Source of the DNA: Candidatus Methylobacter titanis
Lineage (GTDB): Bacteria; Pseudomonadota; Gammaproteobacteria; Methylococcales; Methylomonadaceae
Length of the DNA: 50,285 bases
Reading direction: 5' to 3'
NCBI GenBank assembly: GCA_029946125.1
Contig: JAQSDX010000025.1
Location: forward strand, 1 to 50,285
How positions within the stretch are numbered: the stretch's first letter is position 1; every line of letters starts with the position of its first letter. This document shows, piece after piece, positions 1-50,285 of the stretch. The notes beneath the pieces are model-generated. The model saw only the letters and a program-made list of their open reading frames with translations, was not told where the DNA came from and did not search any database. The position numbers and the translations under genes were made by a program.

Positions 1-225
1 CGGGAGTGGTTAAAAGAGCGGGGGATAAAAGCCGTCATTCCGCCAAAATCGAACCGAAAAGAAAAAATTGAGTGTGATTTTTGGCTTTATAAAGAACGGC
101 ATGCAGTCGAATGCATGTTCGGCAAGCTCAAACACTATCGTAGAATTGCTACACGTTATGAGAAAAAAGCCTTTAATTACATGGGAATGCTGTCATTTGC
201 CTCGGTACTTTTATGGTTAAGATGA
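1..225 (+). pseudogene. IS5-family transposase, C-terminal fragment cut by the window edge
   Basis: Frame 1 is open from the first base to a TGA at 223-225 and gives 74 residues. It contains KAVIPPKSNRKEKIECD, then YKERHAVECMFGKLKHYRRI with the catalytic-region glutamate of IS5-type DDE transposases, then the usual end FASVLLWLR. The family reading is firm. The rest of the gene lies left of the window, so I cannot say whether the element is intact. Both short hairpins in 226-359 lie downstream of it, but I could not identify a terminal inverted repeat. Confidence 0.85.
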
Positions 226-359
226 AACGTCAACAGAACCTAGCAGGCTGCCTGAGAATTGTAGGGCACCCTTGCGCAGAGGGTTGAGTTATTTGATTTT
301 CATTCCTAGCGAGGGAAAGCCTTTTTGATGGCGCTAGGCCAAAGGGAGGCGTGGCTTTT

Positions 360-551
360 TCAATCGCGCTTTTCACGACCCAATAAGCCAAAGACCAATA
401 TTGCGGCAACTACGATGCCCGTTAACATCATATTTTGTCTGGAGGCACCGAATATATAAGCGATGGCAGCACCCACGCCCATTCCTAGTCCGGTAAAGGC
501 CAAACTACGCATGACTCGGCATAATGAACAATCTTGATGGTAAGACTTCAT
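360..551 (-). CDS. Small two-helix membrane protein, unknown function
   Basis: A 63-residue product with a Cys-containing start (DCSLCRVMRS), then two hydrophobic stretches at about residues 17-36 and 40-57, the first glycine rich (GLGMGVGAAIAYIFG), and a charged end (GREKRD). It lies 76 bases after soxZ on the same strand and may be the last gene of that run. I see no strong ribosome binding site and do not recognise a family. The membrane-protein look is clear; the function is not known. Confidence 0.5.
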   Translation of the reverse strand: MKSYHQDCSLCRVMRSLAFTGLGMGVGAAIAYIFGASRQNMMLTGIVVAAILVFGLLGREKRD

Positions 552-627
552 TGATTTTTTATCTCGTCGTTGATTTCAATCGGGTGAGGTTATTTTAAAT
601 CATCGGCGCGAATTTTCGGCAGTACCC

Positions 628-939
628 TTATTTGACAACATGAACCTGAGTATCTTTGTTGCCCAGATTATCCAGCCAACTGATGGTGATTTTATCGCCG
701 GCGTTGCCGCCTCTTAGCATAAAAGAAAAAAAGGGGTCTTTGGAAATATTGGCGCCTATTTTGCCGTTAATAATAACGTTTTTATTCAGCTTTACCGTGA
801 GTTCCTGAATAAAATGTGCGGGGATTAATGCATTGGTTTTGGCATCCCGATTACGACCGTGTTCCATCGGGTGGGCTATCAGCATCCTGATTTGCGTTTC
901 CCCGTCCTTGCGCTTAGTGCGTATTTTGATACTCGACAT
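628..939 (-). CDS. soxZ: SoxZ sulfur-carrier partner protein
   Basis: I place the start at 939, giving 103 residues beginning MSSIKIRTKRKDGETQIRML; an upstream in-frame start would overlap soxY. The sequence has the SoxZ immunoglobulin-like pattern: IAHPMEHGRNRD near the front, IPAHFIQELTV in the middle, and a late stretch around DKITISWLDNLG. In known systems SoxZ pairs with SoxY in the periplasm and supports the cysteine arm that carries sulfur during thiosulfate oxidation. It follows soxY by 7 bases. No soxAX, soxB or soxCD is in the window, so a full Sox pathway cannot be claimed. Confidence 0.88.
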   Translation of the reverse strand: MSSIKIRTKRKDGETQIRMLIAHPMEHGRNRDAKTNALIPAHFIQELTVKLNKNVIINGKIGANISKDPFFSFMLRGGNAGDKITISWLDNLGNKDTQVHVVK

Positions 940-946
940 CTGAATT

Positions 947-1411
947 CTAGCAACCGCCCATAGTAACGATGACTTTTTCTCCTGCACTATAAAATCCTTC
1001 GCTAGTCTCTACGATGACCAGAACTGCAGATGATTCGGCTATTTTTAAGTGGGTCGATACAAAAGGATCAAGGTCTGGCGATAATTCAAATTTGGCGGCC
1101 AACGGTGTCGGGTTTTTTTCGACCAGTATGGCAATGCTTTCAACATCCTTTAGGGTGCTGGTTACCGTAATGGAGACGGCTGCGCCATTGACCGCTATTT
1201 TGGGAAGTTGGATGTCGATTTTATCGGATGCGATGATTTCTTGGTCTTTGAATAAACGCTTTAGGGTCTGTTGTAGGCTATGGGTCGATGGCGTGTCGGG
1301 GAGCAAGTTTGCCTTTGCCTCGGATAAAGATAGCAGTCCGCTGGTCACAATAATCGAATAAGCACTTAAGGCAACAGACTTCTTGATGAATGTTCTGCGG
1401 TTAGCGGTCAT
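947..1411 (-). CDS. soxY: SoxY sulfur-carrier protein with a Tat-type leader
   Basis: A 154-residue protein. The leader NRRTFIKKSVAL fits a twin-arginine signal, as expected for SoxY, followed by a hydrophobic stretch and a likely cleavage after SEAKA. The mature part is the SoxY beta-sandwich. The end is TMGGC, so the carrier cysteine is the very last residue, whereas classical SoxY ends GGCGG. The cysteine that holds the sulfur substrate is kept, but the swinging arm is two glycines short. It lies 32 bases after thiE and just before soxZ on the same strand. A variant SoxYZ used as a stand-alone sulfur carrier is possible. Confidence 0.88.
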   Translation of the reverse strand: MTANRRTFIKKSVALSAYSIIVTSGLLSLSEAKANLLPDTPSTHSLQQTLKRLFKDQEIIASDKIDIQLPKIAVNGAAVSITVTSTLKDVESIAILVEKNPTPLAAKFELSPDLDPFVSTHLKIAESSAVLVIVETSEGFYSAGEKVIVTMGGC

Positions 1412-1443
1412 GATGTCTATTATTCCGGATTTATTGACAGTAT

Positions 1444-2061
1444 TTAATCGCTAAATAAGGTTTGATAAGCCCTAGCCGATTGTTCCGGTTGATCGTCGAA
1501 TAGCCCACCGATCACGGCTAATAAATCGGCTCCTGAGGCAAGTAACTGTCTGCCATTTTCCGGCAAAATGCCGCCTATGGCGACGATCGGAATAGTCAGC
1601 GCCAGTTTTGCTTGTCGTAGTGTTTCAATATGGGCGGGCGCGGCCAGTGGCTTTGAGTTGGACGGAAAAAATCGCCCGAAAGCCACATAAGTAGCGCCTT
1701 GTGTTTGCGCTGCTATGGCTTGTTCGACAAAGTCATAGCAGGACACGCCGATAATAGCGGCACTGCCCAACTGCTTTTTTGCCTGGGCAATTGCGCCGTC
1801 TTCTTTGCCGAGGTGAACACCGTCAGCGCCTGCCAGTATCGCCAGTTCGATGTCATCATTGATCAGCAACGGGACGTTATATTGATGGCAGACTTTAACC
1901 AGTTCACGGGCAAGAAATGGCGCATCAACAGGATTTTTGTCACGGTATTGCACGACGACGGCACCGCCTTTAATTGCCGCCGTTACTTCATTAATAATAG
2001 TGTCGCCGGATTTGTTTTCGGTCTGGGTGATTGCGTAAAGCCCGCGAGTAGGGAATTTCAT
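1444..2061 (-). CDS. thiE: Thiamine-phosphate synthase
   Basis: ThiE joins hydroxymethylpyrimidine pyrophosphate and thiazole phosphate to make thiamine phosphate in the cytosol. Starting at 2061 the product is 205 residues, a normal ThiE length, and begins MKFPTRGLYAIT. A GGAAAGG ribosome site lies about 9 bases before this ATG and touches the alternative ATG at 2070, so 2061 is preferred. Visible family motifs are VQYRDKN, LLINDDIELA, GADGVHLGKED (diphosphate and Mg binding), and IPIVAIGGI near the end. It follows thiD with a gap of 52 bases on the same strand. No TPP riboswitch was seen upstream of the run. Confidence 0.93.
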   Translation of the reverse strand: MKFPTRGLYAITQTENKSGDTIINEVTAAIKGGAVVVQYRDKNPVDAPFLARELVKVCHQYNVPLLINDDIELAILAGADGVHLGKEDGAIAQAKKQLGSAAIIGVSCYDFVEQAIAAQTQGATYVAFGRFFPSNSKPLAAPAHIETLRQAKLALTIPIVAIGGILPENGRQLLASGADLLAVIGGLFDDQPEQSARAYQTLFSD

Positions 2062-2113
2062 TGTCGGCATCCTTTCCGGCGCTTTGCGTGCAAATCCGCT
2101 CCCGGCGGATTTG

Positions 2114-2905
2114 TCATGCATCTTCATCCATCCAGAAAAATCGATTGGGAATATGCTGGCCTTTGCCCGGTTGGTAAGCGGTATTTAATGAATTCCAGGT
2201 ATATTCCTGAGCTTCGATGACCGCTTGCAACGGCTCCAGTCCGTGTGCGATCAAAGCGGCAATGCTGGAAGCCAGCGTGCAGCCGGAGCCATGATAGCTG
2301 AACGGCAATCTGTCCCAAGTATAGGTTTCCCAGCTGCGCCGGTCATGGAACAGCTGATTACTGACCGACGGCGTAGCTTCATGGCTGCCGGTAATCAGCA
2401 CATAGTCGCAGCCTTTTTCCAGCAAGGCTAAGCCGCAGTCATTAAGGTTAGTCAATCCGGTCAGTTTGCGAGCCTCTTCGCTGTTGGGCGTTAACACGGT
2501 AGTGCAGGGCAGTAGCAAGTCGACGAGGGTTGTTATAAGCCGGTCGTTTGACAATTCTGTGCCGCCTCCCGCCGCCAATACCGGATCCAAGATAACCGGA
2601 ATATGCGGGTGCTGTTTTAATACCGCATGAATGGCGACAGCGGTTTCATGGTGGCCGATCAAGCCGATTTTAAACGCCTTAACCGTCAGGTCGTCCAGTA
2701 AGGTGTTGGCCTGACTGATAATTGCATCCGGGCTTTGTGGAATAAGTTTTTTGACATTCCGGGTGTCCTGTTCGGTTAAGGCGGTGATAACGCTGGCGGC
2801 GTGACAGCGATGGCTGACCAAAGTCTCAATATCCGCCTGAACCCCTGCGCCTCCGCTGGGGTCATGACCGGAAAATGAAAGTACAACGGGGCGGTTTACG
2901 CTCAT
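2114..2905 (-). CDS. thiD: Hydroxymethylpyrimidine/phosphomethylpyrimidine kinase
   Basis: A 263-residue ribokinase-fold enzyme that phosphorylates the thiamine pyrimidine precursor twice. The front carries VLSFSGHDPSGGAGVQADI, the substrate site of ThiD. ITALTEQ follows, then DPVLAAGGG, LTPNSEEARKL, and near the end YHGSGCTLASSIAALI, which holds the anion hole and catalytic aspartate region (here GSGC). Length and order are typical for a single-domain ThiD, without the ThiE or TenA fusions seen elsewhere. It starts 5 bases after the ompA-like gene ends, so it is probably co-transcribed with it, and thiE follows. Confidence 0.94.
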   Translation of the reverse strand: MSVNRPVVLSFSGHDPSGGAGVQADIETLVSHRCHAASVITALTEQDTRNVKKLIPQSPDAIISQANTLLDDLTVKAFKIGLIGHHETAVAIHAVLKQHPHIPVILDPVLAAGGGTELSNDRLITTLVDLLLPCTTVLTPNSEEARKLTGLTNLNDCGLALLEKGCDYVLITGSHEATPSVSNQLFHDRRSWETYTWDRLPFSYHGSGCTLASSIAALIAHGLEPLQAVIEAQEYTWNSLNTAYQPGKGQHIPNRFFWMDEDA

Positions 2906-2910
2906 GTCGG

Positions 2911-3738
2911 CTACTGAGGGTAGTTGTATTGCTGCTGTGGATAGGTTTGTTGCTGCGGATAACCTTGCTGCTGTGGATAGGTTTGTTGCTGCGGATAACC
3001 TTGCTGCTGCGGATAGGTTTGCTGTTGTGGATAACCTTGCTGCTGTGGATAGCCCTGCTGTTGTTGTGGCTGTTGAGTAGCCCCTGCATTTTTATTGGCG
3101 ACAATAGCCAACTCTACCCGGCGGTTCTGCGCCCGGTTCGGCTCATTGACATTAGGCACTTTCGGCATTCTTTTGCCTATACCCTGTTGAGTCAGACGGG
3201 AATAATTGACGCCATGTTGAGCCAAATAACTTGAAACACTGGCTGCGCGTCGTTCGGACAACATTTGATTATAGCTATCCGTACCTATATCATCGGTATG
3301 TCCGGTGACATTGATGGTTGAATCCGGATATTGATTTAATACCTTGGCGACAGAATCTAAAGCGCCTTGTGCTTGCTGCGTTAAGTTTGCCGAATCAAAG
3401 GCAAAAGTAACGTTGCTCGGCATGGTCAGATTAAGCGTATTGTCTGCTGTTCTTTGCACCTCGATACCGGTACCTTGCAACGACTGTTGCATCTCTTGCT
3501 GCTGGTGATCCATATAGGCACCTACAGCCGCGCCAACGAGGCCACCGGCTACAGCACCCAATCCGGCATTCTTAAGATCGTTGCCACCGAACAGTGTTCC
3601 CGCGCCTGCGCCGACTGCCGCGCCTAATCCGCCGCCCATAGCTGTTTTGCCGAGACTGGATTGCCCTGTATAGGGATCAGTGACACAAGCTGTCAAAAGA
3701 ACCGAACTTATACCTACTATCAATAATTTTTTTTTCAT
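2911..3738 (-). CDS. OmpA-family lipoprotein with glycine zipper and Pro-Gln-rich tail
   Basis: The 275-residue product starts with a lipoprotein signal ending in LLTAC (lipidated Cys at residue 18). Next comes a glycine-zipper segment (about 34-75, GGGLGAAVGAGAGTLFGG and GAVAGGLVGAAVGAY), which usually sits in a membrane. Residues about 105-220 form an OmpA-like peptidoglycan-binding domain, with INVTGHTDDIGTDSYN and LSERRAASV, and NRRVEL at its end. The tail of about 55 residues is a repeat of a six-residue YPQQQ(G/T) unit. This arrangement fits an envelope protein linking the outer membrane to peptidoglycan. The tail is unusual and could be exposed or unstructured. It is the first gene of the thiDE-soxYZ run. 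Confidence 0.9.
   Translation of the reverse strand: MKKKLLIVGISSVLLTACVTDPYTGQSSLGKTAMGGGLGAAVGAGAGTLFGGNDLKNAGLGAVAGGLVGAAVGAYMDHQQQEMQQSLQGTGIEVQRTADNTLNLTMPSNVTFAFDSANLTQQAQGALDSVAKVLNQYPDSTINVTGHTDDIGTDSYNQMLSERRAASVSSYLAQHGVNYSRLTQQGIGKRMPKVPNVNEPNRAQNRRVELAIVANKNAGATQQPQQQQGYPQQQGYPQQQTYPQQQGYPQQQTYPQQQGYPQQQTYPQQQYNYPQ
2914..3075 (-). repeat. In-frame 18-bp tandem repeat coding for YPQQQ(G/T)
   Basis: On the plus strand the pattern is built from ATAGGTTTG or ATAACCTTG followed by CTGCTGYGG-type triplets, repeated about eight to nine times with small changes. It codes the Pro-Gln tail of the OmpA-like protein. Alternating G and T residues give a 36-bp higher-order period. Such arrays change copy number by slippage, so the tail length may vary between strains. 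Confidence 0.85.
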
Positions 3739-4179
3739 AAGAATATAACCTTGGGTTAGTTTGGGGATTTTAGTGGATTATTTTGACGGCAAAGTCAAAA
3801 GCACATTGACATCAGTCCTCTAAAGGAAAGTGTATTTCGTGAATATTAACAAAGTTATTCTATCAGTCCTTTGATGATTGATGCGATAATTTTTCAGAAA
3901 AGCCCCTTCCTTCAGGTCGTAAGTATCTACGCAAGTTTAATAACTTATAAAACAATTAGTTAAATTCGGTTATTCATGATTTCCGGTTAACAGCTGACTG
4001 CGTTGAGTGTCAAAACTCACCTCGTAAAGGTGATTATCTTTATGAAAAACCGACTATATTCCCCTAACCAACTGATTATAGATATTTAAAGTTATGTAGA
4101 TAGCTATGCCTTCAGGTGGGGGATATAAGGGCGCTTTTGATGCGTTGCTCACGGATTGCAATGGGCGGAGATCGTCCGA
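3739..4179. other. Intergenic region with two mobile-element-like end sequences
   Basis: No convincing gene is present; the 82- and 69-residue frames around 4106-4354 run into the antisense of the NRPS gene. The ompA-like gene needs its promoter here, and the NRPS operon ends here. Two short stretches, at 3903-3921 and 4109-4140, carry the CCTTCAGGT core that also occurs at 33457, and resemble ends of IS200/IS605 elements. Confidence 0.5.
4107..4140 (+). mobile_element. IS200/IS605-type end remnant beside the NRPS operon
   Basis: The segment CCTTCAGGTGGGGGATATAAG (4109-4129) matches 33457-33478 with a one-base change in the block and stays similar for some bases beyond. A shorter CCCCTTCCTTCAGGT copy is at 3903-3917. 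These blocks resemble non-coding ends of IS200/IS605 elements. No tnpA or tnpB is near, so this is a relic or a solitary end. Confidence 0.4.
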
Positions 4180-7100
4180 TTATTGCAGTGCATGCAGCTT
4201 TTTTTGTAAGTCTAAGACATCTTGCAAGCGCGGTTCTAACTCATGCTGCAATAAATGCAATAATTGTTTATGCTGTTCAATACAAAATGGCTTTAACTCG
4301 CATATCTTATATTTCATGGCGATAGCTTTGCTAAGCTGCTGTTGTTGCATATAGATGAAATGTAATGTTTCATATCCGGCTGTTAAATAGGGATAAGTTT
4401 GAACGCCGTCAAGCGCCACCTGTTCCGCCTCATCATATCGCTCTACAGCAATTAAATTTTTCACATGAATATAGTAATTTATAGGCTTGTACGGATCAGT
4501 ATCGAGTAGTTTTTTGGTGAAGTTAATTATATAGTTATAGTTGGTTTTGTTTATGTTCTTGCTAATTTCCTGCGCAAAACTGTGCATTCCAGTACTAATA
4601 TACTCAGGATAATGCTCGTTAAAATGACAGGATATTTTATTAAAAATACTCATTGCTTTTGAATAATTCCTTTTATGCACATAGGCTAAACCAAGATAGG
4701 ATAAGGATAAATAGTCTGTATGATTGTTTTTTAAAGCGTCCCTGGCATGAATGATAGTTTGTTCAAAATCTTCTAAAGCGAAATAATTTTCAGCAAGATT
4801 CTGATAAACTTGTGCTCTTTCTTTGTTAGTAGAGCATTTTATTAATGCGCGTTTATTAATAATAAGAGCATCTTGTGCGCCTCTTGCATATCGAGTTATC
4901 TCGGCTAACTTAATTAAAATAGTCGCTGAATTATGCTCACCCGTATGCAAATATTGATGATAATACTGTATAGCCTGAGTCAGGTTTCCCTGTTCTTCCA
5001 GTTGAGCGATATTAGCCAAATCAAGGACTGGGGCATCGTAGCTGTGAATATCCCTGGTTATAATGATATTGCAGCCGGTTTCAAACCAAGTTCCGAACTT
5101 ATCAACGACACAAAACCTTAAGACAGCCTCGGCTGATTCGTTTAGTTTATTGACATGATAAAAAGCGCTGCATTTTTGACCCGGCTTTAAAGCAATATCC
5201 AGGGTTACTTTGTTTTCAGCATATAAAATAGCCCGGCCTAAATTGGATAACCAATGATGTGTTATCGATAGCTGTCCCGCAGGCCATAAAATTTGACTGC
5301 AATTGGTTATCTCGACCCTAAAAATAATTTTTTGGGCGCTTTGCTCATGTAATACAGCCTGAATATGACATTGTTTAGCCAGATCAGGTAGTGGCTCAAG
5401 CCTCTCGTTTTCCACTATATTTTTAATGCGAGACTCAATACGTTCGGCCACAATCATTGCTGATATATAATATAATTCTGGATAATGTTGACTCTCTATG
5501 ATATCCAATGTCCAACCGCCAGGATAATATTGTTTTAAAATATCGGATTGATTCAGTCGTGATAATTCGTTAATTAGACCGTTTTCATGAAAAAGTAAAA
5601 AAGCAATATTACCTGAATAGGTACAAGGTAAGCTTTGATCGACCATAATCAATAAAGGCACAGACTTTTGTTGTGCCAACAGTCGAGTGGCTATTTCAAA
5701 AGCCAATAAACCGCCTGAACAATATCCCCCTAATAAATAGGGACCCGATGGATTTAATTTAATTATTTCACCGGCATAATAATCCGCTAATGACGAAAAA
5801 TTATTTTCATTTAATTGAATGATATTGAATCCTGAAATTAAATCATAAAATGGCCTGTTTTTACTATGTGCGCCGAGATACTTTCCTCCATTAACAAAAT
5901 ATAATGGAATGCCGGATAAATGCTCATTGTAAGGAAATATCAGCGGATGGTCAGGGTGCTGTTTTTCTTTTTTTCCGTTGGCATAGGTCAATAGACGCTT
6001 AAAATCATTATCAGCCATCCCATATTGATTTTTTTGCTGTGATTGAGCTGAGTTTGTTATCGACTGAAGATGAATGGCCTGCTCTTCGATAGTGTAACTT
6101 TGCAACAAACCATCAGCCGGAAAAGAGATGGCCAGTTCTTTTTCTATGAATACGGTTAACTGGAAAAACAGAAAAGAATAACCGCCCAGATCAAAAAAAT
6201 TGTCATGCCTGCCAACGGAAGGGATGCGTAGTATCTTTTTCCATATACGCGCCAACTGCCGCTCCAATTTTCCTTGGGGGGCGGTAAAGGTGGCTTCAGA
6301 CGTTTGCGGCGTTTGTTCCGGTTTGGGTAATGCGTGTCGATCCAGCTTACCGTTCGGCAGTAACGGTATGCTTTCCACTATCACAAAGGCAGATGGCAGC
6401 ATATAGCTCGGCAACTTCTCTTTGAGAAATTGACGCATGACAGCTGCATCCGGGGGATTATCTTGCATCTGGAGCACCAGATAGGCAGTCAAGCGTTGGT
6501 CACCCGGCTGATCTTCCCTCATGATAACTGCTGCCCCGGCTATTCCGGAATACTGCAGTAACACCGCTTCAATTTCACCTAACTCGATGCGGTGACCGTG
6601 CAGCTTAATCTGCTGGTCAATACGCCCCAAAAATTCGACGCTGCCATCGGGCAGATAACGCGCCAGATCACCGGTTTTATACAAGCGCTCCTGAATGTCA
6701 TTGCTGAAAGGATTGGCAATAAACTTTTCAGCGCTTAATTCAGGGCGATTAAGATAACCTCGTGCCAAGCCGTCGCCACCGATATGCAACTCCCCGGCCA
6801 CACCCGCCGGAACCGGTTGCAAATGCCTGTCCAGTATATAAAACTGAGTGTTGGCAATAGGACGACCAATAGGCGTGACCCTAGTCAAGAAAGTATCGTC
6901 AGATAAACGCTGCGCCGATGACCAGACGGTTGTCTCGGTCGGGCCGTAGAGATTCCATAACGCTTTGGATTTCTTTCGTAAACGTAAGGCCAAATCATGA
7001 GGCAGAGCCTCGCCACCGCATAAAATTTTCAGTTGCGGATTGCCTGCCCAACCTGCCGCCAGCAACAAATGCCAAGCCGCCGGTGTGGCTTGCATGAGGG

Positions 7101-9246
7101 TAATCGCGTCAGTTTGCTGCCATGTTTTGGTTAAACCTGACCAGCCCTCGGCAGTGAAAAGATCATGGCTGACAATGACGGTTTTTGCGCCGCAGATAAG
7201 CGGTAAATAAAACTCTAATCCGGCTATATCAAAAGACGGTGTTGTAAGGCCCAGTAAAACATCTTGGCCGTTTATATCAAGCAGCTTGGCCATTGCCGTT
7301 AAAAAATTGACCATCGAGCGATGATTAATCTGTACGCCTTTGGGTTTTCCGGTGGAGCCTGAGGTATAAATGACATACGCCAGGTTTGCAGAATGAAGGC
7401 CAACTTCCGGGAAAATGGACAGGGTTTCCGGTAATTCTGAATCCAGATAAACCCGTTGTATCCTGTCATTTAACGTCAAGGCATTCGTGACCGAAGCAAA
7501 TTTTCTCTGGGTTAGCAGCAATGAGGTTTTTGAATCGTCCAGCATAAAAGCCAGACGTTCCAACGGATAAGCCGGATCAAGCGGCAAATAGGCGCCGCCC
7601 GCTTTCAATATGGCCAGCAGGCCAATCACCAGGTCAATACTGCGCTCCAGACAAATCGCCACCAGACTATCCGCTTGCACGCCCAGTGTTTGCAGGTAAT
7701 GCGCCAAGCGATTGGCTTTGTCATTAAGCGCCTGATAACTCAATTGCTGGTCTTCAAAAACCAGCGCGATGGCATCCGGTGTTCTTGCCGCCTGCTGTTC
7801 AAAAAGTTGATGAATACAGCTGTCTTTCGGATAGTCGGATTGGGTGGCATTCCATGTAACCAATAACTGCTGATGTTCAGCGGTAGTCAGTAGCGGCAAT
7901 TTGGCAATGCTGGTTTCCGGGGCTTCAACAATGGCTTCCAGCAAGGTCTGAAAATGACCTATCAACCGGTTAATGGTCCCGGCATTGAATAAATCCGTGC
8001 TGTATTCAATCGTCCCCGTTAAGCCGTCGGGATACTCCTTTAATGACATCAATATATCAAACTTGGCTGTTGAATGGGGTACAGCAAGCCTGCTGATGGT
8101 CAATCCGGGCAATTGCAAGTCTTCGGTAGCGGGTTGCAAAATCAGCATGACCTGAAACAACGGATGTCGGCCGGCATCTCGCGGCACATTCAATTCAGCC
8201 ACCAGCTTTTCAAAGGGCAAATCCTGATGGCTGTAAGCGTCCGAGCAGGTTTTGCGTACCCGGCTTAATAGCTCATTAAAACCGGGCGCGCCGGATAAAT
8301 CAGTCCGTAGTACCAGTGTATTGACAAAAAAACCGATCAGATTTTTAAGTTCTTGCCGGTTACGTCCGGCAATCGCAGTACCGATGACAATATCATCCTG
8401 ACCACTGTAACGATGTAACAGTACTTGCAGGGCTGCCGACAAGGTTATGAATAAGGTCACATGTTGCTGTCGGCTCAGCGTTTTCAAACGCCGGGTCAAT
8501 ACGGCTGACAATTGAATGTCTGCTTGCGCGCCCCGATAAGTCAGCTGTTTGGGGCGGGGCTTATCAGTCGGCAATGCCAATACGGCCAAACCGGTCAACC
8601 GGGCTTTCCAATAGCTGAGCTGTCTTTCCAGTACCTCGCCCTGCAGCCATTCGCGTTGCCAGACCGCATAGTCGGCATACTGAATGGGTAGTTCAGGTAA
8701 ATCGGCAGACTGGCCTTGGCTAAAAGCCCGATAAAAACTAGCCAATTCCTGCCTGAACACGCCCATAGACCAGCCATCCGAAATACTATGATGCAGGGTG
8801 ACCATCAGGATATGTTCCTGTTCGGATAATCTGAGCAACAAGGCGCGTATTAAGGGGGCTTGTTTAAGATCGAACGGTTTATTGGCTTCTGTCTGAAGTC
8901 GGCGTTGGATTTCGCTAGCCCTATTTTCTTGAGGCAATTCTATCAAGGCGCAGGCAAAGGCCATTGACGTCCTGATGACCTGAACCGGTTCGCCGTTTTG
9001 TTCGACAAAACAAGTCCGCAGGCTTTCATGGCGGGCGACAATTGCCTTGAGGCTCTGTTGCAAGGCAGGAACATCCAGTTTGCCCTTCAGTTGAACAGCC
9101 CAAGGAATATTATAAAGACCGCCGATGCCGAGTAAGCGGTCTAAAAGCCAAAGTCGTTGCTGGGCATAGGAGACCGGGAAAATGTCATCATTTTTAACGG
9201 GATCTTGTAAACAGGGCGTGTGATTGTGTTTTTGAAGATGGCTCAT
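4180..9246 (-). CDS. NRPS: C-A-PCP, cysteine thioesterase-like domain, beta-sandwich-like segment and TPRs
   Basis: A 1688-residue synthetase. A condensation domain (about 20-450) has an intact HHSISDG at 152-158. The adenylation domain (about 470-975) has YTSGSTGKPKG, NLYGPTETT, YKTGDLARY, and NGKLDRHAL with the late lysine. A carrier domain follows, with LGGYS (Ser1024). Specificity residues read D-I-L-Q-L-G-L-V-W-K, matching the known glycine pattern. A thioesterase-like domain (about 1098-1290) has GYCSGG, so the nucleophile position is Cys1176, with a following Asp1203. No late GxH histidine is seen. Residues about 1295-1400 look like a beta-sandwich (VEITNCSQILWPAG), and about 1411-1680 are TPR-like. 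It lies 12 bases after the ligase gene and ends the operon. Confidence 0.92.
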   Translation of the reverse strand: MSHLQKHNHTPCLQDPVKNDDIFPVSYAQQRLWLLDRLLGIGGLYNIPWAVQLKGKLDVPALQQSLKAIVARHESLRTCFVEQNGEPVQVIRTSMAFACALIELPQENRASEIQRRLQTEANKPFDLKQAPLIRALLLRLSEQEHILMVTLHHSISDGWSMGVFRQELASFYRAFSQGQSADLPELPIQYADYAVWQREWLQGEVLERQLSYWKARLTGLAVLALPTDKPRPKQLTYRGAQADIQLSAVLTRRLKTLSRQQHVTLFITLSAALQVLLHRYSGQDDIVIGTAIAGRNRQELKNLIGFFVNTLVLRTDLSGAPGFNELLSRVRKTCSDAYSHQDLPFEKLVAELNVPRDAGRHPLFQVMLILQPATEDLQLPGLTISRLAVPHSTAKFDILMSLKEYPDGLTGTIEYSTDLFNAGTINRLIGHFQTLLEAIVEAPETSIAKLPLLTTAEHQQLLVTWNATQSDYPKDSCIHQLFEQQAARTPDAIALVFEDQQLSYQALNDKANRLAHYLQTLGVQADSLVAICLERSIDLVIGLLAILKAGGAYLPLDPAYPLERLAFMLDDSKTSLLLTQRKFASVTNALTLNDRIQRVYLDSELPETLSIFPEVGLHSANLAYVIYTSGSTGKPKGVQINHRSMVNFLTAMAKLLDINGQDVLLGLTTPSFDIAGLEFYLPLICGAKTVIVSHDLFTAEGWSGLTKTWQQTDAITLMQATPAAWHLLLAAGWAGNPQLKILCGGEALPHDLALRLRKKSKALWNLYGPTETTVWSSAQRLSDDTFLTRVTPIGRPIANTQFYILDRHLQPVPAGVAGELHIGGDGLARGYLNRPELSAEKFIANPFSNDIQERLYKTGDLARYLPDGSVEFLGRIDQQIKLHGHRIELGEIEAVLLQYSGIAGAAVIMREDQPGDQRLTAYLVLQMQDNPPDAAVMRQFLKEKLPSYMLPSAFVIVESIPLLPNGKLDRHALPKPEQTPQTSEATFTAPQGKLERQLARIWKKILRIPSVGRHDNFFDLGGYSFLFFQLTVFIEKELAISFPADGLLQSYTIEEQAIHLQSITNSAQSQQKNQYGMADNDFKRLLTYANGKKEKQHPDHPLIFPYNEHLSGIPLYFVNGGKYLGAHSKNRPFYDLISGFNIIQLNENNFSSLADYYAGEIIKLNPSGPYLLGGYCSGGLLAFEIATRLLAQQKSVPLLIMVDQSLPCTYSGNIAFLLFHENGLINELSRLNQSDILKQYYPGGWTLDIIESQHYPELYYISAMIVAERIESRIKNIVENERLEPLPDLAKQCHIQAVLHEQSAQKIIFRVEITNCSQILWPAGQLSITHHWLSNLGRAILYAENKVTLDIALKPGQKCSAFYHVNKLNESAEAVLRFCVVDKFGTWFETGCNIIITRDIHSYDAPVLDLANIAQLEEQGNLTQAIQYYHQYLHTGEHNSATILIKLAEITRYARGAQDALIINKRALIKCSTNKERAQVYQNLAENYFALEDFEQTIIHARDALKNNHTDYLSLSYLGLAYVHKRNYSKAMSIFNKISCHFNEHYPEYISTGMHSFAQEISKNINKTNYNYIINFTKKLLDTDPYKPINYYIHVKNLIAVERYDEAEQVALDGVQTYPYLTAGYETLHFIYMQQQQLSKAIAMKYKICELKPFCIEQHKQLLHLLQHELEPRLQDVLDLQKKLHALQ

Positions 9247-9258
9247 GTTTTTTATGGA

Positions 9259-11118
9259 TTAATGCTGACGGGGCAATGCTTTGATAGCAAGGCTTATCTG
9301 GGAATTTGTTTGTTTTAGCAGAGCGTCCAAGTGTGCCGACAACTCCGCAACGGTGGCGGCTTCAAACAATAGCTGCAGTGGAAAATCGACTTGAAATTGT
9401 GTATTAACCTGCGCGATAAATTGCATCGCTAACAAAGAATTCCCGCCTAAGGCTAAAAAATTAGCGTGAATACCAATACTTTCAATATTAAGTAACTCTC
9501 GCCACATAGTCAGTAACTTTTCTTGCAGCTCAGTGGCTGGCAATTCATTTTGATTGAATCTACTCTCTTGTGCGGATAATTGCGCTGCAAAGTAGGTCGC
9601 CATCTTATGCCGTTGCACCTTGCCGGTAGGGCCTTTGGGCAAATGGTCGCTGATTACAATACGATAAGGCACCTTAAATTCAGCCAATTTTTGCCGGATA
9701 TAATGCCTGAGCGCTTCGGCTTCTACTTGGTTTTTTTCAGTTAGGACAACAGCGGCAGCGACATTTTCACCTAAGGTCGCATGAGCTACCGGAAAAGTAA
9801 CCGCTTCTTTAATGGCAGGATGTGCCAACAGAACTTGGTCAACCTCATAAGGCGATATTTTCTCGCCACCGCGATTGATGATTTCTTTAATACGACCGGT
9901 AATGAATAAATAGCCGTCTTCATCGAGATAGCCTAAATCCCCGGTACGAAAACCCTGTGCACAAAATGAATCCCGATTAGCGGCATCATTATCAATATAG
10001 GCGCCTATGACCGTTGGCCCTTGAACGGCTACTTCGCCCTCAGTCATTGACAGTACATTTTGCCCCCTATCATCAATGACACTGATTTTACAATGGCCGT
10101 AACTGATGCCCACTGAACCTTGTTTGCGAATACCGGGAGGCATGGGGTTACTGCTAATATGCACCACTTCAGTCATACCATAAGGTTCAATAACGGGAAC
10201 TCCCAGGATATTTTCCAATTCATTGATTAAAGAAACTGCTAACGGCGCTGAACCTGAGCGAATGAAGCGCAATGACGGGTTTCTATGAAAGCCCGGCGTT
10301 TTTTTAATCTGCTCTAAAATCATCCGGTGTACCGTCGGTGAGGCGGGATACCAGGTCGGGTCGTAGGCTTGCAAATAAGCGACGAAAGTTTCAGCTTGAA
10401 ATTCTGAGATACACACACAACAGCCGCCCGCTGCCAATGGCAACAAAACACCTGAAATCAAACCATGTACATGAAACAAAGGCAACGCGTTCAAGCAACA
10501 ATCCTGTTCAGTGAGTTCTATAAACTCGGCAACATTAATGCAAGTTTGGCAAATAGCCTGTTGCAGAATAGGAACCAATTTGGCTTTGGCGGTTGAGCCT
10601 GATGTATATAACATCAGCGCAATATCGGCGGCACTGGCAAAACCAGAGTTCATAGCAGGCAATCCGGTATCGCCGCGCAATGAAAAACTACCCGCTCCTT
10701 GAGAAAGCTCTGGAATAAGTTTAATAACCGGTATATTCAAACGTTGTGCAATTAAGATTCTCGTTGCAGAGTTTGAGTTAGATAAAATAATCAGTGCATT
10801 GGGTTTAAGGTCAGATAAATAGCGTTCCAATTCTGCGTCGGTACAAATCGGGTTCAACGGCGCAAATGACGCACAGGAACTCACGGCAAGAAAAGCAACC
10901 GCAGCTTCCGGGCTATTAGGCAAAATGGAGGCAATGCGGCTTCCTGAGCCTAAACCCAATAAGTTTAATTGTTCACGGATATGCTGGCTTAGGGTTAATA
11001 AATTCTTATAGGTTAATGGCAGACGCGCTGGCGCTATAATCGCCTCTTTATTAGGTGCGCAGCTTGCCCAGTAAGAGAACAATTGAATTAAACTTTGAGG
11101 TTCGGTAGCTGGAAACAT
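9259..11118 (-). CDS. AMP-dependent acyl ligase fused to a C-terminal carrier domain
   Basis: The 619-residue product activates a carboxylic acid as the adenylate and probably loads it on its own carrier. ANL motifs are YTSGSTAKAK (171-180, a divergent phosphate loop), PLFHVHGL, EPYGMTE (311-317), FRTGDLGYLDEDGYLFITGR, and PTGKVQR (Lys500). It resembles the 4-coumarate or oxalate-CoA ligase branch more than NRPS adenylation domains. From about 527 to 605 a carrier domain has LGGNS with Ser561 for phosphopantetheine. The substrate cannot be read from sequence. The NRPS follows 12 bases later, so the loaded acyl group is probably the donor for its condensation domain. Confidence 0.88.
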   Translation of the reverse strand: MFPATEPQSLIQLFSYWASCAPNKEAIIAPARLPLTYKNLLTLSQHIREQLNLLGLGSGSRIASILPNSPEAAVAFLAVSSCASFAPLNPICTDAELERYLSDLKPNALIILSNSNSATRILIAQRLNIPVIKLIPELSQGAGSFSLRGDTGLPAMNSGFASAADIALMLYTSGSTAKAKLVPILQQAICQTCINVAEFIELTEQDCCLNALPLFHVHGLISGVLLPLAAGGCCVCISEFQAETFVAYLQAYDPTWYPASPTVHRMILEQIKKTPGFHRNPSLRFIRSGSAPLAVSLINELENILGVPVIEPYGMTEVVHISSNPMPPGIRKQGSVGISYGHCKISVIDDRGQNVLSMTEGEVAVQGPTVIGAYIDNDAANRDSFCAQGFRTGDLGYLDEDGYLFITGRIKEIINRGGEKISPYEVDQVLLAHPAIKEAVTFPVAHATLGENVAAAVVLTEKNQVEAEALRHYIRQKLAEFKVPYRIVISDHLPKGPTGKVQRHKMATYFAAQLSAQESRFNQNELPATELQEKLLTMWRELLNIESIGIHANFLALGGNSLLAMQFIAQVNTQFQVDFPLQLLFEAATVAELSAHLDALLKQTNSQISLAIKALPRQH

Positions 11119-11165
11119 TGATGTGTATTTTAAATTTAGGCTGAACAGAGAGGCTGATTATTGAA

Positions 11166-12848
11166 TCACGTATCGGCTCGTTTTGGGACAAGCGATGGGG
11201 TTATCACTTCTATCACAAAAGGCTGATGAATAGTTTGAGTCTGTTTTATGGCTAACTCCAAATCACTCTGCCGATCGACTTTTATGCCGTTTATGCCAAT
11301 GGCGGCCGCAAAACCCACCCAATCTATTGTGGGCAATTGCACCATGGAATAATTTTTAGGCTGTAAATAGGAGGCGGTAGCGGCATAAGCTGCATTGTTG
11401 CAGATAATAAAAATGATGGGGATTTGATAACGCGCTGCAGTCGCTAACTCCATGCCGTGCATCCTCATGCAGCCATCACCGGTTATAGCCACGACCTGTT
11501 GTTGTTTATTGGCAAGCTGTATGCCGATTGCCGCAGCAAGACCCCAGCCCATTGGCGCGGTAGTTGCCGGATTAAAGAAAGTATTCGATTGTTTGACCTG
11601 CCAATAACGCCCTGATAATTTCCGGTGCATGCCTGCATCGGCAACCAAAATGCTATCGTCAGGAAGCCGTTGTTGTAGTGTTTGAATGAGGGAAATGAGC
11701 GGAATAGCGGGGTTTGAGAAAGAGACGATAGGTGTCTCTTCAACGGGTTTATTCGCTGTTAAGGTGTTAAGCCAATCCATGCGATAAGCTGCTGAATCGC
11801 TTAACGGTTGCAAAATTTTATCGGCATTGATCAATGCGACTAATGCGGAAAAGCTATCCGTGATGAATTCTATATCAGGTTGATAAGGGTGCGAAGCCGG
11901 GGTTGATACCGTATCGATACGGACTAATACTCGACCGGGGGCATTGAGCCGTTTATCCCATCCCAGCGTATCCCGTTCATTTAAATCGGTACCTAAAATC
12001 AATAATAAATCGATTTTTTCGGTAAAAACAATGGCATCGGCACACGTATTTCCGCCATAGCCGAAATTACCCAAGTTAAAGGGAGAGGTCTCCGCGATGA
12101 CACCTTTAGCGCCTAATGTCGTGACCATAGGCAAGGCATAGGTTTCTGCAAGAAGCATCAGTAATTGTGCAGATTCTTGCGTATATAAGCGCTGGCCAAC
12201 CACAATCAGGATTTTTTTTACTTTATTTAAAGCGGCTATAACCTTGTGTAGTTTAGCCGCTGATATGTCTGGATGCGGTTGATCGGAAATGACGCAGGAA
12301 AAAGCCGAATGTTGTGCAAGGATGTTTTTGGGTATGGATAAATGGGCAGGAGCCGTGTGCAACAATATGGCATCCCAGGCTTGGTTCAACTGGGTGATTA
12401 ATTCCTCTGCTGTTGTTACGTTGGCGGTGTGCTGCAATGCCGCAGAGAATAATGCACTGTCTCGACAAGCGCTGGAGCCGCCATCCTGAAATGCGCCAAT
12501 GCCTTGTAAATCAACAGGTACGTTTCCGGTAATAAATAATACACGACTGTTGTCCATGCGTGCAGTGATGGCCGCCGTCAGCATATTGCTGGCACCGGGG
12601 CCGCCGATACTGATGCAAACAGCGATTTTTTTTGTTGCGCGGGCATATCCATCTGCCATATAGGCAGCCCCAAGCTCATGATTGGCGACGATAACTTGGA
12701 TTTGATCGGTAGACGCTAACGCATCCAATAGCGCTGCAATCTGTCCGCCCGGAACCAAAAATACCAGGCGGATTTGTCTTTGCTGCAACCATTCCACAAC
12801 TAATGACGCGCCATTATGCGTTGGTAGTCGTTCAGTTGTCATTCTCAT
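11166..12848 (-). CDS. Thiamine-diphosphate-dependent enzyme, acetolactate synthase/decarboxylase type
   Basis: A 560-residue protein in the ThDP superfamily of acetolactate synthase and 2-keto acid decarboxylases. The cofactor-activating glutamate is in VANHELGAAYMADGYAR (Glu58). The ThDP-Mg motif starts with GDGC (457-460) and ends with CNN (483-485). Domain order is Pyr, central, PP, as in the family. The exact reaction (C-C ligation or decarboxylation) cannot be told, and no small regulatory subunit is near, which argues against housekeeping valine synthesis. Its start overlaps the SDR stop (ATGA), so translation is probably coupled. The pathway context suggests it supplies or modifies the acyl precursor. 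Confidence 0.9.
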   Translation of the reverse strand: MRMTTERLPTHNGASLVVEWLQQRQIRLVFLVPGGQIAALLDALASTDQIQVIVANHELGAAYMADGYARATKKIAVCISIGGPGASNMLTAAITARMDNSRVLFITGNVPVDLQGIGAFQDGGSSACRDSALFSAALQHTANVTTAEELITQLNQAWDAILLHTAPAHLSIPKNILAQHSAFSCVISDQPHPDISAAKLHKVIAALNKVKKILIVVGQRLYTQESAQLLMLLAETYALPMVTTLGAKGVIAETSPFNLGNFGYGGNTCADAIVFTEKIDLLLILGTDLNERDTLGWDKRLNAPGRVLVRIDTVSTPASHPYQPDIEFITDSFSALVALINADKILQPLSDSAAYRMDWLNTLTANKPVEETPIVSFSNPAIPLISLIQTLQQRLPDDSILVADAGMHRKLSGRYWQVKQSNTFFNPATTAPMGWGLAAAIGIQLANKQQQVVAITGDGCMRMHGMELATAARYQIPIIFIICNNAAYAATASYLQPKNYSMVQLPTIDWVGFAAAIGINGIKVDRQSDLELAIKQTQTIHQPFVIEVITPSLVPKRADT

Positions 12849-13606
12849 GCCATGTAGCTGCCTCCGTTTACATCCAAACTTACACCGGTGATATAGGAGG
12901 CTTCGTCAGAAATAAGAAAAACAATCGCACCCGCCATTTCTTCGGGTTGCGCCAGTCGATGTAAAGGAATAGTCGTTAAAATATGTTCGCGTTCCTGAGC
13001 AGATAGCGCCTCCCATTTGCCTTTTGCCCGTTCCGTTAGTGCTATGCCCGGAGCGACAGCGTTGACGGTTATACCGAAGCTGCCCACTTCCGAAGCAAGA
13101 TGTCGGGTAAGTCCGAGCAAACCGGCTTTAGCGCTGGCATATTGCAAACCGCCCAGTCGGCTTTTATTTCGACCCGCCAACGAGGAAACGTTAACAACGC
13201 GGCCGTAACGCTGCGCTTTCATGATCGGAATCACCTGTTTGCATAACAAGAATGCGCTTTTCAAATTAAAGTTATGCGTGTGGTCCCAATCCTCATCGGT
13301 AATGTCTTCCAAGTATCGTAAATGAGAAGCCCCACCTATGTTATTAACCAAACCATCAATTCGACCGAACTGTTTTAAGGTTTTGTTGGCTAGGCATTCA
13401 GCGGTAGCGGGAAGCGTGGCATCGCCTGCTACCACAAGTGGCGTATGTTCAAATTCACTGAGTTCTTCTTTTAACTGGTCTAAACGCTCAATGCCGCGCG
13501 CATTAATGACTAATTGGGCACCTTCCTTGACCAGTTTTTCGGCTGCAAATTTACCGATGCCCTCTGAAGCACCGGTAATGATAATAATCTTATTTGCAAA
13601 ACGCAT
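12845..13606 (-). CDS. Short-chain dehydrogenase/reductase, FabG-like
   Basis: A 253-residue classical SDR. TGASEGIG (11-18) binds the dinucleotide, NNIGG (88-92) is the structural motif, Ser141/142 with Tyr156 and Lys160 (YASAKAG) form the catalytic set, and the end VNGGSYMA is typical. It would reduce a keto group or oxidise an alcohol with NAD(P)H. It is the first gene of the biosynthetic operon, with a GGAGAA ribosome site 8 bases before the ATG, and it overlaps the ThDP enzyme by four bases. The substrate is unknown; a beta-keto or acyloin product of the next enzyme is a reasonable guess. Confidence 0.92.
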   Translation of the reverse strand: MRFANKIIIITGASEGIGKFAAEKLVKEGAQLVINARGIERLDQLKEELSEFEHTPLVVAGDATLPATAECLANKTLKQFGRIDGLVNNIGGASHLRYLEDITDEDWDHTHNFNLKSAFLLCKQVIPIMKAQRYGRVVNVSSLAGRNKSRLGGLQYASAKAGLLGLTRHLASEVGSFGITVNAVAPGIALTERAKGKWEALSAQEREHILTTIPLHRLAQPEEMAGAIVFLISDEASYITGVSLDVNGGSYMA

Positions 13607-13750
13607 GATTGAGTTTCTCCGGTTTGATGAAAAATTGTAGGCTTGTTCAAGCTATGATACCCGGATAACTTTTTCAAACACAGTCATGGTGCAAGCTAAC
13701 CGGAGCTGCTAACTCAATTGATCGGGTGTTCAAGCTAGGTAGATTCCAAC

Positions 13751-16700
13751 TTAATCCTTATCAAACTCATAGTTAAGCTTTATTCTTTGCGATGTGCCGG
13801 TCTGCGTTTCAACATTCAGGGTTTTGGTTAGTTTGTGTTTTAACACCAATACGGCTTGTTTATTGAACAGGCCAACTTTGGCACCTACATAGAAATCCGG
13901 TGTCAGATATTGGCCTACAGTAGCCAATGTATCCTGTAGTGTTTTTCCTTCTTTAATTTCAAACTCGTCAACGCCCAATTTATCGGCAATCCAGGATACC
14001 TGACCGGCTCCGTAGGATAATGCGGCGCTGGCAACCATATTACCTTCTGCTTTGCTTACTTGATTTAACGCCCTGCCGGTCACTAAATAGGCCAACGCTT
14101 CAGCTTCCGGCAAGTCGGGTTCTGAGTAGATACGCGTTTGCGGCGCTTCCAAGGGGCCGGTCAGGCTGAGAATGGCGGTAACGTCCTGGCTTCTTGATAC
14201 GCGTATGGCTTCAACATCCAGCCAGGGTTTATCGATCGAACCGTTAAACAAGAAGCGTCCTTTACGCACGGTCAGTTCCTGCCCGTAGCGTTTATAAAGG
14301 GCTTTGTCCATGTCGACGACGCCGTACATGGCGGTTTTTTCTCCGCTTTTGGCGATCTTCAGTTTTCCGGACAGCTTGGTTTCCAGACCTTGCCCTGAGA
14401 AACTAACCTGCTTGCCCAGTTCAACTTCAATGTCGGCATCAATATTGATCGCTGCCGCTGTCGGTTTCTCGGTTTTTTGTTCGCCGAGAATCACTTCATC
14501 GGGACTCACTTCCACCGCATTTTCAGGGATGTCCTTTAGCTGCAAGACAGCTTTGGGGATTTTCAGTTTTCCGGTCACTTTGCCTTGCCTGTCGGCAAAC
14601 AGCAGCTTTAATGCCGGCGAAACGACTATTTGCGCTTCGGGCAGTTTGGCGACGTCAAAGTCGGTTCCGTTCAGCATTATTTCTGCAGCACCACCTTGCA
14701 GGTCGGCAAAGCCGTCGAGATTGACAAAGCCTTGCCCCGATTTGGCCGAGCCGCTGAGCTGAATACGTTCGACTGCGGCAAGCGCTTGAAGTTTTATTTC
14801 GCGAATTTCCAAACCCAGTTCAGCCATGTCTGCAGCGCCGCCGCTGAAACCCATTACCCCATTAACCATCGGTTTGTCGAGGCTGCCGGTCAATGCTAAA
14901 TCTGCCTTAAATTCACCTTTTATATTTGATAACTGCGGAACAAAGGGATTTAACAGGGACAATTCAGCCATCGAAGCGGTCACTTGACCCGATAGTGTCT
15001 GGGTTTTTCCGGTGCCAAGTTGCAGTCTGGCACGCAAATAATCTTGGGCGGCCAGCGCCAAGTTAAGGTCGGCTGAAACAACCTCCCCATTAATTTCGCC
15101 TGACAACGACGACGCACCCAAAGCAATCTTGGTGCTCGTCTTTTTGGTCTTTAAGGTAACGGTCGTCGGGGGCATCGTTAATTGGTAATGGCCGATCAAC
15201 AAGCCCTTTTGCTGCTGCATGTCTGCGTCGGCATTAATCAGGCCTGTTATCTTCATCTGTTCAGGCAGATAGGCTTGTATCAGGCCGGTCGGCACGTTTG
15301 TGGCTTTAGCTTTAAAGCTAAAATCGCCGTTGGCAGGATAATGCCCTTGTAGGCAAATAATGGCGGCCTGTTGGGTCAGACAGGTTTCCGGCAACATTGC
15401 ATCGATGCCGACGGGGCTTTGGGCAATACGGATAAGCATGTTGTTGCTAAGTTGCCAGCGTCCGAAATCCCTGGAATGCAAATCCAATTTGAAAAAATCG
15501 CCCTGCCATATATCACTCTGCAAACGGCCTATAAGTGAGGCGGATATATCGCCATAAGAAGAACGGATGTCGGCGTTAAAGCGATGCTGGTCAACTGTGC
15601 CGAAACCGTCGATCAGCAGTTTTTCGATTTGAGTGGTGCCGGTTTTAATGGTGCTGGCAGACAGCTTCATTTTGGAAATCTTTTTGTCGTCGCTCTGATA
15701 ATCGATGTTGACGGCTAACTGTTCGGCGTGGTGTTCGGCAAAGCGCAGGCGCTTGCCGGTAGCCTGAAATTTTACCGACGGGTTTTTCCAGGCGCCCTGC
15801 AAATGCCCGTCACCTTGTAAACTGCCGTATAGGCCCGGCCATAACGATTCCAGCTTAGGCGCATCAATCATTAGATCGAGCACAGCTTGTTCCTGACCCA
15901 GTGTGCCGTCGACGGCAAATTTATTCGCCCCCGAAACCAGTTTAAAAGCATCGACCTTGAGTTGCCCGTCAGCCAAAAACAGCTTGCCGTTTGCGCTAAC
16001 CGGGTAGCCTCTTAGCTTGCCGGTCAGTTGGTTAATGTCGGCATCCAGTTGCACTGCTTCGCCTGCCAGTTGTCCTTTAAAATGGGCATTAAAGGTCAGG
16101 CTGCCGGGCAGTTCGGGTATCAGTATCGCGGGGTTGAAATTTTGACCGGCGGCTTTCAGGTCGAAAATCGTGGCGTCTTTCCATGAAACATCGCCGTCGA
16201 CTTGAAATGCTCCGGCTGTTGATTTGAGCTCCAGTTTTTCAATGGTCAAGGCATGGATGCTGCCTTTGCCATTAAACACCAGCCTAGCTTTGGGCAAATA
16301 CGGTTGGGTCAAATCCCCGCTTAGCTTAATCCGGTAATCACTGAGCAAGCCGCTCAGCTCGAAATTTCCTTGTTCGCTGCTGACTTGAGGGATATTGCTT
16401 GTCAGCGGCCAGTTTAGTTTTTGCCAATCGCCGCGCAAGTTTACTTTGGGTTCGCCCGGCAAATCATCCAGCTGGCCTTTTAAGGTTAAGGTAAATGGCG
16501 ATGTTAATTGACTATCGAAAGCCAGCTGCCGTAAATCGCCGTTGATTGTGCTCACCGCCTGCCACAGGCCGTTATCTGCTGTGGTAACTTGCCAAGCGGC
16601 AATCAAATTCAAGGGGAAACCTTTGCCCAAACCCATTTGTCCCTGTGCCGTCAGCTCTGCCTGTTCGGCATTGACGGACAGTGAAACGATGTTGAGACGG

Positions 16701-17173
16701 CCCTGTTCGGTAAAGGCCGACAACTGCAGTTTTTGCAGATACTGCAATTGCTCGCCTTGCTGAATGGTAAGATTCGTCAGCAGCAAGTTTTCAATGGCAA
16801 TCTGCAACGGCAGAAGCAACTCGGCATTCAAGTCGAATGTTCCGGGTTCTGCCTGCGTGGTCTCAGTCAGGTTAATGTTGATATTATTGGCTGTCACATC
16901 AACAATTTTAAACACTCCCGAGAACAGTTGCGAAGGTTGCCAGGCAAAAGCAAGCCGGTTAATGGCAATGGTTTCGGTATTGCTTTGATAGTGCAGTCCG
17001 GTCAAGGTGATACGGTCAAGCAAGCGGCCTTCAATGTTTTCAACCGAGACTTGCGCCGGTAAAACAGTTTGCAGCAGCCAGCGGCTGCCGGTTGAGCTGT
17101 ACATCAAGCCGAGCAGGCCGGCCGGTATCATTAACACCAGTATTAAGCCGATCAGAGCCCAGCGTTTTTTCAT
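13751..17173 (-). CDS. tamB: TamB, inner-membrane-anchored translocation and assembly protein
   Basis: A 1140-residue protein with one N-terminal hydrophobic anchor (WALIGLILVLMIPAGLLGL, about 4-22) followed by long beta-rich repeats. The last 300 residues form the conserved DUF490/TamB domain, with KLSGKLKIAKSG, TRIYSEPDLPEAEALAYLVTGR, SYGAGQVSWIADKLGVDEFEI and a strand-like end. E. coli TamB is about 1260 residues, so it is slightly shorter. TamB spans the periplasm as a hydrophobic groove that helps deliver lipids or outer-membrane proteins and works with TamA. It overlaps the tamA stop by four bases. Confidence 0.93.
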   Translation of the reverse strand: MKKRWALIGLILVLMIPAGLLGLMYSSTGSRWLLQTVLPAQVSVENIEGRLLDRITLTGLHYQSNTETIAINRLAFAWQPSQLFSGVFKIVDVTANNININLTETTQAEPGTFDLNAELLLPLQIAIENLLLTNLTIQQGEQLQYLQKLQLSAFTEQGRLNIVSLSVNAEQAELTAQGQMGLGKGFPLNLIAAWQVTTADNGLWQAVSTINGDLRQLAFDSQLTSPFTLTLKGQLDDLPGEPKVNLRGDWQKLNWPLTSNIPQVSSEQGNFELSGLLSDYRIKLSGDLTQPYLPKARLVFNGKGSIHALTIEKLELKSTAGAFQVDGDVSWKDATIFDLKAAGQNFNPAILIPELPGSLTFNAHFKGQLAGEAVQLDADINQLTGKLRGYPVSANGKLFLADGQLKVDAFKLVSGANKFAVDGTLGQEQAVLDLMIDAPKLESLWPGLYGSLQGDGHLQGAWKNPSVKFQATGKRLRFAEHHAEQLAVNIDYQSDDKKISKMKLSASTIKTGTTQIEKLLIDGFGTVDQHRFNADIRSSYGDISASLIGRLQSDIWQGDFFKLDLHSRDFGRWQLSNNMLIRIAQSPVGIDAMLPETCLTQQAAIICLQGHYPANGDFSFKAKATNVPTGLIQAYLPEQMKITGLINADADMQQQKGLLIGHYQLTMPPTTVTLKTKKTSTKIALGASSLSGEINGEVVSADLNLALAAQDYLRARLQLGTGKTQTLSGQVTASMAELSLLNPFVPQLSNIKGEFKADLALTGSLDKPMVNGVMGFSGGAADMAELGLEIREIKLQALAAVERIQLSGSAKSGQGFVNLDGFADLQGGAAEIMLNGTDFDVAKLPEAQIVVSPALKLLFADRQGKVTGKLKIPKAVLQLKDIPENAVEVSPDEVILGEQKTEKPTAAAINIDADIEVELGKQVSFSGQGLETKLSGKLKIAKSGEKTAMYGVVDMDKALYKRYGQELTVRKGRFLFNGSIDKPWLDVEAIRVSRSQDVTAILSLTGPLEAPQTRIYSEPDLPEAEALAYLVTGRALNQVSKAEGNMVASAALSYGAGQVSWIADKLGVDEFEIKEGKTLQDTLATVGQYLTPDFYVGAKVGLFNKQAVLVLKHKLTKTLNVETQTGTSQRIKLNYEFDKD

Positions 17174-18903
17174 AACCTTGCGCCTGCGGCAAAATGGATT
17201 TGGAATGACGAATCCGCATCACTCAAGGGTATGGCAAAATCCAGCCGGATCGGGCCGATAGGCGAATACCATCTTACCCCCAATCCCGCACCGGCTTTGA
17301 TGTCGATATTGTCAGGATTGAACGCGTTGCCGGCGTCGATAAATGCCGCGAGGCCCCAGTCGTCAAGCACAGGCTGTTCGTATTCCGCACTGACTACGCT
17401 TAAAAACTTGCCGCCTACTACGTTGCCCATCTGGTCTTTCGCGCCCAGTTCCTTATAAGCGTAACCACGTATGCTGTTCATACCGCCGGCATAAAACCGG
17501 TATGATGATGGCAGCCGGTCGAACTGGTCGACCAGCGTTGCGCCTTGCTCGGTTCGGCCGATAAACGTGCCGCCCCAAGGTAAGGGATGCGTCCAGACGG
17601 CGGCTACGGAACCTTGCGCAAAACTGACATCGGACAGTGGGTTTTTATAACTTCCGGCCAGATTAAGCTCCAGGCGATGACCGCGCGTAGGGCGCATAGC
17701 GCTGTCGGAAACGGAACGCAACCAGCTGCCGCCAGGTACCAACAAAAGCACTTGCTTGGAGGTTTCGCCGATGGTGAAATCTTCGTAGACGGAGTCGATA
17801 AAAAGCGTCTGTCTCCAGCCGTTGTCGAAGATATGTTTTAACCGCGCGGAAAGTTTCGCCGATAGCGATTTAAAGGTATCGGTATCTTCCCGCTTGAAGC
17901 CTCCGCCGAAACTGAAAAAATCGCTGACTGGATTATCGAGGGGGATACTGTATTCGGCATCAGCTGTTGACAGTACCGGAGAGAGGTCGATATTGGCGTT
18001 AAAAAAATGGCCCTGTCGATTCACTCGACGGTTGATATAGGTAGCGCTCAACAAAGGCCCGATGTCGGTATCGAAACCCACGCCCAGGCTGTAATGGTGC
18101 TTGCTTTTGGGGTGCAGCTTAAGTGATACCGGCACCTGTTGCTGATCGATGTTTTCGGTGTCCGGACGAATATCTATCATGTCGAAATAACCGCTTTTTG
18201 ACAGCGTGTTATGGGTGTTGGCCAGCTGCTCGCCGGAATAATAATCGCCGCTTTTGATCGGAATCAATTTCTGTACAAAATCCGGGTCTAAAATGTCCTG
18301 ATCAATGCTGATGTCGCCGAATACCATGCGTTTTCCTGAGTTAAATACCAGCTTGATGTGCGCCTTGTTGCTGGCTTTGTCGATTAACAGCTGTTTTTCT
18401 GAAAAACTGCTTTTTAGATAACCTCTTTCCAGCGCTAACGATTGAATCCGGCTTTTCATCTTTTCATAATGATCGTGACGCAGCGGCTTTCCCTTTGCGG
18501 TCAGCAGTTGGTTGCGTAGTTTTTGGAATTCGGGGTTCTCATCGGCATCGCCGGTTATGGAGATAGTGACCTCATTAACGATGACTTGCGGACCGGGGTT
18601 AATAGCAAAGTCTGCTTGCCAGCATGGGGTGCTGAAAGTCAGCGATTTTGTGATAATAGGATGGTAATAACCCAAAGCCCGTAAAGCCAGGTTTATATCT
18701 GTATCGGCTTGGTCGAACAGGTCGCGTATTTTCCATTCTGGCGAGGCGCAATTTTCTTTTACCAAAGATAGTAAGAGTTCGACATTTTTTTTAGCTCCGC
18801 TGTTAAGTCCTTTAACAGAAACATCGGCAAGTACAACGGGGACTGCAAAACACAGCAAGAGTAGGAGGAGGGTAACTCTGACAGTGACAGAAATCGCTCG
18901 CAT
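17170..18903 (-). CDS. tamA: TamA, outer-membrane Omp85-family assembly protein
   Basis: 577 residues, like the E. coli protein. A signal peptide (MRAISVTVRVTLLLLLLC, cleaved about residue 26) precedes three POTRA-like segments (about 28-260), then a 16-strand BamA-type barrel. Barrel hallmarks are YSLGVGFDTDIGP, FYAGGMNSIRGYAYKELG (the loop-6 RGY motif), AAFIDAGNAFN, and the terminal FAAGARL. It belongs to the Omp85/TPS superfamily and works with TamB, which is encoded next and overlaps by four bases. The gene order tamA-tamB is the usual one. Confidence 0.94.
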   Translation of the reverse strand: MRAISVTVRVTLLLLLLCFAVPVVLADVSVKGLNSGAKKNVELLLSLVKENCASPEWKIRDLFDQADTDINLALRALGYYHPIITKSLTFSTPCWQADFAINPGPQVIVNEVTISITGDADENPEFQKLRNQLLTAKGKPLRHDHYEKMKSRIQSLALERGYLKSSFSEKQLLIDKASNKAHIKLVFNSGKRMVFGDISIDQDILDPDFVQKLIPIKSGDYYSGEQLANTHNTLSKSGYFDMIDIRPDTENIDQQQVPVSLKLHPKSKHHYSLGVGFDTDIGPLLSATYINRRVNRQGHFFNANIDLSPVLSTADAEYSIPLDNPVSDFFSFGGGFKREDTDTFKSLSAKLSARLKHIFDNGWRQTLFIDSVYEDFTIGETSKQVLLLVPGGSWLRSVSDSAMRPTRGHRLELNLAGSYKNPLSDVSFAQGSVAAVWTHPLPWGGTFIGRTEQGATLVDQFDRLPSSYRFYAGGMNSIRGYAYKELGAKDQMGNVVGGKFLSVVSAEYEQPVLDDWGLAAFIDAGNAFNPDNIDIKAGAGLGVRWYSPIGPIRLDFAIPLSDADSSFQIHFAAGARL

Positions 18904-19200
18904 AATAAGTTCAATGATTTATTCAACAATGCCGGATAATATAATTAAACTGCATATTTTCAATGGGTTATGATGTTTACTTGGGACTATTGAGGCGACT
19001 CCTGTCAAATATCGTCGAGTTCGTTATTATGCAACCTGTTCGTGCCGTGGGCTTGATTTTGAGGTATTCGTTGCTTCAGAATAGTACGGCATATTGTTTG
19101 GGCAAGATTCAACTATTGCCAGTGTAACACGGCTTCCGCTCATATCGGCGCTATTGAGATTTTAAATATTTTATAGTGAAAAGTGAAGCGATTAATATAA

Positions 19201-19902
19201 TTAAAAAGTGAGTTCTTTTAATGAATCTATATAGAAATCTATATGATTTGAAAGTCCTGATCCATGCATTGGAAAAATAATATCTATTTTGTTTTCTTTT
19301 ATTTTGTCTAATGCATGATTAAGATGATTATGTGATGGCAAGTAGTTATCTTTATGTATTGATGCAATAATTTCTGTTATACAATTTTCATTATTTATTC
19401 CTGTAAATTCACCTTTTTGTATGAATAGATCGGAAGAAAATAATATTTTTTGTTCAATCCAGTAAACAACTAAGCTATCCCACTGATGAACATGCTTTGT
19501 GTATATAAACTTTAATGAACATCCTTCGAATACAGATATAATCTCATTATCCTTTACAGGCTTTGCTCGCGCATTAAAGATATCGTTTAAACCAAATGTG
19601 CAAATAGGATGTGCATATACCTTTACTTTCTGCTTCGACACGTTCAATATTTCGGGTAAGGCTCCCATTTCATCTGCTTCGAAGTGAGGAACTATGACAT
19701 TGTCTATGTTTTCTGGATTCAATCCCATAGATGCTATATTTTCTGATAATGCACCAAAATCATTCCTGAAACCAGTTTCTATTATGGTTATTTTTTCATC
19801 TTTAGACACTACTATAAACTGGTTAAATGACAACCCTATTTTGTCTATAAAAATAGAGTTCACATAAAGGTTTTCTAGCATCTTCACTATTTTTGATGGC
19901 AT
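19201..19902 (-). CDS. ODP-family diiron protein with metallo-beta-lactamase fold
   Basis: A 233-residue protein with the diiron ligand pattern of flavodiiron and ODP proteins: HFEADEMG (His73, Glu75, Asp77), a His in HVHQWDS (137 or 139), Asp158 in SSDLF and His213 in MHGSG. The Glu in HxExD separates this group from zinc beta-lactamases. There is no flavodoxin domain, so it resembles stand-alone ODP proteins, which bind oxygen or its products. The gene is clearly richer in A and T than its neighbours, a sign of transfer. It sits after the DUF6875-like gene and near a divergently transcribed NRPS. A role in oxygen sensing or in an oxidative step is possible but not shown. Confidence 0.8.
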   Translation of the reverse strand: MPSKIVKMLENLYVNSIFIDKIGLSFNQFIVVSKDEKITIIETGFRNDFGALSENIASMGLNPENIDNVIVPHFEADEMGALPEILNVSKQKVKVYAHPICTFGLNDIFNARAKPVKDNEIISVFEGCSLKFIYTKHVHQWDSLVVYWIEQKILFSSDLFIQKGEFTGINNENCITEIIASIHKDNYLPSHNHLNHALDKIKENKIDIIFPMHGSGLSNHIDFYIDSLKELTF

Positions 19903-20024
19903 AATTATTATTGAGGGTATGTTAATTATTCATATTTTACTAGAAAAATGTCTAGTCTGTTTTTTTTAAATAAACTTTAATAAGTTAGCTATTTTTGTCA
20001 AATGTGAGTTATTTATTGTGCTAC

Positions 20025-20702
20025 TTAGCATTGTCTTAGTGCCATATCTTTCTTATGTTCAATGATTTTTTTTAAAAAGATTTCTCCTTTCTCTCCAAAG
20101 ACTTCTAAATACTTTTTTACAAAAGCATCATTTGTCATTAAAAATGCAATATCAGTTATTGCCATATTTCTTATGGCTAATAAAGCAATTGGACTATCAA
20201 GAGGAAAAAAATTATCATTCCATAGCCCCTTTTCTTTACACCCTGGGTAAAACTGACCAATCATTAAGCTTTCTTCTACAAATATTGGCTTTAATTCATT
20301 TTGGATGGATTCAATTTTAGAATATTCTTCTTTATTAATATACGGGTAGGCATTTATTATTACCTTGTAACTTTCTCCATTAGTAGTTTGTAGTTCTTTA
20401 AATAGTTTAATTTGACTTGCTATTTTTTTGATTTCACTTTCTTTATCTAAATAAATAGACTTTTCTAGTGTAAAGAAAATACTATCCTTATTGATTGCTT
20501 CTTTTGTCAGCGGACAAACATTACCAGAGCGTCCCAATGATGGATGAGGGTTGCATAAAAATTCAGTTATCCATTCTTTTATGCCTTTCAACTCTTCCGC
20601 ACTGCTATTCTTCCATGACAGTAATGATATTATAGAGGGGGCTATTGGAATTGAATTTAACGTATCAATATTTTTTTCTAATGCTGATTCTGGTGAAATC
20701 AT
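20025..20702 (-). CDS. Uncharacterised protein resembling DUF6875
   Basis: A 225-residue AT-rich gene product. Its clearest signature is NPHPSLGRSGNVCPLTKEA (about 51-69), an HP-x-LGR-x-G-x-VCP motif that I recall from DUF6875 proteins; I cannot verify that match here. Later parts include EESLMIGQFYPGCKEKGLW and PIALLAIRNMAITDIAFL. No signal or membrane segment is evident. An AAGGAG ribosome site lies 5 bases before the ATG. The ODP-like gene follows 122 bases later on the same strand. The function is unknown. The conserved cysteine and arginine could bind a cofactor, but that is speculation. Confidence 0.6.
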   Translation of the reverse strand: MISPESALEKNIDTLNSIPIAPSIISLLSWKNSSAEELKGIKEWITEFLCNPHPSLGRSGNVCPLTKEAINKDSIFFTLEKSIYLDKESEIKKIASQIKLFKELQTTNGESYKVIINAYPYINKEEYSKIESIQNELKPIFVEESLMIGQFYPGCKEKGLWNDNFFPLDSPIALLAIRNMAITDIAFLMTNDAFVKKYLEVFGEKGEIFLKKIIEHKKDMALRQC

Positions 20703-21466
20703 TGCTTCTCCTTATTAATAATGGGGGCGGGCATTTCTCCGGTAAAGGAATCTACTTAAGGCTGTATAGAGGCCGGAATTCATCGGTACAGTGTTGGGCA
20801 TTTGCATACCAAAGTTTTTGGCTTGTCTACGGCACGAAATAGAGCACCGTTGGTCAGCCATGTATTTCAGATGAAATACTAAATTAGAAGTTTCTCTGAA
20901 ATTAATGTAAGAGCGCTCAATATCCAATAACTCCGTTGATGTTTATGAATATTCAACTGTTCTTAACTAAAATAGATCGCTGAACAACTTGTTTTGGCAC
21001 TAGGAGCGTGCCAACTGCCGTTAGAATGTACAATATTTGGACCTATCCATACAATACGTGTGGTTACCTACTCCTATTTGATTGAAATAGATGTATATTA
21101 TTAAGTGACGTTACGCAGGTGAACTAAAAATCAATGACTTACGAAGTCAAAAAATGACTATAAGTTATTGATAGTGTGTAGTTAGTACGTAACCGCAGTA
21201 ACAAATTATGGGCGCCGTCTTATCATTCAAGTTATTCTGACTTAGCAGTCAGCACACCTGATAGTAATGAGGCTTAAATTTTTTGATAAAAAATCAAACC
21301 CTTTTCCCTATATAAATCAACAGCGATGACCCATTATTTCAGACAGTTGCGACTGACTATGCCGGTTAAGAAATCGCTAATTAAACACTTTTCTAAAAAA
21401 ATCAGCTTGCCTTCGTCTGTCTATAGAGTAAGACGAAACAAGCTCTGATTTTGGGGTAATATACAA
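20703..21466. other. Long non-coding region between divergent genes, upstream of the second NRPS
   Basis: 764 bases with no gene I can support. The 70-residue minus-strand frame at 20715-20927 has no recognisable motif. The region must hold promoters for the minus-strand DUF6875-like gene and the plus-strand NRPS. It ends with a strong hairpin at 21400-21450. The missing N-terminal half of the NRPS condensation domain is not found here in any frame. Confidence 0.5.
21400..21450 (+). promoter_or_regulatory. Long stem-loop just before the second NRPS
   Basis: The left arm AATCAGCTTGCCTTCGTCTG and the right arm, whose reverse complement reads AATCAGAGCTTGTTTCGTCTTAC, pair along about 18-20 positions with small bulges, around a loop near TCTATAGAG. 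The stem ends 16 bases before the ATG at 21467. The position in the leader suggests translational control or an insertion-element end. TTTTGGGG follows, not a clear U-run. Confidence 0.6.
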
Positions 21467-24400
21467 ATGCACTTGTCTGATTCATCTAGCGAATTACCAG
21501 AGCTGTTTCAAAAACCGGACATGATTGAATTAATGGAACGGCAGCTGGATTACTGGAAGTTACGGCTAGCGGATGCGCCCGCGCTAGAGTTGCCCGCCGA
21601 CAAGCCGCGCCCGCCGGTACGGCCTTTCCGCAGGGAAACTCGGACATTCAGCTTAGCACCCGGCTTGGTAGAGAAATTGAAAGCCCTGAGTCGGCACGAA
21701 GGCGTGTCCTTGTTCATGCCTTTGATGTCGGTTTTTCAAGTTCTTTTGCACTGCTACAGCGGCCAGGATGACATTGTGATCGGTACACCGAGCAACGGGC
21801 AGAGTCGTTTAGATAAGGAAAGTTTGAACGGATTTTTCGGCAATCCTCTGGTATTGCGTACCAATCTTTCCGGTAATCCGAGTTTTTCTGACTTGCTGAC
21901 ACAGGTGCGAGAAGTCGTGCTTGAGGCTTACGCCAATCAGGATATGCCGTTTGAAAAACTGGTCGAAGCGCTCGATTTGCAAGGCGACTGCAGCCGCAAT
22001 CCGCTGTTTCAGGTCATGTTCATCCTCCAAAACCTGCCCGATGATACCGCGTCGTTAAACAAAATTACCCCGAATTTTCTACAGGACGATACCGGAACCA
22101 TCCCATTCGACCTTATCCTTGAACTATCGGAAACCTTGCATGGCTTGGCAGGTGAGGTGCAGTACGCGGCTGACTTGTTTGAAGCCTCTACTATAGACCG
22201 CCTGATCGGCCATTTTCAGACTCTGCTTGGCAGCATCGTCGCTCACCCGGAGGCGCATCTGTCCGAATTTTCCTTGCTGACTGAACCTGAGCGCCGACAA
22301 TTACTGGTGGAGTGGAATAATACGAGCATAGCGCTTCCCGACGCTAAATTCATTCATCAATTGTTCGAAGAACAGGTTGAGCGCACGCCTCATGCGGTGG
22401 CTATAGTTTGCAAAAATCAACAGCTAACCTATGGCGAACTCAACGCGCGCGCCAACCAACTTGCTCATTATTTGCGTCATATCGGTGTTGAGCCGGAAGT
22501 GCTGGTCGGAGTCTGTCTTGAAAGATCTATTGACCAAGTGGTTGGTTGGCTCGGCATCGTTAAAGCCGGCGGCGCCTATGTGCCCCTTGATCCTTGTTAT
22601 CCCAAGGAACTGCTGGCGTTTATGCTTGAAGACAGTGCCCCATTAGCGTTGCTGACTAATAGCCGGTATGAAGCACTGTTCTCTGATCTGGCGAAATGCC
22701 CGCGTTTGCTTGATTTATCTGCCCAGTGTCCCGTGTGGGCAATATTTTCTGACACTAATCCTGACCATAAAAGTGTAGGCCTCAAGCCAGAAAATCTGGC
22801 TTATGTTATCTACACATCCGGCTCCACCGGAAAGCCCAAAGGAGTTGAAATATTACATCGAGGTTTACAAAACCTGCTTCCTTGGTATATCAGCGAGGGA
22901 ACTGATCTTACTTGCGATGATGCAGTTTTGGTGGTGACATCTATGGCTTTTGATGTGACTCAAAAAGTTATTTACGGCCCATTACTTGCTGGCGCCAGAC
23001 TGGTTTTAGCGAGCGAACCTTTTAATCCGCAAGCAATTGTAAATCTGGTGCTACAAGAGCGCATTAGCATGATGACCATAACTCCGAGTGGGTTTTATGC
23101 GCTGATTGATGCTGGTAGTAACGGTGAGCTCAGTAGTCTACGGCGAGTTTTTCTGGGAGGCGAGCCGATGCAACCAGCCAAGCTGTTGGAAATGCCGGAA
23201 CCACGGCCCGAGTTTTTCAATAACTATGGGCCAACTGAGTGCACCATAATAGCTACGTGTTACCGTATGTCTTCTGATCTTGAACAATACCTCAATCGAC
23301 CTGTACCCATTGGAAGACCCATTCGGAACGTCCGTATTTACATCCTGGATAGCTATCGGCAACCAGTGCCCATTGGCGTCGCAGGCGAAATTTATATCGG
23401 CGGAGTGGCGGTTGGACGTGGCTATCTAAATAGACCGGAGTTAACAGCGGAACGCTTTGTACACGACCCATTTGTTTCGGAAGCCGCCGCGCAGATGTAC
23501 AAGACAGGCGACCTGGCTCGATGGTTGGCTGACGGTACCATTGAATTTCTGTTTCGCAACGACTTGCAGGTAAAGATCAGGGGCTTTCGCATCGAGTTAA
23601 GCGATATTGAAGCGACATTGCTGCAGCACCCGCAACTACGTGAGGTCGCGGTAGATGTGTACGAGACTATTCCAGGAGACAAACGGCTTGTTGCTTATAT
23701 GGTTTCCCGGGGCAGTTCCACCATCACCTCAACTGAAGCGCGGGACTTTCTTAAACTAAGATTGCCGGAATTCATGATACCTTCAGCCTATGTGTTCCTC
23801 AGCGCCCTGCCGCTCACGCCTAATGGCAAGTTGGACCGTAAAGCCCTGCCACTACCTTTGGCGGAAGCCGTATCCAAGGCATGCGCCGCTCCACGCAATG
23901 AGATCGAACGCAAACTGATTGTTGTCTGGGAAAATTTACTGGGTGTGAAGAATATTGACATTCACGATAATTTCTTCGAGTTGGGCGGACATTCCTTGCT
24001 GGCGGTTAAAATAGCGATTGAAATTAGCAAGCAGTTCAATTTCGACATTCCCTTGGGCGCAATTTACCAATCGCCAACAGTTGAGGAGCTGGGAATAATA
24101 ATATCGTCTGGTAATCAGCAACCTCCACGGTATTCTCTTGTTTCAATTCAGGCGCAAGGTTCACGGCCACCCTTGTTTGCGATTCACACCATTTCTCTGC
24201 TGGACTTGCCCCGGTACCTAGGAAAGGATCAGCCGCTCTATTTTCTCCGATATGGCATGGCGGCGGAAAACAGTAATCATTCTGTTCGTCTGCCGCTATT
24301 GGAAGAGCTGGCCAGCCATTATATTAACGAGCTGCAACTGATACAGCCGCATGGTCCCTACTATTTGATGGGTTTTTCCTTTGGCGGCATTATTGCCTAT

Positions 24401-24898
24401 GAAATGGCTTGTCAATTACGTGCCAATGGATATGAAGTGAACTTTGTGGGCCTGCTAGATACACACCTGACCCATGAAAAGCAATTTTTACCCTATCACC
24501 GGAAGATGCATCGGTTGTTTAGCCAACGTCCACGTCAATTGTTGACGATGGTCAATAATAAAATCACCGATCTGATAACATTTTATAAATATGGCAAGGA
24601 TTTTTGGCCTCACATTTATACGGGAGCGCCTGATATAGCTTGTCACAATAGTTATCAACCAAAGATATATAAAGGTCGTGTGACGTTATTTCAGGGATTA
24701 GAGCGGGATAATGTCATCTCTAGCTATGCTCCTCCAGAACTGGCATGGACACAACATTTGGGCGATAGGCTAGACGTTCAACAGGTTCCCGGAGCACATT
24801 TTGATATCTGCAAAGAGCCTCACGTCAAAATTCTGGCTGAAAAATTAATCGCTTGTATGGATAAAGCAATTAACGAAGGATGTGATCCATTATCTTGA
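21467..24898 (+). CDS. NRPS with partial condensation domain, A-PCP-thioesterase
   Basis: A 1143-residue synthetase. It begins inside a condensation domain at a point matching residue 206 of the other NRPS (MERQLDYWKLRL), so about 200 residues with the catalytic HHxxxDG are missing. The rest (about 20-270) looks intact. The adenylation domain (about 290-800) has YTSGSTGKPKG, NNYGPTECT, YKTGDLARW and NGKLDRKAL. Specificity residues read about D-V-K-T-F-G-N-I-I-K, with no match I know. A carrier domain with LGGHS (Ser843) is followed by a full thioesterase: GFSFG (Ser971), Asp998 and His1111. A weak GGGG lies 10 bases before the ATG. It could be a degenerated remnant or a single-module enzyme that loads and releases one amino acid. 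Confidence 0.88.
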   Translation: MHLSDSSSELPELFQKPDMIELMERQLDYWKLRLADAPALELPADKPRPPVRPFRRETRTFSLAPGLVEKLKALSRHEGVSLFMPLMSVFQVLLHCYSGQDDIVIGTPSNGQSRLDKESLNGFFGNPLVLRTNLSGNPSFSDLLTQVREVVLEAYANQDMPFEKLVEALDLQGDCSRNPLFQVMFILQNLPDDTASLNKITPNFLQDDTGTIPFDLILELSETLHGLAGEVQYAADLFEASTIDRLIGHFQTLLGSIVAHPEAHLSEFSLLTEPERRQLLVEWNNTSIALPDAKFIHQLFEEQVERTPHAVAIVCKNQQLTYGELNARANQLAHYLRHIGVEPEVLVGVCLERSIDQVVGWLGIVKAGGAYVPLDPCYPKELLAFMLEDSAPLALLTNSRYEALFSDLAKCPRLLDLSAQCPVWAIFSDTNPDHKSVGLKPENLAYVIYTSGSTGKPKGVEILHRGLQNLLPWYISEGTDLTCDDAVLVVTSMAFDVTQKVIYGPLLAGARLVLASEPFNPQAIVNLVLQERISMMTITPSGFYALIDAGSNGELSSLRRVFLGGEPMQPAKLLEMPEPRPEFFNNYGPTECTIIATCYRMSSDLEQYLNRPVPIGRPIRNVRIYILDSYRQPVPIGVAGEIYIGGVAVGRGYLNRPELTAERFVHDPFVSEAAAQMYKTGDLARWLADGTIEFLFRNDLQVKIRGFRIELSDIEATLLQHPQLREVAVDVYETIPGDKRLVAYMVSRGSSTITSTEARDFLKLRLPEFMIPSAYVFLSALPLTPNGKLDRKALPLPLAEAVSKACAAPRNEIERKLIVVWENLLGVKNIDIHDNFFELGGHSLLAVKIAIEISKQFNFDIPLGAIYQSPTVEELGIIISSGNQQPPRYSLVSIQAQGSRPPLFAIHTISLLDLPRYLGKDQPLYFLRYGMAAENSNHSVRLPLLEELASHYINELQLIQPHGPYYLMGFSFGGIIAYEMACQLRANGYEVNFVGLLDTHLTHEKQFLPYHRKMHRLFSQRPRQLLTMVNNKITDLITFYKYGKDFWPHIYTGAPDIACHNSYQPKIYKGRVTLFQGLERDNVISSYAPPELAWTQHLGDRLDVQQVPGAHFDICKEPHVKILAEKLIACMDKAINEGCDPLS

Positions 24899-25397
24899 TC
24901 CGCAGAATTAATGAATCAACGGGGGCAGGTTCAATGCCAGTAAGTTAAGGGCTAACCATTTGATTGCGCAAAAATATGGCCTGTGGATTCACGTATTTTC
25001 TTTAAAAAAAGGCCAAGATAAAACATTCGAAATATCATTAACTTAAGTATCTATGTAGAAAAAATATTATTAACAACCCTCGTTCAAAGAAAAATGTCGC
25101 CTTTCAGAGTCTGCTTTTACACGCACGCACTCAATTTCCCTGCTCTAATGCGGTACCTACAACCTTAAAAAGTACTCAAACCAAGTAGATCTCGATCAGT
25201 TTTTTAAGCGTAAAGCTGAGTTGAGGAGGCAAATCACTACCGTTTTATGATAAAAACAGAGCAGGCCGGTACTTTCAAGCCCCGTTACTTCGATAGGTTC
25301 GCAACAATAAATCGTTAGAGAATCGTGGTGAACGTGCGGGGATAGATTCAACAAGAGCCCGAATATAGGGCTGCAAACATGATTTGTGTTGGTGACA

Positions 25398-25544
25398 TTA
25401 ATAGTGAAAACTTATCTTGCAATAAACGAGGAGTCCATATAGGGGAATAGTATATAATTCCCGCAAAAAAGATCGCGGAGGATGACACCCCCGATCTGTT
25501 TTCAGGGCATGAAAATCACATCCTTTGTTGAAAAAGTTAAGCAT
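25398..25544 (-). CDS. Possible small peptide with terminator-like hairpin inside its frame
   Basis: A 48-residue frame beginning MLNFFNKGCDFHALK, with GGGAAGG placed 6 bases before the ATG, which is a good ribosome site. Two cysteines are spaced 11 apart (KGCDFHA and DRGCHPP). The hairpin at 25470-25497 with a following T6 on this strand lies inside the frame, so it might be a leader peptide rather than a functional protein. No family is recognised. Codon pattern alone does not prove it is translated. Confidence 0.25.
   Translation of the reverse strand: MLNFFNKGCDFHALKTDRGCHPPRSFLRELYTIPLYGLLVYCKISFHY
25470..25497 (-). terminator. Possible minus-strand terminator or attenuator
   Basis: AGATCG pairs with CGATCT, with two more G-C pairs after a mismatch and a loop containing TGTCAT. 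On the minus strand it is followed directly by a run of six T. The gene it would serve is unclear; it sits inside the small frame at 25398-25544. Confidence 0.35.
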
Positions 25545-25639
25545 CGCGTTACCTTCCCATTTCTTAGCAGTGTTGTCATAACAGTGCAATAATAATCGAT
25601 ACTTTATATGTTCCCGCTATGGAAAAAACGAGTTAAACG

Positions 25640-27007
25640 ATGACCATTATTCAAAATTTGATACGCCACATACGCCTGCTGGAAATTGTCGGTGATTTGA
25701 TACGGGTGAGGGCAGAAGGCGTTGCTTTTGGCGATATTGCCGTGGTTGAAAATATCGACGGCGAGTGTTCTCTGGCCAAAGTTGTCGATCTTGACCGGGA
25801 CATTGTCAGTCTCCAGGTGTTCTCCGGCGGCAAAGGTTTATCGACCGATGCCAAAGTTAATTTCCTCGGCCGTCCGCTGGATGTGGTTTATTCCGATAAC
25901 ATTCTGGGCCGGGTTTTTCGGGGCTCCGGCGAGCCTATCGACGGCGGCCCGGCACTGCCGACCGATCCGCGCATTCCCGTGGGCGGGCCTACGGTGAATC
26001 CGGTCATGCGGGTGATGCCGTCGCGGATGATCGAAACCCAGGTGCCGATGATCGATTTGTTCAATTGTCTGGTGGAAAGCCAGAAAATTCCTATTTTTTC
26101 CATTGCCGGTGAACCGTTCAATGAGCTGCTGGCGCGTATCGGTTTTCAGGCCAATGCCGATGTCGTGGTGTTTGGCGGCATGGGACTGATTTTCGATGAC
26201 TATCATTTTTTCCGCACCGCCTTTGAGGAACACGGGGTTTTTCACCGCACCGTGATGTTTGTCAATCAGGCTTCCGATCCGCTGGTCGAACGCTTGCTGG
26301 TGCCCGATATGGCGCTGGCGGTAGCCGAAAAGATGGCGGTTGAAGACAATAAACGGGTGCTGGTGCTGCTGACCGACATGACCGCTTTTGCCGATGCAAT
26401 GAAAGAGCTGGGCGTGGCGCAGGAACGCATTCCAGCGGTGCGCGGGCACATGGGCGACTTGTATACGCAACTCGCCTCGCGCTATGAGAAAGCCTGCGAT
26501 TTCAAGGGCGCGGGTTCGGTGACGATCCTGAGCGTGACTACGATGCCCGGCGATGATGTGACCCATCCGGTGCCGGATAATACCGGCTATATTACCGAGG
26601 GGCAGTTCTATCTGCACGATGGTTTTATCGACCCGTTCGGTTCGCTGTCAAGGCTAAAGCAGCATGTCGTCGGCAAAGCGACACGCGAAGATCACGGGCA
26701 GATTATGAACACCATGATCCGTTTTTATTCCGGTGCGGTGGAAGCGAAAAAGAAGCAGGCAATGGCCTTTGAATTATCGCTGTTTGATGAGAAATTGCTC
26801 AAATACGGCCATTTATTCCGCGAGCGCTTTATGGATACCCGGGTTTCGCTGCCGGTTATCGAGGCCTTGGATCTGTGCTGGTTGACGCTGGCTGAATGTT
26901 TCGAGCCCAAAGAACTGCTGATGAAGCAGAACCTGATTGATACCTATTACCCGAAAGCCGCCTTGAGCAAAGCCGAACCGCAAGATGCTGCGGACAAGGC
27001 CGCGTAA
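25640..27007 (+). CDS. atpB: V/A-type ATPase subunit B (non-catalytic)
   Basis: 455 residues, the usual length for archaeal-type subunit B. It has FLGRPLDVVYSDNILGRVFRGSGEPID near the front and, where a P-loop would be, SIAGEPFNELLARIG, so it is the non-catalytic partner of subunit A. Further signatures are RGHMGDLYTQLASRYEKA and TMPGDDVTHPVPDNTGYITEG. The A3B3 head turns ATP hydrolysis or synthesis into rotation. It is the first gene of a seven-gene operon; six bases separate it from subunit D. Leading with B is unusual, since most operons place A before B. Confidence 0.95.
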   Translation: MTIIQNLIRHIRLLEIVGDLIRVRAEGVAFGDIAVVENIDGECSLAKVVDLDRDIVSLQVFSGGKGLSTDAKVNFLGRPLDVVYSDNILGRVFRGSGEPIDGGPALPTDPRIPVGGPTVNPVMRVMPSRMIETQVPMIDLFNCLVESQKIPIFSIAGEPFNELLARIGFQANADVVVFGGMGLIFDDYHFFRTAFEEHGVFHRTVMFVNQASDPLVERLLVPDMALAVAEKMAVEDNKRVLVLLTDMTAFADAMKELGVAQERIPAVRGHMGDLYTQLASRYEKACDFKGAGSVTILSVTTMPGDDVTHPVPDNTGYITEGQFYLHDGFIDPFGSLSRLKQHVVGKATREDHGQIMNTMIRFYSGAVEAKKKQAMAFELSLFDEKLLKYGHLFRERFMDTRVSLPVIEALDLCWLTLAECFEPKELLMKQNLIDTYYPKAALSKAEPQDAADKAA

Positions 27008-27013
27008 ACGGCG

Positions 27014-27643
27014 ATGGCAAAGCTTAAACTGAGCAAGCATGCATTACATGAGCAGCAGGAAAATTTAAAATTGTACCAGCGGCTATTGCCCTCGCTGGAT
27101 TTGAAACGGCGGCAGTTGATGATGGAAGCAAAAAAGGCGCAAGACCAATATGCGGCGGCGCAGGCGGCGGTGGAAGCGCTGGAAATTCGTATCGGCGAAG
27201 AGTTGCCGATGCTGGCCGACGAGGAGTTCCGTCTGGCCGGGTTGGTACATTTAAAAAGTTACAGCGTTATTGAACAGAACGTCGTCGGCGTGAAACTGCC
27301 GTTTTTGGATAGCATCGAATGTGCCGTTGCCGATTATTCGCGGTTGGCCACGCCGCCCTGGGTCGATACCCTGGTGCAACGCTTGAAAGATGCCGTCGAG
27401 CAGCGGATACGTGCTGAAATTTCCGCTGAGCGCGTGCGTATTTTGCAAATTGCGGTGCGGCGCATCACCCAGAGGGTCAATTTGTTCGAGAAAATCTTAA
27501 TCCCGACTGCCAAACAGAATATCCAGAAAATACGCATTTTCCTCGGCGATGCCGAACGCGCCAGCGTCGTCATTTCCAAGCTGGCTAAGCACAAACAGCA
27601 ACAACAACGCGAAGCAGAACTGGTAGCGGAGGCCGCGTTATGA
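27014..27643 (+). CDS. atpD: V/A-type ATPase subunit D (central rotor stalk)
   Basis: 209 residues, mostly two long helices as expected for the rotor shaft. It opens with KLKLSKHALHEQQENLKLYQRLLPSLDLKR, the family start, and ends with a second helix around RRITQRVNLFEKILIPTAKQNIQKIR. This subunit passes torque from the A3B3 head to the membrane ring. Its stop overlaps the start of the next gene by four bases (ATGA). Confidence 0.93.
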   Translation: MAKLKLSKHALHEQQENLKLYQRLLPSLDLKRRQLMMEAKKAQDQYAAAQAAVEALEIRIGEELPMLADEEFRLAGLVHLKSYSVIEQNVVGVKLPFLDSIECAVADYSRLATPPWVDTLVQRLKDAVEQRIRAEISAERVRILQIAVRRITQRVNLFEKILIPTAKQNIQKIRIFLGDAERASVVISKLAKHKQQQQREAELVAEAAL

Positions 27644-29409
27644 GCATTGTTACCATGCACAAAGTGACGTTTATTGGTATTTCTGCCGATCGTGAGCGTT
27701 TATTGACTGATCTTCAGGACATCGGCTGTGTGCAGATTATTTCTCTGGCTTCTCATGATGCAGGGTTTACTGAGACTGCACCCTCGCCAGGAGCACGTGA
27801 GGCGCTGCTGTTTCTGCAGGGATGTCCGCAGCGAAGACGACAGGTTATTGATAAGAAACGTTTTAATGCTGTTAATGTCCAGCGGCAGACATTGGCTGTC
27901 AGAAATCGTTTACGTGATCTGGAAGATGAGCGTGATTTTTTACTCAAGCGTATTCAGGATATTCGTCCCTGGGGCGAGTTTGTGTTGCCGCCGCTGCAGC
28001 AGATGGGTGAACAGCGGCTTTGGTTTTACGCGGTCCCGCATAAAGAGCTGTCGAGAATTAAAGCCTCGGCTTCGGTATGGGAAGTTATCCGGCGGGATAA
28101 CCGCTTCTGTTACGTCATCGTGGTGAGCGAGGATGAGCCTTTGGACATGCCGGTACCGCGCATTCATCTGGGCAGCAAGTCCCTACATGAACTGGAAGTC
28201 AGGCTTGATGAAGTAGAGTTTATTATCGAAGACGTGCAAGCGGAGCGGGCTTATTTGACCCGCTGGCATGATTTGTTTAGTCATGATCTTAATCAGCTTC
28301 AAGACCGGGCTGTCTGCGAGAGTGCGGCAACACAAGCCTACACTAACGATGCGGCTTTTGCCTTGCAGGGCTGGGCGCCTGAGGAAAGCTTGGCGACACT
28401 GAAAGATTATGCCCAAAAACAGGCGTTTCATTTTGCCGCTGAAGCTTCCAAACCTGAAGATAATCCGCCTACGCTGATGCGCAATCCATCCTGGCTGGCC
28501 GCTGGTGAGGATTTGGTGACTTTTTATATGACGCCGGGCTATCGAACCTGGGATCCGTCATCGGTGACTTTCGTTTCCTTTGTGATTTTTTTTGCGATGA
28601 TCCTGGCTGATGCGGGCTATGCGGTAGTGCTTATGCTGGGCTTAATGAGTGTTTGGAAAAAAATGGGGCTCTCGTACTCCGGTCGCCGTTTTCGCCCATT
28701 AATGTTGTCGGTGGTGATGGCGTCCCTTATTTTTGGCGTCATGGTGGGCAGTTATTTTGGCGTAACGCCTGACGACGCATCTTGGCTGGGGAAATTACAT
28801 GTGCTTGAGATCAGCGACACCGAGCGGATGATGCTCCTTTCTGTAGTGATTGGCGTTTTTCATATCGTCCTGGCTAATGTGATGGATGCTTATCGCAGTG
28901 AACATTGGCAGGACAAGCTGCCTTCAATAGGCTGGGCTGGCGTGATTTGCGGCGGCTTTATGTTGGCGATTAGCGGTTCAGCTAGCGCTGCTGGTTGGCA
29001 AACACCGAGCATAGCCTTAATCGCTATTGGCGCAGTATTGATCGTGGGCTTTACCGCACCCCGCGAAAAACCGCTCGCCCGTTTTGTCCACGGCTTATTA
29101 GGGCTGACTAGGTTGTCCAGTGCCTTGGGCGATGTGTTGAGCTATCTGCGCCTATTTGCACTAGGTTTGGCTTCAGGATCATTGGCGGTCGAATTTAACA
29201 ATATGGCTCTCGGCGTTTACGAGGGCTATCCCGGCATTGGCTTATTTTTCGCGTTGTTAGTACTGATACTCGGACATACGGTTAATCTATTGCTCGGCAT
29301 AATTAGCGGCGTTATTCATGGGTTGCGCTTAAACGTAATCGAGTTTTTCAATTGGGGACTCAAAGAAGAAGGGACCCTGTACAAACCATTTAAAAAAACT
29401 GGAGAATAA
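27640..29409 (+). CDS. atpI: V/A-type ATPase subunit I (membrane stator)
   Basis: 589 residues. The soluble N-terminal half (about 1-285) is mixed alpha and beta with coiled-coil parts. The C-terminal half holds about seven to eight membrane helices, beginning VTFVSFVIFFAMILADAGYA, with GLTRLSSALGDVLSYLRLFALGLASGSLA, the conserved region that carries the ion-path arginine (LSYLRLFALG), and ending in HGLRLNVIEFFNW. It forms the ion half-channels against the K ring. It overlaps subunit D by four bases and lies 3 bases before subunit K. Confidence 0.94.
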   Translation: MSIVTMHKVTFIGISADRERLLTDLQDIGCVQIISLASHDAGFTETAPSPGAREALLFLQGCPQRRRQVIDKKRFNAVNVQRQTLAVRNRLRDLEDERDFLLKRIQDIRPWGEFVLPPLQQMGEQRLWFYAVPHKELSRIKASASVWEVIRRDNRFCYVIVVSEDEPLDMPVPRIHLGSKSLHELEVRLDEVEFIIEDVQAERAYLTRWHDLFSHDLNQLQDRAVCESAATQAYTNDAAFALQGWAPEESLATLKDYAQKQAFHFAAEASKPEDNPPTLMRNPSWLAAGEDLVTFYMTPGYRTWDPSSVTFVSFVIFFAMILADAGYAVVLMLGLMSVWKKMGLSYSGRRFRPLMLSVVMASLIFGVMVGSYFGVTPDDASWLGKLHVLEISDTERMMLLSVVIGVFHIVLANVMDAYRSEHWQDKLPSIGWAGVICGGFMLAISGSASAAGWQTPSIALIAIGAVLIVGFTAPREKPLARFVHGLLGLTRLSSALGDVLSYLRLFALGLASGSLAVEFNNMALGVYEGYPGIGLFFALLVLILGHTVNLLLGIISGVIHGLRLNVIEFFNWGLKEEGTLYKPFKKTGE

Positions 29410-29412
29410 ACT

Positions 29413-29859
29413 ATGGACTCGTTAATTTTGATACTAGGATGGGTGGGGTTATATGCGCCTTTAGCACTCGGTGCGATAGGCAGTATGATTGGCTGTGTTC
29501 GTGCCGGTAGTGCCGCATGTGGCGCTTTATTGGAAGTCGAAAGTGGCTATGGGCGCTATATCGGCGTAGCGGCGATGCCATCCTCGCAAACTATTTACGG
29601 TATTGTTGTGACTATGGCCTTGCGCCGCGAGCTGACATTGGAAAATTCTCCCGGTATTTTCGGCCTCGGCTTGTTGGCCGGACTGGCGTTGTTGTTTGGC
29701 GCTATCGCTCAGGGAGATTCCTGTGCGGCCTCAATCAATGTATCAAAAAGTAAACTGGATATTTTCGGTATATCATTGGCTCCGGCGGCGTTGGTTGAGG
29801 GATTTTGCGTCTTCGCTTTTGTTTTTGCTCTGGTACTGGCTGCGGGAATTCCGAAATAA
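29413..29859 (+). CDS. atpK: V/A-type ATPase subunit K (ion-carrying rotor ring)
   Basis: 148 residues in two helical hairpins, that is four membrane segments. Key residues align with Enterococcus NtpK: Ser58-Gln59 (MPSSQTIYG), Gln100 (AIAQGDS) and the essential Glu129 (ALVEGFCVF). In NtpK, Thr64, Gln65, Gln110 and Glu139 bind Na+, so this ring most likely carries sodium. Proton rings usually lack this glutamine set. The prediction is an inference from ligands only. It is followed 15 bases later by subunit E. Confidence 0.93.
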   Translation: MDSLILILGWVGLYAPLALGAIGSMIGCVRAGSAACGALLEVESGYGRYIGVAAMPSSQTIYGIVVTMALRRELTLENSPGIFGLGLLAGLALLFGAIAQGDSCAASINVSKSKLDIFGISLAPAALVEGFCVFAFVFALVLAAGIPK

Positions 29860-29874
29860 CATCAACAAGAGACT

Positions 29875-30546
29875 ATGAACATGACAGATCAAGATCATAC
29901 TAAAACCGGTGCCGGCGTTCAGGATCTGGTTGACCGTATCCGAGACCAAGGTGTACTAGCTGCGAACGAGAAAGCCGACCAAATTATAAAAGACGCCGAG
30001 GCCAAGTCGGCAAAATTGCTTTTAGAGGCCAAGCGCGAAGTGGCGCAACTACGGGAAAGCACCCGTATTGAGATCGAGTCTAATCATGCCGCCGCCTTGG
30101 GAGCGCTGAAGCTGTCGGCGCGCGATACCGTACTTCAACTCGAAGCCAAGGTTGCATCGGCATTTGAGGTTTTTGTGCAACGGCTGGTGACATCAGCCAC
30201 TTGCGACGAGCAATTTATTAAATCCTGTGTCTTGGTGTTAGCGGGTCATGTCGAAAAAGAGCTGATCGGCGATAAGGAAATTCAAATTCTGATTTCCGAA
30301 TCGATATTGATGGGGCAGCCCAACGAGAAACTGAGTGAAGGCACTAATCAGACCATCCTCGGGCTGTGCAGTGAAATGTTGCGGGAAGGTGTTGAGTTGG
30401 TTGCGTCCAGCGAGATCGAAGGCGGTGCCAGCGTGCGACTGGTTAAAGAAAAACTGGAAATTGACCTGTCCGACAAGGCCATTTCCAAGCTGCTTTACCA
30501 ACGCATTTTGCCCCGTTTCAAGGCGATATTCGAAGGCGACGAATAA
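29875..30546 (+). CDS. atpE: V/A-type ATPase subunit E (peripheral stalk)
   Basis: 223 residues. The first half is a long charged helix with DQIIKDAEAKSAKLLLEAKREVAQLRE, and the second half is a globular domain, both as in subunit E. It forms the outer stalk that stops the head from turning. No separate gene for a small coiled-coil partner (G or H) is visible in the operon. The start has no strong ribosome site; a second ATG is two codons downstream. The next gene begins 5 bases after the stop. Confidence 0.85.
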   Translation: MNMTDQDHTKTGAGVQDLVDRIRDQGVLAANEKADQIIKDAEAKSAKLLLEAKREVAQLRESTRIEIESNHAAALGALKLSARDTVLQLEAKVASAFEVFVQRLVTSATCDEQFIKSCVLVLAGHVEKELIGDKEIQILISESILMGQPNEKLSEGTNQTILGLCSEMLREGVELVASSEIEGGASVRLVKEKLEIDLSDKAISKLLYQRILPRFKAIFEGDE

Positions 30547-30551
30547 GCGTT

Positions 30552-31217
30552 ATGGCCGAACCTTATATTATGCTGGTATCCAGTCTTCCTTATCTGCCGC
30601 CGTTCGAGCAGGCCGAGCGTTCGCCGATTACGCGCTTGCGCTTGGAACAGCGTCTGCATAATCTGGATACCGACGACGCACGGCAATTGGCCGAAGCCGA
30701 AGCACTGGTCAGCTGGCGTATGTCGCTGGCCAAACCGAAAACGGATGCTGAGATGGTGTTGCGCAGTCGTGCCGCGATGCAGCACATCAGTCAACCGGCC
30801 TTGCGTGAATTCATCGAGTTCAGGATTGATCAGCAAGTGATACTGGCCGGTTTACGCCAGCGCAACGCCGGAGCCGATGCATCGGCTTTAGAACCAATTA
30901 CCGCTGCTAGCCGTTGGGTGCGTTATATGACGGCGCACTGGGAAGATCCTACTTTCAAACTGACGGCCATTTATCCGTGGATAGCCCAAGCGCACCGTTA
31001 TCTCGACAGCAACAATGCCGGTGCTCTTGATAGCCTAATGATGCACGTCATCTGGCAACGGCTCGGTCGTATCACAGAAAACAACCGATTCGGCTTCGAG
31101 GCGGTCTTCGCTTTCGTTTTTAAATGGGACATCCTTCAAGCTTGGCTGGCGCGGGATGCAGCGCAGGCGAAGAGCCGATTTCAAGATTTGATTAAAGAGA
31201 TAAAAAATGACAGCTGA
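30552..31217 (+). CDS. DUF2764 protein, V-ATPase-associated subunit (probable C-like role)
   Basis: 221 residues, all helical by look, beginning YIMLVSSLPYLPPFEQAERSPITRLRLEQRL. This matches the DUF2764 proteins that sit between atpE and atpA in Chlamydia, spirochaetes and Bacteroidetes, where they are thought to take the place of subunit C, linking stalk to rotor. The gene overlaps subunit A by 11 bases, so the two are translationally coupled. The family call rests on position and the SSLPYLP start. The subunit-C role is inferred. Confidence 0.8.
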   Translation: MAEPYIMLVSSLPYLPPFEQAERSPITRLRLEQRLHNLDTDDARQLAEAEALVSWRMSLAKPKTDAEMVLRSRAAMQHISQPALREFIEFRIDQQVILAGLRQRNAGADASALEPITAASRWVRYMTAHWEDPTFKLTAIYPWIAQAHRYLDSNNAGALDSLMMHVIWQRLGRITENNRFGFEAVFAFVFKWDILQAWLARDAAQAKSRFQDLIKEIKNDS

Positions 31218-33021
31218 ACAACGGGTATTCAGAACCGCCAAGATAATAGGCGTCAAGGAAAGTCTGGTGCTTATCGAGGTTGATGAGAATACCTCAATCA
31301 TGAAGAACGAGCTGGGCTATATTTGTGTTGGCGACGAACGGCTTAAAGCCGAGGTTCTTCGCGTGCGGCGGCGTACTGCCGATATGCAGGTATTCGAGGA
31401 CACGCGCGGCGTGCGTGTCGGCGATAGCGTCGAACTGACCGGAGAAATGCTTTCTGCGGTATTAGGCCCCGGATTGCTGGGACAGGTTTTTGATGGCCTG
31501 CTTAATCCGTTACATGCGTTGGCCGACAAATACGGTTTTTTTCTGCCCCGTGGCGTAACCATCCCGCCGCTCAATCTGGATAAGAAATGGGCGTTTGAAC
31601 CCTGTGTCGCAGCAGGTGACCGGGTAAAGCCGGGCGGCGTTATCGGCACCGTTCCCGAGGGCGAATTCAGACACAAAATCATGGTGCCTTTCAATCTGCC
31701 GGAAGCGGTCGAAATCACCTGGATTCGGGGCGGCAATCTGGGCGTCGAAGAAGTCGTTGCCCGTTACCGGTCCAGCAAAGGTAAGGAAAAGGAACTGACC
31801 CTATCCCAGCGCTGGCCGGTGCGCAAACCGATACCGGAAGCGCTGATCCGCCGCAGTTATGCGGAGCGCCTTTATCCTTCCGAACCGATCACCACCGCGA
31901 CGCGCATTATCGACACCTTTTTTCCCATTGCCCAGGGCGGTACCGGCTGTGTTCCCGGCCCTTTCGGCGCAGGAAAAACCGTATTGCAAAGCCTTATCGC
32001 CCGTTATTCGACGGTTGACATCGTCGTTATCGTTGCCTGCGGCGAACGCGCAGGCGAAGTGGTTGAAACCATCACCGAATATCCGCAAACCAAAGATCCG
32101 CGCACCGGCGGCACGTTGATGGACAGAACCGTTATTATCTGCAACACCTCGTCGATGCCGGTCGCGGCGCGTGAAGCCTCGATCTATACCGGCATTACGC
32201 TGGGCGAGTATTTTCGGCAGATGGGCTATAACGTGCTGCTGATTGCCGATTCCACCTCGCGCTGGGCGCAGGCCATGCGCGAGACCTCGGGGCGTATGGA
32301 AGAAATTCCCGGCGAAGAGGGCTTTCCCGCTTATCTGGATTCTTCGATCAAAAACGTTTACGAACGCGCTGGCGTACTCCGTTGCCCGGACGGTTCAGTC
32401 GGTAGTTTGACCATGATCGGCACCGTCTCCCCAGCAGGCGGCAATTTTGAAGAACCGGTCACGCAATCGACCTTGGGCACGGTAAAAACGTTTCTCGGAT
32501 TGTCCTCCGACCGCGCTTACCGGCGATTTTATCCGGCTATCGATCCGCTTATTTCCTGGTCGCGTTATCTTGATCAATTGGGCGATTGGTTCAGCAAAAA
32601 TATTGACGTGAATTGGGTTGGCAACGTCAAAGCCATGCAAGCCTTGCTTGAACAGGGTGACGGTATTTATCAGATGATGCAGGTTACCGGCGAAGAAGGT
32701 ATTACTGAGGATGATTTCGTCACCTGGCAAAAATCCTTATTGCTGGACATGGTTTATCTGCAGCAGGATGCTTTCGATGAGGTTGACGCCTGCATGTCCA
32801 GGGAGCGGCAACTTGAGAGTTTTCAACTGTTGAAAGGGCTTATCGATGCCGACTACGCCTTCAAGGATAAAGATGCAGCCAGGGACTTTTTTACCGAGCT
32901 GACCAGCCTTTACAAAAACTGGAATTACAGCGCGCCGGAGTCGGTTGAATTCGACCGTTACCGCAAGAGCATTGTCGAACTGGCGGCTTTGCACGGTTAC
33001 CTCGAAACAGTGGACGATTGA
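31207..33021 (+). CDS. atpA: V/A-type ATPase subunit A (catalytic)
   Basis: 604 residues with GPFGAGKT (251-258) as the P-loop, in the longer V-type setting FFPIAQGGTGCVPGPFG. It carries the extra non-homologous region of A subunits (about 110-200, with PEGEFRHKIMVP). Later motifs are ACGERAGEV, ADSTSRWAQAMRETSGR and GTVSPAGGNFEEPVT. It hydrolyses or makes ATP in the head. Here it is the last gene of the operon, which is unusual. A terminator-like hairpin follows at 33205-33218. Confidence 0.96.
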   Translation: MTAEQRVFRTAKIIGVKESLVLIEVDENTSIMKNELGYICVGDERLKAEVLRVRRRTADMQVFEDTRGVRVGDSVELTGEMLSAVLGPGLLGQVFDGLLNPLHALADKYGFFLPRGVTIPPLNLDKKWAFEPCVAAGDRVKPGGVIGTVPEGEFRHKIMVPFNLPEAVEITWIRGGNLGVEEVVARYRSSKGKEKELTLSQRWPVRKPIPEALIRRSYAERLYPSEPITTATRIIDTFFPIAQGGTGCVPGPFGAGKTVLQSLIARYSTVDIVVIVACGERAGEVVETITEYPQTKDPRTGGTLMDRTVIICNTSSMPVAAREASIYTGITLGEYFRQMGYNVLLIADSTSRWAQAMRETSGRMEEIPGEEGFPAYLDSSIKNVYERAGVLRCPDGSVGSLTMIGTVSPAGGNFEEPVTQSTLGTVKTFLGLSSDRAYRRFYPAIDPLISWSRYLDQLGDWFSKNIDVNWVGNVKAMQALLEQGDGIYQMMQVTGEEGITEDDFVTWQKSLLLDMVYLQQDAFDEVDACMSRERQLESFQLLKGLIDADYAFKDKDAARDFFTELTSLYKNWNYSAPESVEFDRYRKSIVELAALHGYLETVDD

Positions 33022-33181
33022 CCGCTGCTGAGCTCAAGCCAGTTTTATCTAAATTATAACGACTCAGCTATCAAATAAAATGGAACGCTGATGAATATTG
33101 GGCATTTCCCTTAGAATCAGGGTTTGAAGCCCTACAGTACGAAAAGTACCGCTCTATATTTATTTCAGCAATCAATAATTA

Positions 33182-33224
33182 GCGGGACTGGGTTTGTAAC
33201 TTCCGTCCCGCACGGGACTGTTTT
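33182..33224 (+). terminator. V-ATPase operon terminator with an alternative hairpin
   Basis: GTCCCG-CA-CGGGAC (33205-33218) is a perfect six-pair hairpin followed by TGTTTT. An upstream GCGGGAC (33182-33188) can instead pair with GTCCCGC (33205-33211), so the two structures exclude each other. This looks like a terminator with an antiterminator-style competitor, or a chance repeat. Confidence 0.5.
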
Positions 33225-33292
33225 AAAGTGTTGTGGTGCGCATTACTGGGTATAGCAATAGCGGCTAGATCAATCAGTTTCTTACTTATTGC

Positions 33293-33418
33293 TCACCCTG
33301 GGCTATTCATTATCATAGCCAATCCGGCCATTATAATAAGACCTAGAAATACAATCACGGCAGTTTTTCTCTGTTCTTCTTCGCGTTGCCGTCGGTGGTG
33401 TTTATTTGTTTTTTTCAT
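33293..33418 (-). CDS. Possible 41-residue single-helix membrane peptide
   Basis: The frame starts ATG at 33418 (MKKTNKHHRRQREEEQRKTA) and ends TGA at 33293. The first 19 residues are strongly charged, and the next 18 or so are hydrophobic with glycines (VIVFLGLIIMAGLAMIM). That is the look of a small bitopic membrane protein with a cytosolic basic head. No clear ribosome site precedes it. It is unrelated to its neighbours as far as I can tell. Confidence 0.4.
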   Translation of the reverse strand: MKKTNKHHRRQREEEQRKTAVIVFLGLIIMAGLAMIMNSPG

Positions 33419-33450
33419 TAGTGCACCAATTTATCCATTTTGTTCGTAAA

Positions 33451-33650
33451 ACCCCTTCCTTCAGGTGGGGGATGTAAGAATGCTCTTGATTTTGCCTTTG
33501 CATCCGTGTACGATTTTTTCCGTGCTGATAATTCAGCCTGCCGGAGGGAATATCCGGTACTGCCAGTCGAGGGGACTTTAGACTCCGCATTATGCGGAGC
33601 ATCGCCCTGTTGAAGCTGGAAGCTCCTTCCTTTAGGTCGGGGTAATTCAC
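33451..33650 (+). mobile_element. IS200/IS605-type end remnant, possible omega-RNA scaffold
   Basis: Two marker blocks bracket this piece: CCCCTTCCTTCAGGTGGGGG (33452-33471) and GCTCCTTCCTTTAGGTCGGG (33622-33641). Between them are a compact hairpin around ACTCCGCATTATGCGGAGCA and the stretch GCCCTGTTGAAGCTGGAAGC. This combination resembles the 3' ends of tnpB elements, where the omega-RNA guide scaffold lies. No tnpA or tnpB gene remains. Related blocks occur at 3903 and 4109. Confidence 0.5.
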
Positions 33651-33689
33651 AATCTTTATGAATTAAACCATTTTTAGTTGATTATCCAA

Positions 33690-33725
33690 AGCCGGACGGG
33701 GTATGTTACCGCGTCCGGCTGATTT
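33690..33725 (+). terminator. Strong rho-independent terminator
   Basis: AGCCGGAC (33690-33697) pairs with GTCCGGCT (33713-33720), with an extra C-G pair possible further in, and GATTTTT follows. It fits a plus-strand terminator, for readthrough from the V-ATPase side or for the IS-like RNA just upstream. Confidence 0.65.
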
Positions 33726-33803
33726 TTCTCAGAGTTTAACGATAGTAGGCTTATCAAACGTTTGATACAGAGGCGCAACTCGGCCCGCTTGTTATAAGTA
33801 ACA

Positions 33804-33911
33804 TCAGCTGATAATGATGGTTGCTGAGTGCTCATAACGATCATCCATAATTTCCATCAAGTCATTTCGGGTAGGGATATTTAAGGTCTCCAGGCCTAGA
33901 CTGCGGCGGCT
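33804..33911 (-). pseudogene. IstB-like (IS21 helper ATPase) fragment
   Basis: One minus-strand frame reads SRRSLGLETLNIPTRNDLM and then EIMDDRYEHSATIIIS before a stop. This resembles the part of IstB just before SQLPV, with the DRY and S-T-I-I marks. The rest of the gene is absent on both sides, so only a short scar remains. Confidence 0.45.
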
Positions 33912-33958
33912 ACCTGTGGGTAAGGAGCAATTACCATTGGCTGACGTAAGGCTCTTTG

Positions 33959-34723
33959 CTAATTCTTAATCCCAATACCTTTGTGCAAAAGATAAAGGCT
34001 AAATAAGGTTAAGGTGACGATAAAACCGCCGGTAATGAGAAAGCTCAGCTGAATATCGATATCGGTCACGCCGATCAATCCGTAACGAAAGGCATTGATC
34101 ATATACAAAATGGGGTTTCCCATCGAGACAGTCTGCCAAACACCGGGCAGCATATCTACCGAATAGAACACGCCGCCCAGATAGCTTAACGGGGTTAATA
34201 CAAAGTTTGGAATAATCGAAATATCGTCGAAACTCTCGGCGAGTATCGCATTGATAAAACCGGCCAAAGCGAAGACGGCGGCTGTCAGTACGGCGATAGT
34301 CAGGGTAATCGCGATATTATTAACGTTAATATCGGTAAATAGCAGGGATATTAGGGCTACCACAACACCTACCAGTAATCCGCGAACAATACCGCCGCTG
34401 ACATAGCCACTCAGAATCATCCAGTTAGGTATCGGGGCAACCAGCAATTCTTCAATATTGTGCTGGAATTTGCTCGAGTAAAATGAAGATACGACGTTGG
34501 CGTAAGAGTGGCTGATGACTGACATTAAGATAATGCCGGGGACAATATAGTCCATGTAGCTGGCGCCGCTGATCGTACCGATGCGGTCGCCGATCAGCTT
34601 GCCGAAAATCAGGAAATACAGGGCGGTGGTGATGGCTGGCGGCAGCAAGGTTTGCGGCCAGATGCGGATAAAGCGGAATATTTCCTTGGTAACAATGGTT
34701 TTTAAAGCAATGCAATAGTTCAT
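33959..34723 (-). CDS. yadH: ABC-2 type exporter permease, YadH-like
   Basis: 254 residues with about six membrane helices and the ABC-2 signature region late in the protein (NFVLTPLSYLGGVFYSVDMLPGVWQ). The length matches E. coli YadH (256). It begins ALKTIVTKEIFRFIRIWPQTLLPP, a common start in this family. Its start overlaps the ATPase stop by four bases, so the two make one exporter of unknown substrate. The gene ends the small operon; an IstB scar lies just beyond. Confidence 0.9.
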   Translation of the reverse strand: MNYCIALKTIVTKEIFRFIRIWPQTLLPPAITTALYFLIFGKLIGDRIGTISGASYMDYIVPGIILMSVISHSYANVVSSFYSSKFQHNIEELLVAPIPNWMILSGYVSGGIVRGLLVGVVVALISLLFTDINVNNIAITLTIAVLTAAVFALAGFINAILAESFDDISIIPNFVLTPLSYLGGVFYSVDMLPGVWQTVSMGNPILYMINAFRYGLIGVTDIDIQLSFLITGGFIVTLTLFSLYLLHKGIGIKN

Positions 34724-35649
34724 CGTTGAACACCTGTCGGGTTTGAGTCGATCAAATCCATAAATAATTGTTCCAGCCGGTTGGTCTTGTTTTTTAAGCT
34801 GGTGACTTCGATATTTTGTGCGGTTAATTGGCTGAATAGCTTGTTAAGGCCGTGCTCTTTAGGTATCGCAACAGCAAGGGTTTTATCTGTTATCAGTTCG
34901 ATGTGACAGCCTTCAATCACCGGTGCCACAGTAATGGGCCGGGCCAGATCCAGGATAAAATGTTCCACATGCAGTCTCGCCAGCAAGCTCGCCATATCGG
35001 AGTTTTCAACAATCCGTCCGTGATTGATAATGGCAATATTGCGGCACAGGCTTTCCGCTTCTTCCAGATAGTGTGTGGTTAAAATGATAGTCGTACCTTG
35101 CTGATTGACTTCCTGCATCATGTTCCACATCGAACGGCGTATTTCTATGTCGACACCTGCGGTCGGCTCATCAAGAATCAATAGCTTGGGCGCATGCACT
35201 AAAGCGCGGGCAATCATCACCCGACGTTTCATGCCACCGGACAAACGTCTGGACACGGTATCGCGCCTGTCCCACAAATCCATTTGTTTAAGGCAGTATT
35301 CGGTGCGTTGCAGCGCCAGTTTACGCGGCGTACCGTAATAACCGGCCTGATTGAGTAAAATGTTTTTGACGGTGTCGAATTGATTAAAATTGACTTCTTG
35401 AGGAACTAAACCGAGGCAGCTTTTGGCTTTTGCCTGTTCACGACTTAAATCATGGCCGAAGATACTGACTGAGCCGCTGCTGGCATTGACCAGTGAGCTG
35501 ATAATGCCTATGACCGTTGACTTGCCTGCACCATTAGGCCCCAGCAAGGCAAAAAAATCACCGGCCTCAACCTCAAGATCGATTCCTTTTAAGGCTTCAA
35601 AGCCGTTATTATAGGTTTTTTTAAGATTACGCAGGGATAATGCATTCAT
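34720..35649 (-). CDS. yadG: ABC transporter ATPase, YadG-like
   Basis: 309 residues, as in E. coli YadG (308). Walker A is GPNGAGKST, the signature is RRLSGGMKRR, Walker B is LLILDEPTAG, and the switch histidine is in LTTHYLEEAE. The C-terminal part (about 220-309) is a small extra domain common in drug or polysaccharide exporters of this branch. It powers the YadH-like permease encoded next. Divergent from ppx, with a shared 170-base region holding a direct repeat. Confidence 0.93.
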   Translation of the reverse strand: MNALSLRNLKKTYNNGFEALKGIDLEVEAGDFFALLGPNGAGKSTVIGIISSLVNASSGSVSIFGHDLSREQAKAKSCLGLVPQEVNFNQFDTVKNILLNQAGYYGTPRKLALQRTEYCLKQMDLWDRRDTVSRRLSGGMKRRVMIARALVHAPKLLILDEPTAGVDIEIRRSMWNMMQEVNQQGTTIILTTHYLEEAESLCRNIAIINHGRIVENSDMASLLARLHVEHFILDLARPITVAPVIEGCHIELITDKTLAVAIPKEHGLNKLFSQLTAQNIEVTSLKNKTNRLEQLFMDLIDSNPTGVQR

Positions 35650-35684
35650 GTTGAAACTAACACTTAACGGAAGCCTTTAAATAA

Positions 35685-35735
35685 GTTAAATTACGTATAC
35701 TGAATTACGAAATAGGTTAAATTACGTATACTGAA
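35685..35735. repeat. Direct repeat in the yadG-ppx divergent promoter region
   Basis: GTTAAATTACGTATACTGAA occurs at 35685-35704 and again at 35716-35735, a 31-base period, or about three helical turns. The core holds the palindrome GTATAC. The site lies between two divergent genes, as expected for a regulator binding site. Confidence 0.55.
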
Positions 35736-35822
35736 TGACGCGTCACATCCTGTGTTTGGATGACTAAAATCGTGTAATTTTATCAGATATTGACATGCAT
35801 CATAGACAAAACTGGATAACTC

Positions 35823-37322
35823 GTGCCGAATAAACCTCCCGAAATCGTTGCTGCTGTAGACCTGGGTTCTAACAGCTTTCACATGATTGTTTGCAGTTTA
35901 ACTGAGGGCAATTTACAAATACTCGATCGTCTCAAAGAAATGGTAAGGCTGGCGGCGGGTTTGGATAAAAGGAATTATCTTGATGCCGATACCCAGAAAA
36001 GAGCTTTAGACTGCCTGGAACGGTTCGGTCAAAGAATCCGTAACTTTCCGCCGGAAAGCGTGCGTATTGTCGGCACCAGTACTTTGCGGACGGCCAAAAA
36101 TTCACAACAGTTTTTGGATAAGGCGGAAAAAGCGCTCAATCATCCGATCCATATCATTTCCGGCATAGAAGAAGCCCGCTTAATCTATCAGGGGGTGGCG
36201 CACAGCCTGGGCAGCAACGCCAACCTGCGTCTGGTTATGGACATAGGCGGCGGCAGCACCGAATACATCATAGGCTCTGGCGATATGCCCAGAGTAAAGG
36301 AAAGTCTGCACATGGGTTGTGTCTTGGTCAGTAATGCGTTTTTTAAGGGGGGCAAGCTGTCCAAAAACGCATTCACCCAGGCGACTTTATTCGCCGAGCA
36401 ACGTCTTGAGCCGGTGCAGATACAGTTTCAGCGCAGCAACTGGGATGAAGCCATTGGCGCGTCGGGCAGTTTACGATCGATTGCCAAGGTTCTTGAGGCT
36501 AAAAACTGGAGCAATAATGGTATAACCCGAGAAGGCTTGGAGCTTCTGGTCGCTCATATGAATCAGTGCAATCATGTTGATGAACTGAATTTGCCGGAAC
36601 TCGACCTTGAGCGTCTGCCGGTATTTCCAGGCGGTGTCGCCATTGTCTACGCTACCTTCAAAAGCTTGGGTATAGAGCAAATGACCGTTTCTGATGGCGC
36701 GCTCAGGGAAGGGCTGATTCAGGATTTACTGGGTCGGCTGTATGATCATGACATCCGCTCCGCAACCGTGCAGACTATGGCAGATCGTTATCATACCGAC
36801 AAAGGTCATGCGGCTCGCATTAAACAAACGATCGGCTACATATTGAGCCAATTGGGTGGCGACTTTTTTGGGTCTAATCATGAACACGTTGAGCAATTTT
36901 TGAACTGGGCAGCCGACTTGCATGAAATCGGCCATGACATCGCTCTCAGTCAATATCATAAACACAGTGCCTATGTGATTGAAAATGGTGATTTTGCCGG
37001 TTTTTCCAGGCAGGATCAGATTTTATTGTCAACCATTGTAAAGTCGCATCGACGTAAATTTTCACGCTCTCGTTTCAATGAATTACCCTTCCCCTGGAAT
37101 GTTGATGCGCCCAATTTGACCGTTATTTTGCGACTGTCGGTATTGTTGCACCGCAATCGCCAGGAACATGTATTACCCGATTTTAAAATATCATTAATAA
37201 AATCAAAAATCCGCTTACAGTTCCCAGACAAGTGGCTGGATCAGGCAGCGTTAACCCGCGCCGATTTAATCCAGGAGGCTGATTATGTAAAGTCTGCCGG
37301 TTTCAAATTGGAATTTGCTTAA
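35823..37322 (+). CDS. ppx: Exopolyphosphatase, Ppx/GppA family
   Basis: 499 residues from a GTG start. AAVDLGSNSFHMIVC and DIGGGSTEYIIGSG are the two phosphate-binding loops of the actin-like fold, with GTSTLRTAKN and EEARLIYQGV between. The C-terminal half is the HD-like helical domain (LHEIGHDIALSQYHKHSAY). Ppx removes phosphates from the ends of polyphosphate; GppA acts on pppGpp. At about 500 residues with both domains either is possible; Ppx is more common. The next gene begins 10 bases after the stop. Confidence 0.92.
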   Translation: MPNKPPEIVAAVDLGSNSFHMIVCSLTEGNLQILDRLKEMVRLAAGLDKRNYLDADTQKRALDCLERFGQRIRNFPPESVRIVGTSTLRTAKNSQQFLDKAEKALNHPIHIISGIEEARLIYQGVAHSLGSNANLRLVMDIGGGSTEYIIGSGDMPRVKESLHMGCVLVSNAFFKGGKLSKNAFTQATLFAEQRLEPVQIQFQRSNWDEAIGASGSLRSIAKVLEAKNWSNNGITREGLELLVAHMNQCNHVDELNLPELDLERLPVFPGGVAIVYATFKSLGIEQMTVSDGALREGLIQDLLGRLYDHDIRSATVQTMADRYHTDKGHAARIKQTIGYILSQLGGDFFGSNHEHVEQFLNWAADLHEIGHDIALSQYHKHSAYVIENGDFAGFSRQDQILLSTIVKSHRRKFSRSRFNELPFPWNVDAPNLTVILRLSVLLHRNRQEHVLPDFKISLIKSKIRLQFPDKWLDQAALTRADLIQEADYVKSAGFKLEFA

Positions 37323-37332
37323 CCGTAAGCTA

Positions 37333-38601
37333 ATGAAAGTTTTAATACGCATTTTGATCTATTGTATTAGTGCTTTATTGCTTGTATGTGTGATGCTGGT
37401 TCTTTTTGGCGTAGGCAACAAGCCGGAACTTGAAGTGGGATGGTCGCCTACCCATGACGATTTGGTCAGGGCAAAAAAGATCCTGTATGAAGGTTTTAAA
37501 ACAAAGCCCGATGAAATCGGTATCATCGAATTAACCGAAGCCGACCTTAATCTTGCCGGCAATTATTTGTTAAACCGTTACAGTAAAAGTGCGGCTGATT
37601 TGGATTTGAAAAATGGTGAGTTGAGATTCGTGGTTACCATAACTTTGCCCGCAAATAGCTTGGGGCAATATTTGAATATCAGTTTTAGATTAGGCAACGT
37701 TAAAGGCAATGGTCTTCCGGTCATAACCAAATTTAAAGTCGGAAAGCTATTACTGCCGGCAAAATTGGCGGCTTTTGTTATCGACACCATTATTCAGTAT
37801 TCATCGTTGAATGACTATTTTATTCTGGCGACTCGTCCTCTCAAGACGGTAACCATTGATGCGGAAAAACTCTCCATTACTTACTATCCCAATAAAAATA
37901 CATTGATACAGGCGCGAAACTTTTTGACGCAAACTGGCGATAATTCTACGCTGAACATTTATCAGCAGAAGCTAGCCGATATTGTTGCCAAACATGATCC
38001 GGAATGGCGTTTATCACTGGCGGAGTTGTTGCGTCCATTGTTTGAACTGGCTTACCAACGCTCGACAATGGAAACCGCCATGGACGAAAACAGGGTCGTT
38101 ATTTCCACGATCAATGACTATGTTAATAAACAGGAGGCAAAAAAACTCCTTTCTTCGATTGAAGCTAAGCCCGTGACTGGAAAACAATATACGGCCTTTT
38201 TGTATAAACGTATCGATCTGGCGCAACATTTTATAGGATCGGCCGCGCTTACCGCCTTGGTAAACAAGCAAGCCGCCAAAATTGCAGGAGAAGAAAAAGA
38301 ATTAAGCGATGCACGCAGCGGCAGTGGCTTTAGTTTTATTGACTTGGCCGCCGACAAGGCGGGGATACGTTTTGGTGAAATGGCAACATCATCACCGGAA
38401 AATGCACGAAAAATGCAAAAAACCATGTCAGAAATTACAGGTTACAGCGATTTTATGCCGGACCCCAGGGATCTACCTGAGCATATGAATGAGGTTGAAT
38501 TTAAACAGCGTTTTGAATCGGTAAACAGTCCAGTTTATCTGGAGATTTCAAAGCAGATTGATGATCGTATTTCAGCAATGCCAATTTATAGTGCGGAATA
38601 A
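37333..38601 (+). CDS. Hypothetical membrane-anchored protein
   Basis: 422 residues from the ATG at 37333; an upstream TTG at 37315 would overlap ppx, and I prefer the ATG. Residues about 4-28 form one hydrophobic helix (ILIYCISALLLVCVMLVLFGV), and the rest is soluble and probably periplasmic. Stretches such as IGIIELTEADLNLAGNYLLNRY look conserved, but I do not recognise a domain. It is probably co-transcribed with ppx. No catalytic motif is evident. Confidence 0.7.
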   Translation: MKVLIRILIYCISALLLVCVMLVLFGVGNKPELEVGWSPTHDDLVRAKKILYEGFKTKPDEIGIIELTEADLNLAGNYLLNRYSKSAADLDLKNGELRFVVTITLPANSLGQYLNISFRLGNVKGNGLPVITKFKVGKLLLPAKLAAFVIDTIIQYSSLNDYFILATRPLKTVTIDAEKLSITYYPNKNTLIQARNFLTQTGDNSTLNIYQQKLADIVAKHDPEWRLSLAELLRPLFELAYQRSTMETAMDENRVVISTINDYVNKQEAKKLLSSIEAKPVTGKQYTAFLYKRIDLAQHFIGSAALTALVNKQAAKIAGEEKELSDARSGSGFSFIDLAADKAGIRFGEMATSSPENARKMQKTMSEITGYSDFMPDPRDLPEHMNEVEFKQRFESVNSPVYLEISKQIDDRISAMPIYSAE

Positions 38602-38606
38602 TTGTA

Positions 38607-38683
38607 GGGGCGACTTTTGTCGCCCAGAGCCAATGAATTCGCCCTCACAGGCAAATAATAGGGGCGACCGACCGATCGCCCCT
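38607..38683. terminator. Paired hairpins between convergent genes, likely bidirectional terminator
   Basis: AGGGGCGA (38660-38667) pairs with TCGCCCCT (38676-38683) around an eight-base loop. A second hairpin, GGGCGAC with GTCGCCC, lies at 38608-38625. Both share the GGGGCGAC motif and sit between the ends of two converging genes. They may derive from a dispersed repeat. Confidence 0.55.
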
Positions 38684-38694
38684 AAATTAACAGC

Positions 38695-39699
38695 TTAGTT
38701 AAAAGTAGAATCTAATGTGCCGGGCAAAACAGGCATTTGCTGTTTAGGGAACTCGCCGGTCAAACCATTCAAAAAGGCCACAATATCAGCAACTTCTTCT
38801 TTGCTTAAATCCTTGCCTAATTGCAGTTTTGCCATCAACGTTACCGCTTTATCCAGCGTTTTAACTGAACCATTGTGGAAATAAGGCGCAGTCAAAGCGA
38901 TGTTACGCAAAGTCGGTACTTTCCACAAATGTTCGTCGCCCTGTTTTTTGCTGACTTCCGCTAAGCCTTTATCCTTGCTGAAATGATATTGCGCTTCCCA
39001 GTAGCCGTTGGGGATGACAGGGAACTTCTGGAACACACCGGGGCCGTTAAACGCCGGGCCGCTATGACAAGTGGTACAACCCAATTCCGCCACTTTTTCC
39101 ATGCCGCGAACCTGTTGTTCCGTTAAAGCCGAGTTGTCGCCGGAAACATAACGGTCATAAGGACTGTTAGGCGTAATCAAGGTTCTTTCATAAGCGGCAA
39201 TCGCTTTAGTTACGGCATCTTTAGTAATGGTATCCGTACCAAAAGCCCGCTCAAAAGGCATCTGATAACCTTCAATCGTTTTTAAACGGGCAACGACCTC
39301 ATCCCAGTTTTTCATGCCCATTTCAATCGGATTAGTTACGGGACCTGCCGCTTGCTCTTCCAGGCTTGCCGCTCTGCCATCCCAAAATTGAACGGTATTA
39401 AACGCAGCATTCCAAACTGTCGGTGCGCTACGTCCACCTGTTTGACCGTTCACACCCATAGAATTCGGTCTGTTATCTTCGCCGCCCAGCATGGTGTTAT
39501 GGCAGGAAGCACAAGAAACCGTACCTGTAGAGGACAAACGAGGATCATGATAGAGCATTTGCCCCAACTCAACTTTAGCAGGCGTTGTCGCATTATCAGC
39601 CGGTTCAGGGGCTTCTTTAGGCAATACCTCCCAAGCCGACGCCACCGAAACCGAACTTGCCAACGCCAACGCTGTAACCAGCGAACGAATTTTAAACAT
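38695..39699 (-). CDS. Diheme cytochrome c peroxidase
   Basis: The start at 39699 is fixed by GGAGGAT 3 bases upstream of the ATG and a normal signal peptide (MFKIRSLVTALALASSVSVA); an upstream extension is not plausible. The mature protein has two heme-binding sites, CASCH and CTTCH, and the family blocks LGQMLYHDPRLSSTG, GGRSAPTVWNAAFNTVQFWDGR, and VPTLRNIALTAPYFHNGSV. This is the bacterial CcpA/MauG-like peroxidase family, reducing hydrogen peroxide in the periplasm with electrons from small cytochromes. At 334 residues the length is typical. Confidence 0.94.
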   Translation of the reverse strand: MFKIRSLVTALALASSVSVASAWEVLPKEAPEPADNATTPAKVELGQMLYHDPRLSSTGTVSCASCHNTMLGGEDNRPNSMGVNGQTGGRSAPTVWNAAFNTVQFWDGRAASLEEQAAGPVTNPIEMGMKNWDEVVARLKTIEGYQMPFERAFGTDTITKDAVTKAIAAYERTLITPNSPYDRYVSGDNSALTEQQVRGMEKVAELGCTTCHSGPAFNGPGVFQKFPVIPNGYWEAQYHFSKDKGLAEVSKKQGDEHLWKVPTLRNIALTAPYFHNGSVKTLDKAVTLMAKLQLGKDLSKEEVADIVAFLNGLTGEFPKQQMPVLPGTLDSTFN

Positions 39700-39988
39700 A
39701 CTATCCTCCAAAATATTAGTTATTATTAATGCGGAAAACCTACATAGCCCAGTAACCTTACTGCACATCCGACAGAATTGTAAGATATGCAGCAGATAAG
39801 GTACAACCAAATTTCCCCTGCTTGAGTTATCGGTGTGAATTTAGGGGTATTTTGATGAATAAATATCATTTTAGCGACAGGGTATTGACTGAAATAGAGG
39901 TTCCGCTTGTCAGGATTAACGATGTCAAAACGGTTTGGGGTATTATTCAAGTTTCACAGCGTAAACACAGGTAACAAAGGGGTTGAGC

Positions 39989-40933
39989 ATGTTAATAAAA
40001 ACCAAAGCAAACATCTTAAGTAGCGAAATCACCGACCGGGCGGTTTTTGAATCCCGACGGGAGTTTATTAAAGCGGCTACTGCGTTTTCGGCGGGATTTT
40101 TGTTGCCGAGCCTGGGACAGGCAGAAACGGGGAAATATGCCGATGTTCCGGTCGGGCCTTCTTCCGCTAAGTTAGCGGTTACCGATCGTGAGGATGTTGC
40201 CGGTTATACCAATTACTATGAATTCTCCACCAATAAACAGGATTCGACTGTTTTAGCTCAGGCGTTAAAAATCAAACCGTGGAGTGTCGAAGTTGTCGGC
40301 GAGGTGGCAAAGCCGGGCGTTTACGATCTGGAAGATATTCTAAAGGATAATCCTGTGCACGAGCGTATTTACCGATTCCGTTGCGTGGAAGCCTGGTCTA
40401 TGGTGGTGCCGTGGATAGGCTTTCCATTGGGCGACATGCTGAAGCGCTTTAAGCCTACGTCGAAAGCCAAGTTTGTCGAATTTACCACGCTTTATAACCC
40501 TGAAATCATGATTGGTCAGCGTTCCGGCGTTTTGGACTGGCCTTATGTGGAGGGCTTGCGTATCGATGAAGCGATGCATCCGTTAGCGATTATGGCTACC
40601 GGCATGTATGGAGATGAGTTGCCCAAGCAGAATGGTGCGCCGTTGCGTCTGATTGTGCCGTGGAAATACGGATTCAAGAGCATCAAGGCGATAGTTAAAA
40701 TACGTTTTATGGAAAATATGCCGGAAACCGCGTGGCATAAAAGCGCACCTAATGAGAATGGTTTTTATGCCAATGTTAATCCTGAAGTATCGCATCCCAG
40801 ATGGAGTCAACGCCGTGAGCGGGTTTTAGGCAGCAGTATTTTTACCCCGAAGCGTGATACGGAAAAGTTTAACGGCTATGGCGCCGAAGTTGCTGGGCTT
40901 TATTCTGATATGGATCTAAAGCGGTATTTCTGA
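39989..40933 (+). CDS. msrP: MsrP, molybdopterin methionine-sulfoxide reductase subunit
   Basis: 314 residues from the ATG at 39989, preceded by AAAGGGG at 6 bases. The twin-arginine signal SRREFIKAATAFSAG is clear. YRFRCVEAWSMVVPWIGFPL carries the molybdenum-binding cysteine (Cys132). Later parts (APLRLIVPWKYGFKSIK) are typical of YedY/MsrP. It repairs oxidised methionines in periplasmic proteins and receives electrons from MsrQ, encoded next (TGATG, one-base overlap). The neighbouring peroxidase is also oxidant-related. Confidence 0.95.
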   Translation: MLIKTKANILSSEITDRAVFESRREFIKAATAFSAGFLLPSLGQAETGKYADVPVGPSSAKLAVTDREDVAGYTNYYEFSTNKQDSTVLAQALKIKPWSVEVVGEVAKPGVYDLEDILKDNPVHERIYRFRCVEAWSMVVPWIGFPLGDMLKRFKPTSKAKFVEFTTLYNPEIMIGQRSGVLDWPYVEGLRIDEAMHPLAIMATGMYGDELPKQNGAPLRLIVPWKYGFKSIKAIVKIRFMENMPETAWHKSAPNENGFYANVNPEVSHPRWSQRRERVLGSSIFTPKRDTEKFNGYGAEVAGLYSDMDLKRYF

Positions 40934-41658
40934 TGTTATTAGGCAGAAAAGGCTGGGTGAGCGTAAAAGTAATCATTTTTTCGCTGAGTCTGCTGCCTTT
41001 TGGCTTGCTGGTAAATGATGCAATTAACGATCGACTGGGCGCTAATCCCATAGAAACCCTGCATTTTGCTTTTGGTGATTGGGCCTTGCGATTTTTGTGC
41101 ATAGGTTTGGCGCTGACGCCGATTAAAATAATAACCGGACAGAGCTGGCCAATGCGCTTTAGGCGCATGATAGGCCTGTTCGTTTTCTTTTATGCCAGCC
41201 TGCATTTGCTGATTTTTATCGCACTTGATTTGTCGCTATCCTGGGCGGCATTTAAAGACGAGGTGCCGAAAAGCCCTTATATCCTGATGGGCTTGCTGAC
41301 TTATGCGTTGCTCATTCCTCTGGCCGTAACTTCAACCAAAAACATGCAGAAAAGATTGGGGCGAAATTGGATAAAACTGCATCGTTTGATTTATATCGCA
41401 GGGTTAACGGCTCTGATACATTATTTTTGGTTGGTAAAAGCGGATTATACCGAATCGTTGATTTATGCAGTGGTGATCAGTATTTTATTGGCAATACGGA
41501 TTATTGTTCATTGCCGAAAGACCCGTAAGCTTTCGCTGCGAGACCTGAGTCGAGTAGTCCTCCGTAGCGATAAAGCCGGTGTTTCCGCGCAGCATGGCGT
41601 AGTGGAAATGCAGGCTTTACGAAATCGCGTCCACGACTGCAGTCGCCGAAAGCATTAG
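40933..41658 (+). CDS. msrQ: MsrQ, heme b membrane subunit
   Basis: 241 residues. Five to six membrane helices match YedZ/MsrQ, with heme-ligand histidines in FYASLHLLIF, LIYIAGLTALIHYFW and nearby. GLALTPIKIITGQSWPMRFRRMIGLF is a family stretch. It passes electrons from the quinone pool to MsrP. E. coli MsrQ has about 211 residues. The last 36 here (from about SLRDLSRVV) are polar and look like added sequence, so the natural stop may have been lost or displaced. Confidence 0.93.
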   Translation: MLLGRKGWVSVKVIIFSLSLLPFGLLVNDAINDRLGANPIETLHFAFGDWALRFLCIGLALTPIKIITGQSWPMRFRRMIGLFVFFYASLHLLIFIALDLSLSWAAFKDEVPKSPYILMGLLTYALLIPLAVTSTKNMQKRLGRNWIKLHRLIYIAGLTALIHYFWLVKADYTESLIYAVVISILLAIRIIVHCRKTRKLSLRDLSRVVLRSDKAGVSAQHGVVEMQALRNRVHDCSRRKH

Positions 41659-41678
41659 CGGTCGCGTACAATTACCTG

Positions 41679-41730
41679 TTTGATGGGCAGGGGCGATAAC
41701 ACACCATCCATGGCGTTCATGCCCATCAAA
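41679..41730. repeat. Inverted repeat downstream of msrQ
   Basis: TTTGATGGGCA (41679-41689) and TGCCCATCAAA (41720-41730) are perfect 11-base arms with a 30-base loop. The piece lies between convergent msrQ and acyP. No T-run follows, so it may be a dispersed repeat rather than a terminator. Confidence 0.5.
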
Positions 41731-41763
41731 GCTGGCGCAACAATAGCGGCTCCCTGGTAGCCT

Positions 41764-42036
41764 TTAGGTTATATCAAAAGACGTTAACAATTCATCATGT
41801 TGAAGTTCGGTGATTTCAATGTGATCGACTCGCGCGGTTATCGGGCCTTTGTGGCACCATTTAATGAATTTTTCCATGGCCAGCTTTTCCGCTTCGGCGA
41901 TGATTTCAACCCGACCATCAGGGAGATTTTTGGCGCTGCCTTTTATGGCAAAATGTTTGGCCTTGTTCTGGGTAAAAAGGCGGAAGTAAACGCCTTGAAC
42001 TCGACCGGAAACCAGGATTTTAACTTTGCGTATCAC
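41764..42036 (-). CDS. acyP: Acylphosphatase
   Basis: 90 residues from a GTG start that overlaps the rlmKL stop by four bases (GTGA). VSGRVQGVYFR contains the catalytic Arg19, and Asn37 in SAKNLPDGRVEI is the second catalytic residue. The enzyme hydrolyses acyl phosphates in the cytosol. Size and motifs are normal. Confidence 0.94.
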   Translation of the reverse strand: MIRKVKILVSGRVQGVYFRLFTQNKAKHFAIKGSAKNLPDGRVEIIAEAEKLAMEKFIKWCHKGPITARVDHIEITELQHDELLTSFDIT

Positions 42037-44483
42037 TCTTTAATTCTCCAGCAATAATGGATTTTTGGGTTGCGGGCAAAATCTTCCGGTATTGTTGCCG
42101 CGCTGATGTCTTCTACGATGAAATCAGACAATGCCTGCTTGTCGATTTTAAAGCGTCTGAAGTTGGTCGAAAAGTATAGGACACCTCCCGGCGACAGCAA
42201 GGAAATGGCGTTATTAATCAGTTGTACATGGTCGTTTTGTATGTCGAACGCTTCATCCATCCGTTTGGAATTGGAAAAAGTCGGCGGGTCGAGGAAAATC
42301 AAATCGTAGTGTTTACTGGGAAGCTCAGCTTCAGTGGCTAGCCATTCCAGACAATCGGCCTGGATAAATTCATGCGCGCCTACAGGGATGTAGGCGAGGG
42401 GCGTGAGCTGGGAGCGGCAAGCTTCGCCTTCGTTAGCATTCAGCGCCATGTTCTTTTTTGCCCAGTTGATATAGGTGTTGGACATGTCAACAGTGGTCGT
42501 CGATGCAGCGCCACCCATTGCCGCATGAACTGTCGCGCTGCCGGTATAGGCAAACAGGTTTAAAAAGCTTTTGCCTTTGGCCTGTTGTTGAATCATCAGG
42601 CGTATAGGCCGGTGATCGAGGAACAAGCCGGTATCCAGATAATCTTCAAAATTTACCAGTAACTTGCAGCCGCCTTCTTCAATAATGTGAAAACGCCCCT
42701 GATCGTCGTGTTTTTCGTATTGATCGGTACTTTTTTGTTTGCGGCGTATTTTCAGGAACACCTGATCGCTATTGACGCCAAGTACCCGAGGTATTTCGGC
42801 CAACAGCCCCGCCAGTCGCTGATCGGCTTTGTGCTGATCGATGCTTTTGGGTGGTTCGTATTCCTGCACATTGATCCAGGTTTGTTCACCTACAGGGATG
42901 TCGGTGAGGGGCGTGAGCTGGGAGCGGTAAGCTTCGCCTTGGTAAATGTCAACGGCGACCGCGTACTCCGGCAAATCGGCATCATAGACCCGATAGCAGG
43001 TGATATGATTTTGCTTGGCCCATTTGGACAGTTTTTTCAGGTTCTTTTTGAGCCGGTTGGCGAACATCTCGGCAGCGACGGGCTCACTTATATCTCTGTC
43101 TGTAAAGCTTATCGCTCCGAGCTCACGCCCCTTGCCTACATCCCTGTAGGCAATACTTTTCGCGCCCGAAACACTGGCTTCCTTGTCGGTGCCGGTAGTC
43201 TCAAGTTGCGGAGCAGGGCGGGTCTCGGTTGCTTGAGCAATCCGTTGTTCCTGGGCTTTGCTGATCTCGGTCACTTGAGCGATACGCTCTTCCTGCGTTC
43301 TGGCCTTAGGGATGAAGAAATTGCTTTCTTCAATATCCAGACGTAACAGTTTGCATTCAAGCGCGCCATTAAACAGGGTAATCGGCTTTTGTGAGCGGAT
43401 GCCTAAGCGAAAGCCCAGTTCCGGGTTGCTGATGATCATTGCGGCTTTCCAGCCGATAAAATGCGCCTTGAGTGATGCGCCGAATTTTTTGTATAACTCA
43501 GCGGTTTCCTGCTCGTCGCCCAAGCGTTCGCCATAAGGCGGATTGCAGATCAATAGCCCGGGTTTCCAGCTTTCGGCGGGTTCCGCGTCTTCAATATCGC
43601 GGCGTTCGACATGGATTTTATGTTGCAGGCCGGCATTGGCGATATGCGCTAAAGCGGTGTTGACGGTCTGGCGGTTTTGATCGAAGCCCACGATAACGGG
43701 CAGTTTTTCCATACCGATTTTTTTACGTTGTTCGGCTTCAGCACGTAATTTTTTCCAGCATTCGGCATCGTGTTTTTTCCAGCCAATAAAACCGAAATAG
43801 TCGCGTAACAAACCGGGCGCATAATCGGCGGCGATCATCGCGCCTTCCAACAACAGCGTTCCTGAGCCGCACATCGGATCGATTAATGAGCCCTGTTGTT
43901 TGGCGATTTGAGGCCAGCCGCTACGCAGAAGCATCGCCGCCGCCAGATTTTCTTTCATCGGGGCTTTGATGTTGACGTCCCGATACCCGCGACGATGCAG
44001 GCTTTCACCGGAAAGATCCAGGCTGAGCTGGGCAGTTTCGCCATTCAAATAAACGTTAATGCGGATACTGGGCTGTTCGGTATTGATGCTGGGGCGGATT
44101 TGAAACTTGTCCCGCATCTGATCGACGATGGCATCCTTAACTTTTAAAGCGCCAAAGTGGGTATTGTTGATTGCTTCTGAGTTTTTCGCACTGAACGAGA
44201 CCGCAAAGCTGTCTTCAGGATTAATATGCTCAAACCAGTCGATTTTTTGTACGCCGTTATAAAGATCTTCCTGGGTTTTTACCTCGAATGAGCTGAGCAC
44301 CAGTAGGATGCGATTTGCGGTTCTTGACCACAGGCAGGCACGATATGCGGTCTCCAGATCGCCCTGAAAAGCGACCCCGGCCAGAGTGGCCTTGATATGG
44401 GTTATGCCGAGTGCGCGGAGTTCATCGCTAAGGATGGTTTCCATCGCTTTGGGGGTTGTGGCAAATAGTTGGTAAGTGGGCAT
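42033..44483 (-). CDS. rlmKL: RlmKL, bifunctional 23S rRNA methyltransferase with in-frame repeat insertions
   Basis: The start at 44483 (MPTYQLFATTPKAME) fits the family; an upstream GTG adds 12 residues. At 816 residues it is about 100 longer than the E. coli protein. The N-terminal part has the THUMP region and RlmL domain (LIDPMCGSGTLLLEGAMIAAD, LLICNPPYGERLG), the C-terminal part the RlmK domain (LNLFAYTGSATVHAA, LIFLDPPTFSNSKRM). They methylate G2445 and G2069 of 23S rRNA. Three copies of a 50-base palindromic repeat are read in frame, giving GEACRSQLTPLAYIPVG, GEAYRSQLTPLTDIPVG and, inverted, AYRDVGKGRELGAISF. Catalytic motifs are kept, so it is probably active. Confidence 0.94.
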   Translation of the reverse strand: MPTYQLFATTPKAMETILSDELRALGITHIKATLAGVAFQGDLETAYRACLWSRTANRILLVLSSFEVKTQEDLYNGVQKIDWFEHINPEDSFAVSFSAKNSEAINNTHFGALKVKDAIVDQMRDKFQIRPSINTEQPSIRINVYLNGETAQLSLDLSGESLHRRGYRDVNIKAPMKENLAAAMLLRSGWPQIAKQQGSLIDPMCGSGTLLLEGAMIAADYAPGLLRDYFGFIGWKKHDAECWKKLRAEAEQRKKIGMEKLPVIVGFDQNRQTVNTALAHIANAGLQHKIHVERRDIEDAEPAESWKPGLLICNPPYGERLGDEQETAELYKKFGASLKAHFIGWKAAMIISNPELGFRLGIRSQKPITLFNGALECKLLRLDIEESNFFIPKARTQEERIAQVTEISKAQEQRIAQATETRPAPQLETTGTDKEASVSGAKSIAYRDVGKGRELGAISFTDRDISEPVAAEMFANRLKKNLKKLSKWAKQNHITCYRVYDADLPEYAVAVDIYQGEAYRSQLTPLTDIPVGEQTWINVQEYEPPKSIDQHKADQRLAGLLAEIPRVLGVNSDQVFLKIRRKQKSTDQYEKHDDQGRFHIIEEGGCKLLVNFEDYLDTGLFLDHRPIRLMIQQQAKGKSFLNLFAYTGSATVHAAMGGAASTTTVDMSNTYINWAKKNMALNANEGEACRSQLTPLAYIPVGAHEFIQADCLEWLATEAELPSKHYDLIFLDPPTFSNSKRMDEAFDIQNDHVQLINNAISLLSPGGVLYFSTNFRRFKIDKQALSDFIVEDISAATIPEDFARNPKIHYCWRIKE
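42379..42429 (+). repeat. Palindromic repeat, copy 1, in frame in rlmKL
   Basis: Begins CCTACAGGGATGTAGG (a six-pair hairpin with four-base loop), then GCGAGGGGCGTGAGCTGGGA, ending AGCTTCGCCT. It is nearly identical to copy 2 at 42889 and to the reverse complement of copy 3 at 43104. It lies in the C-terminal methyltransferase domain, just before the HEFIQADCLEWL strand. Confidence 0.85.
42889..42939 (+). repeat. Palindromic repeat, copy 2, in frame in rlmKL
   Basis: Same orientation as copy 1, with a few base changes (GATGTCGGTGAGG in place of GATGTAGGCGAGG, AGCGGTAAGC in place of AGCGGCAAGC). It is read as GEAYRSQLTPLTDIPVG in the segment between the two methyltransferase halves. Confidence 0.85.
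43104..43150 (-). repeat. Palindromic repeat, copy 3, inverted, in frame in rlmKL
   Basis: The reverse complement matches copies 1 and 2 with a few substitutions; it ends CCTACATCCCTGTAGG on the plus strand. It is open in this orientation too and encodes AYRDVGKGRELGAISF in the interdomain linker. Confidence 0.8.
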
Positions 44484-44544
44484 AAGAGAGTCAGGCGAAA
44501 GACGAAAGGCTAAGGACACAAGGTAATTACTTTGAATTTATATG

Positions 44545-44595
44545 TCCAAAGCCAGCTTTGGACTCCACACATTGGCGTTCAAGGCTGGCTTTGAA
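44545..44595. repeat. Two related small palindromes between rlmKL and the FKBP gene
   Basis: TCCAAAGCCAGCTTTGGA (44545-44562) and TTCAAGGCTGGCTTTGAA (44578-44595) are each near-perfect palindromes with the shared core CAAAGCC/GGCTTTG. They lie 15 bases apart in a gap between same-strand genes. Their role is not known. Confidence 0.5.
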
Positions 44596-44694
44596 TCGAT
44601 AGAACGGATGAACGGGTACTATTGAGGCTAAGTAGTTTAAAGACAATAAATGCAAAGCAACGGCTTTTTTGCCCTTCGCCTTTAGCCTGCTTTT

Positions 44695-45177
44695 TTATTG
44701 AATCTTGATCAGCTCAACATCAAAGATCAATGCGGCATTCGGACCGATTGCACGGCCTGCGCCTTGCTCGCCATAAGCAAGTTCTGACGGAATATAAAAG
44801 CGGTATTTTGCGCCTTCTTTCATTAATTGTACGCCCTCAGTCCATCCTGCTATTACCCGATTTAGTGGGAATGTGGCTGGTTCGCCTCGGCTGTAGGAGC
44901 TGTCAAATTCTTCACCATCAAGGGTTGTGCCTTTGTAATGCACGGTAACGCTATCAGTAGCTGAAGGTGAAGTAGCGCCTGTTCCAGGTGTTAATACCTC
45001 ATATTGCAAGCCGGTTGCTGTCGTTACAATATTGGGTTTTTTAGTATTTTCTGCAAGAAAGGCGGTTCCTGCTGATTTATTTTCTTCAGGGGTGGTGGCA
45101 TTGGCCATTGAAAACATAGTAAATCCTATAAGAAGAACGGTGACGATTGAAAGAACTTGAGTTTGAATTTTTCTCAC
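44695..45177 (-). CDS. FKBP-type peptidyl-prolyl isomerase, secreted
   Basis: I take the GTG at 45177, with AAAGGGC upstream, giving 160 residues that start with a signal peptide (RKIQTQVLSIVTVLLIGF, cleaved near ANA). A short acidic spacer follows, then one FKBP domain (about 55-160): VTVHYKGTTLDGEEFDSSYSRG, FPLNRVIAGWTEGVQLMKEGA, and IPSELAYGEQGAG. It is a periplasmic or membrane-tethered folding helper like FklB/FkpA but with a short N-terminal region. A longer start at TTG 45228 would overlap the next gene and is less likely. Confidence 0.9.
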   Translation of the reverse strand: MRKIQTQVLSIVTVLLIGFTMFSMANATTPEENKSAGTAFLAENTKKPNIVTTATGLQYEVLTPGTGATSPSATDSVTVHYKGTTLDGEEFDSSYSRGEPATFPLNRVIAGWTEGVQLMKEGAKYRFYIPSELAYGEQGAGRAIGPNAALIFDVELIKIQ

Positions 45178-45212
45178 GATTTTTGCCCTTTGTTTACGTA
45201 AAAAATGATAGT

Positions 45213-45812
45213 TTACCAAAAAAACCAACTTTCGCTTTGTAATTCCTTTTCACAGGTACCTAATTGACGTTGAAATAATGTTGCCCGCTTGGCGACTTTG
45301 ATAGCAACTTGCTGTAACCACGGTTTTTGCAAAAAACTTTTGCGATGAAAGCCGCCATGACCTTCATGATAGGCGAGGTATAAATTTTTGGCGTCCAGTT
45401 TCGATATGCCTAAGCGAGCGTGGCTGATGTTACAATACCAGCCGATAAAATCGCTGGCATCGGCAAAGTCATCACGATCCGCTCCCCAGCTGCCGACTTT
45501 GTTTTGATAGCCATCCCAGGTTTCATCTTTGGCTTGGGCGTAGCCATAAGCGCTACTGGCTCTGGGCAGCGGAATAAATCCCAGAAACCAAGGGCGTGGC
45601 GGTTGTGCATCGGCAACAAAGCGTGATTCCTGATGCATGATCGCCATTTGAATGTGGATAGGTACCCCCCATTTCTCAAATGAGTTTTTAGCGTCATCAT
45701 ACCAATCGTCTTTTTCTCTGAAAGTGGAGCATATATTGTCACTGTTTTTAGGCGGAAGTGCTGTGCAGGCCGCCAAAGAGAGTAACAAGAGCGGGATTAA
45801 GGACTTTTTCAT
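45213..45812 (-). CDS. Lytic transglycosylase-like lipoprotein
   Basis: 199 residues from the ATG at 45812. The signal ends in LSLAAC, so Cys16 is probably lipidated. The catalytic glutamate is in AIMHQESRFVADAQ, followed by SAYGYAQAKDETWDGYQ and LYLAYHEGHGGFHR, as in SLT-type transglycosylases, which cut peptidoglycan strands. It resembles the small, EtgA-like group. The FKBP gene begins 35 bases after the stop on the same strand. Confidence 0.85.
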   Translation of the reverse strand: MKKSLIPLLLLSLAACTALPPKNSDNICSTFREKDDWYDDAKNSFEKWGVPIHIQMAIMHQESRFVADAQPPRPWFLGFIPLPRASSAYGYAQAKDETWDGYQNKVGSWGADRDDFADASDFIGWYCNISHARLGISKLDAKNLYLAYHEGHGGFHRKSFLQKPWLQQVAIKVAKRATLFQRQLGTCEKELQSESWFFW

Positions 45813-45970
45813 GTTGAACAGAGTTAAGTAAGATTGAGATGATGTAGGCGATAAAAATAATTTCAATAGAAAAGAAAACAAAATAACGCAGGCACTATAA
45901 TTGCTCCTAATAACCTTGTACAGTGTATTTGATCAACAGCATAACACGGATAATCAGAGAGGAAAGTGAG

Positions 45971-46588
45971 GTGAATTTAGATGTGAATCGGCCCTATAGA
46001 AAAAACGTAATGTCGGATGGTTTGATTTACATGGGGGGAGAAGAACGGGAAATTACTATTAAAAATATTTCGTTAACCGGCGTGCTTGCAGAATTAAAGT
46101 GTGATCAGGCAAGTAGCGATGTCAAAGAGATTTTTAATATGCTGTCAGCATCGACTACGATAGATTTATATCTTCCGGAAATGCGTTTAGCGGGTGAAGC
46201 AGAAGTGGTCCGGGTTGATATGTTCGATGATTATATATTGCTTGGACTGGAATTTAAAAGTGTTGTTTATGACATAGATAATCAGCTGTACAAGAGGAAG
46301 GTCTATAGAAAAAACATGACGGCTCCAGGCAAAATTCTGTTGGATGGGAAATATCGAGAGTTTACTGCCGTCAATGTTTCGGTGGACGGATTAATGATTA
46401 GTGTTGCTGAATCCATAACCGTCGAACCGGGCCAGATAACGATATTTGAATTTGAGCAGTTGGCGTTGGAAGGTGAGATAAAAGTGATGTGGGTTGAAGG
46501 TATCGATGATGGCAGAACATTGCTTGGTTTAGAATATGTACATATGGAAAGAACTGCTATTAAGGGGATACCTCGTTTTGCCCGCTAA
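45971..46588 (+). CDS. PilZ-like protein with two repeated domains
   Basis: I choose the GTG at 45971, which has GAGGAA upstream, giving 205 residues. The two halves look alike: VNRPYRKNVMSDGLIYMGG with EITIKNISLTGVLAEL, then VYRKNMTAPGKILLDGK with FTAVNVSVDGLMISV. Each has the N-x-S-x-x-G mark of PilZ domains, which bind cyclic di-GMP through an RxxxR and a D/NxSxxG motif. The arginine motif is weak in both (RPYRK and YRK), so binding is uncertain. The gene ends 29 bases inside the converging hydrolase gene. Confidence 0.75.
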   Translation: MNLDVNRPYRKNVMSDGLIYMGGEEREITIKNISLTGVLAELKCDQASSDVKEIFNMLSASTTIDLYLPEMRLAGEAEVVRVDMFDDYILLGLEFKSVVYDIDNQLYKRKVYRKNMTAPGKILLDGKYREFTAVNVSVDGLMISVAESITVEPGQITIFEFEQLALEGEIKVMWVEGIDDGRTLLGLEYVHMERTAIKGIPRFAR

Positions 46589-47381
46589 CAAACTGCATAA
46601 CCTCCTGCCACCAGAGAAGCGCTTGATTTAGCGGCAATCTGTTGTGGCTCGCATCCTTAAATGACCAGAGTTTCTTAGGATGATGTAGCGCCGCGAACAG
46701 CATTAAGCTGTGCTTATTGGGGATGATTTCATCTTTCTCGGCCAGTAATATCGCCGTATTTCCCGAGTAATTTTGCAGGTTTTTAATGTTGTCGAATGTG
46801 TCTTTGATTAACCATTTGGCAGGGAAAAACCAGTAATGGTGTTGGGCAATATCAGCCATGCTGTTAAACGGCGTGACCAAGACAATGCCTTTAACCGGAA
46901 CCTGCCCGCTCTGCACGATGCCGCAGGCCACGCCTCCACCCAGTGATTCGCCCCACAGAAAAACAGGGCCGCCAAAATCGTTCAAGGCCTGTTGTGCGGT
47001 TTGGATGCCATCGGCAATCAACGCCTGTTCCGATGGCGAGCCGTTTCTGGCGGCGTAGCCCGGATACTCGGCCAGGATCACCCGGTAACCTTGGTTTTCC
47101 AATGCATCCAGATAATAAGTCCGGTCGGTTGCCGATCCGGCATTGCCATGAAAAACGATAACTGTACCCTTGTTGGTTATTTGGGATGTTTTGGCGATCA
47201 GTCCCCGATAATTATCCGTTGACGGCCAGAGCTTCAGGTTGGCTTGATCCGCCCGCTGTTGTTGACCTTCAATTGAATAGGTATCGGGGAAATAGATCAT
47301 TTTTCGTTGGAATAGAAAAACTATCAGCAGGAGCAGTAAGTAGGTTAGCAGAATTGAAAGCATAGGTTTAAATGTTGGCAT
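46560..47381 (-). CDS. Alpha/beta hydrolase, membrane-anchored
   Basis: 273 residues. One N-terminal helix (LSILLTYLLLLLIVFLF) anchors it. The catalytic set is Ser146 in GESLGGG, Asp217 in AEKDEI and His246 in ASHNRLP, with the oxyanion motif HGNAGS (78-83). It resembles the ABHD13/YfhR-like group of bacterial hydrolases. The substrate is unknown, perhaps an ester or peptide. It overlaps the PilZ-like gene tail to tail. The toxin gene ends 6 bases before its start. Confidence 0.88.
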   Translation of the reverse strand: MPTFKPMLSILLTYLLLLLIVFLFQRKMIYFPDTYSIEGQQQRADQANLKLWPSTDNYRGLIAKTSQITNKGTVIVFHGNAGSATDRTYYLDALENQGYRVILAEYPGYAARNGSPSEQALIADGIQTAQQALNDFGGPVFLWGESLGGGVACGIVQSGQVPVKGIVLVTPFNSMADIAQHHYWFFPAKWLIKDTFDNIKNLQNYSGNTAILLAEKDEIIPNKHSLMLFAALHHPKKLWSFKDASHNRLPLNQALLWWQEVMQFVSGQNEVSP

Positions 47382-47387
47382 TTTTTG

Positions 47388-47705
47388 TTAGCTGGGGCCT
47401 TGTGCTCGATCATCCAGCAAATATTTCCGGAGTTGCCTCTCTCCTCGCATAACATAAACTATGTAGACATTGTCTTGATCGACGCGATATAAAATTCGGC
47501 AGGGGCCAACGATGATTTCACGATACGTTGAGCGCTCTAATTCTGGAGGCATACGGCCTGATTCTGGAAACTGCTCAAGACGGTCAACACTGGAAAATAC
47601 CTGTTTAACCAAGCGGCGTGCCGCATCGGGTTTATCAAGCGTAATGTATTCGGCAATTTCATTCAAGTCTAATAAAGCCGGCTCGGTCCAGATTATTTGA
47701 GCCAT
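47388..47705 (-). CDS. RelE/ParE-family toxin
   Basis: 105 residues with the ParE/RelE fold pattern: IIWTEPALLDLNEIAEYI, DRLEQFPESGRMPPEL, and YREIIVGPCRILYRVDQDNVYIVYVMRGERQL. Such toxins either cut mRNA at the ribosome or block gyrase; ParE is favoured by the FPESGR and YR-motif arrangement. The gene overlaps the antitoxin end by 13 bases, as in most TA pairs. Confidence 0.9.
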   Translation of the reverse strand: MAQIIWTEPALLDLNEIAEYITLDKPDAARRLVKQVFSSVDRLEQFPESGRMPPELERSTYREIIVGPCRILYRVDQDNVYIVYVMRGERQLRKYLLDDRAQGPS

Positions 47706-47950
47706 TTACTCATTTTCTCTTTTGCTTCCGATTGGCTATAGGTGCGATTTTCCAAAATGGCCGTTTCCCCTTTCGCTATACCTTCAAGAAGATGTATACG
47801 ACTTTGCATAAGCTCATAATCATCGACATCTATCAGGTAGGCCGACGGTTGACCATGTTCGGTTATTAAAACAGGCTCTTTAGATTCATGCAGTTCGGCA
47901 AGAATTTTGGTGGCCTGACGTTTTAGGGTGGTAACGAGTTCTATTTTCAT
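47693..47950 (-). CDS. Phd/YefM-family antitoxin
   Basis: 85 residues: VTTLKRQATKILAELHESKEPVLITEHGQPSAYLIDVDDYE is the Phd DNA-binding and dimer part, followed by a short C-terminal toxin-binding stretch. It precedes and overlaps the toxin, the standard order, and would repress its own promoter at about 47950-47990. Confidence 0.92.
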   Translation of the reverse strand: MKIELVTTLKRQATKILAELHESKEPVLITEHGQPSAYLIDVDDYELMQSRIHLLEGIAKGETAILENRTYSQSEAKEKMSKWLK

Positions 47951-48002
47951 AAGAAGTAATACTAAACTATCACTTTAGGTTTTGCAAAAACTTATCCCAG
48001 TC

Positions 48003-48040
48003 AGGTGGTGTATTGCCTAGCGGCGAATCCACCCTACAAG
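48003..48040. repeat. Dispersed repeat piece
   Basis: On the minus strand this reads TAGGGTGGATTCGCCGCTAG then GCAATACACCACC, a short inverted arrangement (GGTGG/CCACC ends) like intergenic repeats common in gammaproteobacterial genomes. A TTATCCACC follows immediately. Only one copy is in the window, so the class is a guess. Confidence 0.35.
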
Positions 48041-48237
48041 TTATCCACCTTATAGCGTTACAGCGAAAATTTATGAAATCGGTGATAAGGGTCACATAAG
48101 CTGATATTTATGTCTTATGCTTACCAGCTTTGCTTGACAACTAAAACGCTTTAATTGCTTAATGCCTCGGCGGTAGGTAATCGGGTTTACCACTAATTTC
48201 TTTTCAAATTTAAAAATCCTTGCGGAGGGGACATGTT

Positions 48238-48978
48238 ATGAACATACGTAAAAAATATTCCAAAAAGTTGTTTCTGCCAGTACTACTCGGCACTTTGGTG
48301 GCCGGGGGCGCAATCGCCTCTGGTCAGACACCGGTATACCTTGGCAGCACTGATACTTTTGCGATTCTGAGCCAAAGCGGAATCACCAACATTTATCGAT
48401 CCGCTATTGTTGGGGATATTGGGGCGAGCCCCATAACCGGTGCAGCGATCCTTCTCACCTGCGGGGAAGTATCGGGGAATATATACGCAGCCGATGCAGC
48501 TGGTCCTCTCCCCTGCGCGGTGACTAACCCTAGCTTTCTGAGCTTGGCTGTGGGCGACATGGGATTCGCGTACGATGACGCTGCAGGACGACTTTTACCT
48601 GATTTCACTGAACTGGGTGCCGGTGAAATTGGCGGGCTAACCCTCACTCCCGGCCTCTACAAATGGTCTACGAATCTTAAGATTAGCACGGATGTTACGC
48701 TCTCGGGAGGGCCAACCGATGTCTGGATCTTCCAGGTGGCGGGAACGCTGAACCAGGCCAACGCTACGCGGGTGACGCTGACCGGTGGCGCCTTGGCCAA
48801 GAACATCTTCTGGCAGGTCGCTGGCGCGGTGGCTCTTGGAACCAATGCACACTTTGAGGGCGTCGTACTGGGTAAAAAAATGATCTCCGTGAACACGGGA
48901 ACATCGGTCAACGGCAGACTGTTGGCACAGACTGCGGTCACCCTTCAGATGAATGCGATTACCGAACCCGCCCAGTAA
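48238..48978 (+). CDS. DUF3494 ice-binding-like protein, secreted
   Basis: 246 residues from the ATG at 48238, with GGAGGGG 7 bases upstream. A signal peptide (about 1-28, LFLPVLLGTLVAGGAIA) precedes one DUF3494 beta-helix domain: LGSTDTFAILSQSGITN, SAIVGDIGASP, LTPGLYKWSTN, DVWIFQVAGTL and NIFWQVAGAVALGTN. These proteins bind ice or serve as adhesin tips in cold-living microbes. The whole mature part is this domain. It has its own terminator. The gene lies next to an IS110 element, so transfer is possible. Confidence 0.92.
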   Translation: MNIRKKYSKKLFLPVLLGTLVAGGAIASGQTPVYLGSTDTFAILSQSGITNIYRSAIVGDIGASPITGAAILLTCGEVSGNIYAADAAGPLPCAVTNPSFLSLAVGDMGFAYDDAAGRLLPDFTELGAGEIGGLTLTPGLYKWSTNLKISTDVTLSGGPTDVWIFQVAGTLNQANATRVTLTGGALAKNIFWQVAGAVALGTNAHFEGVVLGKKMISVNTGTSVNGRLLAQTAVTLQMNAITEPAQ

Positions 48979-49028
48979 GGACGCATGCCGCTCATGTGGG
49001 TTTGACATCTACCCACACCGGTAATATT

Positions 49029-49066
49029 AAAAGGGTTACAGATTTCGATCTATAACCCTTTTATTT
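49029..49066 (+). terminator. Terminator of the DUF3494 gene
   Basis: AAAAGGGTTA (49029-49038) pairs with TAACCCTTTT (49053-49062) around a 14-base loop, followed by ATTTT. It lies 51 bases after the stop codon. Confidence 0.8.
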
Positions 49067-49113
49067 TACCCTCCGCTTCCTGCTCGTGGAATCAAGGTTC
49101 CTGTCACGGCCGT

Positions 49114-49204
49114 AGGTTGGGCAGAGCACCGCGAAGCCCAATACGTCAGCCATTGAAAAGGCAATAGCTTTAATTGTTGGGCTTCATTGTATTCAGCCCA
49201 ACCT
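49114..49204. repeat. Nested palindromic repeat (REP/MITE-like)
   Basis: AGGTTGGGC (49114-49122) pairs with GCCCAACCT (49196-49204), and inside it GAAGCCCAA (49133-49141) pairs with TTGGGCTTC (49177-49185). Such GTAGGTTGGGC...GCCCAAC pieces are scattered between genes in many beta- and gammaproteobacteria. Confidence 0.65.
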
Positions 49205-49254
49205 TGTATATTAAACACATCTCTTAAACGCAGGATTATTTAACCCGAAAAGTT

Positions 49255-49470
49255 ATATAGTGGTAACTGATTTTTCTGGGGAAGCCGCCCCGACCTTAAG
49301 CCTTGAGCTTGTTCGTAGATTGGCTCCCCACCCTCGTCATCCATGCCGCGGAGTATCTGAGACCTGTAAGCTTAAAGCTTCTGAGTCTGCATTCGCAAGG
49401 ACGGTAGGTGAAGTGTCAGGGTTGGGAAACCAGTCATCATCATAACAAAATAATAACAGAGAGATGAAAA
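49255..49470 (+). ncRNA. Candidate IS110 bridge-RNA leader
   Basis: In IS110 elements the non-coding part before the transposase makes a bridge RNA with target- and donor-recognition loops. Here 200 or so bases before the transposase are structured: GGGGAAGCC pairs with GGCTCCCC across about 40 bases, GGGGAAGCCGCCCC can form a small hairpin, and AAGCTTAAAGCTT is palindromic. The placement fits; the fold is not computed. Confidence 0.35.
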
Positions 49471-49471
49471 T

Positions 49472-50251
49472 ATGAATTATGCAGGTATTGATGTTAGCCA
49501 CAAAAACGTTGTTATCGTGGTCAGTGTAAAAGGCAAAGCCCGTAAAGCCAAAACCTTTGAAAATACGCCATCCGGTCATAAGGCTATCATTCAATTGTTA
49601 TCAAAATTAAAAGGGGAATCAAGAGTTTGTCTTGAAGCCACTGGTATTTATCATTTTGATTTAGCCGTCGCTTTGAGCCGCGCTGAAGGTGTTGAAGTCA
49701 TGGTGATCAATCCAAAGGTATCGCATAACTTTGCCAAGGTGTTGATGAAGCGCAGTAAAACCGATGCAGTTGATGCTGAAATCTTGGCGATTTATAGCGA
49801 AAGAATGCCTTTTGAGGCTTGGTGTCGCCCAGCGGATGAAAATATTGCTTTAAGAGCGTTTTCCCGCAGAATTGCCGCTTTAAGCAAGCAAAAGACCCAA
49901 ACCAAAAACCAGCTTCATGCCTTAAAAGCGACCGAGGAAACCCCAGTATTAGTGATTGGACATATTGAGGCATTGATCGAACTATTGGAAACACAAATCG
50001 ACGCTCACCGGGAAAGTGCGGTTGAATTAATCCAGCAGCACGAACAGCTAGCCGAAGCCTTTGCATTAGTCACTAGCATTAAAGGAATTGCCCAAGCCAG
50101 TGGCATTCAAATATTGGCGGAGTTGATGATATTGCCGCAGGACATGACGGCAAGGCAATGGGTTGCTTACGCGGGTTTAGATCCACGTGTCTTTGAGTCT
50201 GGAAGTAGTGTCTCAAAAAAACCGCGTATCACTCGATGTTCAAGTTTTTAA
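49472..50251 (+). pseudogene. IS110-family transposase, 3'-truncated
   Basis: 259 residues. The RuvC-like DEDD set is present: GIDVSHK (Asp7), LEATGIYH (Glu55), and KTDAVDAE (Asp98, Asp101). The C-terminal part has GIAQASGIQILAEL and ARQWVAYAGLDPRVFESGSS, the region with the catalytic serine. After KKPRITR the expected continuation (a GN-x-x-LR stretch) is missing and the frame stops four residues later. Family members are usually 320 or more residues, so this copy is probably inactive. The downstream bases do not restore it in another frame. Confidence 0.85.
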
Positions 50252-50285
50252 TTGTTGATTTTTAAGAATCCTGCCAAATCAGGCT

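Follow-up and report, generated by a model that had tools for sequence, protein, structure and literature searches.

In-frame palindromic repeats of 45 and 48 nt in rlmKL and other genes of Methylobacter: members of a putatively mobile element family

The window analysed here, a stretch of 50,285 nucleotides from Candidatus Methylobacter titanis (contig JAQSDX010000025.1, forward strand), carries on its minus strand a long ORF that the ORF list, Pfam and E. coli RlmKL (3v97) identify as rlmKL. Its product contains the Pfam domains RlmL_1st, THUMP, UPF0020 and Methyltrans_SAM and matches 3v97 at 5.3e-186, and comparison with relatives placed the likely start at the ATG at 44483. A first-pass annotation, made from the letters alone, had noticed three copies of a palindromic repeat in this gene, two direct and one inverted, and DNA comparison found all three again. 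With unit borders set by comparison with the empty sites of relatives, the features are:

42033..44519, minus strand: rlmKL ORF, 828 aa, host of the three copies
42378..42425, plus strand: site A, 48-nt element, ORF residues 699-714, read as EACRSQLTPLAYIPVG on the minus strand
42888..42935, plus strand: site B, 48-nt element, ORF residues 529-544, read as EAYRSQLTPLTDIPVG on the minus strand
43104..43151, minus strand: site C, 48-nt element, inverted, ORF residues 457-472, read as AYRDVGKGRELGAISF

All three copies are open in the frame of the rlmKL ORF, start and end on codon borders and contribute 16 residues each. The annotation had described a 50-base unit within 42379-43150 that added 16-18 residues; the repeat and the in-frame gain stand, but the empty-site borders give a unit of 48 nt and a gain of exactly 16 residues per copy. 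Copies A and B lie 510 bases apart and are 93% identical over 55 nt, and the inverted copy C is 89-91% complementary to them over 46-47 nt. Site C is located in the linker joining the two methyltransferase halves of RlmKL, and its peptide comes from the other strand of the element than the peptides of sites A and B.

The window protein was modelled with AlphaFold on an alignment with 49 relatives (mean pLDDT 73.8, pTM 0.56; model residue number plus 13 equals ORF residue number). Three segments with pLDDT below 50 and no regular structure assigned correspond to the inserts: model residues 421-465 (ORF 434-478) contain insert C; 516-532 (ORF 529-545), between two strands, cover insert B; and 684-700 (ORF 697-713) cover insert A except its last residue. 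The model thus puts the three inserts in predicted unstructured segments, although its confidence in the protein's second half is moderate and pLDDT falls below 50 in some further segments as well.

The annotation had credited the repeat with hairpins of its own, and a 48-nt-type sequence indeed folded as DNA into two hairpins (z -4.35 and -5.07 on the two strands; none of 200 shuffles did as well). The fold of a 45-nt-type sequence was weak (z -0.80, with 38 of 200 shuffles doing as well). Rfam returned two hits far under the gathering score, so no known RNA family was recognised. Within its own genome the rlmKL region gave 31 DNA matches, some of them the same place twice, and a covariance model built from 15 copies gave 36 matches at E<=0.01, the weakest of which are doubtful; copies outside the gene, whose lack would count against the annotation's reading, are thus present. 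At the same threshold the model matched 21 of the 23 genomes of the genus, with 80 matches in one genome (G021) and none in two (G014 and G016). At 1e-6 matches were found in 45 of 151 genomes of the family (15 of 29 genera). A search across the class, with the own genome counted, matched 21 of 274 genomes, from 19 of 222 genera. These copy numbers are lower bounds because a limited number of candidates was scored per genome. Among the family matches listed, those of 45-nt span were all from the window's genus. The element occurs both dispersed and in tandem, with tandem periods of 45, 46 and 48, and the rlmKL copies are members of a dispersed repeat family whose unit is 45, 46 or 48 nt long and has hairpin-forming ends.

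Some arrangements are more complex. Six or seven 46-nt units stand in tandem outside a long ORF at L368 (G132:C1). A second repeat (CATCCATGCAG...) lengthens two in-frame copies, G000 L026 and G002 L242, whose places hold a plain 45-nt unit in G021 (L288) or G000 (L006), seemingly an insertion near or into an insertion. In G000 (L024, L012 and L217) a longer palindromic repeat with CGCCATGGATGGCG and hairpin copies lies near element copies in a mosaic-like manner.

The relation between unit length and genomic place was analysed in 168 copies taken from fetched loci of 19 genomes of the genus, after a duplicate removal that lost at least one tandem copy (G000 C69). Most strong matches were covered in six genomes (G000, G002, G015, G021, G019 and G011); the other 13 contributed a few best matches and rlmKL, so that rlmKL is over-represented. 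Interior copies were defined as those whose ORF was 150 aa or longer and extended 40 codons or more beyond the copy in both directions (fewer at the end of a locus). Interior copies made up 42/58 of the 45-nt form, 22/23 of the 48-nt form, 2/80 of the 46-nt form and 3/7 of those of 47 nt. Counted by site, with at most six mismatches, flanks joined and sites clustered by flank likeness (which merged some different genes), the fractions were 19/24 for 45 nt, 6/7 for 48 nt and 2/40 for 46 nt (45 versus 46 nt, Fisher 8e-10); random points in the same loci were interior in 1800 of 2732 cases. The 46-nt form is thus nearly confined to places outside ORFs, and the 45- and 48-nt forms are found in genes, to which they add 15 and 16 residues. 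Four of the interior 48-nt sites belong to rlmKL. Five 45-nt sites fell short of this definition: two sit close to the N-terminus of long ORFs (HemX and GlnD), two at contig edges, and one (G019, L303) outside any long ORF. Nine 46-nt copies with at most five mismatches fall in ORFs of at least 150 aa, several at ORF ends or before the likely start (G021 L281). That 46-nt copies mark broken genes was considered and rejected, joined flanks making an interior ORF at 2 of 40 sites. Nor is a preference for inserting into genes claimed, since in-gene copies would stay recognisable longer through the constraint on frame alone.

The reading frame of the in-gene copies is likewise restricted. The 45-nt consensus is open in three of its six frames, and 21 of the 22 in-ORF 45-nt sites read as KASAPAHAPYLRPVG (binomial 1.4e-9 against one third); the exception (G010, L180) uses another frame within a 431-aa ORF. 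Stops in the other frames and the phase of the target may in part account for this rule. The 48-nt form uses two frames, one per strand, with 12 and 10 interior copies. This refines the proposal that the element is open in both orientations: the 48-nt form is read in frame on both strands, but the form commoner in genes, that of 45 nt, is nearly always read in one frame of one strand.

Outside the genus, sampled 46-nt copies from other genera of the family again lay mostly outside long ORFs, the exceptions being two G121 copies that share a repeated context (in ORFs of 197 and 202 aa) and copies near an ORF end in G126. Four sampled 48-nt loci of other genera were in long ORFs, three with RlmKL motifs (L364, L365 and L367) and one without (L366). 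In other families of the class no interior copy was found in the sampled loci of six genomes, one copy lying 26 codons into a 542-aa ORF (L384). The in-gene habit thus looks concentrated in Methylobacter and its near kin, within the sampled loci. The suggestion that rlmKL is a hot spot is borne out for the 48-nt form, 9 of whose 13 copies in the six best-surveyed genomes are in this gene, as are three of the four 48-nt loci sampled from other genera.

Family models assigned in-gene copies to a wide range of hosts: MltB (with two copies), MurF, ModA, YbgF, GlnE, a NuoL-like protein, leucyl aminopeptidase, PhoR, a HemX-like protein, GlnD, a beta-propeller protein, LeuS, a glycerate 2-kinase-like protein, an oligopeptide-binding protein, YgiQ and NAD-glutamate dehydrogenase, with alpha-ribazole phosphatase and HrpA just under the model cut-off. 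MurF and LeuS are essential proteins. A TonB-receptor-like ORF, named by eye, contains tandem 45-nt units shortly after a signal-like start, two in G019 (L250) and three in G013 (L186). A search for orthologues of the host genes gave 61 matching places in 12 genomes, 30 of which were fetched as loci. Exactly empty sites (gap 0) were seen in 6 of 8 phosphatase loci, 6 of 7 MltB loci, 4 of 6 NAD-glutamate dehydrogenase loci, 5 of 7 MurF loci and both ModA loci. One locus each of the phosphatase, MltB, NAD-glutamate dehydrogenase and MurF was filled by 45 nt, and single loci retained remnants of 21 nt (phosphatase), 39 nt (NAD-glutamate dehydrogenase) and 36 nt (MurF). In these sequence comparisons, in-gene copies are one unit or tandem units that are missing from orthologues at exact borders.

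The same pattern was seen in rlmKL itself, for which matches were found in 55 of 61 genomes searched and 34 loci were aligned (12 from elsewhere in the family and 22 from the 23 genomes of the genus, G017 being partial). Seven of these (G000, G003, G006, G007, G011, G019 and G021) have site B filled, and it is empty in the other 27, among which are the two closest relatives, G002 and G015; site A was filled only in G000 and G002. The linker containing site C holds varied, related and sometimes tandem copies in several relatives, three of them in G013. In the rlmKL codon tree G000 groups with G015 and G002 (support 100/99); since neither of these two carries site B, the site may have been filled repeatedly, moved by recombination or lost. 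The element peptide pattern occurred in 13 of 50 rows of an alignment of the window protein, itself counted, with 49 relatives from named records, and rlmKL copies are present in named laboratory strains such as M. tundripaludum SV96 (L079) and strain OWC-G53F (L084). E. coli RlmKL (3v97) aligns without inserts through sites A and B, both in its second domain, and its linker is unaligned. The comparison of relatives that the annotation had proposed thus argues against the peptides being ancient components of RlmKL.

The rlmKL linker also receives other sequences. In G001 (L064) and G009 (L061) it contains a different in-frame insert family with the peptide PSPEGEG...GEGAPP and palindromic DNA CCCTCTCCAGAGGGAGA, shorter in the linkers of G007 (L034) and G012 (L039). 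By eye, GTGAGCTGGGAGCGG is common to the unit and the G011 linker, and the G019 linker differs there by one base. An origin of the 48-nt form from the linker was considered on these letters, but the linker may itself be a decayed copy, and descent may have run either way.

At the insertion borders the ends of the unit recur in the flanks, with mean lengths of 4.0 nt for the 45-nt form (22 sites), 4.0 nt for the 48-nt form (7 sites) and 4.3 nt for the 46-nt form (38 sites), tandems excluded, where about 0.7 nt would be expected of random flanks by our own arithmetic; because flanks were compared with the unit's own ends, the length of these repeats is informative and their letters are not. Targets therefore resemble the joint GCTTYGCC of the unit, and at two of the four empty NAD-glutamate dehydrogenase loci the target already reads GGCAAAG. 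The border repeats range from 0 to 9 nt, and a fixed target-site duplication of the MITE type was not found among them. The base at the foot of the unit covaries with its partner: by site, the 45-nt form has 11 T-A, 11 C-G and one C-A, the 46-nt form 35 T-A and 4 C-G, and the 48-nt form 4 T-A and 2 C-G. Few copies show a third combination, and the covariation is less strict for the far-end base. This covariation fits homology, a guide or a plain hairpin, and need not mean target guidance, because the foot pair is also a hairpin pair. In single-strand transposition of the IS200/IS605-like type, an internal guide pairs with the target or cleavage site. Y1_Tnp genes are present in all 23 genomes of the genus, and an element copy was found in 1 of 29 scanned Y1_Tnp loci, that locus having been fetched because of its copy; linkage to a RAYT is thus unsupported.

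Taken together, the empty sites, the association of form with place, the single frame, the foot covariation, the border repeats, the unstructured inserts and the dispersal support a non-autonomous mobile palindromic element family of Methylobacter and its relatives with frame-keeping in-gene forms, a reading to which we give a probability of about 0.7. Movement would follow from the dispersal and the empty sites. The unit would be moved in trans by an enzyme that is perhaps of the HUH/Y1 kind, and the target would be picked by its likeness to the joint GCTTYGCC, with the covarying foot pair as a possible guide. Selection would then remove insertions that shift the frame, carry stops or hit folded cores, and the coil peptides remaining in loops would be mostly neutral passengers, as their patchy presence and loop positions suggest. 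The 45-nt form may constitute a separate lineage that moves between genes, since GGACGTAGG is common to its copies where 46-nt copies mostly have GGATGTAGG. More tentatively, the family could be split by habitat, with a 46-nt lineage living between genes and 45- and 48-nt lineages acting as coding parasites that spread among genes in a fixed frame and bring ready-made loop peptides of 15 and 16 residues, the foot pairing reading the target and the RlmKL linker serving as a nursery of the 48-nt form.

The strongest rival, to which we would give something like one chance in four, dispenses with a transposase and has the repeats spread between short matches through replication slippage, template switching or gene conversion. 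The borders match the joint over a mean of 4 nt, tandem arrays with periods of 45, 46 and 48 exist, filled copies of site B lie on separate branches of the rlmKL tree, and the Y1_Tnp scan (1 of 29 loci) turned up no linked transposase; yet single units with exact borders in many unrelated genes and genomes would be unusual for slippage or conversion. A second alternative takes the peptides for ancestral or functional parts of RlmKL and other proteins that some lineages have lost: site B is common to seven genomes and related linker copies occur in many, but the same peptide is found in unrelated proteins, copies in the 46-nt form also lie outside ORFs and neither site A nor site B has an insert in E. 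coli RlmKL, which makes this history very hard to credit. It is also improbable, if less so, that the in-gene forms are kept because their loop peptides are useful, as domesticated linkers, instead of being harmless. The one frame at 21 of 22 sites and the repeated use of the rlmKL linker would suit such a role, but copies are patchy in close relatives, orthologues work without the insert as far as can be judged from sequence, and several copies have decayed to remnants of 21-39 nt.

The mobile family proposed here is best compared with the short palindromic repeats known from the genes of other bacteria. The likeness to the Rickettsia palindromic elements (RPE; Ogata 2000 and 2002), the best-known in-frame elements of this type, pointed out in the annotation, holds for behaviour: in the parts of the literature available, RPE too are described as short palindromic repeats that sit, in frame, in protein genes of many unrelated kinds, with a patchy distribution among relatives, and the present element was interior to ORFs at 19/24 (45 nt) and 6/7 (48 nt) sites. 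However, the first kind of RPE is given as 105-146 bp or about 150 bp long (PMC2229807, PMC10969869, PMC3733652), against 45, 46 and 48 nt by empty sites and tandem periods here, and ours, presumably of another sequence, occur in free-living methanotrophs and include a separate 46-nt form outside genes. By these descriptions the element would act like RPE and yet be a separate family. The GTAG/CGTC REPs are likewise small palindromes of many copies, in dimers and groups and in some known genes of several species (PMC3733652), but there the tag ends the repeat, whereas here GTAG lies inside the first hairpin stem, and neither the fold nor the unit letters have a terminal GTAG tag outside the stem. 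The main text of PMC3733652 has no occurrence of "Methylo", and its available part mentions no frame-sorted length forms.

Sorting by place is described for the NEMIS/Correia element of Neisseria, of which a 107-bp open-frame species is fused in genes and a 155-bp species lies almost only between genes; as described in the sections of PMC2229807 available, however, these are much longer, have 24-bp terminal inverted repeats and are sorted by stops, not by whole-codon length. The enterobacterial RU-1/ERIC, RU-2 and RU-3 are also small mobile repeats whose open frames are fused in frame to other ORFs, but they measure 103-168 bp at 24 annotated loci, many of them small or uncertain ORFs (PMC2759123, in part). 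The literature searched, from which most subscription papers fell outside, gave no earlier description of such elements in methanotrophs, in keeping with the annotation; in-gene palindromic repeats have been reported from several other bacteria (PMC3733652). Such repeats and, from NEMIS, length sorting (PMC2229807, in part) are already known; here they are seen in free-living methanotrophs, with clean filled and empty alleles in close relatives and with length forms sorted by frame-keeping. The family offers a natural experiment on how MurF, LeuS, RlmKL and other proteins bear a standard insertion of 15 or 16 residues, and on the adaptation of a repeat to residence within genes.
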